A DNA stretch of 64,000 bases from assembly GCA_030145845.1 (NCBI GenBank), contig JAIXHJ010000011.1:1-64000 (forward strand), in the 5' to 3' direction. The notes beneath the pieces were generated by a model. The model saw only the letters and a list, made by a program, of their open reading frames with translations. It had not been told where the DNA came from and did not search any database. Of the stretch, positions 1 through 64,000 are shown piece by piece. Source of the DNA: Pseudomonadota bacterium (GTDB lineage Bacteria > Pseudomonadota > Gammaproteobacteria > Pseudomonadales > Oceanobacteraceae). The first letter of the stretch is position 1. The number at the start of each line of letters is the position of its first letter. The position numbers and the translations under genes are program-made.

Positions 1-46
1 TGAACAGATCGCTCAGATCGAGCAGGGACTGTTGAAAATGCATAAA

Positions 47-80
47 AAAATCCGGCATCAGGGTTCTGATACCGGATTTT
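47..80. terminator. Strong hairpin terminator beyond ilvH
   Basis: Arms AAAATCCGG-ATCAG and CTGAT-CCGGATTTT pair over about 14 bp with one mismatch around a GGTT loop. On the minus strand the stem is followed by seven T, so it can end the ilvIH transcript. It also has a short T tract on the plus strand. A second, weaker pairing (84-91 with 136-143) lies between it and ilvH. Bases 1-46 are the edge of something I cannot assign: no frame is long enough to identify a gene. Confidence 0.7.
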
Positions 81-160
81 CTTAAAAGCCCGTTCGTGCA
101 TCAAATGCTTAAGTGAACAGCATTACTCCTTAGGAGGGCTTTTTTGTGGCGTTCCTGAAA

Positions 161-652
161 TCAGAGACTCAGAATTTTTTCACCGCGGGCAATACCGGAC
201 ACACCGGTACGCACGGTTTCCAGCACACAGCCCGGACCGATGGCTTCGATAAAGGCTTCCAGCTTATCGCTGGCTCCGGTCAGCTGGATGGTGTACACGC
301 TCGGTGACACATCGACAATCTGACCACGGAAGATATCCGCTGTGCGTTTGATTTCCGCACGCTGGGCACCCACCGCCTTCACTTTAATCAGCATCAGTTC
401 GCGTTCGATATGCGCACCTTCTGACAGATCCACCAGCTTCACCACTTCAATCAGCTTATTCAGCTGCTTGGTGATCTGTTCGATCTTACGGTCATCACCG
501 TGTGTGGTCATGGTCAGACGGGACAGGGTATTGTCCTCGGTCGGTGCCACGGTCAGGGTTTCAATGTTATATCCACGCTGGGCGAACAGACCCACAACAC
601 GGGACAGCGCACCCGGTTCGTTTTCCAGCAGAATCGAAATAATGTGTCTCAT
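161..652 (-). CDS. ilvH: Acetolactate synthase small (regulatory) subunit
   Basis: This is the regulatory subunit of acetohydroxyacid synthase, the first common step of valine, leucine and isoleucine synthesis; it binds the catalytic subunit IlvI and confers valine feedback control. The N-terminus MRHIISILLENEPGALSRV is the family's ACT domain (about residues 1-75), followed by the typical C-terminal ALS_ss domain. The 163-residue length is normal. I chose the ATG at 652 because the protein then begins at the conserved MRH. The frame is open further upstream, but that would run into ilvI. Only two bases separate it from the ilvI stop, so the two genes should be one operon with coupled translation. 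Confidence 0.96.
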   Translation of the reverse strand: MRHIISILLENEPGALSRVVGLFAQRGYNIETLTVAPTEDNTLSRLTMTTHGDDRKIEQITKQLNKLIEVVKLVDLSEGAHIERELMLIKVKAVGAQRAEIKRTADIFRGQIVDVSPSVYTIQLTGASDKLEAFIEAIGPGCVLETVRTGVSGIARGEKILSL

Positions 653-654
653 GA

Positions 655-2379
655 TCAGGTCCGCTCCGTCTTGCTCAGCCACATATCGCGCATGGAGCCG
701 GCCGGCACCTGCATCGGATATACGTGCTCATGTTCATCCACGGCGACGTCGAGGAACACAAGACGGTCATTGTATTTACCGAAGGTATCTTCCAGTGCCT
801 GTGGCAGCTGATCGCGTTCCGTCACCCGGATACCGACGTGGCCATAGGCTTCCACCAGCTTGATAAAGTCCGGCAGGGATTCCATGTAGGAGCTGGAGTG
901 ACGGCCTTCGTAGTTCATATCCTGCCACTGACGCACCATGCCCAGCGAGCCGTTGTTCAGACACAGGATTTTCACCGGAATACCGTACTGCAGACAGGTG
1001 GACAGCTCCTGAATATTCATCTGAATGGAGCCTTCACCGGTCACGCACACGACCATTTCATCCGGGAAGTTCATTTTGACACCCATGGCCGCCGGGAAGC
1101 CGAAGCCCATGGTGCCCAGACCACCGGAGTTGATCCAGCGGTTCGGTTTATCAAACTTGTAGTACTGCGCAGCAAACATCTGGTGCTGACCCACGTCAGA
1201 AGTGATGTAGGCGTCGCCCCTGGTGGCTTCCCACATAGCTTCGATCACTTCCTGCGGTTTCATCAGACCATTGTCGTTTTTCTCATAACGCATGGCATGA
1301 CGCTGGCGCCACTCATTGATCTGTTTCCACCAGGCTGTCAGGGCTTCACTGTCCGGCGTTTCATCACTCTCGTCCAGCAGCGCCATCATTTCATCCAGTA
1401 CGTTACCGACCGGACCAACAATCGGCACGTCGGCAATGATGGTTTTGGAGATGGACGACGGATCAATATCAATATGAACGATCTTCGCATCCGGGCAGAA
1501 CTTATTGGTGGCGTTGGTCACGCGGTCGTCAAAACGGGCACCAATCGCCAGAATCACATCCGCATGATGCATGGTCATGTTCGCTTCATAGGCGCCATGC
1601 ATGCCCAGCATACCGACAAAACGCTCACCGGTTCCCGGATACGCACCCAGACCCATCAGGGTATTGGTGCAGGGGAAATTCAGCCGGTCCACCAACGCGC
1701 GCAGCTTGTCTGAACTGCCGTCAATGATCACACCACCACCGGAATACACCACCGGACGCTTGGCTTTCAGCAGCAGCTCGACCGCTTTTTTGATCTGACC
1801 GGAGTGGCCACGCTGTGGTGGCGTGTAAGAACGCATTTTTACCTTTTTCGGGTAAACGTACTCGTAGCGCTCATTCGGCATGGTCATGTCTTTCGGAATA
1901 TCGATCACCACCGGACCAGGACGGCCGGTGCTGGCAATGTAAAACGCCTTGGCCACCAGTTCCGGAATATCTTCCGGACGGGTCACACTGAAGCTGTGTT
2001 TCACGATCGGCCGTGACACACCCAGCATATCGGTTTCCTGGAAGGCGTCGTCGCCCACCAGATGGCTCATTACCTGACCAGAGATAACGACCATAGGAAT
2101 AGAATCTGTAAAGGCTGTTGCGATGCCGGTAACTGTATTGGTCGCACCCGGACCGGAAGTCACCATCACCACACCCGGCTTACCGGTCGCACGAGCGTAG
2201 CCATCAGCCATGTGAGCAGCAGCTTGCTCATGACGGACCAGTACGTGTTTCACAGCGCTTTGTTTATACAGGGCATCGTACACGTGCAGCAGCGAGCCGC
2301 CCGGGTAACCATAGATGTACTCTACGCCTGCTTCGTGCAGTGCACGAACCAGCATTTCTCCGCCGGAAAGTAATTCCAC
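655..2379 (-). CDS. ilvI: Acetolactate synthase large (catalytic) subunit
   Basis: This ThDP- and FAD-dependent enzyme condenses pyruvate with pyruvate or 2-oxobutyrate. The three expected domains are present: N-terminal ThDP-binding domain ([23 protein letters not shown] with the catalytic Glu), a central domain, and a C-terminal ThDP domain with [10 protein letters not shown] followed by LNNGSLGM. The metal-binding motif reads GEG rather than GDG; from memory pseudomonad homologues do the same. I chose the GTG at 2379 (protein [11 protein letters not shown], 574 residues) because AGAGG lies 7-8 bases upstream and homologues start here. A GTG nine codons upstream has no ribosome site. It is followed directly by ilvH. 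Confidence 0.95.
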
Positions 2380-2568
2380 CGTACTATCCTCTTTCACATA
2401 ATCCACGGGGAACGTGGGTAATTAAATTAACGATGCGGTTAGAGCCGGAAACAACACAGGCTCTCTCAGGCTGGATGACTAACTGGTAGTTACTCATCAG
2501 ATGCTCGTTGCCTGGTCGAGGACGCCGAGTCTGAACCGGGCCGGAGATAACCGGACCCGCAGCTGTTA

Positions 2569-2612
2569 TTATCAGATGAACGGACATTGGGTGGGATGCG
2601 GGCATCTGATAA
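2569..2612. repeat. Inverted repeat TTATCAGATG / CATCTGATAA
   Basis: A perfect 10-bp inverted repeat (2569-2578 and 2603-2612) with a 24-base spacer lies just downstream of the ilvI promoter. A third copy of the core ATCAGATG is at 2496-2503. It could be a 5' RNA hairpin of the ilvIH leader or a paired operator (ilvIH is Lrp-controlled in E. coli). The role is not determinable from sequence alone. Confidence 0.5.
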
Positions 2613-2623
2613 AAGCGGCTGCA

Positions 2624-2651
2624 ATTTTAGCATTTCGGTCGTCCATGTCCA
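2624..2651 (-). promoter_or_regulatory. Sigma-70 promoter of ilvIH
   Basis: On the minus strand TGGACA (2646-2651) and TAAAAT (2624-2629) each match five of six consensus bases, with a 16-base spacer. Transcription would begin near 2617, giving a leader of about 240 bases before the ilvI GTG. Confidence 0.55.
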
Positions 2652-2672
2652 GCCGAAATAGCCGTTAAATCC

Positions 2673-2700
2673 TTGACAAATCACGCGGTTTTTATAACGT
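2673..2700 (+). promoter_or_regulatory. Possible promoter of the DUF4124 gene
   Basis: A perfect -35 TTGACA (2673-2678) is followed by TAACGT at 16-base spacing or TATAAC at 14; neither -10 is ideal. Its place 37-64 bases before the ATG makes it the best candidate for this gene. Confidence 0.35.
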
Positions 2701-2736
2701 GCGGCATAAGCCCACCAACGCAACGGATGCCATTCC

Positions 2737-3213
2737 ATGAGAACGCTCATATCCTTCGCTGCCATTCTGCTGTTCAGCCTGAGCACTCAGGTGGCGGCCG
2801 AAAAGATTTACCGCTGGACCGACGACAATGGTCAGACCCATTTTGGCTCTCAGCCACCACGTGATATTGAGCAGCAGAAACAGGCAGAAGAATACGATGT
2901 GAAGGTGTCCCAACCGGCTGCCGGCACAGAGGCCTACCGCATTCCGCTCAAAACAGACAAGCCGGAAGAGGCTGCGGCGGAAGAAGAAGTCCTGACCACC
3001 AAATCCTCCCTGACCAGAGAAGAAGCCGAAGCCGGCTGTAAAAAAGCCCGCGACTACAAGCGCCTGGTCACCACCAACTACAGCCGCCGCTTCAAGCAGG
3101 AAGACGGGGTTTACCGCCCTCTGACCGATGAACAGCGGGCTGCGGAAATCAAAAAAGCCGATGAGATGATTGATTACTACTGCAATCAGCAATTCTCGAA
3201 CAAAAGCCGCTGA
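2737..3213 (+). CDS. DUF4124 domain secreted protein
   Basis: This is a 158-residue exported protein of unknown function. A clear signal peptide (MRTLISFAAILLFSLSTQVAA) is followed at once by the DUF4124 signature EKIYRWTDDNGQTHFGSQPP (about residues 22-41), a short beta-rich module common in gammaproteobacterial envelope proteins. The rest is charged and probably helical or disordered, with an E/A-rich stretch near residue 80, and two Cys (about residues 101 and 149) that could form a disulfide. It is transcribed alone, convergent with pgeF, whose stop begins at the next base. The product is probably periplasmic; no partner is evident. Confidence 0.85.
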   Translation: MRTLISFAAILLFSLSTQVAAEKIYRWTDDNGQTHFGSQPPRDIEQQKQAEEYDVKVSQPAAGTEAYRIPLKTDKPEEAAAEEEVLTTKSSLTREEAEAGCKKARDYKRLVTTNYSRRFKQEDGVYRPLTDEQRAAEIKKADEMIDYYCNQQFSNKSR

Positions 3214-3951
3214 TCAGGCCATGCGGATCCAGATCAGGCTGGCCATGCGGCCGGTCTGACCATCCCGCCGGTAAGAAAAGAACCGCTCCGGCTCACTGAA
3301 CGTACACCCATCGCCACCAGCGATATGATGTACACCAGCGGCTTCCAGCTGCCGCCGCGCCAGGCCATACAGATCGGCATACCAGCGGTCACCCTCACCC
3401 GGACGGAAACAGTCTGCCCCCGCCTCAGCAAAGACACCCATGACCTCGGGCCCGACTTCAAACGCCGCCGGTCCGATGGCCGGACCAAGAAAGACAAGCA
3501 CCTTTGCCGGGTCAGGGAAGGTCTGCAGCGTCTGCAGCAGCACTCCGGCCGCCAGTCCGCGCCAGCCCGCGTGAGCCGCCGCCACCTGCGAGCCATCGGC
3601 CGCACAGAACAGCACCGGCAGGCAGTCGGCCGTCATCACCGCGCAGACCAGTCCCGGCGTCTGACTGAACTGAGCATCCGCCAGCGGCACACGGCCACGG
3701 CAGTCCGCTGCGACCACATCCGTACCATGCACCTGCTCCAGCCACTGGATACCGGAGGCCCCGGGCAGGTTCTGCAACAGCTGCGCCCGGTTGGCAGCCA
3801 CATCCGCCGGATTATCGCCGACGTGCAGTGCCAGATTATTGCTGTCCCAGGGGGGATGTGAACAGCCGCCCTGGCGCAGGGTAATCCGCGCCTCAACGGC
3901 CGGCGGCAGCGACCAGTCAGGAGTCAGCAGCGAGTCAGCGCTCGGCATCAC
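3214..3951 (-). CDS. pgeF: Peptidoglycan editing factor / polyphenol oxidase (YfiH family)
   Basis: This is a laccase-domain (multicopper-oxidase-like) protein of 245 residues. In E. coli YfiH/PgeF removes mis-incorporated L-Ser from UDP-MurNAc, and related proteins act on purine nucleosides. The family motifs are visible: LEQVHGTDV, CAVMTADCLPVLF (metal-binding Cys), AAHAGWRGLAAG (metal-binding His) and FEVGPEV. The gene overlaps the end of rluD by 17 bases. The rluD-pgeF pair is a standard arrangement, so the two are one transcription unit. The start could be either of two adjacent Met codons. Confidence 0.93.
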   Translation of the reverse strand: MMPSADSLLTPDWSLPPAVEARITLRQGGCSHPPWDSNNLALHVGDNPADVAANRAQLLQNLPGASGIQWLEQVHGTDVVAADCRGRVPLADAQFSQTPGLVCAVMTADCLPVLFCAADGSQVAAAHAGWRGLAAGVLLQTLQTFPDPAKVLVFLGPAIGPAAFEVGPEVMGVFAEAGADCFRPGEGDRWYADLYGLARRQLEAAGVHHIAGGDGCTFSEPERFFSYRRDGQTGRMASLIWIRMA

Positions 3952-4888
3952 GTTCCAGTGCTTTCAGCAATTGTACAAAATCGTCCGGCAGCTCCACTTC
4001 CCATTCCATCCACTCGCCACTGTCGGGGTGAATCAGGCCCAGCTTACGGGCATGCAGGGCCTGACGACCGAAGTGCAGCAGGGTTTCACGCAGTTCCGGG
4101 CCGATCCCCTTGGTCAGACGGGTACGCGGTGCGTAGGTCGCATCCCCCACCAGCGGATAGCCGATGTGGGCCATATGCACGCGGATCTGGTGGGTACGGC
4201 CGGTTTCCAGCTTCAGACGGATATGCGTGTGGGTCGGAAATTTCTTCAGCACCCGGTAGTGAGTGACCGCTTCCTTACCCATGGGATTCACCGCCATTCT
4301 GGTACGCTGGGTACCATGCCGGCCGATCGGTTCATCCACTTTACCGCCGCCGGTCATCTGCCCCTGCACCACAGCTTCGTATTCACGCCCCATCGAGCGG
4401 TCCTGCAGCTGCCCGACCAGGTTGTTCTGTGCCTGCAGGGTCTTCGCCACCACCATCAGGCCGGTGGTGTCTTTATCCAGCCGGTGCACAATGCCGGCCC
4501 GGGGGATATTTTCCAGCTGCGGACAATGGTGCAGCAGACCGTTGAGCAGGGTACCGTCCGGATTACCGGCGGCCGGATGCACCACCAGATCTGCTGGTTT
4601 GTTGATCACCAGAATATGGTCGTCTTCATAGACGATATCGAGCGGCATCGCTTCCGCCTGCCAGTCACCTTCGGCGGTCAGCTCCGCTTCAATCTGCAGG
4701 GTTTCGCCGCCGGTCAGTTTGTCACGTGCGCGGCGGGCCTCACCGTCCACGGTCAGCTGGCCATCCTTGATCCACTGCTGCAGACGCGAACGGGAATAAT
4801 CGGGAAACAGCTGGGCGGCCACCTGATCAAGGCGTTTGTTTCCCATGTCGAAGGGAACTTCTGCCCTCTGTGAAATCTGACTGGTCAT
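3935..4888 (-). CDS. rluD: 23S rRNA pseudouridine(1911/1915/1917) synthase
   Basis: RluD isomerises three uridines in helix 69 of 23S rRNA, which is important for ribosome assembly. It has an N-terminal S4 RNA-binding domain (about residues 18-80, KRLDQVAAQLFPDYSRSRLQ) and an RluA-type catalytic domain with HRLDKDTTGLMVVAKT, which contains the catalytic Asp. The 317-residue length is normal. The gene is divergent from bamD, its usual neighbour across the intergenic region, and overlaps pgeF downstream. Confidence 0.95.
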   Translation of the reverse strand: MTSQISQRAEVPFDMGNKRLDQVAAQLFPDYSRSRLQQWIKDGQLTVDGEARRARDKLTGGETLQIEAELTAEGDWQAEAMPLDIVYEDDHILVINKPADLVVHPAAGNPDGTLLNGLLHHCPQLENIPRAGIVHRLDKDTTGLMVVAKTLQAQNNLVGQLQDRSMGREYEAVVQGQMTGGGKVDEPIGRHGTQRTRMAVNPMGKEAVTHYRVLKKFPTHTHIRLKLETGRTHQIRVHMAHIGYPLVGDATYAPRTRLTKGIGPELRETLLHFGRQALHARKLGLIHPDSGEWMEWEVELPDDFVQLLKALERDAER

Positions 4889-5005
4889 AAAGTCTCTGTA
4901 TCTGAGTGAGGCACCCTGCTTATGCTGCGGCCACCGGTTGGGGCTGTGCAGGGTCTGTGTTTTAATACGCTGGCAAAATTATATCGACAATCAGGAATAC
5001 ACTCC

Positions 5006-5860
5006 ATGAACACCCGCTGGCTGCTGGTTATTTTCTCCGTTGTACTGTCAGCATGCTCCTCCGCTCCCGACAAACCACAGGAGCTCACCGAGCGTGAATA
5101 CTATGAGCAGGCGCAGGAATCGCTGGATAACAACAGTTATATGGTGGCCATTGAGCGCCTCAACCAGCTCGAATCCCGCTATCCGTTCGGCCGTTATGCC
5201 GAACAGGCACAGCTGGAACTGATTTACGCCTACTACCAGACGTCAGATCTGGAGAACGTGCTGGCCAACGCCGAACGTTTCATCCGCCTGCACCCGCTGC
5301 ATGAACAGGTCGATTACGCCTATTACCTGCGTGGTCTGGCGACCTACGAAATGAGTTACACCTTTGCCGAACGCTATATGGATACGCCGGTAGCCAAACG
5401 TGATCCGACGCCCATGCACGACGCTTTCAACTATTTCTCGGAACTGCTGCAGCGCTTCCCTGACAGCCCGTATACCGCCGATGCCCGGGCACGCATGATC
5501 TATCTGCGTGAACGTATGGCAACACACGAGATCGGCGTTGCCCAGTATTATATGAAGCGCCATGCGTATCTGGCAGCCGCCAACCGCTGTGAGGACGTGC
5601 TGCTGCACTATCAGAAAACACCGGCCGTGGCCGATGCCCTGGCCATTCTGGTGGAAACCTACCGCCTGCTGGGGATGAACGATGAGGCCAGCCAGTCACT
5701 GGCGCTGCTGACGCTGAACTACCCGGATCACCCACAGCTGCAGGATGGTGAATTTACCGATTCCGGCCTGACCGTGGTCGACCGCCGCTCCTTCTGGAAT
5801 ATCATCACCTTCGGCCTGCTGGATAAAACCGAAACCTCATCGGTTTCCGCCGCTGAATAA
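5006..5860 (+). CDS. bamD: Outer membrane assembly lipoprotein BamD
   Basis: BamD is the essential lipoprotein of the BAM complex that inserts beta-barrel proteins into the outer membrane. The ATG at 5006 gives a lipoprotein signal ending in VVLSAC (lipobox Cys at residue 17), which fixes the start; the open frame extends upstream but lacks this logic. AGGA sits at 4993-4996. The mature part is five TPR-like repeats (EYYEQAQESL, YPFGRYAEQAQLELIYAYY, LHPLHEQVDYAYYLRGLA, FPDSPYTADARARM). The length is 284 residues. It is followed directly by a strong terminator. Confidence 0.95.
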   Translation: MNTRWLLVIFSVVLSACSSAPDKPQELTEREYYEQAQESLDNNSYMVAIERLNQLESRYPFGRYAEQAQLELIYAYYQTSDLENVLANAERFIRLHPLHEQVDYAYYLRGLATYEMSYTFAERYMDTPVAKRDPTPMHDAFNYFSELLQRFPDSPYTADARARMIYLRERMATHEIGVAQYYMKRHAYLAAANRCEDVLLHYQKTPAVADALAILVETYRLLGMNDEASQSLALLTLNYPDHPQLQDGEFTDSGLTVVDRRSFWNIITFGLLDKTETSSVSAAE

Positions 5861-5861
5861 T

Positions 5862-5889
5862 AAAAAAGCCCGCTGATGCGGGCTTTTTT
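5862..5889. terminator. Bidirectional terminator bamD / nadE
   Basis: A perfect 12-bp stem AAAAAAGCCCGC / GCGGGCTTTTTT with loop TGAT. The T and A tracts are built into the arms, so it works for bamD (+) and nadE (-). The same stem with another loop recurs at 36130-36157. Confidence 0.92.
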
Positions 5890-5905
5890 ATTGCCTGACC
5901 ACTGG

Positions 5906-7528
5906 TCAGATACCGGCTTTCCAGCCATTGGTCACCGGATAACGCCGGTCACGGCCAAAGCCTTTACGGGTCACCCGTACCCCGATCGGGGCCTGACGGC
6001 GCTTGTATTCATTGACATCCACCAGCCGCAGCACGCGCATCACATCGTCACGGGCAAAACCCGCGGCGATAATGGCTTCCGCACTCATATCGTCTTCGAT
6101 GTAGCTTTCCAGAATGGCATCCAGCACCGGATAAGGTGGCAGGCTGTCTTCATCGACCTGATCCGGTGCCAGCTCGGCCGACGGCGGACGGTCGATCACC
6201 CGCTGCGGAATCACCGGAGCGATGGTATTGCGGTATTCCGCCAGCGCGAACACTTTGGTTTTGTACACATCTTTCAGTGCGCCATAACCGCCGGCCATAT
6301 CGCCATACAGGGTGGCATAACCCACGGCCATTTCACTCTTGTTACCCGTGGTCAGCACCATATAACCGGTCTTATTGGAGATGGCCATCAGCAACACACC
6401 ACGGCAGCGTGACTGCAGGTTTTCTTCCGTGGTATCGACCGGCAATCCGGCAAATTCCGGCGCCAGCGCAGTCATAAATTCGCGGTACATGGGCTCAATC
6501 GAAATCGACTGGTAGGCAACCCCCATGGTCTGTGCCTGCTCCGCAGCGTCTTCCTTGCTCATATCTGAGGTGTAAGCAAACGGCATCATCACCGCTTTCA
6601 CCCGCTCAGCACCGATAGCGTCCACCGCCACCGCCAGTGTCAGGGCGGAATCAATCCCGCCGGACAGGCCCAGAATCACGCCCCTGAAGCGGTTTTTGTT
6701 CACATAATCGCGCACCCCGGTAACCAGAGCCTGATACAGACTGGCCAGCTCATCCTCATGCGCCGGCACACTGTCGGACAGTGCCCGCAGGCCATCCTGA
6801 TCCAGCTGTACACAGGCCACTGCCGGTTCATACGCCGGCAGCTGCAGCACCGTGTCGCCGGACGCCGAGACCGCGAACGAAGCGCCATCGAACACCAGCT
6901 CATCCTGGCCACCAACCTGATTGACGTACAGCAGGGGAATCCCGTGCCGCTGCGCATGCTGCTGCATCAGCTGCTGACGTTCTTCCTGTTTACCAGTGTG
7001 GAACGGCGAGGCATTCAGGTTAAGAATCAACTCTGCACCGGCCGCAGCCGCCTGCTCCACCGGACCCGGGTGCCAGACATCTTCACAGACCGTCAGCGCC
7101 ACTTTATGACCAAGTAAGTCAACCACACAGGGCTCACTGCCGGCACGGAAATAACGCTGCTCGTCGAATACCTGATAATTCGGCAGATGCTGCTTGGCGT
7201 AATGGGCAATCTGTTTGCCCTGATACCAGATACCGGCGCAGTTCAGCAGCTGTGAACCGTCCTGCCACGGATAACCGATGGCGATGGCAATGTGCTGGCT
7301 GGCCGCTGCAATGCGCGCCAGCGCCTGTTCGGTACGGGGCTGCAGACTGGGACGCAGCAGCAGATCTTCCGGCGGATAACCGGTCAGTGCCAGCTCGCTG
7401 AAGACAATCAGATGGGCGCCGTTTTTTCCGGCCTGCGCGGCGGCGTTCACAATAATGGCGGCGTTGCCGTCGATGTCACCGACGAGAAAATTTTCCTGCG
7501 CCAATGCAATGGTAAGTGACTGCGACAT
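5906..7528 (-). CDS. nadE: Glutamine-dependent NAD+ synthetase
   Basis: NadE makes NAD+ from deamido-NAD+ using ammonia released from glutamine. The long form is present: an N-terminal nitrilase-type glutaminase domain (about residues 1-260; catalytic Glu in FSELALTGYPPEDLL, Cys in TVCEDVWHPG) and a C-terminal synthetase with the P-loop LGLSGGIDSAL. The ATG at 7528 (MSQSLTIALAQ, 540 residues) matches the usual start and has GAGAG upstream. The frame is open for 26 more codons into the pilS leader. It is divergent from pilS. Confidence 0.95.
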   Translation of the reverse strand: MSQSLTIALAQENFLVGDIDGNAAIIVNAAAQAGKNGAHLIVFSELALTGYPPEDLLLRPSLQPRTEQALARIAAASQHIAIAIGYPWQDGSQLLNCAGIWYQGKQIAHYAKQHLPNYQVFDEQRYFRAGSEPCVVDLLGHKVALTVCEDVWHPGPVEQAAAAGAELILNLNASPFHTGKQEERQQLMQQHAQRHGIPLLYVNQVGGQDELVFDGASFAVSASGDTVLQLPAYEPAVACVQLDQDGLRALSDSVPAHEDELASLYQALVTGVRDYVNKNRFRGVILGLSGGIDSALTLAVAVDAIGAERVKAVMMPFAYTSDMSKEDAAEQAQTMGVAYQSISIEPMYREFMTALAPEFAGLPVDTTEENLQSRCRGVLLMAISNKTGYMVLTTGNKSEMAVGYATLYGDMAGGYGALKDVYKTKVFALAEYRNTIAPVIPQRVIDRPPSAELAPDQVDEDSLPPYPVLDAILESYIEDDMSAEAIIAAGFARDDVMRVLRLVDVNEYKRRQAPIGVRVTRKGFGRDRRYPVTNGWKAGI

Positions 7529-7623
7529 ACTCTCAGGGTACTCTGTTAGCGATGCGCTATTGTCAGAAAAATAGCGCCGCTGCGCAATCACCGCCGTTAC
7601 AGCCACAGCAACAGGAGTCGTCG

Positions 7624-9150
7624 TTGGCTATCAGGTTTAAATCCACTGATCTGGTCGTACAGGGAAACCGGCTGCTGCGTCTGTACAGTTATTATTCACT
7701 GTTCCTTGCCCTGTTGCTGATGATCGTCGATTCGGCAGACCGCGATAATGTCATCGTCGGCAGTGATTATCCGGCTATTTTTCTCGCCGCCTCTTCCCTC
7801 TATATCATCGTTGCGGCCATCTTTGCGGTCATCGCTAACCGCAGTCCGGATACCCAGATCGCCACCAGTTATATGTTCATCGAAATCGCTCTGCTGTCAG
7901 CGCTGATGCTGTCTTCCGGCGGACTCGAAGGTGGCTTTTCCAGTCTGATCCTGATTCCGCTGACCATTGCCAACCTGCTGGCGCCCGGCATTCTCGGCTA
8001 CGGCGTGGCCGCCTGGACCACCATCGCAGTGCTCTACACCCTGCATATCTGGCCCAATAATTACGACACCCAGTATCTGGTGAATTCCGGCCTGTACGGC
8101 ATGCTCTGTTTTGTTCTTGCCTGGGTGACCCAGACCCTGTCACGGCGGCTCAACAGTGCCTTGTCGCTGGCGTCGGATCAGGCGACCCGCATCCGCCGTC
8201 TGCAACGCTTCAGTAAGCAGGCACTGCTCGACCTGCCCAATGGCATCATCGCCTGTGACCGCCACGATGATATTCTGTTTTTTAATACCCAGGCCCTGCG
8301 CTGGTTCAACATTGAGGAAGGCAAAGCGTTGCCGCAACGGCTGATGAACATGCCGTCGGATACGGTCTTTGAAAGCAAGAACGAGAAACTGATTATCAAA
8401 CGGGTGGAGCTGAATGGTTCGGAACCCGGTGATTACCTGATTTATGCGGAGAATGCGGCCCGTATTTCGGCCGAAGCCCAGCACTTCAAACTGGCCTCCC
8501 TGGGGCGGCTGACCGCCTCCATCGCCCATGAAATCCGGAATCCGCTGAGTGCGCTGCGGCAGGCAGCCCAGCTACTGGCAGAAACTCCGGACATGAAAGA
8601 GCCGGAGCAGCAGCTGACCCGGATTATTGAGCAGCAGTGCATGCGTATTAACCGTACGATTGAAGATGTGCTGCAGCTTTCCCGCCGTCATCTGCCCACC
8701 CAGGAAGTTCTGCGCCTCAGCCCCTGGCTGCAGCATTTTGCCAATCAGTTCCGCAGCTTCAGTCAGGACAAGACCTATCAGCTGAACATCCATTGTCCGG
8801 ATGACGCGCGTATTAAATTCGACCCCGACCAGCTGCAGCAGGTACTGCATAATCTCTGCGCCAACGGCCTGCGTTACGCGCTGCAGGCCAACGGTGACCG
8901 CGCACGGCTGATTATGATTGTTACCATTAACGATCTGCACAATATTCAGCTCGACATTATTGATAACGGCAATGGTGTTGCCGCAGAACAGCGCGCGCAC
9001 CTGTTTGAGCCCTTTTACACCACCGAACATAGCGGAACAGGACTGGGGCTGTATCTGTGCAGGGAACTGTGTGAAGCCAATCAGGCGCAGATTCAGTATC
9101 ATCCGATACCCAACGGGACCTGTTTCCGCATAATCATGAAATCTGCCTGA
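7624..9150 (+). CDS. pilS: Two-component sensor kinase PilS
   Basis: PilS is the membrane histidine kinase that senses pilin levels and controls type IV pilus transcription through PilR. The N-terminal part has about six hydrophobic segments (residues 15-190), then a PAS-like region, a HisKA H-box (SIAHEIRNPLSALRQ, His302), an N-box (NLCANGLRYA) and G-boxes (DNGNGV, GTGLGLYLCREL). I propose a TTG start at 7624 because AGGAG lies six bases before it and the protein then begins just ahead of the first membrane segment. An ATG at 7552 is possible but has no ribosome site. pilR follows after 16 bases. Confidence 0.93.
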   Translation: MAIRFKSTDLVVQGNRLLRLYSYYSLFLALLLMIVDSADRDNVIVGSDYPAIFLAASSLYIIVAAIFAVIANRSPDTQIATSYMFIEIALLSALMLSSGGLEGGFSSLILIPLTIANLLAPGILGYGVAAWTTIAVLYTLHIWPNNYDTQYLVNSGLYGMLCFVLAWVTQTLSRRLNSALSLASDQATRIRRLQRFSKQALLDLPNGIIACDRHDDILFFNTQALRWFNIEEGKALPQRLMNMPSDTVFESKNEKLIIKRVELNGSEPGDYLIYAENAARISAEAQHFKLASLGRLTASIAHEIRNPLSALRQAAQLLAETPDMKEPEQQLTRIIEQQCMRINRTIEDVLQLSRRHLPTQEVLRLSPWLQHFANQFRSFSQDKTYQLNIHCPDDARIKFDPDQLQQVLHNLCANGLRYALQANGDRARLIMIVTINDLHNIQLDIIDNGNGVAAEQRAHLFEPFYTTEHSGTGLGLYLCRELCEANQAQIQYHPIPNGTCFRIIMKSA

Positions 9151-9166
9151 CCGCCGGACACGCCGC

Positions 9167-10513
9167 ATGAATAAATTTGCCGCCCTGATCATTGATGATG
9201 AACCCGATATCCGCACCCTGATAGCCATGACCCTGCAGCGTATGGATCTGGACTGCTATCAGGCCGCCAACGTCAGCGAAGCCCTGGCTCTGCTCGACCA
9301 GCGCCCCTATCACTTCTGCATCACCGACATGAAGCTGCCGGACGGCAATGGTCTGGACCTGATCGGTGTCTGCAATAACCGCTTCCCGGATATGCCGGTG
9401 GCCATGATCACCGCCTACGGCAATATGGAACTGGCCGTCAACGCGCTGAAATCCGGCGCCTTTGATGTGGTGGCCAAACCGCTGGATACTGAACGTCTGC
9501 GTGATCTGGTCAAAGCCGCCCTGCGCCTGACCAAGGTTCCGGCCAACATCGAAAATATCCCGTCCGGGGATGGCCTGCTGGGCCATTCACCGGGCATGCG
9601 CGATCTGAAGGCCAAGATCCACAAAGTAGCCCGCACCCAGGCACCGGTCTTTATTCAGGGGGAATCCGGTACCGGCAAAGAGCTGGTTGCACGCCTGATT
9701 CATCACCAGAGTGCCCGTATGGACCAGCCGTTTGTGGCCGTGAACTGCGGTGCGATTCCGCGCGACCTGATGGAAAGCGAGTTCTTTGGCCACAGCAAAG
9801 GCAGTTTTACCGGTGCCAGCAATGACAAAGCCGGCTTTTTCCGGGCCGCCGACGGCGGCACCCTGTTTCTGGATGAAGTGGCGGAACTGCCGCTGGATAT
9901 GCAGGCCAAGCTGCTGCGCGCCATTCAGGAAAAGTCGGTACGCAGCGTTGGTGCCGAACTGGAAGCCCCGGTGGATGTCCGCATCCTGTGCGCCAGCCAC
10001 CGTGACCTGGGTGAACTGGTACAGGCGGAGCAGTTCCGTCAGGACCTGTATTTCCGTCTCAACGTGATTCAGATTGATGTACCACGCCTGGCCGAGCGGC
10101 GTGAAGACATTCCCATGCTGATCAGCCACTTCGTCAGTAAGTATTCCGGTGAGTGGGGTATGCCGGAAATCACCCTGGATGCCGATGCCCGGGAAGCCCT
10201 GCTGCATTATGATTTTCCGGGGAATGTGCGCGAGCTGGAAAATATCCTGCAACGCGCCGTTACGCTGGCCGAAGGTGACAGCATTTCCTTGCCGGACCTG
10301 AACCTCAACAAACCCCGTTCGGCCACACCGGAACAGAAAACAGAGCAGCGCATTGAGACCAATAATCTCGAAGCCTACCTGGAAAACATTGAACGCACCG
10401 CGATCACTCAGGCACTGGAAGCCACCCGCTGGAATAAAACTGCCGCCGCTGAAAAGCTGGGAATCAGCTTCCGCGCCCTGCGTTACCGCTGTAAAAAACT
10501 GGGAATTGACTGA
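9167..10513 (+). CDS. pilR: Sigma-54 response regulator PilR
   Basis: PilR is an NtrC-family activator phosphorylated by PilS that turns on sigma-54 transcription of pilin genes. The receiver domain has the phospho-acceptor Asp54 (CITDMKLPDGNG). The AAA+ domain has Walker A GESGTGKEL and GSFTGA in the sigma-54 contact loop (Ser in place of Ala). The C-terminus is a Fis-type HTH (TAAAEKLGISFRALRYRCKK). The length is 448 residues. I found no sigma-54 site for it directly in front of the fimT-like gene downstream. Confidence 0.95.
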   Translation: MNKFAALIIDDEPDIRTLIAMTLQRMDLDCYQAANVSEALALLDQRPYHFCITDMKLPDGNGLDLIGVCNNRFPDMPVAMITAYGNMELAVNALKSGAFDVVAKPLDTERLRDLVKAALRLTKVPANIENIPSGDGLLGHSPGMRDLKAKIHKVARTQAPVFIQGESGTGKELVARLIHHQSARMDQPFVAVNCGAIPRDLMESEFFGHSKGSFTGASNDKAGFFRAADGGTLFLDEVAELPLDMQAKLLRAIQEKSVRSVGAELEAPVDVRILCASHRDLGELVQAEQFRQDLYFRLNVIQIDVPRLAERREDIPMLISHFVSKYSGEWGMPEITLDADAREALLHYDFPGNVRELENILQRAVTLAEGDSISLPDLNLNKPRSATPEQKTEQRIETNNLEAYLENIERTAITQALEATRWNKTAAAEKLGISFRALRYRCKKLGID

Positions 10514-10613
10514 ATTTCATACCCCCGTCCGAGTGACAGACAGAGCAGCCCCGTTAAAGTCGGTACCAGGGTACGGATACCCGCCAGAACAATAAATGAC
10601 AGGGAGACTCGCT

Positions 10614-11174
10614 ATGTGCAAAGGATATGCACAGCAGGGTATGACGCTGCTTGAACTGCTGGTTACCACACTGATTCTTTCCATTACCCTCACCGCCGGA
10701 GTACCGGCGCTGAACCGCTTTTCTGACCGCAACGCCGCCCGTCAGCAAATTACCCAGCTGAAACAGATTATCAGCTATACCCGCCTGCAGGCCTCGGTAC
10801 TGGGGACCCGGGTCAGCCTCTGCCCGATGCAGAATAATCAGTGCACCAGTAACTGGAATCAGACTCTGACGGTGTTTACCGACCCAAATAACAATCATGT
10901 GGTGGACAGCGGCGAAACCCTGCTGCGCTACTTCCGCGCCAGTGACAGCGACAAGGAATACAGACATTACAACCGTTCCGCCCTGTCATTTGACGGGCGC
11001 GGCTATGCCGGTGGTTACAACGGTTCATTTTCATATTGTTACAGGGCATCCGTACGCACCGGAGCCGCTCTGATTATTTCCCGCAATGGCAGAATCCGTG
11101 CCGGGCTCGACTCTGATCAGGATGGCCTGCCGGAAACTGCCGGCGGTAAAAATGTGAGCTGTGCCGCAAACTGA
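10614..11174 (+). CDS. FimT/GspH-type minor pseudopilin
   Basis: A minor type IV pilus subunit of 186 residues. The class III leader MCKGYAQQG is cleaved before MTLLELLVTTLILS (Gly -1, Glu +5), the prepilin peptidase signature and hydrophobic N-terminal helix. The C-terminal GspH-like domain carries several Cys (CPM, NNQC, SYCYR, VSC). The ATG at 10614 has AGGGAG seven bases upstream, so an ATG 18 bases earlier is unlikely. It stands 100 bases after pilR and 112 bases before pilX. FimT and FimU types cannot be told apart securely by eye; because a second GspH-type gene lies after pilY1, this is probably the FimT member. Confidence 0.85.
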   Translation: MCKGYAQQGMTLLELLVTTLILSITLTAGVPALNRFSDRNAARQQITQLKQIISYTRLQASVLGTRVSLCPMQNNQCTSNWNQTLTVFTDPNNNHVVDSGETLLRYFRASDSDKEYRHYNRSALSFDGRGYAGGYNGSFSYCYRASVRTGAALIISRNGRIRAGLDSDQDGLPETAGGKNVSCAAN

Positions 11175-11286
11175 CCCGCAGGCATTCCACTTACAGCCCG
11201 TAAACGACCGCTGATCGTCCGCCGCTGGATTTCACTGCCGCCAGGGATATGCTGAAATCAGAGATATATCTATCGGCAGGTGAAAC

Positions 11287-11820
11287 ATGCTCCGTCTACA
11301 TCCATCCGCTCCGCTGCGGATGCAGGGCTCGGCCCTCGTTCTCAGTCTGGTCATTCTGACCGCCATTACGCTCGGCGCTATGGTCGCGATGCAGCGCTCG
11401 ACCCTGCAGCTGCGCATGGTCAGTAACATGCAGCACGACAAACAGGTCTTCGACGCGACCTACAGCTATATATCCCAGGCCTATTACCTGATGAATGAGA
11501 ATTCTTCAGACACACGCTCCATGCTGGCGGCGATCCTGGCCAATGACAGCACGACCTATGAGGTATACAGCACCAACAACTGGAGCGAGCCATCCACACC
11601 ATCCGTTGTTGGTGATGTTGATGGAACACTGGCTACATCCACCTCAACCGCGGCCGGTAATGCCAGTAACCCCAATTACCTGAAAGGGAATACCGGTAAC
11701 TCCGCCGGCTCCCAGCAGACCTACTATTTTACTTATAACGCAACCGGAACAGATTCGTCCGGCCGGATTTCCTCGACGCAGGAAATTGGCCTGAGCTACA
11801 GTGCTCCGTCCGGGCAATAA
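11287..11820 (+). CDS. pilX: Minor pilin assembly protein PilX
   Basis: PilX-type proteins lack a canonical prepilin cleavage Glu but keep the hydrophobic helix. Here MQGSALVLSLVILTAITLG (about residues 12-30) is followed by QRSTLQLRMVSNMQ, the PilX N-terminal pattern. The protein is 177 residues with a Ser/Thr/Asn-rich, probably surface-exposed C-terminal half and no Cys. The ribosome site AGGTGA sits just before the ATG. PilX normally lies directly before pilY1; here an extra small gene is between them. Confidence 0.8.
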   Translation: MLRLHPSAPLRMQGSALVLSLVILTAITLGAMVAMQRSTLQLRMVSNMQHDKQVFDATYSYISQAYYLMNENSSDTRSMLAAILANDSTTYEVYSTNNWSEPSTPSVVGDVDGTLATSTSTAAGNASNPNYLKGNTGNSAGSQQTYYFTYNATGTDSSGRISSTQEIGLSYSAPSGQ

Positions 11821-11831
11821 GAGGGAAGACT

Positions 11832-12170
11832 ATGAAAATTCTGTTATCTGTTATCGCTCTGTCCCTGCTGACTTTAACAGCAAAAGCTGACATCTACGGT
11901 ATTGTTGAATTCCCGCTTAACGCTTATGACCTGGTAACCTTTTCAAGTAGCCAGGTAACGGCCCGGCTGTGTGACGGCTGTGAAGTCAGTACGGTTAAAG
12001 CCGGTGAGGCGGTCAGTTATTTTGAAAAAAATGACCCCGTAAACCTGCAGGCAGCCACAGAGCTCTACGTATCCAAGAAATACAGCACGGTATCTCTGTT
12101 TATCGACAACCGGACCAACACCCTGAGCTACATCCGCTTCGGGGAATTTGAAGAAGGCACAGACGAATGA
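11832..12170 (+). CDS. Small periplasmic CxxC protein between pilX and pilY1
   Basis: I do not recognise this family. The 112-residue product has a signal peptide (MKILLSVIALSLLTLTAKA) and a mature domain of about 93 residues with one CxxC motif (CDGC, Cys47/Cys50). The rest looks like a small beta-rich domain (VSLFIDNRTNTLSYIRFGEF). It starts 11 bases after pilX with GAGGGAAG as ribosome site, and ends 17 bases before the pilY1 start, so it belongs to the pilus operon. P. aeruginosa has a small pilY2 gene after pilY1, but I see no likeness. A role in folding or redox of PilY1 is a guess based on the CxxC and position. Confidence 0.75.
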   Translation: MKILLSVIALSLLTLTAKADIYGIVEFPLNAYDLVTFSSSQVTARLCDGCEVSTVKAGEAVSYFEKNDPVNLQAATELYVSKKYSTVSLFIDNRTNTLSYIRFGEFEEGTDE

Positions 12171-12187
12171 GCCGCGGGGATAAAAGA

Positions 12188-15100
12188 ATGAAAAAGCTGA
12201 TACTCTCTTCTCTTCTGGTATTGTCCGCCCCGTTGACTCTGGCAGATGATACCGAAATCTATACCGGCACCGCCGCCAGCTCGGCTGATCCTAACGTTAT
12301 TTTTCTGTTCGATACATCGGGCAGTATGAACAACAGCGCTATTGGTCAGGATGGTACTTACAGCACCCGGATTGAAGTGTCCAAAGATGCTGCGAAAACC
12401 ATTATTTCCGGTCTTTCCAACATGAACATCGGCATTATGCAGTTTGACTACACCAGGTCAGGCAGCACGCCGATTAACAGTTCCATTTATAAAACTTCCG
12501 CTAAACTGGAGACTGTTAACCGTAATTATGGCGGGCTGGTTGTCACCCCGGTTGCCACCATTAACGACGAAAGCAACCTGAACAATCTGCTTTATGCTCT
12601 CGATAAACTGGAGGGTGACGCCTATACCCCACTGGTAGAAGCCTATGACGAAGCCGCCCGCTATATGCGCGGTGAAGACGTCAAATATGGTAAGCGTTAT
12701 GGTTACGGTACCTGCAGTGCTTCTGACGTCCCCGTTGGCAGTGGCAGCTCTACTGATACCACCAGAACCCAGGTGTGTATCGCCTATAAAGACTGGTGGG
12801 GACGGAAGATTAAGTCCAGAGATCATTGTGAGGCCTACGATACTGTATCGGTAGAGACAAGAGGGGGATGGGAAGATTCCCGTGAATGTGTTGACTGGGA
12901 CAGTTATACCGATAATTACGGCAGCTGTACCGAGTATGGTTATTATGTAACCACCACCACAACAACAACCGATGATGATGACTCGGTATCCGTATACTCC
13001 TGTTCAAGCTCTTCGACCGAAGGATACTTCTACGTCAGTAACAGCGCAGCCATTGATACCAGCACCGGCAAATATATATCCCCGATTCAGGATTCCTGTC
13101 AGGCAAACCATATTATTGTCTTCACCGATGGTGAAGCGAACCAGGAAGGGGAAAGTGACGACAGAATTCATACCCTGCTGGATGAAATTGATTCTTCCAA
13201 GTGGTCAGGTTATACCGGCGTTACAGATGACTGTAATACAACCTGGGGCAGTGACTACAGTTGTATGGAAGAACTGGCTTATTACCTGTATCAGAGCGAC
13301 AACATAGATGACTCCGACCTGACAACAGACCACGACCCCACTGCCGAAGGTGAGCAGCGTATTATCACGCATACCGTGGGTGGATTCCTGTCCAGTACAT
13401 CTTCAGCACAGAAAGTCCTCAACCGGACTGCCAGCTATGGTGGTGGTATTGCCGCAACAGCATCGGATTATGATTCTCTGGTCGAGGCTCTGCAGACCGT
13501 ATTCAACGAAATTGCCTCGTCGTCCGGCAGTTTTACGGCACCTTCCGTCGCGGTAAACGCCCTGAACCGTCTGGAAAACTCCGATGAGCTGTATTACACC
13601 ATTTTTGAACCAGCAACCGTTATCGGCTGGAACGGCAACCTGAAACGCTACAAACTGGGCAGCGATGGTGAAATTTACGACGCCAATGATGTTCTTGCAG
13701 TTGATACCACAACCGGTTTCTTCTCTGATAATGCCCGCAGCTTCTGGACACTTGATGCAGCAGCACCTGATGGTGATGAAGTAACTGCCGGCGGAGCATC
13801 CAGTCGTCTGAGTCTGGGGCGGAATATCTATACCCATCTCAGTACCGAGTCAGACAACAGCGCTCTGAATACAACCTTGATTACCGAACAGACCAGTGGT
13901 GGTTATGCTGCAACTGACGGCGTTACACAAAGTTTGTTCGGTGCGACTCAGGACTCCGATGAGTTCCTGAATATGCTGATGTGGGCCTCTGGCATTGATG
14001 TTGATGTCAGCGATACAACTCCCCGTTACCAGATTGAAGATCCGTTACACAGCCAGCCGATTATTATCCACTACGGAGTTATGGCAGACGGAGAAACCCT
14101 GGACAGTACCGTCTACTTTGGTACCAACTCCGGTTATCTGCATGCGATTGATTCCAACAAGGACAATCCGCAGGAACGCTTCGCTTTTATTCCGGAAGCC
14201 CTGTTACCGAATATCTATGACTATTACGTAAACAATAATGAATACGGTAAGAGTTACGGTATGGACGGCCCTATTTCCTACTATCTCGATGAAGCAGACA
14301 ACACCGGTGAAATTAAATCCGTCGTTGACGACAACGATCATGCATACCTGTATGCCGGTATGCGTCGCGGTGGCCGTAACTACTATGCGCTGGATATTTC
14401 CGATCGCGATAATCCGGTCTTTATGTGGCAGATCACTGGCGGCAGTGGAGACTTCACTGAACTGGGCCAGACCTGGTCAGAAATGACGCCGATTGATATT
14501 GATCCTTCAGTATTCGGCATTACCAGCGATGAAGAGACCATTAAAGCCCTGGTCTTTGGCGGTGGTTATGACGCTGATGAAGATGACAACAATACAACCA
14601 GCAGCACACGCATCTCACATGATGTGGGTAATGCCATCTATATTGTTGATGCGCAGACCGGCGACCTCATCTGGAAGGCCTCCCCTGCCGGCACGGCGGA
14701 TCTGACAGTGTCTGACATGACAAACAGCTTTGTCGGCGATATTACGCCAGTGGATAACGATGGCGATGGGGACATCGATATACTTTATGCTGCTGACATG
14801 GGTGGCCGGATCTGGCGTTTCGACATCAATCATTTCTCCGGCAGCAATTACAGAGCCACCATTATTGCTGACCTGAACACAGGAACCACTACCGGTAATA
14901 CCCGCTTCTATACCTCAGTGGATGTCTCCTACGCAGAAGGGTCTGAAGGGGATCGCTACCAGATTGCTATCGGTTCAGGCTACCGTGCACACCCGTTAAA
15001 TGAGGATGTCACCGATCATTTCTATGTCATTAATGATTTCATGGTTAATGAAAGTACAACAGCACTTGAAGATCTTCTGAATAACTACAGCACACTCAGC

Positions 15101-15586
15101 CGCTCTGATCTGGTGGACTACGCGGATTACAACAAGTCATCCACCACGGTTGAACAGAAAAAAGTCGGCGTTTATTTTGAACTGCCAACGGCCTATGAAA
15201 AAGTACTCAGTAATTCGCTGACGGCAGACAACATTGTCTATTTCACCAGTTACATCCCACCAGACAGTACTGCCACATCCAGTAACTGTACTCCGGCTAC
15301 CGGTAACGGCCGTCTGTATACTCTGGCGATCGGGAACGCAGCCAGCAGTGGTACCAGTACATCAGATAACAGTGGGGGTACGGAAGATGGGGTGACCGTA
15401 ACCGGTACCGACCTCACACAGTCCGGTATTCCGGCCGAGCCGGTTCTGGTATACCCTCCGGATGATGAGAATAAACCGGATGATGATGATGATGACTGCG
15501 TGTCAAAAGCCATTCTGGTTGGTAGTGAGTCCATCAGCCTGAACTCCTGTGCAACCATGAACAAGAGTTTCTGGCATGAGCTGTAA
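12188..15586 (+). CDS. pilY1: Type IV pilus tip adhesin/assembly factor PilY1
   Basis: PilY1 is the large calcium-binding protein at the pilus tip or cell surface needed for pilus biogenesis and surface sensing. The product (1132 residues) has a signal peptide (MKKLILSSLLVLSAPLTLA) and an N-terminal von Willebrand A domain with MIDAS motif DTSGS (residues 42-46) and IIVFTDGE near residue 310. A Cys- and Thr-rich insertion lies between these. The C-terminal PilY1 beta-propeller contains the Ca2+ loop DNDGDGDIDILYAADMGG near residue 855. The tail is Asp-rich. I prefer the ATG at 12188 (GGGGA seven bases upstream); an in-frame ATG at 12167 overlaps the preceding stop. Composition looks more AT-rich than the housekeeping genes. 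Confidence 0.93.
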   Translation: MKKLILSSLLVLSAPLTLADDTEIYTGTAASSADPNVIFLFDTSGSMNNSAIGQDGTYSTRIEVSKDAAKTIISGLSNMNIGIMQFDYTRSGSTPINSSIYKTSAKLETVNRNYGGLVVTPVATINDESNLNNLLYALDKLEGDAYTPLVEAYDEAARYMRGEDVKYGKRYGYGTCSASDVPVGSGSSTDTTRTQVCIAYKDWWGRKIKSRDHCEAYDTVSVETRGGWEDSRECVDWDSYTDNYGSCTEYGYYVTTTTTTTDDDDSVSVYSCSSSSTEGYFYVSNSAAIDTSTGKYISPIQDSCQANHIIVFTDGEANQEGESDDRIHTLLDEIDSSKWSGYTGVTDDCNTTWGSDYSCMEELAYYLYQSDNIDDSDLTTDHDPTAEGEQRIITHTVGGFLSSTSSAQKVLNRTASYGGGIAATASDYDSLVEALQTVFNEIASSSGSFTAPSVAVNALNRLENSDELYYTIFEPATVIGWNGNLKRYKLGSDGEIYDANDVLAVDTTTGFFSDNARSFWTLDAAAPDGDEVTAGGASSRLSLGRNIYTHLSTESDNSALNTTLITEQTSGGYAATDGVTQSLFGATQDSDEFLNMLMWASGIDVDVSDTTPRYQIEDPLHSQPIIIHYGVMADGETLDSTVYFGTNSGYLHAIDSNKDNPQERFAFIPEALLPNIYDYYVNNNEYGKSYGMDGPISYYLDEADNTGEIKSVVDDNDHAYLYAGMRRGGRNYYALDISDRDNPVFMWQITGGSGDFTELGQTWSEMTPIDIDPSVFGITSDEETIKALVFGGGYDADEDDNNTTSSTRISHDVGNAIYIVDAQTGDLIWKASPAGTADLTVSDMTNSFVGDITPVDNDGDGDIDILYAADMGGRIWRFDINHFSGSNYRATIIADLNTGTTTGNTRFYTSVDVSYAEGSEGDRYQIAIGSGYRAHPLNEDVTDHFYVINDFMVNESTTALEDLLNNYSTLSRSDLVDYADYNKSSTTVEQKKVGVYFELPTAYEKVLSNSLTADNIVYFTSYIPPDSTATSSNCTPATGNGRLYTLAIGNAASSGTSTSDNSGGTEDGVTVTGTDLTQSGIPAEPVLVYPPDDENKPDDDDDDCVSKAILVGSESISLNSCATMNKSFWHEL

Positions 15587-15600
15587 TCGGTAATAACGGA

Positions 15601-16098
15601 ATGAAGTATCAGAAAATACATGTCACCTCGTTACAGGGGTTCACTCTGATTGAGCTCATGACAGTGGTCCTTATCGTTGCCATTGTTGCTTCTATCGGAG
15701 CCCCCAGCTTTCAGAAAATGGTGGCTAACCGCCAGGCCGAGCGACTCAGGAGTGAGCTGCAACTGGATATCAGTTTTGCCAGAAGTCAGTCGGTTACCTT
15801 CAGCGATCAGGTAACGGTCACTCCTTTAGCTGATAACTGGGATACCGGCTGGCAGGTACTCAGAGGAACGACCGAGCTGAGAAACCGTGGCAGCGCGGAC
15901 AACCCGATGGCGGATTCAGGAACCATTACATCAGCAGACTTCAGCACTGCAACCCCGCTCACCTTTGACCGTCAGGGACGGGCAACAACGACCGGCTCAA
16001 TACGCATTCTGGTGGATAACTGCTACGGTGACAGGGACTACACCCTGTCCATCAATCAGATTGGCCAGATAGTTGTCGCGGAGGCTACATGCCCATGA
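15601..16098 (+). CDS. fimU: Minor pilin FimU (GspH/FimT family)
   Basis: A 165-residue minor pilin. Leader MKYQKIHVTSLQG is cleaved before FTLIELMTVVLIVAIVAS (Gly -1, Phe +1, Glu +5). The C-terminal domain ends with two Cys (NCYGD, ATCP) in the pattern of GspH/FimU proteins. FimU primes pilus assembly together with PilV, PilW, PilX and PilE. It is 14 bases after pilY1 and overlaps pilV by 10 bases. The FimU name rests on its position before pilV; FimT is the alternative. Confidence 0.85.
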   Translation: MKYQKIHVTSLQGFTLIELMTVVLIVAIVASIGAPSFQKMVANRQAERLRSELQLDISFARSQSVTFSDQVTVTPLADNWDTGWQVLRGTTELRNRGSADNPMADSGTITSADFSTATPLTFDRQGRATTTGSIRILVDNCYGDRDYTLSINQIGQIVVAEATCP

Positions 16099-16679
16099 TT
16101 TCCTTCAAAGATCATCAGGGGTTCAGCATGGTAGAAGTTCTGGTAACCCTGGCAATTACCATCATCGGGCTGGTCGGTCTTGCCAGTCTGCAGCTGCAGG
16201 CTTCGCGCTCAGCATCGGACACAGGCAACCGTTCCCAGGCCGTCTGGATTATCGAAGATCTGACCAATCGTATCCGTGCCAATACCGGAGGTCTGGAAAA
16301 CTATGATACCGGTGGTTCTGCCTACAGTTGTGGCACCACACCATCCAAAGTCTGCTCCGCCTACCACGATGGCAGCAGCCGCCGTACGGCAAATACAAGT
16401 TGTACAACTGCTGATCAGGCTGAATCCGATATCTGGGAAATGGCCTGCGGTTATGGAGCCGAGGTAAGCGGCAGCGCAACAACCCGCAGCAGTGCTGCGG
16501 ATTTTATTGCTAACCCGGAATTAACCATTGATGTTGATACCGTCACCAGACAGGTCACGATTGATCTGAGCTGGGATGTCCGCAGCAGCGGCCAGGACAG
16601 TGAAGGCAACAGCGTTTACTCAGGGCAGGCTGAAGTCAAAACAGCCAGGGCAGAAATTCAGACAGTGATATATCCATGA
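16089..16679 (+). CDS. pilV: Minor pilin PilV
   Basis: Prepilin of 196 residues; leader MPMISFKDHQG is cleaved before FSMVEVLVTLAITIIGLVGL (Glu +5), with the PilV-type LQLQASRSASDTGNRSQA following the helix. Cys pairs in the globular part (YSCGTTPSKVC, TSCTTADQ, MACGYG) suggest disulfides. It overlaps fimU by 10 bases and pilW by 4, so translation is coupled along the operon. Confidence 0.9.
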   Translation: MPMISFKDHQGFSMVEVLVTLAITIIGLVGLASLQLQASRSASDTGNRSQAVWIIEDLTNRIRANTGGLENYDTGGSAYSCGTTPSKVCSAYHDGSSRRTANTSCTTADQAESDIWEMACGYGAEVSGSATTRSSAADFIANPELTIDVDTVTRQVTIDLSWDVRSSGQDSEGNSVYSGQAEVKTARAEIQTVIYP

Positions 16680-17491
16680 GACAATTCAAACTCCAGCGTG
16701 GTATGACCCTGGTTGAAATGATGATTGCCGGCGTACTCGGCCTTATCGTCACTTATTTCATTCTGAATATCATGGCCAACAGTAACCGCACGGCACTGAC
16801 TTCTGACGGTCTGGCGCAGGCTCAGGAGTCCGGTCGTTTTGTAATGGGCTGGCTGCAGGAAGAAGTGCGCCGTGCCGGTTACTCTGCCGACCCGACACAA
16901 ACCCTGAACAACGGTTTCGCCGATATCTGCACTGGTACCGCCACCCCACCGGATGCTGGTGCTCACTGTACCTTTGAAGCTACCGACGAGATCAGTGACC
17001 GCATCGCTATCCGCTGGTTGTATGCCAGTGACTCAACATCGACGCGGGATCAGCAGGACTGCACAGGAACTGCCCTGCCGATCACCTATGATGGTGAAAC
17101 ATTAATCGATGTTTACTGGGTCGAGCAGGATTTTGGCTCCGATGGCGATGATTACGATGATGTACTGCGTTGTGTAACGTATGTGGAAGACTCAGGGGCA
17201 GTTGTTGCTTCAGCACAGACAATCGCCAGTGGTGTGTTGGGTATGCAGGTACTCTATGGTGAAGCGCCTGATGACAATGTGACCCGTTACGTAGCCGCCA
17301 ATGAAGTCAGTGACTGGGGCGATGTCAGAGCTGTCCGGATTTCTGTACTGACACGGGCCTTTACAGCCAATACGCTTGATCGGAGAACACGAAGCTATAT
17401 CCTTCTGGATGCAGACCCGTACACTTACACAGACCGCACAGCCCGGTATGTAATGACATCGACTTTCTTTCTGCCGAATGCGGGCCTCTGA
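16676..17491 (+). CDS. pilW: Minor pilin PilW
   Basis: Prepilin of 271 residues, the largest of the minor pilins as is usual for PilW. Leader MRQFKLQRG is cleaved before MTLVEMMIAGVLGLIVTY (Glu +5). The conserved QESGRFVMGWLQEEVRRAGY follows the helix. The C-terminus YVMTSTFFLPNAGL is also typical. ATGA overlap with pilV. Confidence 0.9.
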   Translation: MRQFKLQRGMTLVEMMIAGVLGLIVTYFILNIMANSNRTALTSDGLAQAQESGRFVMGWLQEEVRRAGYSADPTQTLNNGFADICTGTATPPDAGAHCTFEATDEISDRIAIRWLYASDSTSTRDQQDCTGTALPITYDGETLIDVYWVEQDFGSDGDDYDDVLRCVTYVEDSGAVVASAQTIASGVLGMQVLYGEAPDDNVTRYVAANEVSDWGDVRAVRISVLTRAFTANTLDRRTRSYILLDADPYTYTDRTARYVMTSTFFLPNAGL

Positions 17492-17515
17492 AGCGGCATA
17501 ACAAAAGGAATATTA

Positions 17516-17953
17516 ATGAGCACCCGACGTCGTGGCTTCACTCTGATTGAACTGCTGGTCGTACTGGCCATCATCAGCATTCTTGCCTCTGTGGCCAACT
17601 CCTGGTACAGCTCATCCGTCCGGCGCGGCAACCGCGGCGAAGCCATATCCCCGATGCAGACCATACTGGATGCCCAGGAACGCTACTACGCCGACAACGT
17701 AACCTACACCACGGATCTGTCTGATCTCGGCTATGCCTCCGCTACCCTGACGACCACCAAAGGCTTTTATGTTATCAATGCCCAGACCTGTGATGACAGC
17801 AGCGGAGCTGCCATGGCACTGACCCAATGTGTTGAGCTTTATGCAACGGCACAGGGCCTGCAGACCCAGGACGGAGATCTGGTAACCAATACTCTGGGCA
17901 GGCAGGAGCGGGTTATGCCGGATGGCACGATCAGGGAATGGACCGGAAACTGA
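17516..17953 (+). CDS. pilE: Type IV pilin-like protein PilE
   Basis: Prepilin of 145 residues; a very short leader MSTRRRG is cleaved before FTLIELLVVLAIISILASVA (Glu +5). The globular domain has ERYYADNVTYTTDLSDLGY, the PilE/pilin fold hallmark, and a Cys pair (QTCDDSS, TQCVEL) forming the D-region disulfide. AAAAGGA precedes the ATG. It closes the minor pilin block and is followed by a terminator. It is a minor pilin by context; the major pilin gene is not in this window. Confidence 0.88.
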   Translation: MSTRRRGFTLIELLVVLAIISILASVANSWYSSSVRRGNRGEAISPMQTILDAQERYYADNVTYTTDLSDLGYASATLTTTKGFYVINAQTCDDSSGAAMALTQCVELYATAQGLQTQDGDLVTNTLGRQERVMPDGTIREWTGN

Positions 17954-17959
17954 TCAAAG

Positions 17960-17984
17960 AAAAAGGGGCTCTGCGCCCCTTTTT
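17960..17984. terminator. Bidirectional terminator pilE / ispH
   Basis: A perfect 10-bp stem AAAAAGGGGC / GCCCCTTTTT with loop TCTGC and T/A tracts on both sides. It lies right after the pilE stop and touches the ispH stop codon, so it serves both convergent units. Confidence 0.92.
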
Positions 17985-18928
17985 TATACTTCCTGCAATC
18001 TGAGTTCTTTCGGTAACGAAAAGACCACATTCTCCGGAATACCGGCCAGCTCCTGCGGCTTTTCACCGCCCAACCCAACCAGTGTATCCACCACTTCCTG
18101 AACCAGTACTTCAGGGGCCGAAGCACCGGCAGTGATGCCGACGGCCCTCACGCCATCCAGCCATTCCGCGCTGATTTCTGCTGCACTGTCGATCAGATAA
18201 GCACGGGCGCCCATCCGTTCACCCAATTCACGCAGGCGGTTGGAGTTGGAGCTGTTCGGGGAACCGACCACCAGCAGCAGATCACAGTCGGCAGCCAGTT
18301 TTTTCACCGCATCCTGACGGTTCTGGGTGGCGTAACAGATGTCATCCTTGCGCGGTCCCTGAATATTGGGGAACTCCCGGCGCAGGGCATCAATAACTTT
18401 GGCCGTGTCATCCATGGACAGGGTGGTCTGAGTGACATAAGACAGCTTATCCGGATTACTGACCTGCAGACGACTGACATCTTCTTCATCTTCAACCAGA
18501 TAAATATGGCCACCATTGGCGTCATCATACTGCCCCATGGTGCCTTCCACTTCCGGATGGCCTTTGTGCCCGATCAGAATACATTCGCTGCCATCACGGC
18601 TGTAGCGGGTCACTTCCAGATGAACCTTGGTAACCAGCGGACAGGTCGCATCAAATACCTGCAGACCACGTTCTGCTGCCGTTTTGCGCACCGCCTGTGA
18701 CACACCATGAGCAGAAAAAATAACAATGCTGTTGTCCGGAACTTCGTCCAGCTCATCAACAAAGATGGCGCCACGCTCACGCAGACCATCAACCACAAAT
18801 TTGTTGTGCACCACTTCGTGACGCACATAAATCGGCGGATCGAAAAGGTCCAGCGCGCGGTTAACAATATCAATCGCCCGGTCAACACCAGCACAGAAAC
18901 CGCGTGGATTCGCCAGTTTAATCTGCAT
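17984..18928 (-). CDS. ispH: 4-hydroxy-3-methylbut-2-enyl diphosphate reductase
   Basis: IspH is the last enzyme of the MEP isoprenoid pathway; it reduces HMBPP to IPP and DMAPP with a [4Fe-4S] cluster. Three cluster Cys are in conserved settings: [16 protein letters not shown] and [11 protein letters not shown]. The motif VGSPNSSNS is also present. The ATG at 18928 ([11 protein letters not shown], 314 residues) has GAGG upstream and the usual start. The gene overlaps the end of fkpB by 11 bases, the standard fkpB-ispH pairing. Confidence 0.96.
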
Positions 18929-19361
18929 TACTGACCTCAAGGATCTGCACTTCAAATTTCAGGGTTTTTCCGGCCAGCGGATGATTGAAATCCACAGTTA
19001 CCCAATCGCCTTCTGCTTTGCTGATCACACCCGGCAGTTCAGCGCCCTGAGCATCAGCAAAGGAAACCATCAGCCCCGGAGCTACCGGCATATCCACCGG
19101 AAAAACCGAACGCTTCATTTCCTGCACATTCTGTGGGTTAGGCTGACCAAAACCCTTTTCCGGCGGAATATCGAATTCTTTATGATCGCCGTTGTTCAGC
19201 CCCAGCAGAAATTCCTCAAAGCCGGGCAGCAGATTTCCGTCACCCAGCGCAAACTCTGCCGGCGTGCGCTCAAATGTTGAATCGACAACATCACCGTTAT
19301 CCATTTTGATCGCAAAGTGCATGCTGACTTTGCTGCCCGGTACGATTGTAGCGCCACTCAT
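18918..19361 (-). CDS. fkpB: FKBP-type peptidyl-prolyl isomerase SlpA
   Basis: A cytoplasmic FKBP with chaperone activity, 147 residues. The FKBP part is at the N-terminus ([34 protein letters not shown]) and the IF (insert-in-flap) domain follows ([17 protein letters not shown]). [18 protein letters not shown] is the typical end. It lies between lspA and ispH, the order seen in most gammaproteobacteria. Confidence 0.94.
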
Positions 19362-19390
19362 AATTCACTCTCTCTTCAGGCTTTTATCTG

Positions 19391-19885
19391 TCAGGCCTGT
19401 TTCTTTTCATGTTTCATTTCGCGCAATACATCTAGCGCCATCATCACCGCACCCACAGTGATTGCAGAATCGGCAATATTAAAGGCCGGGAAATAAGATT
19501 TATCCCAGTGGACTGAAATAAAATCGACCACATGACCATACACCAGACGGTCAAACAGATTGCCAACCGCACCGCCGAGAATCAGTGCCAGTGCCGAAGG
19601 CAGCAGCACCTGTCCGCGGGGCAGACGCTTCAGCCAGATAATCAGCATCAGACTGACGCCAATGGATACCGCAGTAAAGAACCAGCGCTGCCAGCCACTC
19701 TGATCCGCCAGAAAACTGAAAGCCGCTCCCGGGTTATACAACAGCGTGAGATCCAGAACCGGCAGCAGATAAACCGGCTTGCCGTATGTCAGCAGGGTTT
19801 CCGCCAGCAACTTGGTTCCGATATCAACCACAAAAACTGCGACAGCTAGCCACAGCCAGATCAGAGCCGATCGTCCTGCTGTCAT
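19391..19885 (-). CDS. lspA: Lipoprotein signal peptidase (signal peptidase II)
   Basis: LspA cleaves the signal peptide of diacylated prolipoproteins in the inner membrane. Four hydrophobic segments are visible in 164 residues. The two catalytic Asp are in GNLFDRLVYGHVVDFI and FNIADSAITVG; YNPGAAFSFL is also conserved. The start codon shares bases with the ileS stop (TGATG), so translation is coupled. Confidence 0.95.
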   Translation of the reverse strand: MTAGRSALIWLWLAVAVFVVDIGTKLLAETLLTYGKPVYLLPVLDLTLLYNPGAAFSFLADQSGWQRWFFTAVSIGVSLMLIIWLKRLPRGQVLLPSALALILGGAVGNLFDRLVYGHVVDFISVHWDKSYFPAFNIADSAITVGAVMMALDVLREMKHEKKQA

Positions 19886-22779
19886 CAGCCGAAACGACGG
19901 ACTTCACCGTCGCCCTCAACGTTATCCACACAACGGCTGCACAGCGTCGGATGCTGGCTGTTCTGACCCACAGTATCGCTGTGATGCCAGCAACGCTCAC
20001 ATTTTTCATGCGCGGATGCTGTTACTTCAACACGCAGTGTTTTCAGTTCTGTCTCTGCACCGGCAGCTGCATCAAAGTCATGCACTTGCGCCGCGGACGT
20101 GATCAGAATAAAGCGCAGTTCATCGCCCAGACGTTCCAGCTGAGCTTTCAGCTCCGGCTGGGCATACAGCACGACTTCTGCACTCAGACTGGCACCGATG
20201 ACTTTCTCGCCTCGGGCTTTTTCCAGGGCACCGTTAACCGCCTCTTTGGCTTTCAGGATATCGGCCCAGAATGCATCATCAAACAGGCTGTCACCGGTTA
20301 CCGGGAAGCCGGTATACCATTCCGCCAGCATGATGGAATCTTCATCACGCTGTGGCAGACATTCCCAGATTTCTTCTGCGGTAAATGACAGTACCGGTGC
20401 AATCCAGCGGCTCATGGCTTCGACCACGTGATACAGTGCGGTCTGGGCACTACGGCGCGCCAGACCATCCGCTTTACAGGTGTACTGACGGTCCTTGATC
20501 ACATCCAGATAGAAGCCACCCAGCTCGGTCACACAGAAATTCATCAGCGCTTTGGTCAGACTTTTGAAGTCATAATCCATGTAATACGCAATGACTTTTT
20601 CCTGCAGTTTACGGGTGTAATCCACCATCCAGGCATCCAGCGGCAGCAGCTTATCGCCATCGACCATATCGGTCTGAGGGTTAAAGCCATTGATATTGGC
20701 CAGCAGGAAACGGCAGGTATTACGCACCCGGCGGTAAGAGTCGGCGGTGCGTTTCAGAATTTCATCCGACACCGTCATCTCACCACTGTAATCCGTATCC
20801 GCCACCCACCAGCGCAGAATATCCCCACCCAGCTGGTTAATAACTTTCTGTGGCTCAATCGTATTGCCCAGCGATTTGGACATTTTCCGGCCCTGACCAT
20901 CCACGGTAAAACCGTGGGTCAGTGCGGTTTTATATGGCGCAGTACCATAGGCCGCCACACTGGTCAGCAGAGAACTCTGGAACCAGCCGCGATGCTGATC
21001 CGAACCCTCCAGATACATTTCAGCCGGGAATTTCAACGCTTCGCGCTGACGCAGAACCGCCGTGTGAGTCACACCGGAATCGAACCATACGTCAAGAGTG
21101 TCCACGACTTTGACATACTGATCAGCGTCATCACCCAGCAATTCGGCAGGCTCAAGATCGAACCAGGCATCAATGCCTTTTTCTTCCACTTTCAGAGCGA
21201 CTTTTTCAATCAGTGCAGCACTGTCCGGATGCAGTTCACTGGTGTCTTTGTGCACGAATAACGCAATCGGTACCCCCCAGGTACGCTGACGGGAAATACA
21301 CCAGTCCGGACGGTCCGTCATCATGCTTTCGATCCGTGCCTTACCCCAGCCCGGACGCCATTCGACAGTGTTTTCCACTTCGTGCATGGCTTTTTCCAGC
21401 AGACCCGCCTGATTCATGCTGATAAACCACTGCGGCGTCGCCCGGAAAATAATCGGCGACTTGTGACGCCAGCAGTGCGGATAGCTGTGTTTGATTTTTT
21501 CTTTTTTCAGCAGTGCGCCTTTTTCCGCCAGAATGCCGAGCACACGGAAATTGCCTTTATCAGCGGTACTGAGGCCGCTTAATTCCAGCGCATCCAATGC
21601 CGGGGTGCTGATGAAATTACCATCGCCACCCACCAGCATATCGTCCGATTTCACATCAAAGCGTCTGGATACCACAAAGTCATCGGCACCATGCATCGGC
21701 GCCGTATGCACCGCACCGGTACCGGATTCTGCGGTGACGTGGTCACCGGTAATCACAGGCACGGTTTTCACGCCGCCGTCTGCTGCCGGCATAAACGGGT
21801 GCACAACACTGAACGGGGCTGCAGCCTGACCTTCCAGCTGACCAAAAGCGTCGCCTCTGGCCGTACCAACCACGTCAAAGCCGCCCTCTTCCACGCCGTA
21901 ACGCTGCATCGCATCAGCCACCAGGTCACTGGCCAGCAGCAGAATTTCATCCTGTTCCTTCAGCAGTACCAGCGAGTATTCCAGCGTCGGGTGTACCGAC
22001 ACGGCTTCGTTCGCCGGCAGAGTCCAGGGGGTGGTGGTCCAGATCACAATGCTGATGTTTTTACCCGCCAGGGCGTCATCGGCCGCGAAGGCTTTAACCA
22101 GTCCCTGCGGATCGGCAAAGGCAAACTTCACATCAATGGCGATGGATTGTTTATCGTGGTACTCCACTTCAGCTTCCGCCAGCGCAGAACCACAATCCGG
22201 ACACCAGTTAACCGGCTTGAAGCCTTTATGCAGGTGGCCGTTATCAATGATCCTGCCGAGGGTACGGATAATGTCCGCCTCGAATTTAAAATTCATCGTC
22301 AGGTAAGGGTTATCCCAGTCACCGAGCACCATCAGGCGCTTGAAACCACGGCGCTGCCCATCCACCTGCTGCTGCGCATATTCGCGGCAGTGTTTGCGGA
22401 ACTCCGAGGCGGTAACCTTTTCGCCGACTTTGCCGACTTTTTCTTCCACTTTGAGTTCGATCGGCAGACCATGACAGTCCCAGCCCGGTACGTAAGGCGC
22501 ATCCTTACCATCCAGTGTCTGCGACTTGACGATAATATCTTTCAGAATTTTGTTAACCGCGTGACCGATGTGAATATCACCGTTCGCATACGGAGGGCCA
22601 TCATGCAGAATGAACTTATCCCGGCCGGCGCGCGCATCACGGATACGCTGGTACAGACCGGTTTCTTCCCAGCGCTGTAACATATCCGGCTCACGCTTAG
22701 CCAGATTGCCGCGCATCGGAAAATCGGTATCCGGCAGATTCAGCGTCGCTTTGTACTGGCTTTCCACTTTATCGTTCAT
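19885..22779 (-). CDS. ileS: Isoleucyl-tRNA synthetase
   Basis: A class I aminoacyl-tRNA synthetase of 964 residues. It has the HIGH motif in [15 protein letters not shown], the KMSKS motif in [10 protein letters not shown], a CP1 editing domain ([13 protein letters not shown]), and a C-terminal zinc ribbon ([12 protein letters not shown] and LCSRC). It belongs to the ribF-ileS-lspA-fkpB-ispH operon arrangement. Confidence 0.97.
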
Positions 22780-22806
22780 AACTCGGTCACTTCTTAAAAA
22801 TTCAGA

Positions 22807-23754
22807 TCACTCGGATTCATTCAGTGCTGCAAAATAATGCCTCGCAGCCTGCTTGTCGTTTTCGATGGCTTCCCGCAACTGATCAATGCCGGCAAATTTC
22901 TGCTCCTCGCGGATTTTATGCAGAAACTCGACCGTCAGGTGACGGTGATACAGAGAGGCGTCAAAATCAAAAATATGCACTTCCAGTGACGGCCTGGCAT
23001 CGCCACTGACGGTCGGCTTGACCCCGACATTGGCAACCCCCTGATAACGTTCACCGGACTCTTCAACCTGGACATCGACGGCATACACGCCGCTCAGTGG
23101 CAGACGCTGACGGCTGACCATAATATTGGCGGTCGGCGTATCCAGCTGGCGCCCCAGCTGCCGGCCATAGACCACCCGCCCTGACATCCGGTAGGGACGC
23201 CCCAGCAGATGTGCCACCCGGGCCAGGTTATTGGCGCCCAGCTCAGAGCGCACCCGCGTACTGCTGACCCGTTCAGCATCCAGTTCCAGCGTCTGTGTAT
23301 CTTCCACGCTGAAACCATGTGCCCGGCCAGCGGCGGCCAGCAGGTGGTAATCACCACTGCGGTCACAGCCAAAACGGAAATCATCGCCCACAATCAGATG
23401 CCTGACCTGCAGCGCAGACAACAGGATATCGCTGATAAAGCTTTCGGCCGACATCGACCGCAGAGCCTGATTGAAGGGCAGGCACAGCACATAGTCCACC
23501 TGCTGCGCCGCCAGATCCTGCAGTTTTTCACGCAGGTTCGCCAGTCTGGCCGGCGCTGCCTGCGGGGCAAAGAATTCTTTCGGCTGGGGTTCAAACAGCA
23601 TGACCAGAGTCGGCAGATTCTGAGCCAGGGATTCCCGTTTCAGGGCACGTAAAATCCCCTGATGGCCGAGGTGCAGACCGTCAAAATTACCGATGGTTGC
23701 AACGCAGCCGCTGAAATCTGCCGGAATGTTATGAAGCCCACGCAATAAGCGCAT
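22807..23754 (-). CDS. ribF: Bifunctional riboflavin kinase / FAD synthetase
   Basis: RibF phosphorylates riboflavin to FMN and adenylates FMN to FAD. The N-terminal nucleotidyltransferase domain has TIGNFDGLHLGHQ and IVGDDFRFGCDRSG. The C-terminal flavokinase domain has LGRPYRMSGRVVYG and TPTANI. I chose the ATG at 23754 (MRLLRGLHNI, 315 residues), the family's usual start; the open frame runs 28 codons further. It lies 27 bases upstream of ileS. Confidence 0.95.
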   Translation of the reverse strand: MRLLRGLHNIPADFSGCVATIGNFDGLHLGHQGILRALKRESLAQNLPTLVMLFEPQPKEFFAPQAAPARLANLREKLQDLAAQQVDYVLCLPFNQALRSMSAESFISDILLSALQVRHLIVGDDFRFGCDRSGDYHLLAAAGRAHGFSVEDTQTLELDAERVSSTRVRSELGANNLARVAHLLGRPYRMSGRVVYGRQLGRQLDTPTANIMVSRQRLPLSGVYAVDVQVEESGERYQGVANVGVKPTVSGDARPSLEVHIFDFDASLYHRHLTVEFLHKIREEQKFAGIDQLREAIENDKQAARHYFAALNESE

Positions 23755-23850
23755 TCGAAAATAGCCTGACGACGGAAAAGCCGCGATTATAGCTAACCTG
23801 AGGTCCGGGTAACAGACGTGAAGCCGGTCAGCGAGCACTAACTTCCGTTG

Positions 23851-25431
23851 TCAGAAAACCTCACCACGGATATGCCGTAATCTGAGGCCGGCCACGACCA
23901 GTACCGCAACGTACAGCAGCATCCCGGAAATGACGATCAGCGCCATCCAGCCGGCCCGCTCAGCCGTCGGCCAGCTGAGCCAGTCGGCAGCATTGCCCAT
24001 CAGCCAGATCATCAGCCCCACCAGTGCGCCACAGGCCAGCAACAGTTTGAAGGCAAACGCCGGCCAGCCACTCTGGTGCTGATAAGCGCCCTGCCGGCGC
24101 AGCCCGCGATAAAGCATAAAGACGTTGTAATAGGCCGACAGCGACGTCGCCAGCGCCAGCCCCACGTGCTGCAGCGGGAACACCAGCGCCAGATTCAGCA
24201 CCATATTCACAACCATCGCCTGAATCCCGATTTTAACCGGTGTTCTGGTGTCCTGGCGGGCGTAATATCCGGGCGCCAGCACCTTAATCAGCATAAAGGC
24301 CAGCAGACCGGAACCATACGCCTGCAGGCTCAGACTCATTTTGCCGATATCGTATGCACTGATCTCGCCATGGAAGAAAATTGTTGCCATCAGGGGTGTC
24401 GCCAGAATCACCAGCGCCAGCGCTGCCGGCATGGCAATCAGGAAAACCATGCGCACAGCCCAGTCGAGGGTGCGCGAAAATGCCGCACCATCATTGGCGG
24501 CATGCTTACCCGACAGCGATGGCAGAATCACCACACCGATGGCAATGGCAAATACCCCCAGCGGCAGATTATTCAGGCGGTCAGAGTAATACAGCCAGCT
24601 GACGGAGCCACTTTCCAGAAACGACGCCAGCAGCGTGTCGAGCAGCAGATTGATCTGGCTGACCGATACCCCGAACAGTGCCGGTATCATCAGGCTGCCG
24701 ATACGGCGTACCCCCTCATCCTGCGGCTGATATTGCGGCCGCACCAGCATCCCCAGCCGCGCCACAAACGGCAGCTGGAAGACCAGCTGTACCAGGCCGG
24801 CAAGAAACACACCCCAGGCCAGACCAAACAGTGGCTCTTCAAACCACTGGCTCATCACCACCGCAGCGAAAATCAGACAGGCATTGAGCAGCACCGGCGT
24901 AAAGGCCGGTGCAGCAAAACGCCCATAAGCATTGAGAACGCTGGAGGCAAACGCGGTCAGGGAAATAAACAGCAGATAGGGAAAGGTAATACGCAGCAGA
25001 TCCCCGGTGAGAGCAAACTTGGCCGGATCATCACGGAAACCCGGAGCAAACACCCAGGGCAGATAATCCGCCAGCAGCATCGCCACCAGCGTCACGGCCA
25101 GCAGCACACTGCCCAGCATGCCGGAAGTACGCGCCACCAGCAGCCTTACTTCCTCCAGTGGCCGCAGGCGCCGGTATTCACTCAGCACCGGCACAAAAGC
25201 AACGGAGAAAGCCCCTTCGGCAAACAGGCGGCGGAAAAAGTTAGGGATCTTGAAGGCAACAAAGAAAGCATCGGCACGGGCACCGAAATACTGAGCAATC
25301 ACCATATCGCGGATCAGCCCCAGCACGCGGCTGAGCAGCGTCATCAGACTGACGATGGACGACGAGCGCAACAGGCCCGGGCTTTGGCTTTTCTCTTGCT
25401 GAGGCTGGGTTTCAGCCGACTGCTCCGCCAT
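23851..25431 (-). CDS. murJ: Lipid II flippase MurJ
   Basis: An inner membrane MOP-superfamily protein that moves lipid II to the periplasm for peptidoglycan synthesis. About 14 membrane segments span the 526 residues. Conserved sequences include MTLLSRVLGLIRDMVIA, FFVAFKIPNFFRRLFAEGAF and SDRLNNLPLGVFAIA. The ATG at 25431 has AGGGAG upstream; a GTG seven codons earlier is the alternative. It lies 96 bases before ribF, and between rpsT and ribF as in many relatives. Confidence 0.95.
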   Translation of the reverse strand: MAEQSAETQPQQEKSQSPGLLRSSSIVSLMTLLSRVLGLIRDMVIAQYFGARADAFFVAFKIPNFFRRLFAEGAFSVAFVPVLSEYRRLRPLEEVRLLVARTSGMLGSVLLAVTLVAMLLADYLPWVFAPGFRDDPAKFALTGDLLRITFPYLLFISLTAFASSVLNAYGRFAAPAFTPVLLNACLIFAAVVMSQWFEEPLFGLAWGVFLAGLVQLVFQLPFVARLGMLVRPQYQPQDEGVRRIGSLMIPALFGVSVSQINLLLDTLLASFLESGSVSWLYYSDRLNNLPLGVFAIAIGVVILPSLSGKHAANDGAAFSRTLDWAVRMVFLIAMPAALALVILATPLMATIFFHGEISAYDIGKMSLSLQAYGSGLLAFMLIKVLAPGYYARQDTRTPVKIGIQAMVVNMVLNLALVFPLQHVGLALATSLSAYYNVFMLYRGLRRQGAYQHQSGWPAFAFKLLLACGALVGLMIWLMGNAADWLSWPTAERAGWMALIVISGMLLYVAVLVVAGLRLRHIRGEVF

Positions 25432-25506
25432 ACAGGCGCTCTCCCTGATCACTGCCGCTTATCATATACATCCGGGGGCAGAATACACACCGGCCAGAAA
25501 CAGAAA

Positions 25507-25524
25507 AACCCGCAAAAGCGGGTT
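25507..25524 (-). terminator. Terminator of rpsT
   Basis: Stem AACCCGC / GCGGGTT with a four-base loop, followed on the minus strand by a T tract. It separates rpsT from murJ. Confidence 0.8.
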
Positions 25525-25554
25525 CTCTGTGCAACATCAGATTGACCGGAACGA

Positions 25555-25821
25555 TCAGCCTTTCAGTGCGAATACCTTAGCATTCAGACGGCTTTTGGTA
25601 CGGGCAGCTGCGTTTTTGTGCAGGATGCCTTTGTTTACCATTTTGTCGATGTAAGGTTGAGCTTTTGTAAACGCAGCCTGGGCTTGCTCATAGTCGTTAG
25701 TCGCTACAGCAGATTGTACTTTTTTAATGTAAGTACGCACCATGGAGCGCAGAGCCACAGTACGGGCACGACGTTTGATAGCCTGACGGGCGCGTTTACG
25801 AGAACCAGCGGAATTTGCCAC
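25555..25821 (-). CDS. rpsT: Ribosomal protein S20
   Basis: An 88-residue, highly basic 30S protein that binds 16S rRNA. MANSAGSRKRARQAIKRR and NKGILHKNAAARTKSRL are the family's signatures. It is monocistronic, with its own terminator and two tandem promoters. Orientation is the same as murJ. Confidence 0.97.
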   Translation of the reverse strand: MANSAGSRKRARQAIKRRARTVALRSMVRTYIKKVQSAVATNDYEQAQAAFTKAQPYIDKMVNKGILHKNAAARTKSRLNAKVFALKG

Positions 25822-25868
25822 AGTCGGCTCCTCAAATTTGGTTATTCGTTAATTCTGAGAGGGCAGGG

Positions 25869-25897
25869 ATTATGCGTAGAAGCCCCAACCCTGTCAA
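25869..25897 (-). promoter_or_regulatory. rpsT proximal promoter
   Basis: On the minus strand TTGACA (25892-25897) and CATAAT (25869-25874) with a 17-base spacer: perfect -35 and 5/6 -10. The start would be about 40 bases before the rpsT ATG. Confidence 0.8.
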
Positions 25898-25909
25898 CTA
25901 AGGGCGCAC

Positions 25910-25938
25910 ATAATACAGGCAGTGCGCGCCCGATTCAA
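25910..25938 (-). promoter_or_regulatory. rpsT distal promoter
   Basis: On the minus strand TTGAAT (25933-25938) and TATTAT (25910-25915) are 17 bases apart. With the proximal promoter this makes a tandem pair, as known for rpsT in E. coli. Confidence 0.6.
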
Positions 25939-25957
25939 TCAATCTCTGGTTTTCTGA

Positions 25958-26815
<858 letters not shown>

Positions 26816-26840
26816 TCAGATACGGCAGACCTGCGTCTGC

Positions 26841-27989
26841 TCATAAAGGATAAAGCACAACCAGATTATCGCGGTGGATCATTTCCGGTTCGGCAATATA
26901 ACCCAGTGTCTGTTCCAGATCACGGCTGGCGGTACGGATAATTTTACGCGCCTCGCCATCACTGTAATTCACCAGACCTTTGGCCACCAGATGACCCTGT
27001 TCGTCTTTGCAGGCGACCACTTCACCCTGCTCGAAGCGGCCATTCACAGCCACCACTCCGATCGGCAGCAGACTGCGGCCACCTTCACGCAGCGCCCTGA
27101 CAGCACCCGCATCCAGCACCAGATCACCGTGCGTCTGCAGATGACCGGCAATCCACTGTTTACGCGCCGCTACCGGTTCTTCGTCGGCAATCAGCAGCGT
27201 ACCCAATGCTTCTCCGGCACGCAGACGGGCAATGACCTGCTCTTCACGGCCGCTGGCAATCAGCGTATGTGCACCGGAACGGGAAGCCAGCCGCGCTGCC
27301 TTAACCTTGGTCAGCATACCGCCACGACCGAGAGAGCCGGCACCACCGGCCATGCTCAGATAATGCGGATCTGAGGCCAGACCTTCGGCGATCAGCTCAG
27401 CCCCGGGATTGGAACGGGGATCGGCGGTAAACAGTCCCTGCTGATCGGTCAGAATCACCAGCACATCAGCTTCCACCAGGTTGGCGACCAGGGCGCCCAG
27501 GGTATCGTTGTCACCGAAACGGATTTCGTCGGTCACCACGGTGTCATTTTCATTGATGATGGGCACCACACCCAGCTTGATCAGCTCACGCAGCGTAGTG
27601 CGGGCATTCAGATAACGCTTGCGGTCGCTGAGATCGTCGTGGGTCAGCAGAATCTGTGCCGTGGTGCGCTGATGACGGGCAAACTCGCTCTCATACGCCT
27701 GCACCAGCCCCATCTGGCCGACCGCCGCCGCGGCCTGCAGCTTGTGCATTTCTTCCGGCCGTTTTTTCCAGCCCAGACGGGTCATGCCTTCGGCTACGGA
27801 GCCTGACGACACCAGTACCACTTCGTGGCCACTGCTCATCAGTTCAGCAATCTGGTCCACCCAGCCGCGCATACCATCACGATTCAGACCACGGCCATCA
27901 TTGGTCAGCAGTGCACTGCCGATCTTGATCACCCAACGCTTATGTCCGGCCAGCTTACTGCGCATGTTCTGCCACTCAACCGCTGTCAT
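26841..27989 (-). CDS. proB: Glutamate 5-kinase
   Basis: ProB phosphorylates glutamate in the first step of proline synthesis. It has an N-terminal amino acid kinase domain ([53 protein letters not shown]-type loop [15 protein letters not shown]) and a C-terminal PUA domain (about residues 280-365). The length is 382 residues. The partner proA lies 20 kb away on the other strand rather than adjacent. It is downstream of obgE by 34 bases, so probably the last part of that transcript. Confidence 0.95.
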
Positions 27990-28023
27990 TTTCTGCCTGT
28001 CACCTGACTGAGGATCTCACCGG

Positions 28024-29217
<1,194 letters not shown>

Positions 29218-29268
29218 TTAGGTAACCTCAGTATTGGCTGCTCAGACAGCCCTGCAGACAAACAAAAA

Positions 29269-29301
29269 CGCCCTGACTGCAAACAGATTGAAGCCAGGGC
29301 G
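29269..29301 (-). terminator. Hairpin after rpmA
   Basis: Imperfect stem CGCCCTG-ACT / AG-CCAGGGCG, followed on the minus strand by five T. It probably gives partial termination between rpmA and obgE, setting ribosomal protein genes above obgE in level. Confidence 0.65.
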
Positions 29302-29326
29302 CCTTGAGTAAGGTCTGATCAGCGGA

Positions 29327-29584
29327 TTAAGCTGGTACGACGCTTACGAATTTACGGTTGTTCGGACCTTTAACCTCAAAGGTTACAACGCCGTCTGCGG
29401 TCGCAAACAGAGTGTGGTCACGGCCAACTTTAACGTTGTTACCAGCGTGGAAACGGGTGCCACGCTGACGAACCAGAATGTTGCCGGCTTTTGCAGCCTG
29501 ACCACCGAACAGCTTGACGCCAAGACGTTTACTTTCGGAATCACGACCGTTACGGGTACTACCAGCAGCCTTTTTGTGTGCCAT
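29327..29584 (-). CDS. rpmA: Ribosomal protein L27
   Basis: An 85-residue 50S protein whose N-terminus reaches the peptidyl transferase centre. [20 protein letters not shown] and LGVKLFGGQ are diagnostic. GGAGA precedes the ATG. It lies between rplU and obgE. Confidence 0.97.
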
Positions 29585-29668
29585 GGTTTTTCTCCTGTTC
29601 TGGGGTCACTGCAACACTGCGGATGCGGTAATCTGGCCGACTACGCGGACCCCTGGATTAAACGTTAA

Positions 29669-29980
29669 TTAGCCAGCGATGCTGGTGATTTTCAGTTCAG
29701 TGAACCACTGACGGTGGCCCATCTGTTTCATGTGATGCTTACGACGCTTGAACTTCAGGATCTTCACTTTCTTGTGACGACCGTGAGCAACCACTTCTGC
29801 AGTTACTTTTGCGCCTTCAACAACCGGAGCACCGATCTTAACGTCATCACCGTTACCGATCAGCAGAACTTTTTCCAGTTCAACATTTTCACCGGTAGCC
29901 ACTTCCAGTTTTTCAACTTTCAGAGTCTGACCTTCTTCAACACGGTATTGTTTACCGCCAGTCACTACTACAGCGTACAT
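29669..29980 (-). CDS. rplU: Ribosomal protein L21
   Basis: A 103-residue 50S protein. [40 protein letters not shown] and the terminal TSIAG mark the family. It is the first gene of the rplU-rpmA-obgE-proB run and is divergent from ispB, its usual partner across the gap. Confidence 0.97.
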
Positions 29981-30102
29981 ACTGTATTTCTCCGCTTTTC
30001 GCCTGTTCTGTACAAGGCGTATACATGGCTGCTTCTTAAGCCTGCTTCTACTGGCAACGCTCTGGTTTCCATATGGCAGGGAGCAGAATTTCGGGGCGCG
30101 AG

Positions 30103-30131
30103 ACTATACCGCAACCCATAATCCAACGCAA
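30103..30131 (-). promoter_or_regulatory. Promoter of rplU-rpmA
   Basis: Minus-strand TTGCGT (30126-30131) and TATAGT (30103-30108) with a 17-base spacer; the -10 matches 5/6. The leader before rplU would be about 115 bases, long enough for a regulatory fold, but I see no obvious one. Confidence 0.6.
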
Positions 30132-30192
30132 CACCCGTATCCGCGCCACCGGGCATCGCCGGCCACGGAACGGCTTTTTACACCGCCTGTCG

Positions 30193-30221
30193 TTGTCGGC
30201 CTGTGATGCTGTCGCTAAACT
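30193..30221 (+). promoter_or_regulatory. Candidate promoter of ispB
   Basis: TTGTCG and TAAACT (each 4/6 matches) with a 17-base spacer lie about 85-110 bases before the ispB ATG. Weak match; position is right. Confidence 0.35.
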
Positions 30222-30303
30222 GGCGCCCACCGGTCGCAGCTGCGACCCAGATTTGTGTATCCGGCAGGCAGTAATGCCGGCCCCCGAGAAGGCTTATTCA
30301 TTC

Positions 30304-31272
30304 ATGCAGATTCAAGACGTTCTCGCCGTGGTTGGTGATGAATTCAAGGCAGTGGACCGCCTTATCCATACTCAGCTGGCCTCGCGTGTGCCTCTGGTCG
30401 AAAAAATCGCCGACTATATCGTCAGCAGCGGTGGCAAACGTATCCGCCCGCTGTTAGTCCTGCTGACCGCCAAAGCGTTCGCCGAATGCGATGAACGCGC
30501 CGTCAAACTGGCCACCGTGATTGAATTCCTGCATACCGCCACCCTGCTGCATGATGATGTGGTGGATACTTCCGATATGCGCCGCGGTAATCCGACAGCC
30601 AATGCCAGATGGGGAAATGCCCCCAGTGTTCTGGTGGGCGACTTTCTGTATGCCCGCTCGTTCGAAATGCTGGTTGAACTGGAATGCCTGCCGGTACAGC
30701 AGATTCTGGCCAAGGCCACCAGCGTCATCGCTGAAGGTGAAGTGCTGCAGCTGACCAACGTCAAAAACCCGGATACCACCGAACAGCAGTATATGGATGT
30801 GATCCACGGCAAAACCGCCATGCTGTTTGAGGCCTCGACCTGGGGCATGGCCAGTCTGCTCGGCCGCTCTGACGCAGAACGTGAAGCCATGCGCATCTAC
30901 GGCCGCCAGCTTGGGTTAGCATTCCAGCTGATTGACGATGTTCTCGATTACGAAGGCGACGCCGCCGCCATGGGTAAGAATGTCGGTGATGACCTCGCGG
31001 AGGGCAAACCGACACTGCCGCTGATTCATGCCATGGCCAACGGCAATGAAGAACAGCGCCGGCTGATCCGCTCTGTGATCCGCAAAGGCGGCCTGGAAAA
31101 CATGGATGACGTGCTGAACATTACCCACGAACTGGGGTCAATCGCCTACACCCGCCAGAAAGCCGTGGATTGTGCTGACCTTGCCCGTCAGCAACTGCAG
31201 CTTCTGCCTGACAGTCCGGAGCGCAGCGCGCTCGAAGCTCTGGCAATGCTGGCGGTACAGCGCAATACATAA
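30304..31272 (+). CDS. ispB: Octaprenyl-diphosphate synthase
   Basis: IspB builds the polyprenyl side chain of ubiquinone/menaquinone from FPP and IPP. The two Asp-rich motifs are LLHDDVVD (with DMRRG) and LIDDVLDYEGD. GGKRIRPLLVLL binds IPP. The length is 322 residues. I chose the ATG at 30304 (MQIQDVLAVVGDEF), with GAGAAGG about 14 bases upstream. The frame is open much further but the extra part looks non-coding. Divergent from rplU. Confidence 0.94.
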   Translation: MQIQDVLAVVGDEFKAVDRLIHTQLASRVPLVEKIADYIVSSGGKRIRPLLVLLTAKAFAECDERAVKLATVIEFLHTATLLHDDVVDTSDMRRGNPTANARWGNAPSVLVGDFLYARSFEMLVELECLPVQQILAKATSVIAEGEVLQLTNVKNPDTTEQQYMDVIHGKTAMLFEASTWGMASLLGRSDAEREAMRIYGRQLGLAFQLIDDVLDYEGDAAAMGKNVGDDLAEGKPTLPLIHAMANGNEEQRRLIRSVIRKGGLENMDDVLNITHELGSIAYTRQKAVDCADLARQQLQLLPDSPERSALEALAMLAVQRNT

Positions 31273-31305
31273 AAACAGCGGCAACGCCGCACCAAGGAGA
31301 CTCAG

Positions 31306-33102
31306 GTGAAGTTACTGTCACTGTTTTTTACCCTGCTGCTGACCTGCACGGTGCAGGCCGGCATGCTGGATTCACTGGTTGGCAATGACGAGCCTGATTT
31401 TCTTCCCGCCGAAGAAGCCTTTCCGCTCAGTACTGAACTGCTGAACGGACAGCTTAATGCGCGCTGGGACAGTGCCGACGGCTATTATCTGTATCAGCAC
31501 CGCATCTTTGTCTCTCAGGGCGAAACCCGGCTGGAGCCGGTTTATTTCTCACTGCCGGGCAAAGAAAAACAGGACGAAGCCTTCGGTCTGGTCACTGCCT
31601 ATTACCATCAGCTGGACGTGCAGTTTGATCTGTCAGCACTGCAGCCTGGTGAAATTATCCTGCATTATCAGGGTTGTGCCGATGCCGGCCTCTGCTATCC
31701 GCCGCAGCGCCACAGCATTCAGCTCAGTGCTGCCGATATCGCCGCAGACCAGTCTGCCCTCACAGACTCCACTCCGGCAGCACTCAGCACCAGCCAGGCC
31801 ACCCCGGCCGCAGCCGGCGACAGCTGGTTTGCCAACCGCAGCTTTGCCGCCGTCATCGGCCTGTTCTTCCTGCTGGGTCTGGGACTGACCTTTACCCCCT
31901 GCGTGCTGCCGATGATTCCGATTCTGACCAGCGTGGTACTGGGTCAGGGCACGACCTCGGGCCGTAAAGGTTTTCTGCTGTCTTCCATCTATGTGCTCGG
32001 CATGGCCATTACCTACGCACTGGCCGGACTCACGGTCGGCCTGCTCGGTGCCGGCGCCAACATTCAGGCCTGGATGCAGACGCCCTGGGTACTGATTCTG
32101 TTCGCCATTCTGTTTGCCCTGCTGGCGCTGGCGATGTTCGGCGTGTATGAACTGCAGCTCCCTGCGGCTCTGCGCAACCGCCTGAACAGCATGAGCCAGA
32201 AACAACAGGGCGGCCAGGCACTGAGTGTCTTCATTATTGGTGTGTTATCCGCTCTGGTGGTGTCGCCCTGTGTGTCCGCGCCTCTGGCCGGTGCCCTGGT
32301 CTATATCTCCACTACCGGCGATGCGGTGACCGGCTTCTCTGCCCTGCTGGCATTGGGACTGGGTATGGGCGCTCCGCTGATTGTGCTCGGCACCACTGGC
32401 GCCTCCGTACTGCCCAAAGCCGGTGGCTGGATGAATCAGATCAAGGTGTTCTTCGGTATCCTGCTGCTCGGTGTGGCCATCTGGCTGCTGAGCCGCATCC
32501 TGCCAGGCAGCATCAGTCTGCTGCTGTGGGCACTGCTGGCCATTGTTTATGCCGTGGTTCTCGGTGCCTTTGAAGCCGCCGCCAGTGGTGGACAACGGCT
32601 GATCAAGGGCATCGCCTGGGTGTTACTGCTGTATGGTGTGATGGCGCTGGCCGGCACTCTGATGGGCAACAGCAATCCGTTACAACCACTTAAGCTGAAC
32701 GCGCTTTATTCCGCATCTGAACAAACAGCCGCAGCGGAAGACACGCCATTTTACCGCACGGATTCGGTCACTGATATTCAGCAGAAAATCGCCACCGCCA
32801 CAGGCCCGGTGATGCTGGACCTGTACGCCGACTGGTGTATCAGCTGCAAGGTTATGGAAGAAGAGATTTTTGCCCACGCCGACGTGCAATCTGCACTGAG
32901 CCATGTCATGTGGCTACAGCTCGACGTGACGGATAACACAGCAGAACAGATTGCCTTTATGCAGAGCTACGCGATTTTTGGCCCGCCTACGATCCTGTTT
33001 TTTGCTCAACAACAGGAAATTCAGCAGGCACGGATTACCGGCGAGCTGAGTAAGGAAGCGTTTATGCAGCGTGCCGGCGCCGGCCTCCCTGGCCAGCGCT
33101 GA
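31306..33102 (+). CDS. dsbD: Thiol:disulfide interchange protein DsbD
   Basis: DsbD carries electrons from cytoplasmic thioredoxin across the inner membrane to periplasmic DsbC/DsbG and cytochrome c maturation proteins. Signal peptide (MKLLSLFFTLLLTCTVQA), alpha domain with the Cys pair CADAGLCYPP, about eight membrane segments with TFTPCVLPM and VVSPCVSAPLAG, and a C-terminal thioredoxin-like gamma domain with ADWCISCKVMEEE. The length is 598 residues. The start is GTG at 31306 with AAGGAGA upstream. It lies 33 bases after ispB and is convergent with aguA. Confidence 0.95.
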   Translation: MKLLSLFFTLLLTCTVQAGMLDSLVGNDEPDFLPAEEAFPLSTELLNGQLNARWDSADGYYLYQHRIFVSQGETRLEPVYFSLPGKEKQDEAFGLVTAYYHQLDVQFDLSALQPGEIILHYQGCADAGLCYPPQRHSIQLSAADIAADQSALTDSTPAALSTSQATPAAAGDSWFANRSFAAVIGLFFLLGLGLTFTPCVLPMIPILTSVVLGQGTTSGRKGFLLSSIYVLGMAITYALAGLTVGLLGAGANIQAWMQTPWVLILFAILFALLALAMFGVYELQLPAALRNRLNSMSQKQQGGQALSVFIIGVLSALVVSPCVSAPLAGALVYISTTGDAVTGFSALLALGLGMGAPLIVLGTTGASVLPKAGGWMNQIKVFFGILLLGVAIWLLSRILPGSISLLLWALLAIVYAVVLGAFEAAASGGQRLIKGIAWVLLLYGVMALAGTLMGNSNPLQPLKLNALYSASEQTAAAEDTPFYRTDSVTDIQQKIATATGPVMLDLYADWCISCKVMEEEIFAHADVQSALSHVMWLQLDVTDNTAEQIAFMQSYAIFGPPTILFFAQQQEIQQARITGELSKEAFMQRAGAGLPGQR

Positions 33103-33111
33103 TGCGCTCAC

Positions 33112-34194
33112 TCAGCCGGGCACCTGCTGGCTGATGCAGTGCAGATTACCACCGCCGAGCACGATATCGCGTGCCGGCAAACCTACCAGCCGGTAATCCG
33201 GAAAAGCCTGCTGCAGCACAGCTTCAGCCTGAGCGTCAGTTTTTTCATCCAGCCGCGGCCAGAAGACTGTCTGATTGGAAATCAGGAAGTTGGCATAGGA
33301 CGCCCCGAGGCGCTCACCGGCGACGCGCGGAATATGCTGATCCGGCACCAGTCCGGCGCTTTCATCAGCGCTCATATACAAAGGGCCCGGCAGTGGCAGC
33401 GGATAAACCTTAATCTGACGTCCCCGGGCATCGGTTTCTGCTGCCAGCCGCTCAAGCGCCGCCTGACTGATCGCATACTGCGGGTCACTGTCGTCGGCAC
33501 AGACGGTCAGCATCACTTCTCCCGGACGCACCACGTGCAGAATGTTATCCACATGGCCGTTGGTTTCGTCATCGTACAGACCCTGCGGCAGCCAGATCAC
33601 TTTGCTGATGCCCAGATATTTCTGCAGGTTGGCTTCGATATGCTCCCTGCTCAGCTGCGGGTTACGGCTGGCGTGCAGCAGGCATTCGGCGGTGGTGTAC
33701 AGCGTGCCGTCGCCATCGCAGTGAATGGAGCCTCCTTCGAGCACAAACGGTGCCTGATAATAATCGGCCTGCTCATGCACCGCGATCACCGCGGCGACTT
33801 TGTCATCGTCCTGCCAGTCCGGATACAGGCCATCAACCTCACCGCCCCAGGCATTGAACTGCCAGCTGATGGCGCGCTTTTCACCTTTATCGTTCACCAC
33901 AAAGGTCGGTCCCATATCCCGCATCCAGGCGTCGTTGTATTTCACCACTACCTGCTTGACCTCCGCCGGCAGCAGGCGCCCGGCAGACTCCCGTCCGGCC
34001 TCACAGACGGCCACCCCGACCGGCGTATATTTCACTAGTTCAGTGATAAACGCGGCGAAGGCGGCCTGTGCCGGGCCGGCATTATCGCGCCAGTTATCAC
34101 TGCGTACCGGCCACGCCAGCCAGATACGGGAATGGGGTTCATGCTCACCCGGCATACGGAAACCATCGGCGGCCGGCGTCGACTGAAGTAACAT
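33112..34194 (-). CDS. aguA: Agmatine deiminase
   Basis: AguA hydrolyses agmatine to N-carbamoylputrescine. It is a PPAD-family (guanidine-modifying) enzyme; ARDIVLGGGNLHCISQQ at the end carries the catalytic Cys, and NDAWMRDMGPTFVV, FVLEGGSIHCDG and DETNGHVDNI are the substrate-pocket motifs. The ATG at 34194 (MLLQSTPAADGFRMPGEHE, 360 residues) has TGAGGAG six bases upstream; the frame extends 11 codons into aguB. It lies 10 bases after aguB, forming an operon for putrescine formation from agmatine. Confidence 0.95.
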   Translation of the reverse strand: MLLQSTPAADGFRMPGEHEPHSRIWLAWPVRSDNWRDNAGPAQAAFAAFITELVKYTPVGVAVCEAGRESAGRLLPAEVKQVVVKYNDAWMRDMGPTFVVNDKGEKRAISWQFNAWGGEVDGLYPDWQDDDKVAAVIAVHEQADYYQAPFVLEGGSIHCDGDGTLYTTAECLLHASRNPQLSREHIEANLQKYLGISKVIWLPQGLYDDETNGHVDNILHVVRPGEVMLTVCADDSDPQYAISQAALERLAAETDARGRQIKVYPLPLPGPLYMSADESAGLVPDQHIPRVAGERLGASYANFLISNQTVFWPRLDEKTDAQAEAVLQQAFPDYRLVGLPARDIVLGGGNLHCISQQVPG

Positions 34195-34204
34195 CGCGAT
34201 CTCC

Positions 34205-35086
34205 TCAGTGCTGAAGTTTGCCGTCAAGGGTCAGCAAAGGGCCGTAGTGTTCCGGCCGGCGGTCACGGAATAACCCCCAGCTCTGACGCTGCAGACGCGA
34301 CTCATCCAGATCGAAGGTATGCAGCAGCACACATTCACTGCTGCGGTCCGCCTGTTTGACCAGCTCCCCGGAAGAATCACAGATAAACGATGAACCATAA
34401 AACGTCAGACTGAGATCGCGGTGTTGCGCCTGCTCGGTGCCAATGCGGTTGGAAGCAATGACCGGCACCTGATTGGCAGCCGCGTGCCCGCGCATGGTGT
34501 TGCACCAGTTGGGCATACTGTCGAGCTCCGGCTGACTGGGTTCGCTGCCGATCGCGGTCGGGAACAGCAGCAGCTCAGCTCCCTGCAGTACCATGGCGCG
34601 GGCAGTTTCGGGAAACCACTGATCCCAGCAGATACCAACGCCGATACGGCCGTAGCGGGTATCCCAGACCTTAAAGCCGGTATCCCCCGGGCTGAAGTAG
34701 TACTTTTCCAGATAACCGTCGCTGTCCGGGATATGCGTCTTGCGGTAAACGCCCAGCAGCGAACCGTCCGCATCAATCATGGCCATGGCGTTGTAACGTG
34801 TCTGCCCGGCGCGTTCGAACCAGCTGAAAGGCAGCACCACCTGCAGCTCAGTGGCCAGTGCCTGAAAACGCGCAAATGCCCGGTTTTCAGCCAGCGTGGT
34901 GGACAATTCCAGATACGGCTCATGCACCTCAATACAGAAATACGGCGTTTCAAACAGCTCCTGAATCAGAATGACCTGCGCGCCCTGCGCCGCGGCATCA
35001 CGGATCAGCTTCTCGGCCTTAATCAGGTTTTCGTCCGCATCCCAGGAACAGCTCATCTGCGTGGCGGCGACGGTAACGTGCTTCAT
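34205..35086 (-). CDS. aguB: N-carbamoylputrescine amidase
   Basis: A nitrilase-superfamily enzyme that converts N-carbamoylputrescine to putrescine, CO2 and ammonia. The Glu-Lys-Cys triad is in ILIQELFETPYF, YRKTHIPD and GVGICWDQWFPE. The length is 293 residues. The ATG at 35086 (MKHVTVAATQMSCSWD) has GGGAG upstream; a frame extension of nine codons is disregarded. It is first in the aguB-aguA operon and divergent from trxC. Confidence 0.95.
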   Translation of the reverse strand: MKHVTVAATQMSCSWDADENLIKAEKLIRDAAAQGAQVILIQELFETPYFCIEVHEPYLELSTTLAENRAFARFQALATELQVVLPFSWFERAGQTRYNAMAMIDADGSLLGVYRKTHIPDSDGYLEKYYFSPGDTGFKVWDTRYGRIGVGICWDQWFPETARAMVLQGAELLLFPTAIGSEPSQPELDSMPNWCNTMRGHAAANQVPVIASNRIGTEQAQHRDLSLTFYGSSFICDSSGELVKQADRSSECVLLHTFDLDESRLQRQSWGLFRDRRPEHYGPLLTLDGKLQH

Positions 35087-35194
35087 ACTCAACTCCCATA
35101 ACAGAGGACCCATTTAAGTCACCCCTTGTGCGGAAATCTCTATACCCTGAGGGGTAAAGTCAGCGCGCAGCACGGTCTTCTGTCATCATTGCTC

Positions 35195-35225
35195 TTGAAA
35201 CTCCATTACTGAAGACGCATATACT
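35195..35225 (+). promoter_or_regulatory. Candidate trxC promoter
   Basis: TTGAAA (35195-35200) and TATACT (35220-35225) are good hexamers, though the 19-base spacer is long. It lies 30-60 bases before the trxC ATG. A small dyad TACCC-TGAG-GGGTA near 35140-35155 lies between it and aguB. Confidence 0.4.
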
Positions 35226-35254
35226 GACCCATACTGAATTCAGGAGAACACGCC

Positions 35255-35686
35255 ATGCATTACACCTGCCCAGCCTGCGGTGCGATTAACCGCATCCCCG
35301 ACGACAAGCAAAATCTGCAGGGTACCTGTGGACGCTGCAAACAGCCGCTGTTCAATGGTCATCCGACAGAACTGAGTGACGCTGATTTTTCCCGCTTTAT
35401 CAGCAAAAACGATATGCCTGTGATCGTGGATTTCTGGGCCAGCTGGTGTGGCCCGTGCAAGATGATGGCGCCGATTTTCACCGAAGTCTGTGGTGACATG
35501 CAGCACAGTGTACGCTTCGCTAAAGTGAACACCGAAGTGGCTCAGCAGGTCAGTGCCCAGTACGGCATCCGCAGTATTCCGACCCTGATCCTGTTCCACA
35601 AAGGGCGTGAAGTCGACCGTCTGGCCGGCGCGCTGCCCGCCCCGCAACTGAAGCAATGGATCGCTCAGGCACTGACCAAAGTCTGA
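35255..35686 (+). CDS. trxC: Thioredoxin 2
   Basis: A cytoplasmic thioredoxin with an N-terminal zinc ribbon (CPACGAINRIP and CGRCKQPLF, four Cys), then a thioredoxin fold with the active site ASWCGPCKMMAP and the cis-Pro SIPTL. The length is 143 residues, as usual for TrxC. CAGGAGA precedes the ATG. It is transcribed alone; in E. coli trxC belongs to the OxyR regulon, but I found no OxyR site that I trust here. Confidence 0.95.
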   Translation: MHYTCPACGAINRIPDDKQNLQGTCGRCKQPLFNGHPTELSDADFSRFISKNDMPVIVDFWASWCGPCKMMAPIFTEVCGDMQHSVRFAKVNTEVAQQVSAQYGIRSIPTLILFHKGREVDRLAGALPAPQLKQWIAQALTKV

Positions 35687-35761
35687 GTTTTCAGGTGCGC
35701 GGCGTTACTTTCTGCTGACGCCGCCACCCGCCTCTCCTCCCCGGTTTTCCCGCAGCGGCAT

Positions 35762-35775
35762 TTGACCCAGGTCAA
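35762..35775 (+). promoter_or_regulatory. FNR/ANR-like palindrome, distal
   Basis: TTGACCCAGGTCAA is a perfect palindrome differing from the FNR consensus TTGAT-N4-ATCAA at one base in each half. It is 49 bp upstream (centre to centre) of a second, closer site, in the gap between trxC and the DUF465 gene. Confidence 0.5.
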
Positions 35776-35810
35776 ACAGCACGCAGACCGGACAGAACAG
35801 AGATTCTGAC

Positions 35811-35824
35811 CTGATCTGTATCAA
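35811..35824 (+). promoter_or_regulatory. FNR/ANR box of the DUF465 gene
   Basis: CTGATCTGTATCAA matches TTGAT-N4-ATCAA at 9 of 10 positions. If centred at -41.5, transcription starts near 35859, 21 bases before the ATG and just ahead of the ribosome site GAGGAGA. The -10 (CATTCT) is poor, as is common for activator-dependent promoters. Confidence 0.6.
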
Positions 35825-35879
35825 GGCAGTTATATGCTTCCACAGGCATTCTGATCTTACCTTTTGAGGAGAGCGCATT

Positions 35880-36119
35880 ATGACTATTGAAAACCACAGC
35901 CTGCATAACGAATTCCCAGAAATGGCTGAACAGATCCGCAGCCTGAAGATGAAAGACCGCCACTTCGCCCGTCTGTTTGATGAATACCATGACATCGACC
36001 GCGAAGTACGCCGCATTGAAGAAGAAGTGGAAGCCGCTTCGGATGATCGCCTGGAAGATCTGAAAATGCGCCGCCTGCACCTGAAGGATGACCTGTTCGC
36101 CATGCTGCAGGAAGCCTGA
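35880..36119 (+). CDS. DUF465 (YdcH-type) small coiled-coil protein
   Basis: A 79-residue charged helical protein of the DUF465/YdcH family, function unknown. The sequence FPEMAEQIRSLKMKDRHFARLFDEYHDID is the family core, followed by a helix predicted to form a hairpin or coiled coil. GAGGAGA precedes the ATG. It is monocistronic and ends in a strong terminator. Upstream FNR-type boxes suggest induction when oxygen is low. Confidence 0.9.
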   Translation: MTIENHSLHNEFPEMAEQIRSLKMKDRHFARLFDEYHDIDREVRRIEEEVEAASDDRLEDLKMRRLHLKDDLFAMLQEA

Positions 36120-36129
36120 GCCAGGACAT

Positions 36130-36157
36130 AAAAAAGCCCGCGCAAGCGGGCTTTTTT
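36130..36157. terminator. Bidirectional terminator DUF465 gene / TorF porin gene
   Basis: A perfect 12-bp stem AAAAAAGCCCGC / GCGGGCTTTTTT with loop GCAA, the same stem as at 5862-5889. Confidence 0.92.
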
Positions 36158-36167
36158 ATTAACACTG

Positions 36168-36839
36168 TCAGAAGTTTTTCCGGATCCCGACCACAAACGT
36201 CAGCTCCGAATCATCCTCATCCGCGTCATCACCGAACGGCGTTTCATCACTGATAAAATCGGCCCCGACAAACAGATCGATATGACCCAGCTCCGGGAAA
36301 TCACGTGCTAATTCTGCCCGTGCGGTAAAAGCATCATCGTCGGCATCATCCTGCGTCCAGTAGCCGGCCGCCAGATCCAGATACAGGCGGTAAGGCAGGA
36401 ATTTTTCGTAAGTCACTTCCGGGTACCAGGTTTTACCTTTCACTCCCCGGTAGATATTGATCGCCAGACCTTTGGCCGGACTGGTTCCCAGTTTGAATTC
36501 GGTTTCGTCAGCAATGCTGTCATTCAGATAGTTGTAAGTCAGCACTTCCATATCCAGATTGAAGCTGCCGAACTGGTTGTTGTAGCCGAAATACACATCC
36601 ATCTCCACCGGCAGACCTTCAGAATCATCCGGTGTATCAACGTTGGAAAACCAGATACCGCCGTAGGCATTGCCGTTTCTGACATCTGCCCCACCCTGAA
36701 TGGCCGGGCCATTATCTGTCTGTGTCAGACCACGGAACAGATAGTCGGAAACCAGTGCCACGTTATAGGCCGGGTTGGCGGCAAAGGCCGGGACGGACAG
36801 GGTGAACAGGGCCGGCAGCAGCAGGGCTTTGGATTTCAT
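36168..36839 (-). CDS. TorF-family putative porin
   Basis: An outer membrane beta-barrel protein of 223 residues in the TorF/Gcw_chp family. Signal peptide MKSKALLLPALFTLSVPAFA is followed by AYNVALVSDYLFRGLTQTD, the family hallmark, then alternating barrel strands ending in Phe (VVGIRKNF), the usual C-terminal barrel signal. AGAGGAA precedes the ATG at 36839; the longer open frame has no signal peptide. The substrate is unknown. The 244 bases between it and lipA hold no gene I can support. Confidence 0.88.
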   Translation of the reverse strand: MKSKALLLPALFTLSVPAFAANPAYNVALVSDYLFRGLTQTDNGPAIQGGADVRNGNAYGGIWFSNVDTPDDSEGLPVEMDVYFGYNNQFGSFNLDMEVLTYNYLNDSIADETEFKLGTSPAKGLAINIYRGVKGKTWYPEVTYEKFLPYRLYLDLAAGYWTQDDADDDAFTARAELARDFPELGHIDLFVGADFISDETPFGDDADEDDSELTFVVGIRKNF

Positions 36840-37083
36840 AACGTTTCCTCTGAAATTAAACAAGGGCTGCACTATTGCACAGCCGCTGTGAGAAAACCGT
36901 GAAAAACCTCTCTCTCCGGCAGCCTCAGAAGCGCCGGGCTGCAGCCGTTTATAACGTCTTATCAACGAAACTGTGAAAACCAGTAAGCACTAATGCAGAG
37001 TGTCCGCCACCCGGGTTGTGTTAAACTTTCAGCTCAGTCCGTTAACCGGGACACTGTTCTGTGCCCGGCATGAGTAAAGTTGC

Positions 37084-38163
37084 ATGAATAAAGACTCCGC
37101 CAGCGATTCCACTACCTCAGACGTACGGCCAGCGCCGCGCAGTGGTGAAAAATTCCGCAGTGAACATGGATTCAATGCCATTAAGAACGGCATGCGCACT
37201 CGAAAATCCGGCGAAGAGCAGGCGCCGGTTACCCGTAAACCGGCCTGGCTGAGAGCACAGATTCCGGGTGGACAGCGCTTTGAAGCGGTTAAAACCAATG
37301 TCCGCGATCACAAGCTGAGCACTGTGTGCGAAGAATCCCACTGCCCGAACATGGGCGAATGCTGGGCCAATGGTACCGCCACCATCATGGTCATGGGTTC
37401 GGTCTGTACCCGTGCCTGCAAGTTCTGCGCGGTGGATACCGGTAACCCGAAAGGCTGGCTGGATCACGATGAACCGGCCAATACCGCAGAATCCGTTGAA
37501 CTCATGGGTCTACGCTATATCGTCTTAACCTCTGTCGACCGTGATGATCTTGCCGACGGCGGTGCTGCGCACTACGCCGCCTGTGTCAGCGCTATCAAAC
37601 AGCGCACCCCGGACGTCAAAGTCGAGGCCCTCACGCCGGACTTTAACGGCGTTGAAGAGCACGTCGCTCTGGTGGTGGATTCCGGTCTGGATGTTTTCGC
37701 CCAGAACGTTGAAACCGTGGAGCGTCTGACCCACGTCGTGCGCGACAAACGCGCCGGTTACCGCCAGACCCTCGACGTTCTGGCCTTCGCCAAGCGCCAC
37801 AACCCGGGTGTGATCACCAAAAGCTCGCTGATGGTGGGCATTGGTGAAACGGATGAAGAAATCTATGCCGCCATGGACGACCTGCTCGCTGCCGGCGTGG
37901 ATGTTCTGACGCTGGGCCAGTATCTGCGCCCGACCAAAAACCATTTACCGGTCGACCGCTACGTGACGCCGGAACAGTTCAACCGCTACCGTGAAACTGG
38001 TCTGGAAAAAGGCTTTATGGAAGTCGCCTCCGGTCCACTGGTACGTTCGAGCTACCGTGCCGATAAGATGTTTAATAAAAACAATCTCGGCATTGAGTTA
38101 CCCTCAGTTCCCGGCAACGATGCTCAGGCAGACAGTCTGATTCCGATTAAACCGGTCAGCTGA
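37084..38163 (+). CDS. lipA: Lipoyl synthase
   Basis: A radical SAM enzyme that inserts two sulfurs into the octanoyl chain of lipoyl proteins. The auxiliary cluster motif [12 protein letters not shown] and the radical SAM motif CTRACKFC are complete, and the C-terminal VRSSYRAD (RSSY) is present. The length is 359 residues, with an N-terminal extension of about 40 residues that is poorly conserved, so the start may be later. Convergent with lipB. Confidence 0.95.
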
Positions 38164-38216
38164 CAAAACCACTTTCAATACAGGACCGCATAACTGAGCA
38201 AGCGGAATGCCGGTAC

Positions 38217-38246
38217 AAAAAAGCCAGACACGAGTCTGGCTTTTTT
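38217..38246. terminator. Bidirectional terminator lipA / lipB
   Basis: A perfect 13-bp stem AAAAAAGCCAGAC / GTCTGGCTTTTTT with loop ACGA between the convergent genes. Confidence 0.93.
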
Positions 38247-38272
38247 CATGGTGCAGCCCGGAACAGAAACAC

Positions 38273-38890
38273 TCAGGCCGGTTCCAGCACCTTCAGCAGC
38301 TGTGTCTTCAGCTCTTCTGCCACGTCATCCAACACGACCGGCTGAGCCGTCTCGCTGGCAATCTGCGTCATCTGCATCCCGGCATAACCACAGGGGTTGA
38401 TGCGCTGAAACGGCTCCAGATCCATATCCACGTTCAGCGCCAGTCCGTGAAAGGAGCGGCCCTGACGGATTCGGAGGCCAAGGGATGCGATTTTACGCTC
38501 ACCCACATAGACACCTGGTGCGTCTTCGCGGGGATGTGCATCAACAGACCAGCGCGTTAACGTCGCCACAATCGCCTGCTCAATGGCGGTCACCAGTGCT
38601 CTCGGGCCCCAGCCTTTGCGCTTGATATCAACCATCAGATACACCACCAGCTGACCCGGGCCATGATACGTTACCTGACCGCCACGGTCCGCCTGCACCA
38701 CCGGAATATCACCGGGCATCAGCACATGTTCAGCCTTGCCGGCCTGTCCCTGGGTGAAAACCCGCTCATGCTGCAGGAACCACAGCTCATCCGGGGTATC
38801 GTCACTGCGTCCGGCAGTAAAGGCGAGCATGTCATCGTAAACGGTGCCATAAGGCTGCAGGCCGAGATCGCGGACCACTACATCCTTCAT
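38273..38890 (-). CDS. lipB: Octanoyl-ACP:protein octanoyltransferase
   Basis: LipB transfers octanoate from acyl carrier protein to lipoyl domains. [20 protein letters not shown] and [12 protein letters not shown] (catalytic Lys) are diagnostic, as is [12 protein letters not shown] with the catalytic Cys. The length is 205 residues. The ATG overlaps the stop of the DUF493 gene (TGATG). It provides the substrate for LipA, encoded convergently. Confidence 0.95.
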
Positions 38891-39162
38891 CAGATCACCA
38901 TATGGATGTATTCGTGTGCCATCAGATCACGGTGCAGGTTACGCAGCTGATCAATGCCGGTGGCGGTAATGTATACGGTCACGGCGCGGAAACGGCCGTT
39001 TTTGCTGTCCCGTACCTGAATGCTTTCGGCGTCAAACCCGGGGGCGTGAACGCTGACAATATCCAGAACCACCTGATCGTAATCCTCTTTACCATGACCG
39101 AGGACTTTGACCGGGTAGTTTTCACACGGAAACTCAATTTTCGGGGCTTCTGGCTGACTCAC
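38890..39162 (-). CDS. DUF493 (YbeD family) protein
   Basis: A 90-residue ACT-like domain protein of the YbeD/DUF493 family, normally found between dacA and lipB, as here. [16 protein letters not shown] at the start and [22 protein letters not shown] are typical. I chose the GTG at 39162 because AGAGG lies seven bases upstream and homologues start MS-x-PEAP-like; a TTG seven codons earlier is less likely. Function is unknown. Confidence 0.88.
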
Positions 39163-39261
39163 TGCAGGACCTCTCTGAAACAACAGAGCCTATATGGTTT
39201 TAACCTGACGGAATTTCAAGTGCAACCGGACTTCAGGTGTCATCCCGGTGCGCTAACGTAA

Positions 39262-39286
39262 ACGACCCGGACAGTGTCCGGGTCGT
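39262..39286 (-). terminator. Hairpin after dacA
   Basis: A perfect 11-bp stem ACGACCCGGAC / GTCCGGGTCGT with a three-base loop, followed on the minus strand by only TTTACG. A terminator is likely though the T tract is weak. Confidence 0.55.
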
Positions 39287-39313
39287 GATGCTGTCTCTGC
39301 CCTGCATAACCGG

Positions 39314-40453
39314 TCAGGAGAACATACGGGCAAAGAAGAGCTTAATACTGCCCCATAAACGACCAAAGAAACCGGCCTCTTCGACGTCGTTCAGGGCAAT
39401 CAGCGGCCTTTCCGCCTGCACCTCACCGTCCATGCTCAGGGTCAGTGTACCGACCACCTGACCTTTGCTGACCGGTGCTTCAATAAATTCATCGGTGGTC
39501 ATACTGACTTCCAGCTCACCTTTCATGCCCCGTGGCAGGGTCAGGTATAGCTGATCTTCAACACCGACGTTCACACTGTCGGCAGCGCCGAGCCAGACCG
39601 GATTGGTCTGCAGCACTTCGCCGCCGTCATAAACTTTGCGGGTTTCGTAGTAACGGAAACCATAGGCCAGCAGTTTCTGTGTTTCACGGGCCCGGGCTTC
39701 TTCACTGCGGGTTCCCATCACCACCGCCACCAGGCGGGTATTCTCACGCACTGCAGACGCCGCGAGACAGTAACCGGCGGCTTCGGTATGACCGGTTTTC
39801 AGGCCGTCCACTGACGGATCACGCCACAGCAGCTTGTTACGGTTCGGCTGGCGGATGTCGTTATACTCGTAATACTTTTCAGCGTACAGGGAGTAGTAGT
39901 GCGGATGATCCTTAATAATACGCAGTGACAGCGTGGCAAGATCACGGGCAGTGGTGTAGTGGTTATCCGCAGGCCAGCCGGTCGCATTCACGAAGTGTGA
40001 ATTGCTCATACCAAAACGTTCAGCAAACTGGTTCATCCAGCCGGCGTAGGCATCTTCGGAGCCGGCGAAGTATTCCGCCACGGCCACCGAGGCATCGTTA
40101 CCGGACTGCACGATAATACCGCGCAGCAGATCAATCAGCGGCACTTCGGTGCCAACGCGGACAAACATTTTTGATCCGCCTTTGCGCCACGCCTTCTCAC
40201 TGATCGGCACCATGGTGTTTTCACTGACATTGCCCAGCTCCAGTTCATGCACGGCAATATAACTGGTCATCAGCTTGGTCAGACTGGCCGGTGGCAGACG
40301 TTCATCGGCATTATGCTCAACCAGCACCGCGCCACTTTCCGCATCCAGCAGGATGTAGGCAGAAGCATCCAGATCGGGGGCTTTGGGAACAATCACCGCT
40401 GCACTGGCAGCCATGGAAACAACAGAAAATATCAGTAACAGAAAGGATCGCAT
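39314..40453 (-). CDS. dacA: D-alanyl-D-alanine carboxypeptidase (PBP5 type)
   Basis: A periplasmic DD-carboxypeptidase that trims peptidoglycan pentapeptides. Signal peptide MRSFLLLIFSVVSMAASA, active-site SxxK in PPASLTKLM, SxN in VQSGNDASV, KTG in DGLKTGHTEAAG. The C-terminal PBP5 beta domain and an amphipathic helix (FFGRLWGSIKLFFARMFS) tether it to the membrane. The ATG at 40453 (379 residues) gives the signal peptide. rlpA, its common upstream neighbour, is 14 kb away here. Confidence 0.94.
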   Translation of the reverse strand: MRSFLLLIFSVVSMAASAAVIVPKAPDLDASAYILLDAESGAVLVEHNADERLPPASLTKLMTSYIAVHELELGNVSENTMVPISEKAWRKGGSKMFVRVGTEVPLIDLLRGIIVQSGNDASVAVAEYFAGSEDAYAGWMNQFAERFGMSNSHFVNATGWPADNHYTTARDLATLSLRIIKDHPHYYSLYAEKYYEYNDIRQPNRNKLLWRDPSVDGLKTGHTEAAGYCLAASAVRENTRLVAVVMGTRSEEARARETQKLLAYGFRYYETRKVYDGGEVLQTNPVWLGAADSVNVGVEDQLYLTLPRGMKGELEVSMTTDEFIEAPVSKGQVVGTLTLSMDGEVQAERPLIALNDVEEAGFFGRLWGSIKLFFARMFS

Positions 40454-40602
40454 AACAGACTCTGGACCGTCAGAAAGACACGGGCGCGCATTGTAACACG
40501 CTGACTTATTTTTGCAGTCCGGTATGCAGGCAGAAAACGCCCGCCGCAACCGGCTTACGGAAAAGACTGCCCACAGGCAGCTGAGTTCCCTTTTTCTTCA
40601 AT

Positions 40603-40625
40603 AAAAAACCGGCCGCAGCCGGTTT
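40603..40625 (-). terminator. Terminator after the coiled-coil protein gene
   Basis: Stem AAACCGGC / GCCGGTTT with a four-base loop, followed by a T6 tract on the minus strand, 18 bases past the stop at 40644. Confidence 0.8.
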
Positions 40626-40643
40626 CTTTCTGTGGCCGGCCAA

Positions 40644-41735
40644 TCAGTCCCCGACCTTCCGTACCAGCGACACTTCGCGCGGTGGATGCAGGGTCACGAA
40701 TGGCTCGTCTGCCGCAGTCTCATAGCTGTGACGCAGGCGGAAGGTTTTATCCAGCCGGCGCAGACAAAGAGTCAGCCGCACGGTCAGCCAGCGGTAATCG
40801 GCTTTCTCCTGGGTATGCACCACCACCGAGGCATCATTATCAAGAATCGCCTGACACACGGGTCTGAGAGAGTCGGCGATGTCACGGTCACGCTCCGCCA
40901 GCTGTTGCGCGGATACCGGATAGGTGGCAATCGGCGCCGATTCCTCTTTTGCCTCTTCCCACATTTCCGTAACTTCTTCCTGCGCACCGGTGGTGGTATT
41001 CAGTGCCACAACCCGGGCCGCCGGCTTGCTGGCAGCGGGTTTTACCGCCGCCTGTTTTGCAACTGCCGGCGCCGTTACTTTTTTCTCGGCCGCTGCCAGA
41101 CGACGGGCTTCTTCCTGTTTCCGCGCCTGCTCAGCATCGGCACGGCGCTGGCGTTCTTCTTCCTGACGGCGCAGTTTTTCCTGCTCAGCCTGTTTTCTGG
41201 CGGCCGCGGCCTGACGCTGCTCTTCCTGCAGCCGCCGCTGACGCTCGGCTTCAGCCCGGGCTTTTTCTTTGGCGGCGGCCTGCGCCAGTTTACGCTGCCG
41301 TTCCAGTTCCGCTTTATCCGCACCACTGTCGGCGACTTTGGCAGCGACCGCCGGTGAACCACTGTAAACCTTATCGAGTTTTGCCTGGCTGTCTTCCAGC
41401 CCCGGAGTCAGACTGGCCACCAGCCAGACTTTATCGAGATAATCCTGCGCCTTCGTATATTCCTTCGCCGCCAGCGCCTTTTCCGCCAGTGCAACGTAGG
41501 CTTCCCCCCACTGATAAGTCAGCGGCACCACCCGGAAATCAAACGGCGCCTGTGCACGGAAGGCATCAATTTTTTCCAGCGCATTATTGCCGGCAGGACT
41601 GGACAGACGCAGAGCATCAATATCGGCTTTGATTCCGCTGAGCAGTTCATCGGGCTTCTGTTGTGCGGCATGCGCGGGTAACAGCAGAAAACAGGCAGCG
41701 AAAAGGATCAGTGAACGGGCGGACAGTGATTTCAT
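40644..41735 (-). CDS. Periplasmic coiled-coil protein of unknown function
   Basis: I do not recognise this 363-residue protein. It has a signal peptide (MKSLSARSLILFAACFLLLPAHA), a helical TPR-like region (about residues 30-125; AYVALAEKALAAKEYTKAQDY), a long Glu/Arg/Ala/Gln-rich coiled coil (about residues 140-220, similar to TolA-type stalks), an Ala/Pro/Lys linker, and a C-terminal domain of about 110 residues with two Cys (LRPVCQAI, RLTLCLRRL). The layout suggests an envelope-spanning spacer protein. It is monocistronic with a terminator. Low-complexity composition means homology searches must mask the stalk. Confidence 0.8.
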   Translation of the reverse strand: MKSLSARSLILFAACFLLLPAHAAQQKPDELLSGIKADIDALRLSSPAGNNALEKIDAFRAQAPFDFRVVPLTYQWGEAYVALAEKALAAKEYTKAQDYLDKVWLVASLTPGLEDSQAKLDKVYSGSPAVAAKVADSGADKAELERQRKLAQAAAKEKARAEAERQRRLQEEQRQAAAARKQAEQEKLRRQEEERQRRADAEQARKQEEARRLAAAEKKVTAPAVAKQAAVKPAASKPAARVVALNTTTGAQEEVTEMWEEAKEESAPIATYPVSAQQLAERDRDIADSLRPVCQAILDNDASVVVHTQEKADYRWLTVRLTLCLRRLDKTFRLRHSYETAADEPFVTLHPPREVSLVRKVGD

Positions 41736-41851
41736 AAGAAAGGCAGCTTATTCGTTGTTATCGTTTTAATAGGCACTATCAGGCTGGTAAGATGCAGAGA
41801 TTCGGCATCATATGTCAAGTTTCATCTGCTTTTTACCGGAGAAAACCCCTT

Positions 41852-42127
41852 ATGTGGCTGCGCGCCGGCTCCATCCTGTTTGCCCTTCCTGCCATTGTTC
41901 TGCTGAGCCTGTACGGCATCGAAATGTCCGCCATGACGGACTGCAGCCAGAGTGGCGGCCACTACGATTTTATCCGGCAGGTATGCAGCGCCAGCGAACA
42001 GCCGGCGATCAGTTATTATCAGCGTCATACCCTGCTGGTGAATCTGATGATGCTGGTCTCGGTGGCAGGCACCTTTGCCATGGTCTGGGGCATGCTTCTG
42101 CACGGTATGAGCCGCCCCAAAGACTGA
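41852..42127 (+). CDS. Small two-helix membrane protein
   Basis: A 91-residue protein with two hydrophobic segments (LRAGSILFALPAIVLLSLYG and LLVNLMMLVSVAGTFAMVWG) joined by a loop of about 40 residues with two Cys (TDCSQSGG, QVCSASE), probably periplasmic and disulfide-bonded. GGAG lies 11 bases before the ATG at 41852. I do not recognise the family. It is a plus-strand gene amid minus-strand genes; the opposite frame is a shadow. The amino acid pattern supports it being real. Confidence 0.65.
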   Translation: MWLRAGSILFALPAIVLLSLYGIEMSAMTDCSQSGGHYDFIRQVCSASEQPAISYYQRHTLLVNLMMLVSVAGTFAMVWGMLLHGMSRPKD

Positions 42128-42140
42128 CCGGCGACGGTTG

Positions 42141-42584
42141 TCAGCCGCAGCACTTCTTGAATTTTCTGCCACTGCCACACGGGCAGGAATCGTTACGGCC
42201 GGGAACGCAGCAGCTGAAAGCGGCCTGCCCGTCGAGATAACGCCAGAAACCATCCGCACCACGGCGGAAGCGTGATAATTCAGTCAGCTTCAGCCACTCG
42301 CTGCCTTCACGGAAATAAGCACTGAAATGCACCTGACCGTCATCCCCCTGCTCGGCAGCGGAATGAATTTCCAGCCGGTACCAGTAGGTATCGGCCGTCA
42401 GTTCCAGATCCGCCGGCCGGGTTTCTGCGTCCCAGCTGGCACGCAGATAATCCGCCAGCTCCATGGCAAACGCCGCATAACGCGAACGCATCAGTGCCTG
42501 CGGTGAGGCGGCCGGCTGGCCGTTATGCAGCGGCTGACAGCACTGACCATAATCCACACCGGAACCACAGGGGCAGGCCGGCAT
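42141..42584 (-). CDS. ychJ: YchJ-family SEC-C protein (UPF0225)
   Basis: A 147-residue protein with a zinc-binding SEC-C motif at each end: CPCGSGVDYGQCC and CPCGSGRKFKKCCG. The core (SPQALMRSRYAAFAMELADYL, FREGSEWLKLTELSRF) is the YchJ NTF2-like domain. The function is unknown; a role in proteostasis is suggested for SEC-C proteins generally. The ATG overlaps the stop of the DUF3549 gene (TAATG). Confidence 0.9.
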   Translation of the reverse strand: MPACPCGSGVDYGQCCQPLHNGQPAASPQALMRSRYAAFAMELADYLRASWDAETRPADLELTADTYWYRLEIHSAAEQGDDGQVHFSAYFREGSEWLKLTELSRFRRGADGFWRYLDGQAAFSCCVPGRNDSCPCGSGRKFKKCCG

Positions 42585-43609
42585 TACTGCAGTTCCCCGC
42601 TCTGACCACGGGCGGCGGCAAACAGCTTATTCACTGCCTCACTCAGCGCCTCGCTGCGCTCCGGCGAACCCAGCACCGCCATAAACTGCGGCCGCATGCC
42701 TGGCAACGTCAGCAGGTCAGCCACCAGCGCGTTGAAAGCGCCTTCTCCCTGTTCATTACGCACCAGACACTCCAGATAGTTCAGCAGCAGATTGCCGCGC
42801 AGGTCCGCCCAGCAGCGACTGCCGATGGCCGCCAGCAGTTCCACCGAGTGATGCTGCGGATGCTGCAGCATGGCCTGCAGCAGCAGCACGCGCTGATCGG
42901 CATTGCTGACGTGCGATAAAGCGCGGGCAAAAGCGGCCAGGTCGGCTGCGGTTGCACCGGCCGACACCACCGCCGACAGAGCGTCATTCAGTACCGTCGT
43001 CAGTCGCTGATCCGGGGCAACATTTTCCAGAAATCCCAGCAGGGCATTACGCGGCACCGCCGGCAGGTGCGGTACAGCCTGCCGCAGCAGGTCATTGTTG
43101 TGGTCTTCAGCGATCCCGGCGACCACTTCCGCCAGCCCCTGCAGACCCAGTTGCTGCCAGTTATCCCAGCCCATGTCACCGCTGAGATACGCCCGTGCGG
43201 TGGCGTAATAACGGGTTGGTTTCTGCTCCAGCGTCTGCAGCGCCAGCGCATGAAAATAAGCCATGCGGCCCGCATCCGGACGGTAGCTGCAGGGAGCGTC
43301 ACCGAAATCCTGATCCGGTGACGCCACAACCTTCAGCCAGTGCTGCAGAAAAGCATCGCGGGGGCCGGGTTGCAGCACATTCTGCTCGTCGAGCGGTAAT
43401 TTCAGAAACCAGATATTGTGCTTGCCCGGTTCTTCCGGTTTCCAGCTGAGCACTCCCAGCCAGGCATGCTTCAGGTAAGGCACCGGCCAGGGTTTGGCAA
43501 GATGTTCAAAGGAGTCAAACAGCTCCGCAGGTACTTCCTCAATCCTGCGCCCCATATCGAACACTTTCATGCGTGCGCCGCTTTCCGCGACCAGTTTGCC
43601 AATTGTCAT
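42584..43609 (-). CDS. DUF3549 family protein
   Basis: A cytoplasmic 341-residue helical protein of unknown function in the DUF3549 family of Pseudomonas relatives. Typical are MKVFDMGRRIEEVPAELF and WPVPYLKHAWLG. No catalytic motif is visible; the second half is Ala/Leu-rich and may be alpha-solenoid. The ATG at 43609 (MTIGKLVAESGARMKVFD) is preferred to one four codons earlier. It is coupled with ychJ. Confidence 0.82.
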   Translation of the reverse strand: MTIGKLVAESGARMKVFDMGRRIEEVPAELFDSFEHLAKPWPVPYLKHAWLGVLSWKPEEPGKHNIWFLKLPLDEQNVLQPGPRDAFLQHWLKVVASPDQDFGDAPCSYRPDAGRMAYFHALALQTLEQKPTRYYATARAYLSGDMGWDNWQQLGLQGLAEVVAGIAEDHNNDLLRQAVPHLPAVPRNALLGFLENVAPDQRLTTVLNDALSAVVSAGATAADLAAFARALSHVSNADQRVLLLQAMLQHPQHHSVELLAAIGSRCWADLRGNLLLNYLECLVRNEQGEGAFNALVADLLTLPGMRPQFMAVLGSPERSEALSEAVNKLFAAARGQSGELQ

Positions 43610-43771
43610 GCTTGCTACCATTCCGGACTGCTGTTGGCGCCGGCAGGAATATCGAACCGGCGGCAGAATAAAGGCGCGAGTTTATCAGTTTTTGACCGCC
43701 ACACGCGAAGCCAGCGGATTTTTTCGCTATCCTTGGCAGCAATATTCCGCAGGGTTGGAGACAGAAAAACC

Positions 43772-44011
43772 ATGGCTATCGTATTCGCCATTCTGGCTGG
43801 TGTGATTCTCGGCGCCGGCATCGCTGGTTACTGGCTGAGTCAGCGCTGGCAGGCGCAGGTCCGTGAGGCAGAAAAAGCGCTGCAGGAGATTGCCCGTCAG
43901 CATCAGCAGGAAAGCGACAACAGCCGGGCGCTGAAACAGCAGGTAGCGGATCTGACCTATCAGCTGAATCAGGCGAAAAATGAACTCCGCTCCGCCGGCA
44001 AAGGCGATTGA
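43772..44011 (+). CDS. Small membrane-anchored coiled-coil protein
   Basis: A 79-residue protein: one N-terminal membrane helix (MAIVFAILAGVILGAGIAGY) then a charged helix of about 55 residues with heptad-like spacing (EAEKALQEIARQHQQES). The layout recalls YhcB/DUF1043 or PilO-like stalks, but I cannot assign it. GGAG is 12 bases upstream of the ATG. It is convergent with the DedA gene, nine bases away. Confidence 0.65.
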   Translation: MAIVFAILAGVILGAGIAGYWLSQRWQAQVREAEKALQEIARQHQQESDNSRALKQQVADLTYQLNQAKNELRSAGKGD

Positions 44012-44019
44012 GCAACCGC

Positions 44020-44622
44020 TCAGCGGTAACGGTTAATCAGCCAGCTGACAGCAAAAGCCAGCAGCGTGGCGGCGCCCAGGGCGGATAACAGCAACCACAG
44101 CGGCACCCGCTCCAGCGCTTCACGGCCAAACCAGTACACCGGCAACAGATAGGCGGCCGACCAGGCCGCCGATGACAGCAGATTGACCCACCAGAACTGC
44201 CGCCGCGGCATATCACAGGCACCGGCCACCGCCGGCACCAGCGGCCGCAGCGGACCGATAAAACGGCCGATGGCAATGCTCATCACGCCATAGCGGGTAA
44301 AGAAATGATGTCCCCGCTCCAGCCACTGTGGGTGGCGCCGGAATATGCGCCAGTGGTGCAGACCATTGCGCGAAAAACGGCCGATATGGAAGCTCAGCCC
44401 ATCCCCGCACAAAGCCCCGCAGGCACCGGCCAGCCACCACCAGAGTGGCGCTACCGGTTCTGCCGCCGCCAGCAAAGTCAGCGCCACCAGGCCGGCAATG
44501 CCCGGAATCAGCAGACCGATCACCACCAGTGATTCTGTCAGTGCCAGCGTAAACACCAGCGCCAGCAGCAACGCCGGCCCGGCCTCATGCTGACTGAGAA
44601 AGGATTCCAGCAACAGGCGCAC
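44020..44622 (-). CDS. DedA family membrane protein
   Basis: A 200-residue inner membrane protein of the DedA/SNARE-associated family, members of which recycle undecaprenyl phosphate or move lipids. The family motifs ESLVVIGLLIPG, GALCGDGLSFHIGRF, FTRYGVMSIAIGRFIGPLRPLVP and FWWVNLLSSAAWS are clear, with about five membrane segments. It appears monocistronic and divergent from the methyltransferase gene. Confidence 0.92.
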   Translation of the reverse strand: MRLLLESFLSQHEAGPALLLALVFTLALTESLVVIGLLIPGIAGLVALTLLAAAEPVAPLWWWLAGACGALCGDGLSFHIGRFSRNGLHHWRIFRRHPQWLERGHHFFTRYGVMSIAIGRFIGPLRPLVPAVAGACDMPRRQFWWVNLLSSAAWSAAYLLPVYWFGREALERVPLWLLLSALGAATLLAFAVSWLINRYR

Positions 44623-44692
44623 TCCGTCAGATGGACTTGGTTAATAATTCTTCGTATGCTGCGGCCAACATAACAACAATAACAATCTGCTC

Positions 44693-45547
44693 ATGACCAC
44701 CAGCAATCCGCCCCCGGATACTTCCCGGATCAGCATCAGCGCGCACTATACCGGTTACGTCTGGTACCGGCATCAGTTGTCTGCCACAGCCTTTACCACC
44801 CTTACCGGCCGCATCGCCAACGCCTGTCTTACTCCTGTGAATGCCTTTCTGCGCCGGGTTGCCGGTGCCGGTATTGATACCTTTCTGCTGCAGCGCCATC
44901 TGGTGCTGGATCATCTGATCCGCCAGCTGATCGAACAGCAGGGAGTGGAACAGATTGTGGAAATCGCCGCCGGTCTGTCGCCACGCGGCTACCGCTTCTG
45001 CCAGCAGTATCCGCAGCTGCAGTACACGGAAGCCGATCTGCCGGGCATGGCCGGACGCAAGCGCCGGGTGCTGCAGCAGCTGCAGCCGGAGCAACGCCAC
45101 CGGGTCCGCAGCTGCAATATTCTGGCGGAGAGCGGTGACGATTCCATTGCTGCCCTGCTCGCTTCTCTCGATCCGCAGAAAAAAACCCTGATCATTACCG
45201 AAGGGCTGGTCAATTATTTTGAGCTGCCGGTTATCCGTACCGTCTGGGCCCGGATCGCCGGCGGACTGAAAACCTTCCCGCAGGGGTTTTACCTGACCGA
45301 CCTGTATCCGGATTTTGCTGACCACCCGTCTTACCGCTATGTCAAACTGGCCCAGAAACTGGTGGGATTTTTTACCCGCGGCGAATGGCCACTGCATTAT
45401 GCCTCAGACCACGAAATCCGCGCCGGATTCCTGGCCGATGGCTTCAGTGGGGTTGAGGTTCACGATCCGGCGGACTTTTATCAGCGGCTGGAGATGCCGC
45501 GCGCCCGCACCCGCACCCTGGTGCGGCTGATTCAGGCACAGGCCTGA
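44693..45547 (+). CDS. LCM-type class I SAM-dependent methyltransferase
   Basis: A 284-residue protein of the leucine carboxyl methyltransferase superfamily. ISISAHYTGYVWYRHQL at the start, the SAM-binding IVEIAAGLSPRGYRF and ADLPGMAGRKRR, and LIITEGLVNYF fit bacterial PPM1/LCM-like proteins of unknown substrate. The stop is one base before the end of the convergent GGDEF-like gene. The substrate cannot be guessed. Confidence 0.82.
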   Translation: MTTSNPPPDTSRISISAHYTGYVWYRHQLSATAFTTLTGRIANACLTPVNAFLRRVAGAGIDTFLLQRHLVLDHLIRQLIEQQGVEQIVEIAAGLSPRGYRFCQQYPQLQYTEADLPGMAGRKRRVLQQLQPEQRHRVRSCNILAESGDDSIAALLASLDPQKKTLIITEGLVNYFELPVIRTVWARIAGGLKTFPQGFYLTDLYPDFADHPSYRYVKLAQKLVGFFTRGEWPLHYASDHEIRAGFLADGFSGVEVHDPADFYQRLEMPRARTRTLVRLIQAQA

Positions 45548-45548
45548 A

Positions 45549-46535
45549 TCAGTCAGAAAAGGCGGCCAGCTGCAGACTGGTCCGCTTCTGTTTGCGCAGT
45601 TTTGCCAGCAGGCGTTTTTCCATATCGCGGCAGCCATCGCCGGCAAGATATCCCACCGCTGACGCGCTGACGGAAATCTCGGCAAAAGGTTTCCACGCCT
45701 GCTGCTGCAGGCTGCGTTTGATGCGCTCCATCAGCACAATGGCACCGTCTTCCGGACAGTTGGGCAGAATCAGAACAAACAGATCATCATTGAGGCGGAA
45801 AATATCATCGCCGGCACGGATCAGTTTCTGCGTGCGCTGGGTAAAGCGTGGCAGAAACTGCGACATCACCCGGTTACCGTGAATATCGATCAGCTGGCGG
45901 TAATCATCAATCGCCAGCCCGATCAGGCTGACACTCTGACGGGTATTTTCACTGCGCGCAATTTCACGCTCCAGCGTCTGGAAAAAATGCCGCCGGTTAT
46001 AGGCACCGGAAATCTGATCCGTCAGCGCCAGCCGTTTCAGTGACCAGCCCTTCAGCTGAGTCAGGTAAGCAAAACACCAGGCCGACCCCAGCAGCAGAGC
46101 ATAATTCACCCCGGTACGCAGTGCCGGCATAAAGCCGGATTCCAGCCACAGCAGAATCACCATCAGCAGCGCCACCAGAATATTGAACACCGTGGCCTGC
46201 AGCAGCGGCAGAGCAAAATAACTGAACAGTGGCAGGGCAAACAGGTAGTGCGTCATCAGCTGCGGATAATCCGGCAGCTGATACAGAGCCAGACCGGCCA
46301 CTGTCAGCACCAGCGGATAATTCACCCAGACAAAGCCATCGCGGTTGCGGTTGATGTATATAAAGATGGCGCTGAACACAAACGCCGGAATGGCGATGGC
46401 ATTGGTCAGCACCAGAGCATACAGGCCCTGACGGTACTGGTCGTACATCAGAATGGCGATCGCCAGCGCCGCCAGCAGATACAGCCCGGACTGCAGACGA
46501 GGCAGCAGCTCCTGCTGGGTCAGATCAGTGAGCAT
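45549..46535 (-). CDS. Membrane protein with degenerate GGDEF domain (second of pair)
   Basis: A 328-residue protein with about six N-terminal membrane segments (residues 15-165) and a C-terminal diguanylate-cyclase-like domain. The domain start ALTDQISGAYNRRHF is recognisable, but the active-site loop reads NDDLF where GGDEF is expected (within FRLNDDLFVLILP), so c-di-GMP synthesis is very unlikely. It may bind c-di-GMP or GTP or act as a partner. It overlaps the preceding gene by 11 bases; both have the same architecture, suggesting duplication and a heteromer. Confidence 0.85.
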   Translation of the reverse strand: MLTDLTQQELLPRLQSGLYLLAALAIAILMYDQYRQGLYALVLTNAIAIPAFVFSAIFIYINRNRDGFVWVNYPLVLTVAGLALYQLPDYPQLMTHYLFALPLFSYFALPLLQATVFNILVALLMVILLWLESGFMPALRTGVNYALLLGSAWCFAYLTQLKGWSLKRLALTDQISGAYNRRHFFQTLEREIARSENTRQSVSLIGLAIDDYRQLIDIHGNRVMSQFLPRFTQRTQKLIRAGDDIFRLNDDLFVLILPNCPEDGAIVLMERIKRSLQQQAWKPFAEISVSASAVGYLAGDGCRDMEKRLLAKLRKQKRTSLQLAAFSD

Positions 46536-47457
46536 GCAGACCTCCGGTGAGACGGCCGATCAGACTCTGCGGGTCATCATCCGGCTGGTAAGCCTCCGCG
46601 TGCAGTGGCAGACGCTGCAACAGACCGCTTTTATCGTCTTCCATGCAACGTTTCAGAGCCGCCGTTAACTGCTCCGCTGCAGCCTGGCCGCTGTCCGGCA
46701 TCACAATCACAAAGTCATCGTTATCAAGGCGGTAACAGGCATCGTATTTACGCAGGCAGCGGCGCAGTTTTTTTCCCAGATACACCAGCCGCTGTTCATA
46801 TTCTTCTTCTTTCAGCTCCCGCCAGTCATCCGGCGTGGCCACCGCCATCAGCATCAGGTCACTGCGCTGACGGTCGGCACGGGTCATTTCTTTGTTCAGG
46901 TCCAGCTGCAGCTGATATTCGTTGTACACCTGCGTCAGCGGATCGGTATTCACAATCTCGGTCAGTGCAGTATTGGTGCGTTCATTGATCAGCGCATACA
47001 TCACCGAGAAAGCGTAACAGGCAGCATAGGTAAACAGCACCTGCAGACGGTTGTAACTGCTGAAATCATCCAGCACCAGCAGTACCAGCACCACGCTGTA
47101 GGCAAAGGTAATGTAACTGGCGATACGGAACGGGAACAGGAAATAGGTATAAACCGGTACCAGATAAACCCAGTGGGCAACCTCTGAACTCTGATGCATC
47201 CCGAACAGAGTGAACACCAGCAGCAACCCGACCAGAAGCCACTCAGGATAAGGCGACGCCCGTTTCTTACGGCGCAGCAGAAGATAACCGGCATACAGCA
47301 CCAGTCCCAGGGAAAAACCGGCGGCAATCAGCGCAAACTGTTTCTTGTCTTCCAGCAGGTCGAGCGCCGCGATGACACTCAGACCCAGAGCCATCAGCAG
47401 GGAATAAAGAACCTTCACCTGCAGCATGACCAGATTATGAAACTGAACTTTTTCCAT
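46525..47457 (-). CDS. Membrane protein with degenerate GGDEF domain (first of pair)
   Basis: A 310-residue protein with about six membrane segments and a C-terminal GGDEF-like domain. [14 protein letters not shown] matches the domain's DPLTGLYNR start. The signature is DNDDF (within [13 protein letters not shown]), lacking both Gly of GGDEF, so cyclase activity is not expected. It is the upstream gene of an overlapping pair of like proteins. Divergent from proA. Confidence 0.85.
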
Positions 47458-47552
47458 TAAAGCGGAATCCTGCTTCTTCCCGGCGCGTTATCAATCATAG
47501 GTTCGTGTATACTAGCGCACTTTATGAGTTACTGACGGTTCAGGGTTTACCG

Positions 47553-48809
47553 ATGAACGTATCTGAGTATATGCAGACCCTGGGGCAGAACGCACGTGTT
47601 GCCGCGCGCGCCATGGCCCGGGCCTCCACCGAAGACAAAAACAAAGCCCTGCTGGCCATCGCAGACAGCATCAGCGAGCAGCGTGACCGGGTGAAAGCCG
47701 CCAACCAGCGCGATATGCAGCGCGGCCAGGAAAATGGTCTGGATGCCGCCCTGCTCGACCGCCTGGAACTGACCGATGAGCGCATCGACACCATGATCGA
47801 AGGCCTGCAGCAGGTCGCTGCGCTGGCCGACCCGGTGGGTGAAATCACCGATCTGAAATACCGTCCGAGCGGTATTCAGGTGGGCAAAATGCGCGTGCCC
47901 CTGGGGGTGATCGGTATCATCTACGAAAGCCGTCCGAACGTGACCATCGAAGCCGCCAGCCTGTGCCTGAAATCCGGTAACGCCGCCATCCTGCGTGGTG
48001 GTTCAGAAGCGATTGAAGCCAACCAGGCGCTGTCAGACTGCATCCGTGCCGGTCTGGAAAGCGCCGGTCTGCCCGCCACCGCAGTGCAGGTCGTGGAAAC
48101 CACCGACCGAGCCGCCGTGGGTGAGCTGATCACCATGCCGGAATATGTGGATGTGGTGGTACCGCGTGGTGGTAAAGGCCTGATTGAACGCATCAGCCGC
48201 GATGCCAAAGTCACCGTGATCAAACACCTCGATGGCATCTGCCACGTGTATATCGACGAGTTCGCCGACAAAACCAAGGCGGTGAACATCGCCATCAATG
48301 CCAAGACACACCGTTACGGCACCTGTAACACCATGGAAACCCTGCTGGTGCATCAGGCCGTGGCAGCCACCCTGCTGCCGGAGCTGGCTGCGGCCTACGC
48401 CGGACTGGGAGTGGAACTGCGCGGCTGTGCCCGCAGCGTGGACATTCTGAACGACATCACCAGCGCCACCGACGCCGACTGGGATACCGAATATCTGGCA
48501 CCGGTACTGGCTGTGCGTATTGTCGACAGCCTGGAGGAAGCCATGGATCACATCAACGACCACGGCTCCCATCACACCGATGCCATCGTGACCGAAAACT
48601 ACACCCTGGCGCGCCGCTTCCTGACGGAAGTCGACTCCAGCTCCGTGATGGTCAACGCCTCCACCCGTTTTGCCGACGGCTTTGAATATGGCCTGGGGGC
48701 TGAAATCGGCATTTCCACCGACAAAATCCATGCCCGTGGCCCGGTTGGCCTCGAAGGCCTGACCTCACAGAAATACGTCGTACTGGGTAATGGTGAAATC
48801 CGTAAATAA
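47553..48809 (+). CDS. proA: Glutamate-5-semialdehyde dehydrogenase
   Basis: ProA reduces glutamyl 5-phosphate in proline synthesis. [45 protein letters not shown] and [14 protein letters not shown] (catalytic Cys) are diagnostic. The length is 418 residues. The ATG at 47553 has AGGG seven bases upstream; an in-frame extension of 16 codons is not used. A TATACT -10 lies at 47508-47513 but no good -35. It heads the proA-nadD-rsfS-rlmH-mrdA-rodA-mltB-rlpA run; proB is elsewhere. Confidence 0.95.
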
Positions 48810-49446
48810 CGAACAGCAGCGCCCGCACCGCTGGGCGCTGCTGGGCGGCACCTTTGATCCCGTCCATATCGGTCACCTGCGGATTGCCGTGCAGCTACGC
48901 GATCTTGGCTTTGAACGGGTCATCCTGATTCCCAACAGCATTCCCCCCCACCGCCCACAGCCGCAGGCCAGTGGCGGACAGCGGCTGGAAATGCTGCGGA
49001 TTGCCTGTGCCACGCTGAATGGCGTGGAGCCCAGCAGTATTGAACTGGAACGCAATGACCTCAGCTACAGCGCGGTCACCGTGGCGGCGCTGCGTGACGC
49101 CCACCCGGATGTCAGTTTTACCTGGGTGATGGGTCAGGATGCCTGGCAGGGCTTCGAGCACTGGCACAAACCGCTGGAGCTGCTGGAGCAGGCCAATCTG
49201 CTGGTCATCAGCCGCCCCGGCGTGCGCAATGTCAGCCACTGGCAGGAGCAGCAACTGGAACAGCGGGAGTGCCGCATCAGTGAATTGCTCGACCATGAAG
49301 CCGGCCGGATCTGTCTTCATCACTGGCCGGAACTCGATATATCAGCCTCCGACTTGCGCCGCGCTATCAAGCAGGGCGACAATGTCACCTTCCTGACGCC
49401 GGACGCGGTGCTGGAATACATATCCCAACAACAACTCTATCGATAG
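48790..49446 (+). CDS. nadD: Nicotinate-nucleotide adenylyltransferase
   Basis: NadD adenylates nicotinate mononucleotide to deamido-NAD+, the substrate of NadE encoded earlier in the window. The N-terminal [18 protein letters not shown] (HxGH motif) and the C-terminal [14 protein letters not shown] (ISSTxxR-type) mark the family. The length is 218 residues. It overlaps the end of proA by 20 bases; the GTG directly after the ATG is an alternative start. Confidence 0.94.
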
Positions 49447-49452
49447 AACTTA

Positions 49453-49797
49453 ATGCAAGCAGACGAAATCAAATCACTGGTGATCGACGCCCTCGATGAC
49501 ATGAAGGCTCAGAACATCACCGTCCTCGACGTCCGTGGCCGGACATCCGTGACCGACTGGATGGTTATTGCCACCGGTACCTCCAACCGCCATGTATCCG
49601 CCATTGCCGGCAATGTGGAAGAAAAATCCAAAGCCGCCGGTCTGCGTGCCAACGGCACCGAAGGCCGGGCAGCGGCTGACTGGGTACTGATCGACCTGTT
49701 TGACGTGGTGGTTCACGTCATGACAGACCAGGCCCGTCACTTCTATGACCTGGAACGCCTCTGGGGAGAACCGGACAGCGGAAGCGCCAAGGCATGA
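49453..49797 (+). CDS. rsfS: Ribosomal silencing factor RsfS
   Basis: RsfS binds L14 on the 50S subunit and blocks subunit joining in starvation. The 114-residue protein has [19 protein letters not shown] and [19 protein letters not shown], both diagnostic. It lies between nadD and rlmH, with four bases of overlap to rlmH. Confidence 0.95.
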
Positions 49798-50261
49798 AGC
49801 TGAGGCTGCTGGCCGTCGGACAGAAAATGCCTGCCTGGGTTGAACAGGGCTTCGCGGAATACGCCAAGCGCCTGCCGGCAGACTGTGCGATCGAACTGGT
49901 GGAAATTGCTCCGGGACACCGCAGCAAGAACACCAGTAAGGAAAAGGCCATGCAGCAGGAAGCCGACGCCCTGCGCAAAGCTATCCGGCCACAGGATCAT
50001 GTGGTGGCACTGGATGTCAAAGGTGCCCAGTGGCCGACCGAAAAGCTGTCACAGCAGCTGGCAGACTGGCGTATGCAGGGTGGCGATGTGGCCCTGCTGG
50101 TCGGTGGTCCGGATGGTATGACAGATGATGTTCTGGCGCTGGCCAGACAACGCTGGTCACTGTCACCACTGACCCTGCCTCACCCGCTGGTCCGGGTGCT
50201 GCTGGCGGAACAACTTTACCGGGCCTGGAGCATACTGCAGGGCCATCCCTACCATAAGTGA
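49794..50261 (+). CDS. rlmH: 23S rRNA (pseudouridine1915-N3)-methyltransferase
   Basis: A SPOUT methyltransferase that modifies Psi1915 in helix 69, a site made by RluD (also in this window). The 155-residue protein has [13 protein letters not shown], the knot motif, and the terminal [23 protein letters not shown] overlap with rsfS. Confidence 0.96.
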
Positions 50262-50270
50262 GCCCTTTGT

Positions 50271-52124
50271 ATGTGGGAACATTCCTTCAGGGATAAAGCA
50301 GCAGAACGCCGGTTATTCCGTTCACGGGCAATCGTCCTGGCGCTGGTGATTCTGGCCCTCACCGCTGCCCTGATCTGGCGTATGACCTACCTGCAGATCA
50401 CCCTGCATGAAAAATACAAAGACCTGTCGGAAAACAACCGTATTCAGCTGCGGCCGATCGCACCGAACCGTGGCCTGATTTACGACCGTAACGGCATCCT
50501 GCTGGCGGAAAATGTTCCCTCTTACAGCCTGACCGTGGTACCGGAACGGGTCCACGATATGGACCAGACCATTGCCTTCCTCGACAGCCTGATCGGTATC
50601 AGCGAGCGTGACCGCGAACAGTTTGAAAAACGCGAACGCTACCGCCGCCGTCCATATGAGCCCATCGTTCTGCGCCATAAGCTGAGCGAAGACGAAATCG
50701 CTCAGGTTATGGTCAACCGCTATTACCTGCCCGGAGTCGATGTTGAAGCCCAGCTGGTACGCCATTACCCGCAGGGAGAAGCCTTTGCCCACGTACTGGG
50801 CTACGTCGGCCGTATCAATCAGGGCGAACAGACAAAGCTGGATGCCGATCCGGAAACCAAGCGCCGCTACAGTGCTACCCGCTACATCGGCAAGCTGGGG
50901 GCAGAGAAACAATACGAAGCTGACCTGCACGGCGAAGTCGGCTATCAGAAGGTGGAAACCAACGCCCGTGGCCGCATTATTCAGGTAATTGAACAGCAGG
51001 ACCCGGTACCGGGCTCGGATATTACCCTGCATCTGGATTCCCGCCTGCAGACGCTGGCACAGAAAGAAATGCAGGGCATGCGTGGCGCTCTGGTCGCGAT
51101 CGAAGTGGCCACCGGCGGTATTCTCAGCCTGTACAGTAACCCCAGCTTTGACCCGAACCTGTTCGTTACCGGTATTTCGCACAAGGATTATTCCGCCCTG
51201 CGGGATAACCCCGACCTGCCGCTGTTTGACCGCACCATCCGTGGTCAGTATCCGCCGGCGTCCACACTCAAGCCCTTTATCGGTCTGGCGGCACTGGATG
51301 CCGGCATCACCAACTGGCAGGAAACCATCAATGATCAGGGCTGGTTCCAGCTGGAAAACGACGACCGCCTGTACCGCGACTGGAAACGTACCGGCCACGG
51401 CATCGTCAATATGGAACGCGCCATCGTTGAATCCTGCGACACCTATTTCTATGAAATGGCGGTCCGCTCCGGCATCGATACCCTGTCACCCTTCCTCGGT
51501 CAGTTCGGTTATGGCCGTGATATGACACTCGACGTGATCAATGCCCTGCCCGGCCTGCTGCCCAGCCGCGACTGGAAAAAACAGCGCCATAAATCCTTCT
51601 GGTACGCCGGCGACACCGTCAATATGGGGATTGGTCAGGGTTATATGCTGGCCACGCCACTGCAGATGGCCACCGCCACCGCAGTACTGGCCAACCGCGG
51701 AGTCTGGAAAGTGCCGCGGCTGATTTATGCCCACAACGACACCATCGACGATATTCCGCACGGTGACATCCCGGATATCAAACTGAAGGACCCGGCCAAC
51801 TGGGACCGTATGTATCACGCCATGCAGGAAGTGATCACCGGTCTGCACGGTACCGCACGCCGCCTGCTGCCTAACCTGCAGTACCCGATGGCCGGTAAGA
51901 CCGGTACCGCACAGGTAGTAGGGATCAAACAGGATGAGGAATACGATTCCGAAGCCCTGCGTGAACGCCTGCGCGACCATGCGCTGTTTATTGCCTTCGC
52001 GCCGGTAGAGAAACCGGAAATCGCCATCGCCGTAGTGATTGAGAACGGTGAATCCGCCGGCCGTACTGCCGGGCCGATCGCACAGAGCATCATCAACGAA
52101 TATCTGGGAGGCGCAGAAGGCTGA
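50271..52124 (+). CDS. mrdA: Penicillin-binding protein 2
   Basis: The transpeptidase of the elongasome that builds the lateral cell wall with RodA. One N-terminal membrane helix (AIVLALVILALTAALIW), a pedestal domain, and a transpeptidase domain with SxxK in PPASTLKPFIG, SCD in VESCDTYFYE and KTGT in MAGKTGTAQVVG. The length is 617 residues. It begins nine bases after rlmH and shares bases with rodA (stop/start overlap). Confidence 0.96.
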   Translation: MWEHSFRDKAAERRLFRSRAIVLALVILALTAALIWRMTYLQITLHEKYKDLSENNRIQLRPIAPNRGLIYDRNGILLAENVPSYSLTVVPERVHDMDQTIAFLDSLIGISERDREQFEKRERYRRRPYEPIVLRHKLSEDEIAQVMVNRYYLPGVDVEAQLVRHYPQGEAFAHVLGYVGRINQGEQTKLDADPETKRRYSATRYIGKLGAEKQYEADLHGEVGYQKVETNARGRIIQVIEQQDPVPGSDITLHLDSRLQTLAQKEMQGMRGALVAIEVATGGILSLYSNPSFDPNLFVTGISHKDYSALRDNPDLPLFDRTIRGQYPPASTLKPFIGLAALDAGITNWQETINDQGWFQLENDDRLYRDWKRTGHGIVNMERAIVESCDTYFYEMAVRSGIDTLSPFLGQFGYGRDMTLDVINALPGLLPSRDWKKQRHKSFWYAGDTVNMGIGQGYMLATPLQMATATAVLANRGVWKVPRLIYAHNDTIDDIPHGDIPDIKLKDPANWDRMYHAMQEVITGLHGTARRLLPNLQYPMAGKTGTAQVVGIKQDEEYDSEALRERLRDHALFIAFAPVEKPEIAIAVVIENGESAGRTAGPIAQSIINEYLGGAEG

Positions 52125-53269
52125 TGGCCAGTACCGATTTCAGCCGCACCATCGGCGGCCACCATCACCAGCACGGCTTCGGCCGCAGTCAGGCGCTGTT
52201 TGCCCGGGTTCACCTTGATCTGCCGCTGACGCTGCTGATTCTGCTGCTCGCCTGTGGTGGCCTGCTGATTCTGTACAGTGGCAGCGCGCAGGACCTGAAT
52301 ATGGTGAAACGCCAGGCCATCCATTTCGGCATCGGCCTGAGCGTGATGGTGTTCGCAGCGCAGCTGCCACCGCGCATTTATCAGAATATTGCCCCCTGGG
52401 CCTATGCTGTCGGTGTCATCGCCCTGATTGGTGTACTGGTGATGGGGGTCGGTGCCAAAGGAGCCCAGCGCTGGCTGGCGTTGCCCGGCCTGCCGCGCTT
52501 CCAGCCATCAGAGCTGGTCAAACTGGCCCTGCCGCTGACCGTCGCCTGGTATATGGCGCGCCACCCGGTACCACCCAGGTTCAGTCACCTGGTGAAAGCC
52601 ATCATTATTATCGGGCTGCCGACCGTGCTGATTCTCAGACAGCCCGACCTCGGTACCTCCATCCTGATCTTCGCGTCCGGTGCCCTGGTGCTGTTTTTCG
52701 CCGGCATGTCCTGGGCGCTGATTCTGTCAGCCATCGGCCTGGTCGCTGCCAGTGCACCACTGATGTGGTTTTTTGTGATGCGTGATTACCAGAAACAGCG
52801 GGTACTCACTTTTCTCAATCCGGAAAGCGATCCACTGGGATCAGGCTGGAATATTATTCAGTCGAAAACCGCCATCGGTTCCGGCGGCATTGATGGCAAA
52901 GGATTTCTGCAGGGAACCCAGTCACAACTGGAGTTCCTGCCCGAGAGCCATACCGATTTTATTATCGCCGTACTGGCCGAAGAACTGGGGCTGATCGGGG
53001 TACTGATTCTGCTGGCAATCTACTCGCTGATTATTATGCGCTGCCTGTATCTTTCGTCGCAGTGTGAAACTTTATTCGGCCGTCTGCTGTCCGGTAGTTT
53101 GTCTGTAACCTTTTTTATTTACGTGTTTGTGAACATCGGTATGGTCAGTGGCATCTTACCTGTGGTCGGCGTACCCTTACCTTTAGTAAGTTACGGCGGT
53201 ACCTCGGTGGTCAGTCTGCTGACAGCCTTCGGCGTTCTGATGTCGATGGCAACACACCGGCAACGATAG
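52124..53269 (+). CDS. rodA: Peptidoglycan glycosyltransferase RodA
   Basis: A SEDS-family polymerase partner of PBP2 with about ten membrane segments in 381 residues. FQPSELVKLALPLTVAWYM, RQPDLGTSILIF and PLVSYGGTSVVSLLTAFG are conserved. The N-terminus has a His-rich stretch (IGGHHHQHGFGRS). The ATG overlaps the mrdA stop. Confidence 0.95.
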   Translation: MASTDFSRTIGGHHHQHGFGRSQALFARVHLDLPLTLLILLLACGGLLILYSGSAQDLNMVKRQAIHFGIGLSVMVFAAQLPPRIYQNIAPWAYAVGVIALIGVLVMGVGAKGAQRWLALPGLPRFQPSELVKLALPLTVAWYMARHPVPPRFSHLVKAIIIIGLPTVLILRQPDLGTSILIFASGALVLFFAGMSWALILSAIGLVAASAPLMWFFVMRDYQKQRVLTFLNPESDPLGSGWNIIQSKTAIGSGGIDGKGFLQGTQSQLEFLPESHTDFIIAVLAEELGLIGVLILLAIYSLIIMRCLYLSSQCETLFGRLLSGSLSVTFFIYVFVNIGMVSGILPVVGVPLPLVSYGGTSVVSLLTAFGVLMSMATHRQR

Positions 53270-53286
53270 CGATTAATGGATTTAAC

Positions 53287-54252
53287 ATGCGGAAACAACT
53301 GATTACCCTGACCGGCAGCCTGTTTTTACTGCAAGCGTTACCTGCAGCGGCCAACTATGACCAGCATCCCCGCACCGAAGAGTTTATTGCGGAAGTTACC
53401 AAGGAATACAATCTGCCGGCGGAAGAAATCCGTGACTGGCTGGCTCATGCTGAAAAAATGGATTCCGTGCTTGAAGCCATTCAGCGCCCGGCCGAAAAAA
53501 CCAAAGAATGGGATGAATATCAGGATATTTTCCTGACCAGCAAACGCATTAATGCCGGTAAAGCATTTATGCAAAAGCACGCCACTCTACTGGCTGAGGC
53601 GGAAAAGCAGTACGGCGTTAAAAAAGAAATTATTGCCGCCATTATCGGCGTGGAAACCTTCTACGGTACCCGTCAGGGTGGTTACCGGGTGCTGGACTCA
53701 CTGTCCACCCTCGCCTTTGACTATCCGAAACGGCCGATTTTCTGGCGTGAACTGAAAGCCTTTTTCGCGCTGGCGGAAGAAGAAAAGCTCGACCCCGGCA
53801 CCATCAAAGGCTCCTACGCCGGCGCCATGGGGTATGGCCAGTTTATTCCCACCAGCTACCGTGCCTACGCCGTGGATGGCGACGGCGACGGCAAACGTGA
53901 CCTGTGGGCCAATCCGGCCGACGCTATTTTCAGTGTTGCCAATTATTTCAAACGTCATGGCTGGCGCAGTGGCGAAGCCGTGACCCAGCGGGTTCATGTC
54001 AGCGGCGATAAGTTTGAATCCGTCGTCAACGACAGCCTGAAACCCAAGTGGACGGTGGCTGAGCTGAAAGCTCTGGGAGTTAAACCCACAACAGCGCTGG
54101 CGGATGATGATCCGGCCAGCCTGATCCGTCTGCAGGGCAAACACGGTGCGGAGTTCTGGCTCGGTGAATACAATTTTTACGTCATCACCCGCTACAACCA
54201 CAGCCGTCTGTATGCCATGGCGGTGTACCAGCTGAGTGAGGCCCTGCATTGA
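53287..54252 (+). CDS. mltB: Membrane-bound lytic murein transglycosylase B
   Basis: Cleaves peptidoglycan glycan strands to 1,6-anhydro ends. Catalytic Glu is in IIGVETFYGTRQG, and SYAGAMGYGQFIPTSYR and DGDGDGKRDLW are family motifs. The signal peptide (MRKQLITLTGSLFLLQALPAAA) has no lipobox Cys, so this copy is a soluble periplasmic enzyme rather than a lipoprotein (320 residues class). It overlaps rlpA by four bases. Confidence 0.93.
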   Translation: MRKQLITLTGSLFLLQALPAAANYDQHPRTEEFIAEVTKEYNLPAEEIRDWLAHAEKMDSVLEAIQRPAEKTKEWDEYQDIFLTSKRINAGKAFMQKHATLLAEAEKQYGVKKEIIAAIIGVETFYGTRQGGYRVLDSLSTLAFDYPKRPIFWRELKAFFALAEEEKLDPGTIKGSYAGAMGYGQFIPTSYRAYAVDGDGDGKRDLWANPADAIFSVANYFKRHGWRSGEAVTQRVHVSGDKFESVVNDSLKPKWTVAELKALGVKPTTALADDDPASLIRLQGKHGAEFWLGEYNFYVITRYNHSRLYAMAVYQLSEALH

Positions 54253-55022
54253 ACCGGACGCTGTGGCTGCTGTGCGCCGGCGTGCTGGTTCTGAGTGGCT
54301 GTTCCACCTCCCGTTACCAGCATGCCGAGGATTTCACCCCGGTCAGCCGCACCGATCTGCACAACCTGCCGGAACCGGAGCCAAAACAGGAACCGCGCAG
54401 CGCCATGGGCAATCCGTCCAGCTACCGGGTACTGGGCAGGGAATATCATGTCCTTGCCAGTGCTGATGGCTACCGCGAGCAGGGAATTGCCTCCTGGTAT
54501 GGTATGAAGTTTCATGGTCACCGGACTTCAAACGGTGAAATTTATGATGTCTACAAGTTCACCGCCGCACACAAAACCCTGCCGCTGCCTTCCTATGTGC
54601 GGGTAACCCGCGACGATAACGGCCAGTCGGTGATTGTGCGCGTTAATGACCGCGGCCCTTTCCACGATGGGCGTATTATTGACCTGTCATACGCCGCCGC
54701 CGTCAGGCTGGGAATCAACAAACAGGGAACCGCCCGCGTGACCGTCGAAGTGGTACAGCCGCCCGCGGCTGACAGCGTCCGCTGGGTACAGGTCAGTGCC
54801 CTGTCCGATATTCACGCTGCCGAGCGCCTGCAACAGAGCCTGCAGAAAGGGCTGGCACCGATGACCTGGCCGGTAACCATTACCTCGGAAGACAGTGCAA
54901 AACCCCTGCACCGGGTACGGATCGGTCCCGTACCGGAAGGTCAGTCGCTGGATGATGTCCTGCAGCGGCTGCAAGAGATGCAGATCAGCAGCCCCATGCT
55001 GCTGGCCGTTCATCAGCTGTAA
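54249..55022 (+). CDS. rlpA: Septal/lytic lipoprotein RlpA
   Basis: RlpA is a lytic transglycosylase acting on denuded glycan strands at the septum. Lipobox VLVLSGC gives an outer membrane lipoprotein. The double-psi beta-barrel has GIASWYGMKFHGHRTSNGE and VRVNDRGPFHDGRIIDLS with the catalytic Asp, and the C-terminal SPOR domain (about residues 175-255) binds denuded peptidoglycan. The GTG/TTG-like start overlaps mltB by four bases. It is last in the cluster; dacA, often next, has been moved away. Confidence 0.93.
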   Translation: MNRTLWLLCAGVLVLSGCSTSRYQHAEDFTPVSRTDLHNLPEPEPKQEPRSAMGNPSSYRVLGREYHVLASADGYREQGIASWYGMKFHGHRTSNGEIYDVYKFTAAHKTLPLPSYVRVTRDDNGQSVIVRVNDRGPFHDGRIIDLSYAAAVRLGINKQGTARVTVEVVQPPAADSVRWVQVSALSDIHAAERLQQSLQKGLAPMTWPVTITSEDSAKPLHRVRIGPVPEGQSLDDVLQRLQEMQISSPMLLAVHQL

Positions 55023-55041
55023 AAGCTGCAGACAAAAAAAA

Positions 55042-55066
55042 GGGCCATGACAAGACTGTCAGGCCC
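55042..55066 (-). terminator. Terminator of the CcoM-like gene
   Basis: Stem GGGCC-TGACA / TGTCA-GGCCC with one bulged base and loop AGAC; on the minus strand it is followed by eight T. It lies about 110 bases past the CcoM-like gene. Bases 55067-55173 show no further gene. Confidence 0.8.
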
Positions 55067-55173
55067 AGAGGCAAGGTACTCAGCGCAGAAAACAGGAGGG
55101 CCTGAGCCCTGTACAGCAGCTTGATACCGCTGCCTCCGGTCCCTGTCAGCCCGGAGTCACATGGCGCTGACGA

Positions 55174-55293
55174 TTACTCGCCAGTACCGTGTTTCTGAAT
55201 GTCTTTTTTCACAGCCCAGTAAACGCCACCGAAAAAGGCGCAGGTCAGGCCAACAATAATCAGACCGGAAAATACAACTTCGTCCATAAACAT
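55174..55293 (-). CDS. CcoM-like 39-residue membrane peptide
   Basis: A tiny protein too short for usual gene calls. It starts MFMDEVVFSGL, continues with one hydrophobic helix (LIIVGLTCAFFGGVYWAV) and ends in a charged tail (KKDIQKHGTGE). GAGG lies eight bases before the ATG at 55293. Length, the MF-x-D start, single helix and Lys-rich end resemble CcoM, the small extra subunit of cbb3-type cytochrome oxidase known from Pseudomonas. An FNR/ANR box at activating distance upstream fits a microaerobic oxidase subunit. No ccoNOP genes are in the window. The CcoM assignment is from memory and needs alignment; that the gene is real is supported by start, site and terminator. Confidence 0.7.
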   Translation of the reverse strand: MFMDEVVFSGLIIVGLTCAFFGGVYWAVKKDIQKHGTGE

Positions 55294-55411
55294 AAGCATC
55301 ACCTCGTATCTGTGGCGGGAGACGGCTGTCGTACTCTTGCTCTGCTTACGTCGCCGTTCCGGTTATCCTGCGGCAGAACAGTCATCTCTGTGCCCGCCGC
55401 TGTTGGAAGTA

Positions 55412-55452
55412 ACTCTAGCAAGGCGCGGAATAGCAGAATTGACACAAATCAA
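55412..55452 (-). promoter_or_regulatory. FNR/ANR-dependent promoter of the CcoM-like gene
   Basis: TTGACACAAATCAA (55439-55452) matches TTGAT-N4-ATCAA at 9 of 10 positions. On the minus strand TAGAGT (55412-55417) follows after 21 bases, placing the box at about -41 as in class II FNR promoters. Confidence 0.65.
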
Positions 55453-55488
55453 TATAAAAAAAGCGGTTATTCCGCAGCGATCCGGTGC

Positions 55489-55528
55489 TTGATGCAGGTC
55501 AAATAACCATACACATACCGGGGATAAT
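55489..55528 (+). promoter_or_regulatory. FNR/ANR-dependent promoter of the barrel/FecR operon
   Basis: TTGATGCAGGTCAA (55489-55502) matches the FNR consensus at 9 of 10 positions; GATAAT (55523-55528, 5/6) follows after 20 bases. Start near 55535. The spacing is one to two bases short of the ideal. Confidence 0.6.
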
Positions 55529-55650
55529 GGTGTGAAGATTGCTCAATCTGCAGCGCAGCAATACAGTTTTCCCCTCTCAACGCCTGCGCCGGCTGGCATT
55601 TTCCGTCAGCCAAGGCAAACTACGGGCTGCATTAATCAAGAGCTGACCCT

Positions 55651-56997
55651 GTGACCCGTTTCCGCCCGCTGCTGCCGCTGTTTGCCCTGCCTCTGCTGAT
55701 GATTTTCACTGCCTCTGCCGGCGCAGAGGATGCAGCAACAGACCCGGCTCCCGCTGCCGCGCAAGCCCTGCAGCAACAGCTGGCAGAACTGGTTGCGGCA
55801 CACGATTACCAGCAGGCTTACCGCACAGCTGCTGCCCGTCTGGCAGATGCGGAAGGTGAGCCGGTGTTTGATTTCTATTACGGCTTCAGCGCAGCACAGC
55901 TGGGTTACTATGATGAAGCACTGTTTGTATTCGAACGCCTGGTGGCTGAGTACCCGGCCGTCGCCCGTTACCGCCTGGAACTCGCCCGGGTGTGCTATGA
56001 ACTGGGTCAGATCAGCTGTGCACGGCAGTCATTTCTGCTGGTGCGGGACAGCAACCCACCCGCTGGCATCCGCCAGACCATCGACGACTATCTGACCCGC
56101 CTGGAACGCCAGCAGGCTATGTCAGAGCCTGAATGGTCCGGTCTGCTGTCACTCAGCGCCGGTTATGACACCAATTTCAACAGCGCCACCGATGCCGATC
56201 AGATTAATATTCCCGACACCAGCCTGGTGGCGGAAATCGACAGCGACAGCCAGGCCAGCAGCAGCCCTTATTACCAGTTGCGCGCTCAGGCCGGCTACTT
56301 CCATCCTCTCAGCCTGCGCACCGCCTGGCATCTGGAAGCCGGTGGCAGCCGTAAGGATAACCGCGAAGATGACCTCTATGATCTCGATAACCTGTATGCT
56401 GAAGGTGGAATACGACGTCTGTTCGGCAGACATCAGCTGAGATTCCGCGGCCGTTTCAGCCAGTACTGGCTGGGCCAGGACAGATTGCTGAGCGAAACCT
56501 CTGCTCATCTGATCTGGTATCAGCAGCTGACAACAGGCTGGACCCTGAAACCGGAACTTAACCTGAGCCTGCAGAAGAACCAGTTCAATGACAGTCTCGA
56601 CCAGAAGCGTGCTGAGCTGATACTGACCCTGCAGTGGTCAGGGGCGGAGATCTCCGCCGAGGCAGCACTGGTCGCCGAGAAAAGCTTCGCCCGTGAAGAT
56701 GATTATTCGCGCCGGACCGCCGGTTTGAATGGCACGCTGAGCTATTCGCCAGGCCGCTACGGCACCCTGTACAGCGGCATTCTGTACCGCGATTACCAGT
56801 ATCAGGATGCACCACCACCGGATTCCAATCCGGAGCGGGATGAGCAGATGCTGCAGCTGCGCGCTGGTTACAGCTATGGCCTCAGCTCTGCACTCAGCCT
56901 GTACCTGCAGAGCAGTCACATCCGTTACAACAGCAATGTGCCTCTGTACGAATACGACCGGACCCTGACGGAAGCCGGTATCAACCTGAGCTTCTGA
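55651..56997 (+). CDS. TPR plus outer-membrane beta-barrel protein
   Basis: A 448-residue exported protein. Signal peptide MTRFRPLLPLFALPLLMIFT through AGA; TPR-like helices (about residues 35-160; DFYYGFSAAQLGYYDEALFVFERLV, RLELARVCYELG); then from about residue 165 (LLSLSAGYDTNFN) to the end a series of amphipathic strands ending in GINLSF, the C-terminal Phe of outer membrane barrels. The build resembles surface-lipoprotein-assembly-modifier (DUF560) proteins and TPR-barrel proteins that accompany FecR-domain genes. The start is GTG with a weak ribosome site. It is followed after ten bases by the FecR-domain gene. Confidence 0.75.
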   Translation: MTRFRPLLPLFALPLLMIFTASAGAEDAATDPAPAAAQALQQQLAELVAAHDYQQAYRTAAARLADAEGEPVFDFYYGFSAAQLGYYDEALFVFERLVAEYPAVARYRLELARVCYELGQISCARQSFLLVRDSNPPAGIRQTIDDYLTRLERQQAMSEPEWSGLLSLSAGYDTNFNSATDADQINIPDTSLVAEIDSDSQASSSPYYQLRAQAGYFHPLSLRTAWHLEAGGSRKDNREDDLYDLDNLYAEGGIRRLFGRHQLRFRGRFSQYWLGQDRLLSETSAHLIWYQQLTTGWTLKPELNLSLQKNQFNDSLDQKRAELILTLQWSGAEISAEAALVAEKSFAREDDYSRRTAGLNGTLSYSPGRYGTLYSGILYRDYQYQDAPPPDSNPERDEQMLQLRAGYSYGLSSALSLYLQSSHIRYNSNVPLYEYDRTLTEAGINLSF

Positions 56998-57007
56998 GCC
57001 ACTGACG

Positions 57008-57580
57008 ATGAAAAGCAAAATTCTGTATTCCCTGCTGTTGCTGTCACTGACATCCGCCGTCAGCGCTGCGCCCGCAATCCGCGTACTTGCTGCTACCGGC
57101 GTGGTGCAGGCGGAAGACCGCTATGGGCAACGGCAGCCGGTCGGCCAGTACACCCTGCCGGAAGCCACTGAGACCCTGATCACCGGCGCTGACAGTCTGC
57201 TGCAGCTGCGTCTGACAGATGGCACCCGGATCGCTGTGATGCCTCACAGCCGCATCCGCATCGCCGACGCTGACCGCACTGAGCTGATCGCCGGTGGTAT
57301 GCGTATTCTGAGCGGCAGTCAGCCACAGCAGACGGATACCGCCGCTGGTACCGTCCGCGCTGACAATGCGCATTTCAGTCTGTTCATGCAGGATAACGAA
57401 CTGCAGGCGGCCGTCTGGCGCGGCCAGATCCGGCTGGAAACCAGCGCCATCGCACTGACCTTAGGAGAAAAGGCGGACTATACCGCCGGGGTACTCAGCA
57501 ATGATGATTTCCGGGGACTGCTGGTGCCCCCTGCCACTCTGCAGGCCTTCGCTCACACGCCAGCTGAAGCTGGCCACTGA
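57008..57580 (+). CDS. FecR-domain periplasmic protein
   Basis: A 190-residue secreted protein with signal peptide MKSKILYSLLLLSLTSAVSA and a FecR-type beta domain (about residues 30-130; TLITGADSLLQLRLTDGTRIAV, SRIRIAD). It has no transmembrane helix and no sigma-factor partner, so it is not an iron-citrate-type anti-sigma factor. FecR-domain proteins paired with TPR-barrel proteins occur in several proteobacteria, sometimes with a CHASE2 cyclase, which is absent here. The function is unknown. A weak hairpin (57610-57631) follows. Confidence 0.75.
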   Translation: MKSKILYSLLLLSLTSAVSAAPAIRVLAATGVVQAEDRYGQRQPVGQYTLPEATETLITGADSLLQLRLTDGTRIAVMPHSRIRIADADRTELIAGGMRILSGSQPQQTDTAAGTVRADNAHFSLFMQDNELQAAVWRGQIRLETSAIALTLGEKADYTAGVLSNDDFRGLLVPPATLQAFAHTPAEAGH

Positions 57581-57652
57581 GCAGGTTGTCGCCTGAAGAC
57601 ACGTCACTCCTGGTGCGTCGGATGGCACCAGTCGCACTGTCCTGTTGCAGTC

Positions 57653-57955
57653 TCAGGCCGTTACTACCTGCCCGCGGTAGATCCGCTGCGTCCGCGGTGA
57701 ACGCTCAGCATCATCAATCAACAGCTGGCTGCCACGGTAAACCCGGCCGATTTCCTGTGGCGCCGATGATGGTTCCTGGGTCGGCAAAAATTCTTCGATC
57801 ATCCCCAGCAGCTCACGGCTGACGCCGCTTTGCACCAGTTTACGCAGATCCTGCTCCAGGGTCTGGGAATCGAAATGAATCACACATCCCTGTTCATCTT
57901 TGGCGAGACGTTTGATCTTCTGTAACAGGGCAATGCTGTGGCGGTTGAATTCCAT
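57653..57955 (-). CDS. Hypothetical 100-residue protein
   Basis: I do not recognise it. A soluble protein with a helical N-terminal half (HSIALLQKIKRLAKDEQG, LEQDLRKLVQSGVSREL) and a C-terminal half holding two like motifs, VYRGSQLLID and IYRGQVV. GGAGA precedes the ATG, so it is likely translated. It is convergent with the FecR gene and 63 bases downstream of the glycosyltransferase in the opposite sense of reading order: both lie on the minus strand, but this gene has its own gap upstream of about 63 bases to the glycosyltransferase stop. Confidence 0.65.
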   Translation of the reverse strand: MEFNRHSIALLQKIKRLAKDEQGCVIHFDSQTLEQDLRKLVQSGVSRELLGMIEEFLPTQEPSSAPQEIGRVYRGSQLLIDDAERSPRTQRIYRGQVVTA

Positions 57956-58018
57956 CTGTCTTCTCCGGCTGTTGTTGAGAACTGTCTCTTACGACCTCAA
58001 CCAGAGAAGCTGCAATGG

Positions 58019-59179
58019 TCATACCATATTATGATACTGCTCAGTAACCTTACCTTCTTTATGGATTAAATGCTCTGCTGCCAGCGCCGCAAAACGCTCG
58101 GCGATGCTTTCCCAGCTGGCACTTTCTGCCTGTACACGGGCCTGCGTTCCGGCGTGGTGCAGATCCTCAGCCAGCAGACGCTGGCAGGCCAGGATAAAGG
58201 CATCATCGCTCAGATCTTCCGCCAGCTGGCCGTTATCACCGTTACGCACATGCAGGGCAGCAGCAGCCAGAGGATACGCCACTACCGGCAGACCGCTGGC
58301 CATGGCTTCCAGAGTCACCAGACCAAACGTCTCCGTCTGACTGGGAAACAGAAACAGATCCGCCGAGGCAAAATAGCGGGCCAGCCGTTCACCGGTCTGA
58401 ACCCCGGCAAAAATAATGTCAGGATGCTCCTGCTGCAGGGATTCCCGTAATGGCCCGTCACCCACCATCACCAGACGCAGATCCGGATGCTCCTGTCGCA
58501 GCGCCTGCCAGCTGCGGATCACCAGCGGGATATTCTTTTCTGCGGCGATACGCCCGACATAGAGCGCAACCGGCGTCTGCTGGCCGGCCTGCCACGCTTC
58601 ACGCAGGGAGCCGGAACGGCGCCGTGGGTGAAACAGATGACAATCAACACCATGTGACAGCACCTCCACGTTGCGGAAGCCTGCGGTGCGCAGATCCGTG
58701 GCAATATCCGCCGCCGGGACGATGGTCATCGCCGTGCGGTTATGGAACCAGCGCAGCCAGCCCAGAGTGACGGTTTTCACCCAGCCAAGGCCATAAAAGC
58801 TGCTGTAACGGTGGAAATTGGTATGAAAGGCACTGATCACCGGCAGACCGCGCCGGCGGGCTTCACGCAGGGCTGAATAACCCAGCGGGCCTTCGGTGGC
58901 AATGTAGATCAGATCGGGCTGAAAGCTGTCCCAGACCCGGCGCAGACGACGTCCTGCCGGCAGGCCCAGCTGCAGATCAGGATACATGGGAATGCTGATA
59001 CCGCGGCACCAGACTTCTTCGTGCTCCGGCACCCAGGCAGAGCGGGGCCGTGGCCGGACAATCTGAATACGGTACTGTTGCGGGTCAAGCGCCTGCAACA
59101 TCTGCCGCAGGGAGTTGGCTACGCCATTGACATCTGGAACATAGGTTTCGGTGACAATGGCTATACGCACTGGCTTCAT
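58019..59179 (-). CDS. GT4-family glycosyltransferase
   Basis: A 386-residue retaining glycosyltransferase of family GT4 (GT-B fold). The N-terminal ETYVPDVNGVANSLR and AFHTNFHRYSSFYG and the C-terminal LYVGRIAAEKN and PSQTETFGLVTLEAMASG (the E-x7-E motif) resemble mannosyl- or glucosyl-transferases that modify diacylglycerol or lipid anchors (MgtA/PimB-like). Donor and acceptor are unknown. The ATG at 59179 has GGAG 12 bases upstream, inside a large predicted hairpin. The upstream GAF-Fis gene is on the same strand, 88 bases away. Confidence 0.88.
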   Translation of the reverse strand: MKPVRIAIVTETYVPDVNGVANSLRQMLQALDPQQYRIQIVRPRPRSAWVPEHEEVWCRGISIPMYPDLQLGLPAGRRLRRVWDSFQPDLIYIATEGPLGYSALREARRRGLPVISAFHTNFHRYSSFYGLGWVKTVTLGWLRWFHNRTAMTIVPAADIATDLRTAGFRNVEVLSHGVDCHLFHPRRRSGSLREAWQAGQQTPVALYVGRIAAEKNIPLVIRSWQALRQEHPDLRLVMVGDGPLRESLQQEHPDIIFAGVQTGERLARYFASADLFLFPSQTETFGLVTLEAMASGLPVVAYPLAAAALHVRNGDNGQLAEDLSDDAFILACQRLLAEDLHHAGTQARVQAESASWESIAERFAALAAEHLIHKEGKVTEQYHNMV

Positions 59180-59184
59180 GGATT

Positions 59185-59221
59185 GACGGCACTCCGGTAA
59201 ACATTACCTCAGTGTGCCGTC
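59185..59221 (-). promoter_or_regulatory. Hairpin covering the glycosyltransferase ribosome site
   Basis: GACGGCAC (59185-59192) and GTGCCGTC (59214-59221) pair perfectly, and inner GGTAA/TTACC extends the stem around a TGT loop. The GGAG ribosome site lies in the 3' arm, five bases before the ATG begins after it. This would hide the site in the mRNA; a DNA operator is the alternative. Confidence 0.5.
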
Positions 59222-59267
59222 TGCTCCATGACAGTATTATGAAGAACAGTCCCCTGACGGGTGGCTG

Positions 59268-59966
59268 TCAGCACTCACCCGACAGTTTTGACAGACGGTA
59301 ACGCAGCTGACGGGGGGTCAGACCCAGAACCTTGGCGGCCATGGTTTTGTTACCACTGCACTTTTCAATCGCGGCCCGGATATCACCCAATTCATCCGCC
59401 TGCACACGCTGATAAGGGCGGGCGTACAGGGTTTTGAAGTTAGGGACAACCTGCGTGGCCAGCATATGGGCAATCTGTGCACCAAAGAAGCTGATCACGG
59501 ACAGATCAAGTTCCGGCGCCCGCGCGCCACGCAGATCCATTACCATCACCGCCAGTACAGACTGACGCAGCAGCAGCGGCACCAGCAGGCAACGGTCTGC
59601 TTTGCTCAGGCCATCCGCCTGCGGGTCAAAGCGTTCCGGACGCTCGCTGCCTTCCTTGATCACCAGCCATTCACGCGACTCAAACTGGCGGCACAGGGCG
59701 TGTTGCACAGCAAAGCTGTAAACACCATTGCTGACACCCGTGGAGCAGTACTGCGCTTTGAAGCGGCTGGGGGAATCGGGCAGAGCAATGGAAACATTGC
59801 TGAGACCGGTATGTTCAGCGACCAGCAATAACAGCTGCTGGATGCTTTCTTCATCGTGATAACGGCTTTCCAGAATTTCAGTCACACTGTGCAGCCAGGC
59901 ACCCGGCATGGCAGAAGTGTTGTTGACTGGCTGACGGTAATCCTGCATTTCGGCAATTTTGTACAT
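59268..59966 (-). CDS. GAF-Fis regulator without AAA+ domain
   Basis: A 232-residue regulator: an N-terminal GAF domain (about residues 30-170; RYHDEESIQQLLLLVAEHTG, CLLVPLLLRQSVLAVMVMD) as in NifA/NorR/FhlA-type proteins, joined by a linker to a Fis-type helix-turn-helix (KTMAAKVLGLTPRQLRYRL). The sigma-54 ATPase domain that normally lies between them is missing with no trace of a frameshift. It can bind DNA but cannot itself activate sigma-54 polymerase. AGGAGG precedes the ATG at 59966; a longer frame starts upstream but overlaps the promoter. The ligand is unknown; GAF suggests a small molecule, NO or an iron centre. No Cys cluster is obvious. Confidence 0.85.
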   Translation of the reverse strand: MYKIAEMQDYRQPVNNTSAMPGAWLHSVTEILESRYHDEESIQQLLLLVAEHTGLSNVSIALPDSPSRFKAQYCSTGVSNGVYSFAVQHALCRQFESREWLVIKEGSERPERFDPQADGLSKADRCLLVPLLLRQSVLAVMVMDLRGARAPELDLSVISFFGAQIAHMLATQVVPNFKTLYARPYQRVQADELGDIRAAIEKCSGNKTMAAKVLGLTPRQLRYRLSKLSGEC

Positions 59967-59994
59967 AGGCTGTTCCTCCTGAACTCTGGCCTTC

Positions 59995-60009
59995 GCAAAG
60001 ACCGTACCA
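59995..60009 (-). promoter_or_regulatory. Sigma-54 promoter of the GAF-Fis gene
   Basis: Minus-strand TGGTACGGTCTTTGC matches TGGCACG-N4-TTGC at all but one position, with GG and GC in the -24/-12 spacing. Transcription would start near 59984, 18 bases before the ATG and just ahead of AGGAGG, an exact fit for a short leader. Confidence 0.72.
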
Positions 60010-60067
60010 TGTTCAAAAAATGCTCCGCCGCACTGGCTTCCGGGCCTGTTTTCCGTCATGAATACGA

Positions 60068-60094
60068 CAAATGGCGCAGATTATGCGCCATTTG
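60068..60094. promoter_or_regulatory. Dyad CAAATGGCGCA / TGCGCCATTTG upstream of sigma-54 promoter
   Basis: A perfect 11-bp inverted repeat with a five-base centre, about 85-110 bases upstream of the predicted start. This is where upstream activator sites of sigma-54 promoters lie. It is also 59 bases after the CBS gene stop and could fold as an RNA hairpin, but has no T tract on either strand. Confidence 0.6.
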
Positions 60095-60100
60095 TTAACA

Positions 60101-60123
60101 ATGGAACCCGCGGTATGTTCCAT
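60101..60123. promoter_or_regulatory. Second dyad ATGGAAC / GTTCCAT
   Basis: A perfect 7-bp inverted repeat with nine-base spacer, next to the previous dyad and about 117-139 bases upstream of the predicted sigma-54 start. Possible second activator site or operator. Confidence 0.4.
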
Positions 60124-60152
60124 CCGGGTGCATTTCGTCGCAGCCCGGGAAC

Positions 60153-60587
60153 TCAGGCAATACCGGGGTCGTCGTCCGGGAGATATTCTTTCTGCAGCCA
60201 CAGGGCAAACGCCCGGCAGGCATCCTGACTGGTCAGAATACCGGCCAGCCGGTCCTGGCGCATCACCAGCACAGCATTGATGTTCTGCTCTGCCATCCCC
60301 ATCAGCACCACGTCGAGACGGGTATGCAGATCCACCTGTTTCAGCTGTCGCCGGCACATATCACCGGCAGTCAGCTCCTGCAGTTCATTCACCGAATGGC
60401 CCGGCTGCTGAGCCAGACGCAGATCCTCGGTGGTCAGCAGACCGACCACGGTGTGATGATCCATCACCGGCAGATGATGGCAGTCATGGGCGCGCATCAG
60501 TCCGGCGGCCTCCGGCAGTGGCATCTGTTCCTCCACATGGACCGGAAAGGCAGTCATGACTTCCGCCAGGGTTGGCATATGTCGCAT
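60153..60587 (-). CDS. Two-CBS-domain protein
   Basis: A 144-residue soluble protein made of a CBS pair: first domain about residues 8-60 (VMTAFPVHVEEQMPLPEAAGLM, HHLPVMDHHTVVGLLT) and second about residues 75-125 (INAVLVMRQDRLAGILTSQD). CBS pairs bind adenosine nucleotides. No catalytic domain is attached, so it acts as a free sensor. GGGAGGG precedes the ATG. It follows the DUF4404 gene by 23 bases and shares its promoter. Confidence 0.9.
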   Translation of the reverse strand: MRHMPTLAEVMTAFPVHVEEQMPLPEAAGLMRAHDCHHLPVMDHHTVVGLLTTEDLRLAQQPGHSVNELQELTAGDMCRRQLKQVDLHTRLDVVLMGMAEQNINAVLVMRQDRLAGILTSQDACRAFALWLQKEYLPDDDPGIA

Positions 60588-60610
60588 GGTGATTCCCTCC
60601 CGTGATGGGA

Positions 60611-60868
60611 TCAGACGCCGATCCGGCCCAGCGTATCGACGATCTGACGCAGTACTTCCGCCAGCGTCGGATGCTCCTGTTCAAAACGGACTGCCTGTTC
60701 CTGCACCCGTTCACTCAGATCCGCCGCGTTGGCCGCTTCCACTTCATCAATATCGGCAGCGATGCTCTGCAGCAGCGCCTGACTGTCTTCATCCAGCTGG
60801 GGGTGTTGTTGCAGTGTGTCGTGCAGCGCCTGCAGCTGCTGCTTCAGTTCGTTCTGTGGCATATCCAT
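60611..60868 (-). CDS. DUF4404 family small protein
   Basis: An 85-residue acidic helical protein of the DUF4404 family, function unknown. The core LKQQLQALHDTLQQHPQLD and HPTLAEVLRQIVDTLGRIGV is typical. AGAGGAAGG lies directly before the ATG. An FNR-like box upstream at activating distance suggests low-oxygen induction together with the CBS gene. Confidence 0.85.
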   Translation of the reverse strand: MDMPQNELKQQLQALHDTLQQHPQLDEDSQALLQSIAADIDEVEAANAADLSERVQEQAVRFEQEHPTLAEVLRQIVDTLGRIGV

Positions 60869-60889
60869 CCTTCCTCTGTGAGAAAGGAC

Positions 60890-60930
60890 AGTCTACCAAC
60901 AGACGGTCATGCAGCGCTAATGCAGATCAA
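60890..60930 (-). promoter_or_regulatory. Possible FNR/ANR promoter of the DUF4404-CBS operon
   Basis: Minus-strand TTGATCTGCATTAG (60917-60930) has one perfect FNR half-site and one with two mismatches. TAGACT (60890-60895) follows after 21 bases, the same spacing as at the CcoM-like gene. Start near 60883, about 15 bases before the ATG. The box overlaps the 3' end of the next gene. Confidence 0.45.
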
Positions 60931-61448
60931 TACAGTGCGTGATAAGCGAATGGCATGGCACAGGATTCAGCCACCGCCATCATCGAAGCACGGTTGGCAC
61001 TGTCACCGATATACAGCAGATGCAGACCTGTCATCTTCAGCTCAGCACATTCGGGGAGCACCATACGCAGGGTATGCAGCAGGGCGGTATGATTGGCGGA
61101 GAGAGGCACCCAGGCGGCCTGCTGGCCATTGAGGTTACGCAGAAAAGCGGTCAGGGCCTGCGCATTGTCAGCCAGCGACAGACGGGAATTGATAAAAAAG
61201 AAGAACACCGGCAGTGATGCACCAATATCCTGTCGTTTCAGCAGGTAAGTGACCAGTGGCAGTGCATCATCCACCAGTTCACGCAGCTGTGGCGTATAGC
61301 CGGCAATACCCTGCCCGCCCGGATCATCCGGCAGGTTGGCAATATAAACGGCGGAGGATATTCCGCTCATGGCAGACGCCGGAAGTGGTACTCCCGGCGG
61401 GCTGACCCGGCGAACCGGGGTTTTCACTGCAGTGGCTGTAGCGGTCAT
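60927..61448 (-). CDS. Hypothetical 173-residue protein
   Basis: I do not recognise this protein. It has no signal peptide; a disordered Pro/Ala-rich first 40 residues precede an alpha/beta-looking domain (LPVFFFFINSRLSLADNAQALTA is a strand-helix pair; the end reads LLYIGDSANRASMMAVAESC). AAGGAG precedes the ATG five bases upstream, so it is well translated. It lies on the same strand as the DUF4404-CBS operon with a 58-base gap. The 168 bases upstream hold no other gene. A function cannot be given. Confidence 0.7.
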   Translation of the reverse strand: MTATATAVKTPVRRVSPPGVPLPASAMSGISSAVYIANLPDDPGGQGIAGYTPQLRELVDDALPLVTYLLKRQDIGASLPVFFFFINSRLSLADNAQALTAFLRNLNGQQAAWVPLSANHTALLHTLRMVLPECAELKMTGLHLLYIGDSANRASMMAVAESCAMPFAYHALY

Positions 61449-61616
61449 AACAACTCCTTGTTACTCCTCACTGGATCTGCAGTCAGCAGAGCGTACTGAT
61501 GCTTATTACGACTGCGCGCACCTGCCGCTGAAAATCAGTCTGTGTCTTCCTTGGTATAGACAAGATTAGTGCCGCCGCCCAGGCAACTCGTCCAGAGTGT
61601 CAACCGCAGTGCCGGT

Positions 61617-61817
61617 TCAGAAGTCCAGGAATTCGACCAGAACGGTCTTGATAATAAATCCCAGCATGCCCAGTCCGAGGGCAAAGAAAAGTACGAACAT
61701 GCCGAATTTACCGGCGTTGGAGCGTTTGCCCAGATCGTAAATAATAAACATCATAAAAGCGATCAGGATGGTAATACCGACATCCAGGGCAATGGTTTCG
61801 AAATGTTGTGCATTCAT
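61617..61817 (-). CDS. DUF2788 small membrane protein
   Basis: A 66-residue inner membrane protein of the DUF2788 family, function unknown. Two hydrophobic segments (ITILIAFMMFIIYDLG and FVLFFALGLGMLGFIIK) flank the conserved KRSNAGKFGMFVLF. The ribosome site is weak (AAGAAAAAACC before ATG). It has no close operon partner. Confidence 0.88.
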   Translation of the reverse strand: MNAQHFETIALDVGITILIAFMMFIIYDLGKRSNAGKFGMFVLFFALGLGMLGFIIKTVLVEFLDF

Positions 61818-61941
61818 GGTTTTTTCTTACGTGCGCTGAAAGGTGCGCGTATGGTACTCAGGGCTGCATCATGGCGCCACCCCGGTTAAGATGAACACAG
61901 ATCTCACCTGACAATAACAATAAACAAAATGAGGCCATGCC

Positions 61942-62955
61942 ATGTGCATCCCGCTCCGGCTGCTGCTGACTGCACCCACCCTGCTGTATTCCCTCACAGC
62001 CTTCCCTGCCACACCCGCGGCAGCACGGACGTTCTGTGTTTTTGATCCGCTCGGTAACAAAGGGCCGGTATTTGATGCCATGCGCGATTACCGCACCGCC
62101 GCCCTTGGCTGGGGGGTCAATTTCACTCTCAAAGCCTACACCAATGAAGCCGTGGTACTGGCCGACTTTAACGCCGGCCACTGTGATGCCATGGGCGTCA
62201 CCGGCACCCGGGTAAGGCCATACAATACGTTTACCGCCAGTATTGAAGCGCTGGGCGGGGTGGAAAATTACCGGGAGCTGCAGACACTGATCGGCATGCT
62301 GAGCAAGCCTCAGGCCGCAAAATACATGCAGCAGGGAGAATACGAAATTGCCGGTATTATGCCCGGCGGTGCCGTGTATGTATTTGTCCGGGACCGCCGC
62401 ATCAACTCCGTTGAAGCCGCTGCCGGGAAACGTATCGCAACCCTGGATTATGATCAGGCGTCACTGAAAGTGGTGGAAAAAGTGGGCGCCACCATGGTGC
62501 CGTCCACCATCGCCACCTTCGCTCCACGCTTCAACAACGGCGATGTCGATATCGCCTATGCACCAGCCATCGCCTACCAGCCGTTTGAAATGTACAAAGG
62601 TCTGGGCAGCCTCGGTGGCATCTACCATTTCAGTCTGGCGCAAATGAATTTTCAGCTGGTTACCCATGCTGACCGCTTCCCGCCCGACTTTGCCCAGAGC
62701 AGCCGTGACTACGCTTTCCGCCATTTCGACCAGGCGATGGAGCATATCCGTCAGGCAGAAGCCGGTATTCCGCAGCAATACTGGCTGCAGTTGCCGGCAG
62801 CGATGGAAACAGACTACAAGGAAATGTTGCGCCAGATACGCATCGGCCTGACCGCTGAAGGCGTTTACGATGCACGGATGATGAAACTCATGTTCCGCCT
62901 GCGTTGCCGCGCCGAACCCGGTCATTATGAATGTGCAGAAAAGGCCGAAGGCTGA
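61942..62955 (+). CDS. Putative periplasmic solute-binding protein (DUF6091-like)
   Basis: A 337-residue secreted protein. Signal peptide MCIPLRLLLTAPTLLYSL through AAA, then a TRAP/DctP-like binding fold: RTFCVFDPLGNKGPVFDAM, HCDAMGVTGTRVRPYN, GKRIATLDYDQASLKVVEKVG. It looks like the 'putative solute-binding protein' family found in Oceanospirillales, close to the DctP proteins, but no TRAP membrane subunits are adjacent in the window. Two Cys near the C-terminus (LRCRAEPGHYEC) probably form a disulfide. GAGG lies seven bases before the ATG. Confidence 0.75.
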   Translation: MCIPLRLLLTAPTLLYSLTAFPATPAAARTFCVFDPLGNKGPVFDAMRDYRTAALGWGVNFTLKAYTNEAVVLADFNAGHCDAMGVTGTRVRPYNTFTASIEALGGVENYRELQTLIGMLSKPQAAKYMQQGEYEIAGIMPGGAVYVFVRDRRINSVEAAAGKRIATLDYDQASLKVVEKVGATMVPSTIATFAPRFNNGDVDIAYAPAIAYQPFEMYKGLGSLGGIYHFSLAQMNFQLVTHADRFPPDFAQSSRDYAFRHFDQAMEHIRQAEAGIPQQYWLQLPAAMETDYKEMLRQIRIGLTAEGVYDARMMKLMFRLRCRAEPGHYECAEKAEG

Positions 62956-63031
62956 GCGGTCGTCAGCCTGAATCCGCGCGCCTGATCCGTTACAATCAGC
63001 CCCTGACAGATCAGGATTATATGGCTCAGTT

Positions 63032-64000
63032 ATGTCTGCGGATTTTGATTATTGCGTGATCGGTGGCGGCGCCGTCGGTCTGGCCACAGCCTTGTATCTC
63101 AGCCGGCACGGTTCCGTCTTACTGGCAGAGAAAAATGACCTGTTCGGAGCAGAAACCAGCAGCCGCAACAGTGAAGTGATTCATGCCGGCCTCTACTACC
63201 CGGCCGGCTCACTGAAAGAACGCCTGTGCCTGCGCGGCAAAGACCTGCTGTACGACTTCTGCCAGCGCCACGATATTCCCCACCGCAGAACCGGTAAACT
63301 GATCGTCGCCCCGGCGGCGGATCATCCGCAACTGCAGCAGCTGCTGGCCAAAGGTCAGCGACTGGGTATCCCGCTGCAGCTGCTGAACCAGCAACAGCTG
63401 CAGGCTCTGGAACCGGCCGTAGCAGGCAAAGCAGCCCTGCTGTCACCGACCACCGGTATTATTGACAGCCACACCTATATGCAGACTCTGGCTGCGCAGG
63501 CCGGGCTGCAGGGCGCCATACTGATGCGCCGCACTCAGGTACAGACCGCGTTCACTGACCAGGGCATCTGGCAGATTAAGGTGACCACCGACGATGGCCC
63601 TTACCAGTTCAGTGCGGCCGCCCTGATCAACAGTGCCGGACTGCACGCCACCGCGCTGGCGCAACAGATTACCCCCGCCGCCAGCCGTATTCCCGCGCTG
63701 TACCCGTGCCGCGGTCATTACTTCAGTTACACCCATCCAACGCCGTTCCGGCATCTGATTTATCCGCTGCCGGAAAAAAACCTGACCGGCCTCGGCATTC
63801 ACGCCACGCTGGATCTGGGTGGGCAGGTAAGATTCGGACCGGATACCCTCTATCTGGCCGGCGACAACCTGTCTGATTACCGGGTAGACCCCGCACTGGC
63901 CACCCGCTTTGCCGACGCAATACAGGCTTACTATCCCGGCCTGCAGGCCGGTGATCTGCAACCGGCCTACGCCGGTATCCGTCCGAAACTGCATCCGGCC
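63032..64000 (+). CDS. L-2-hydroxyglutarate oxidase-type FAD oxidoreductase (partial)
   Basis: The first 323 codons of a flavoprotein; the gene runs past the window. The N-terminal CVIGGGAVGLATALYLSR binds FAD, and SSRNSEVIHAGLYYPAGSL and LIYPLPEKNLTGLGIH follow the LhgO/L2HGDH pattern of the DAO superfamily. These enzymes oxidise L-2-hydroxyglutarate to 2-oxoglutarate. The ATG at 63032 has only a poor ribosome site; it is 76 bases after the solute-binding protein gene. Other DAO-type oxidases are possible since the C-terminus is missing. Confidence 0.82.
   Translation, partial: MSADFDYCVIGGGAVGLATALYLSRHGSVLLAEKNDLFGAETSSRNSEVIHAGLYYPAGSLKERLCLRGKDLLYDFCQRHDIPHRRTGKLIVAPAADHPQLQQLLAKGQRLGIPLQLLNQQQLQALEPAVAGKAALLSPTTGIIDSHTYMQTLAAQAGLQGAILMRRTQVQTAFTDQGIWQIKVTTDDGPYQFSAAALINSAGLHATALAQQITPAASRIPALYPCRGHYFSYTHPTPFRHLIYPLPEKNLTGLGIHATLDLGGQVRFGPDTLYLAGDNLSDYRVDPALATRFADAIQAYYPGLQAGDLQPAYAGIRPKLHPA

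Follow-up and report, generated by a model that had tools for sequence, protein, structure and literature searches.

We found in the window (the whole stretch of 64,000 nucleotides analyzed here) a regulator gene whose product joins a GAF sensor domain to a Fis-type helix-turn-helix (HTH) without the AAA+ motor of sigma-54 activators. The gene lies behind a -24/-12 promoter and a pair of NtrC-like sites, both recurring in all 35 distinct orthologs. We consider it fairly likely that the protein is a second-tier regulator of the nitrogen response, induced by NtrC and sigma-54, gated by its GAF domain, motorless, and wired in the manner of Nac.

A regulator without the AAA+ module

The gene occupies 59268-59966 on the reverse strand and encodes 232 amino acids (P0001); the assignment draws on the open reading frame, Pfam, orthologs and dN/dS. 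The most plausible start codon is at 59966, because a ribosome-binding site, AGGAGG, stands at 59975-59980 (reverse strand); AGGAGG also lies at most 22 nt from the ATG in 25/35 orthologs. The GAF domain spans approximately residues 20-172 (59451-59909, reverse strand). Its Pfam score of 19.7 bits (E 0.0013) falls below the curated cut-off of 22.4, and the assignment comes from the fold: the AlphaFold model (mean pLDDT 78, pTM 0.62) resembles solved GAF domains, many of which were matched by Foldseek, with PtsP (3ci6) ranked second. PtsP 3ci6 was also the sole GAF chain (E 0.00056) when the family profile was searched against PDB at E<=10. After a linker of about 20 residues comes the HTH (HTH_8, residues 187-229; 59280-59408, reverse strand), which scores 40.2 bits against a cut-off of 22 and is the C-terminal Fis-type HTH of bEBPs. 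It is of NifA type: the NifA model TIGR01817 matches residues 195-228, within the HTH, at 24.9 bits, far below the full-length cut-off of 528.85, and the protein is not a NifA equivalog. The string TPRQLRYRL in the HTH is invariant across 15 aligned rows.

Sigma54_activat (PF00158), the AAA+ domain with the GAFTGA motif that defines sigma-54 bEBPs, was absent from P0001 at E<=0.1. The original prediction had read the AAA+ module as missing between sensor and HTH, and this is borne out, GAF being joined directly to HTH. The Pfam matches, GAF and HTH_8, did not include the LysR family of the Nac-type architecture; nor is this a short Fis protein consisting of an HTH only, since the GAF domain is also present. 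PADLOC gave no match.

A full-length ortholog was found in 30 of 55 whole genomes searched (52-100% identity, counting the window's own copy). Every carrier belongs to the window's bacterial family, of which 34 genomes were searched; the four family genomes without the gene, all of genus g4, gave weak HTH matches only. Named carriers are records of Thalassolituus, Oceanobacter, Parathalassolituus, Bacterioplanes and Oleispira. Among 369 evenly sampled genomes of the class (E<=1e-12, with no more than 7 candidates taken from each), the only full-length match was in the window's own genome, and in nine others the match was limited to the HTH region. Five further orthologs from a scan of named genomes bring the distinct orthologs to 35, and in every one (30 aligned, five more read) GAF is joined to HTH without AAA+. 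A more distant AAA+-less homolog of 241 aa (L115) comes from an uncultured member of the Saccharospirillaceae, outside the family.

The order DUF4404 - CBS - regulator - GT4 - orf57653 is complete in 19/27 named loci. GT4 and orf57653 follow the regulator in 21/27, and are missing from the Oleispira-type loci L110-L114; the L115 homolog is still found near DUF4404, CBS and orf57653. In four of the Oleispira-type genomes (L110-L113) a hairpin and T run end the regulator gene; since GT4 is also absent there, the regulator gene is probably a single-gene unit in these genomes.

The absence of the ATPase module could mark the gene as a decayed, functionless remnant of an activator. Such decay is contradicted by dN/dS of 0.06-0.19 in 5/7 ortholog pairs (synonymous sites were saturated in the other two), by the conserved synteny and by the conserved promoter described below, and we regard it as very nearly excluded. 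Judged from these alignments, the gene is under purifying selection and belongs to a constrained family.

Run against full-length GAF-AAA-HTH proteins, the family HMM aligns in two collinear segments that skip AAA+; the GAF segment is weak and the RPYxxV-HTH segment strong. The alignment with such proteins that had been proposed as a check thus found the module cleanly absent. For this comparison 17 loci were reduced to 10 sequences (eight full-length relatives, NifA and L115), seven being dropped by a motif/ORF filter. The two-piece match was obtained in 7/8 full-length relatives, with E values of 5e-7 to 4e-4 for the GAF part in this set of 10 sequences; L135 failed (0.28). A model of the GAF part alone recovered just one of the eight (L134), plus L115, which only weakly indicates that the GAF part descends from the full-length relatives. 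These matches fit either clean domain loss or inheritance from a common GAF-HTH ancestor.

The nearest full-length relative in the window's genome, C9:147934-149601, shares 53% identity over the 47 aa of the HTH, and its GAF matches at E 0.005 in a single comparison. It is one of the NifA-like GAF-AAA-HTH activators (TIGR01817; sulfonate-transporter subgroup), which have the same GAF sensor and the same NifA-type Fis HTH preceded by RPYxxV; the regulator described here differs from them in having no AAA+ motor. The genes around C9:147934-149601 resemble sulfonate-type transporters and rhodanese, in both cases with model scores under the cut-off, and a rubredoxin model is matched at its cut-off. 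The wider locus (C9:144000-154200, L059) holds a sulfonate-type ABC transporter, the NifA-like activator, and rhodanese-like, rubredoxin/flavin reductase and acyl-CoA-dehydrogenase-like genes, most of these matches being below cut-off, and perhaps serves organic sulfur scavenging. Several relatives carry a CATTGTTGACAATG-like motif upstream, as read by eye.

Other candidates were set apart. A weak GAF match in G046 turned out triose-phosphate isomerase-like. A 176-aa HTH frame in G109 (L137/L210) resembles part of an interrupted full-length activator. The window's genome also encodes a NifA (G000:C1:168846-170435, L015) whose 685 bits exceed the model cut-off of 529, so this organism may fix nitrogen.

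A conserved sigma-54 promoter

The -24/-12 promoter, TGGTACGGTCTTTGCG, lies at 59994-60009 on the reverse strand. All 35 distinct orthologs have such an element 25-52 nt before the ATG; in each, GG and GC are in place and at least 10/12 consensus positions agree, within the limit of 70 nt from the ATG. Motif columns are 94-100% identical across the 35 orthologs except for two (74% and 83%), and most flanking columns are approximately 30-60% identical. The significance of the element derives from this conservation, because taken alone it is within chance: a consensus scan of the whole window allowing up to 2 mismatches returned 27 sites, against a mean of 38 in shuffled sequence. The near-consensus element of the original prediction is therefore confirmed, having been conserved in relatives where its loss would have spoken against it. 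A simple scan upstream of the gene found no sigma-70-like promoter. The syntenic outgroup L115 has no convincing -24/-12 element, its best candidate with GG and GC agreeing at 7/12.

Flanking genes of the same loci served as controls at a threshold of at least 9/12, copies with a start outside the match being dropped. Such elements were found for GT4 in 0/22, CBS in 2/25, DUF4404 in 0/25, FAD oxidase in 0/25 and orf60927 in 0/1, and for orf57653 in 19/21. The last of these (57653-57955, reverse strand) encodes a 100-aa protein with YRG motifs and a weak DUF4278 match (E 0.14); its own conserved -24/-12 promoter at 58011-58026 (reverse strand) agrees at 11/12 positions or better in 22/22 copies outside L115. 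Possibly this is a further sigma-54-dependent gene, driven by some other activator. A PhoB-box-like sequence, CTTCATAATACTGTCAT, precedes the GT4 glycosyltransferase gene (59228-59244, reverse strand), with CATAAAACTGTCAT-like forms in relatives as well; phosphate may control GT4 through a promoter of its own.

NtrC-like sites, dyads and the candidate activator

A protein without an AAA+ motor supports the expectation that a separate activator must fire this promoter. The idea of a full-length activator whose HTH matches that of the regulator did not hold up: such proteins are few, and NtrC is universal instead, occurring in 34/34 searched genomes of the family. A second comparable HTH (E<=0.001) was found in only 4/30 carrier genomes. 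C9:147934-149601 was likewise set aside as driver, its neighbors being transporter and rhodanese genes with sub-cut-off matches to sulfur-type models. The window's genome encodes nine strong sigma-54 AAA+ proteins; because these are 448-555 aa long and eight also match HTH_8, no stand-alone AAA+ partner was seen in this genome (about 95% complete). We propose NtrC as the candidate activator, on the basis of sites upstream of the promoter.

These form a tandem. NtrC-like site 1, TGCACCCGGATGGAACA, is at 60116-60132 and site 2, TGTTAACAAATGGCGCA, at 60084-60100, both on the reverse strand, with centers at about -141 and -109 from a transcription start inferred by placing -12 at the C of GC. The NtrC sites of E. 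coli glnA are at about -108 and -140. Both were recognized with a model trained on glnA: in 15 family genomes tandem NtrC-like sites were located ahead of glnA, 30-31 bp apart in the 14 of these promoters where the script placed a pair, and the final model comprises these 15 pairs (14 located by script, L186 corrected by hand). The final scan covered 400 bp upstream at spacings of 30-32, both settings having been chosen after seeing the data, with shuffle and random controls run at identical settings.

A tandem pair at this glnA-like spacing was computed for all 35 ortholog upstreams, each outscoring 95% of 499 random 400-mers from the same loci, with shuffle p values per sequence of 0.002-0.050; the orthologs are mutually related and so not independent. 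That of the window scores 10.4 (p=0.018), one of the lowest values, with a spacing of 32 against 30-31 in glnA. Mean pair score was highest (10.8) when the two sites were 31 bp apart, followed by 32 (5.2), 41 (4.6) and 30 (3.9). At the same threshold in the named loci, pairs preceded the regulator in 27/27, GT4 in 1/22, CBS in 2/24, DUF4404 in 1/24, FAD oxidase in 0/25, orf57653 in 3/21 and orf60927 in 0/1, copies with an uncovered start or less than 400 bp upstream being dropped. The candidate pair of L115 scores 12.0. Together with the promoter, the pair gives the regulator gene the in silico features of an NtrC-regulon member.

A first glnA model, which included some misplaced pairs, returned p=0.019 for the window, with little found in genera g2 and g3; a self-trained, badly trained model locked on to a conserved TGAACCTATAATG-like element, and its p value for the window was 0.27. 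When 260 bp were searched in g2 and g3 at p<0.05, the asymmetric model found no pair and the symmetric model one in 14 (L041). Pairs in these two genera emerged only on widening from 260 to 400 bp, which was prompted by single sites farther upstream. Canonical NtrC sites occur at 22 places in the window's genome. The 13 upstreams of P-II genes contain no NtrC site by pattern and no convincing sigma-54 promoter (best 9/12).

An activator other than NtrC could be at work, the sites being merely NtrC-like. The second site in g1 and g5-g8 usually deviates from GGTGCA, ending in GGCGCA, AGCGCA or GAGGCA, and the genome offers nine strong sigma-54 activators to choose from. Against this, the 31 bp peak is the glnA spacing, and the sigma-54-type promoter of orf57653 is rarely accompanied by pairs (the 3/21 above) or by NtrC-like single sites (2/22 at p<0.05). 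We find this reading doubtful, and retain NtrC as the candidate.

Two dyads overlap the same sites. In the first, CAAATGGCGCA-N5-TGCGCCATTTG (60068-60094), one arm coincides with the right half of NtrC-like site 2; in the second, TGGAAC-N9-GTTCCA (60102-60122), one arm coincides with that of site 1. The original prediction of two dyads where activator sites belong stands in that both are present and fall on likely activator sites, but they are not conserved as dyads: under a loose test, comparable GCGCA dyads occur in 7/35 ortholog upstreams, and exact TGGAAC/GTTCCA arms with an 8-9 base spacer in 5/35, all of the window's genus. A search for further copies of the first dyad, also suggested there, found it to be single in its own genome.

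The first dyad might be mainly a terminator of the upstream CBS gene rather than an operator, and a hairpin followed by a T run does occupy that place in 3/35 orthologs (G013, G018, G027). The terminator scan did not call the window's dyad, however, and the left arm is retained in genomes without the right arm; we consider a terminator unlikely.

The dyads had also suggested an antagonist or autorepressor, the protein sitting on its own enhancer and blocking NtrC or another activator. Beyond the overlap with both NtrC-like sites, a genus-level motif is in its favor: CAWTGTTWACAAAT embeds site 2 in 8/9 orthologs of the window's genus, and is similar to the CATTGTTGACAATG-like motif that was read by eye upstream of operons whose full-length relatives share the TPRQxRYR HTH. 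Yet this comparison was made post hoc, the motif is confined to the one genus (0/26 orthologs elsewhere), the dyads are not kept as such through the family, and the HTH differs from that of NtrC, reading TPRQLRYRLSKL where NtrC has GRNTLTRKIKEL. Antagonism at the gene's own enhancer appears improbable to us. An operator search with CATTGTNNACAATG, a type of motif read by eye from few upstreams, returned 73 sites at 1 mismatch in eight genomes of the genus, against 28 for the reversed control, none of them exact, and pointed to no target gene.

A proposed motorless second tier in the nitrogen response

Returning to induction by NtrC, we picture the following sequence of events. Under nitrogen limitation, phosphorylated NtrC would bind 60116-60132 and 60084-60100 and loop to the sigma-54 polymerase at 59994-60009, whereupon transcription would start. 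An AAA+ motor is needed to remodel the sigma-54 polymerase; because that motor is absent from the product, the product should be unable to perform this step, and its expected role is that of a simple DNA-binding protein. Its Fis-type HTH would bind operators, and the GAF domain may gate this binding via a metabolite. Nitrogen signals borne by sigma-54 could thereby reach other promoters, as they do with Nac.

The GAF ligand might, by analogy, be a metabolite of nitrogen status, a guess made because, of the solved structures, PtsP has the GAF domain closest in sequence. The GAF domain of PtsP is where glutamine and alpha-ketoglutarate are bound, according to PMC13104625. In a fuller version of the scheme, the family would be an ATPase-less lineage of sigma-54 activators, induced by NtrC, whose GAF domain reads glutamine/2-oxoglutarate, so that nitrogen is sensed twice, by NtrC and by the protein, and which in Thalassolituus may damp NtrC at its own enhancer. 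That whole combination we judge to be a long shot.

Some known regulators are instructive for the simpler scheme of an NtrC-induced, motorless regulator. CodY (8c7u), among the Foldseek matches, likewise combines a GAF sensor with a DNA-binding HTH and has no ATPase; its HTH is winged, whereas the HTH here is of the Fis type not present in CodY. Nac is a LysR protein, unlike the GAF-Fis regulator described here. In enteric bacteria its gene is likewise a regulator gene under NtrC and sigma-54, an arrangement read here from sequence only, and for our protein the adapter role is a proposal. PMC4066584 has Nac activated by NtrC and lists it as an adapter for sigma-70 genes. Precedent for NtrC-family proteins at sigma-70 promoters is given in PMC10274813, which treats bEBPs without GAFTGA (the NtrC of Caulobacter and Rhodobacter, and VspR); these too derive from the NtrC family and, as presented there, cannot drive the sigma-54 polymerase. 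The Caulobacter and Rhodobacter NtrC have lost only the GAFTGA loop region according to the same paper, whereas the regulator here lacks the entire AAA+ domain.

The top matches in the open-access literature contained no description of this protein. If the proposal is true, an ATP-driven activator would have been turned into a plain DNA-binding regulator, and bacteria would have a second design, unrelated to the LysR-type Nac, by which the nitrogen signal of sigma-54 is passed on. The gene is a candidate NtrC target in the marine Thalassolituus/Oleispira group, which includes oil degraders.
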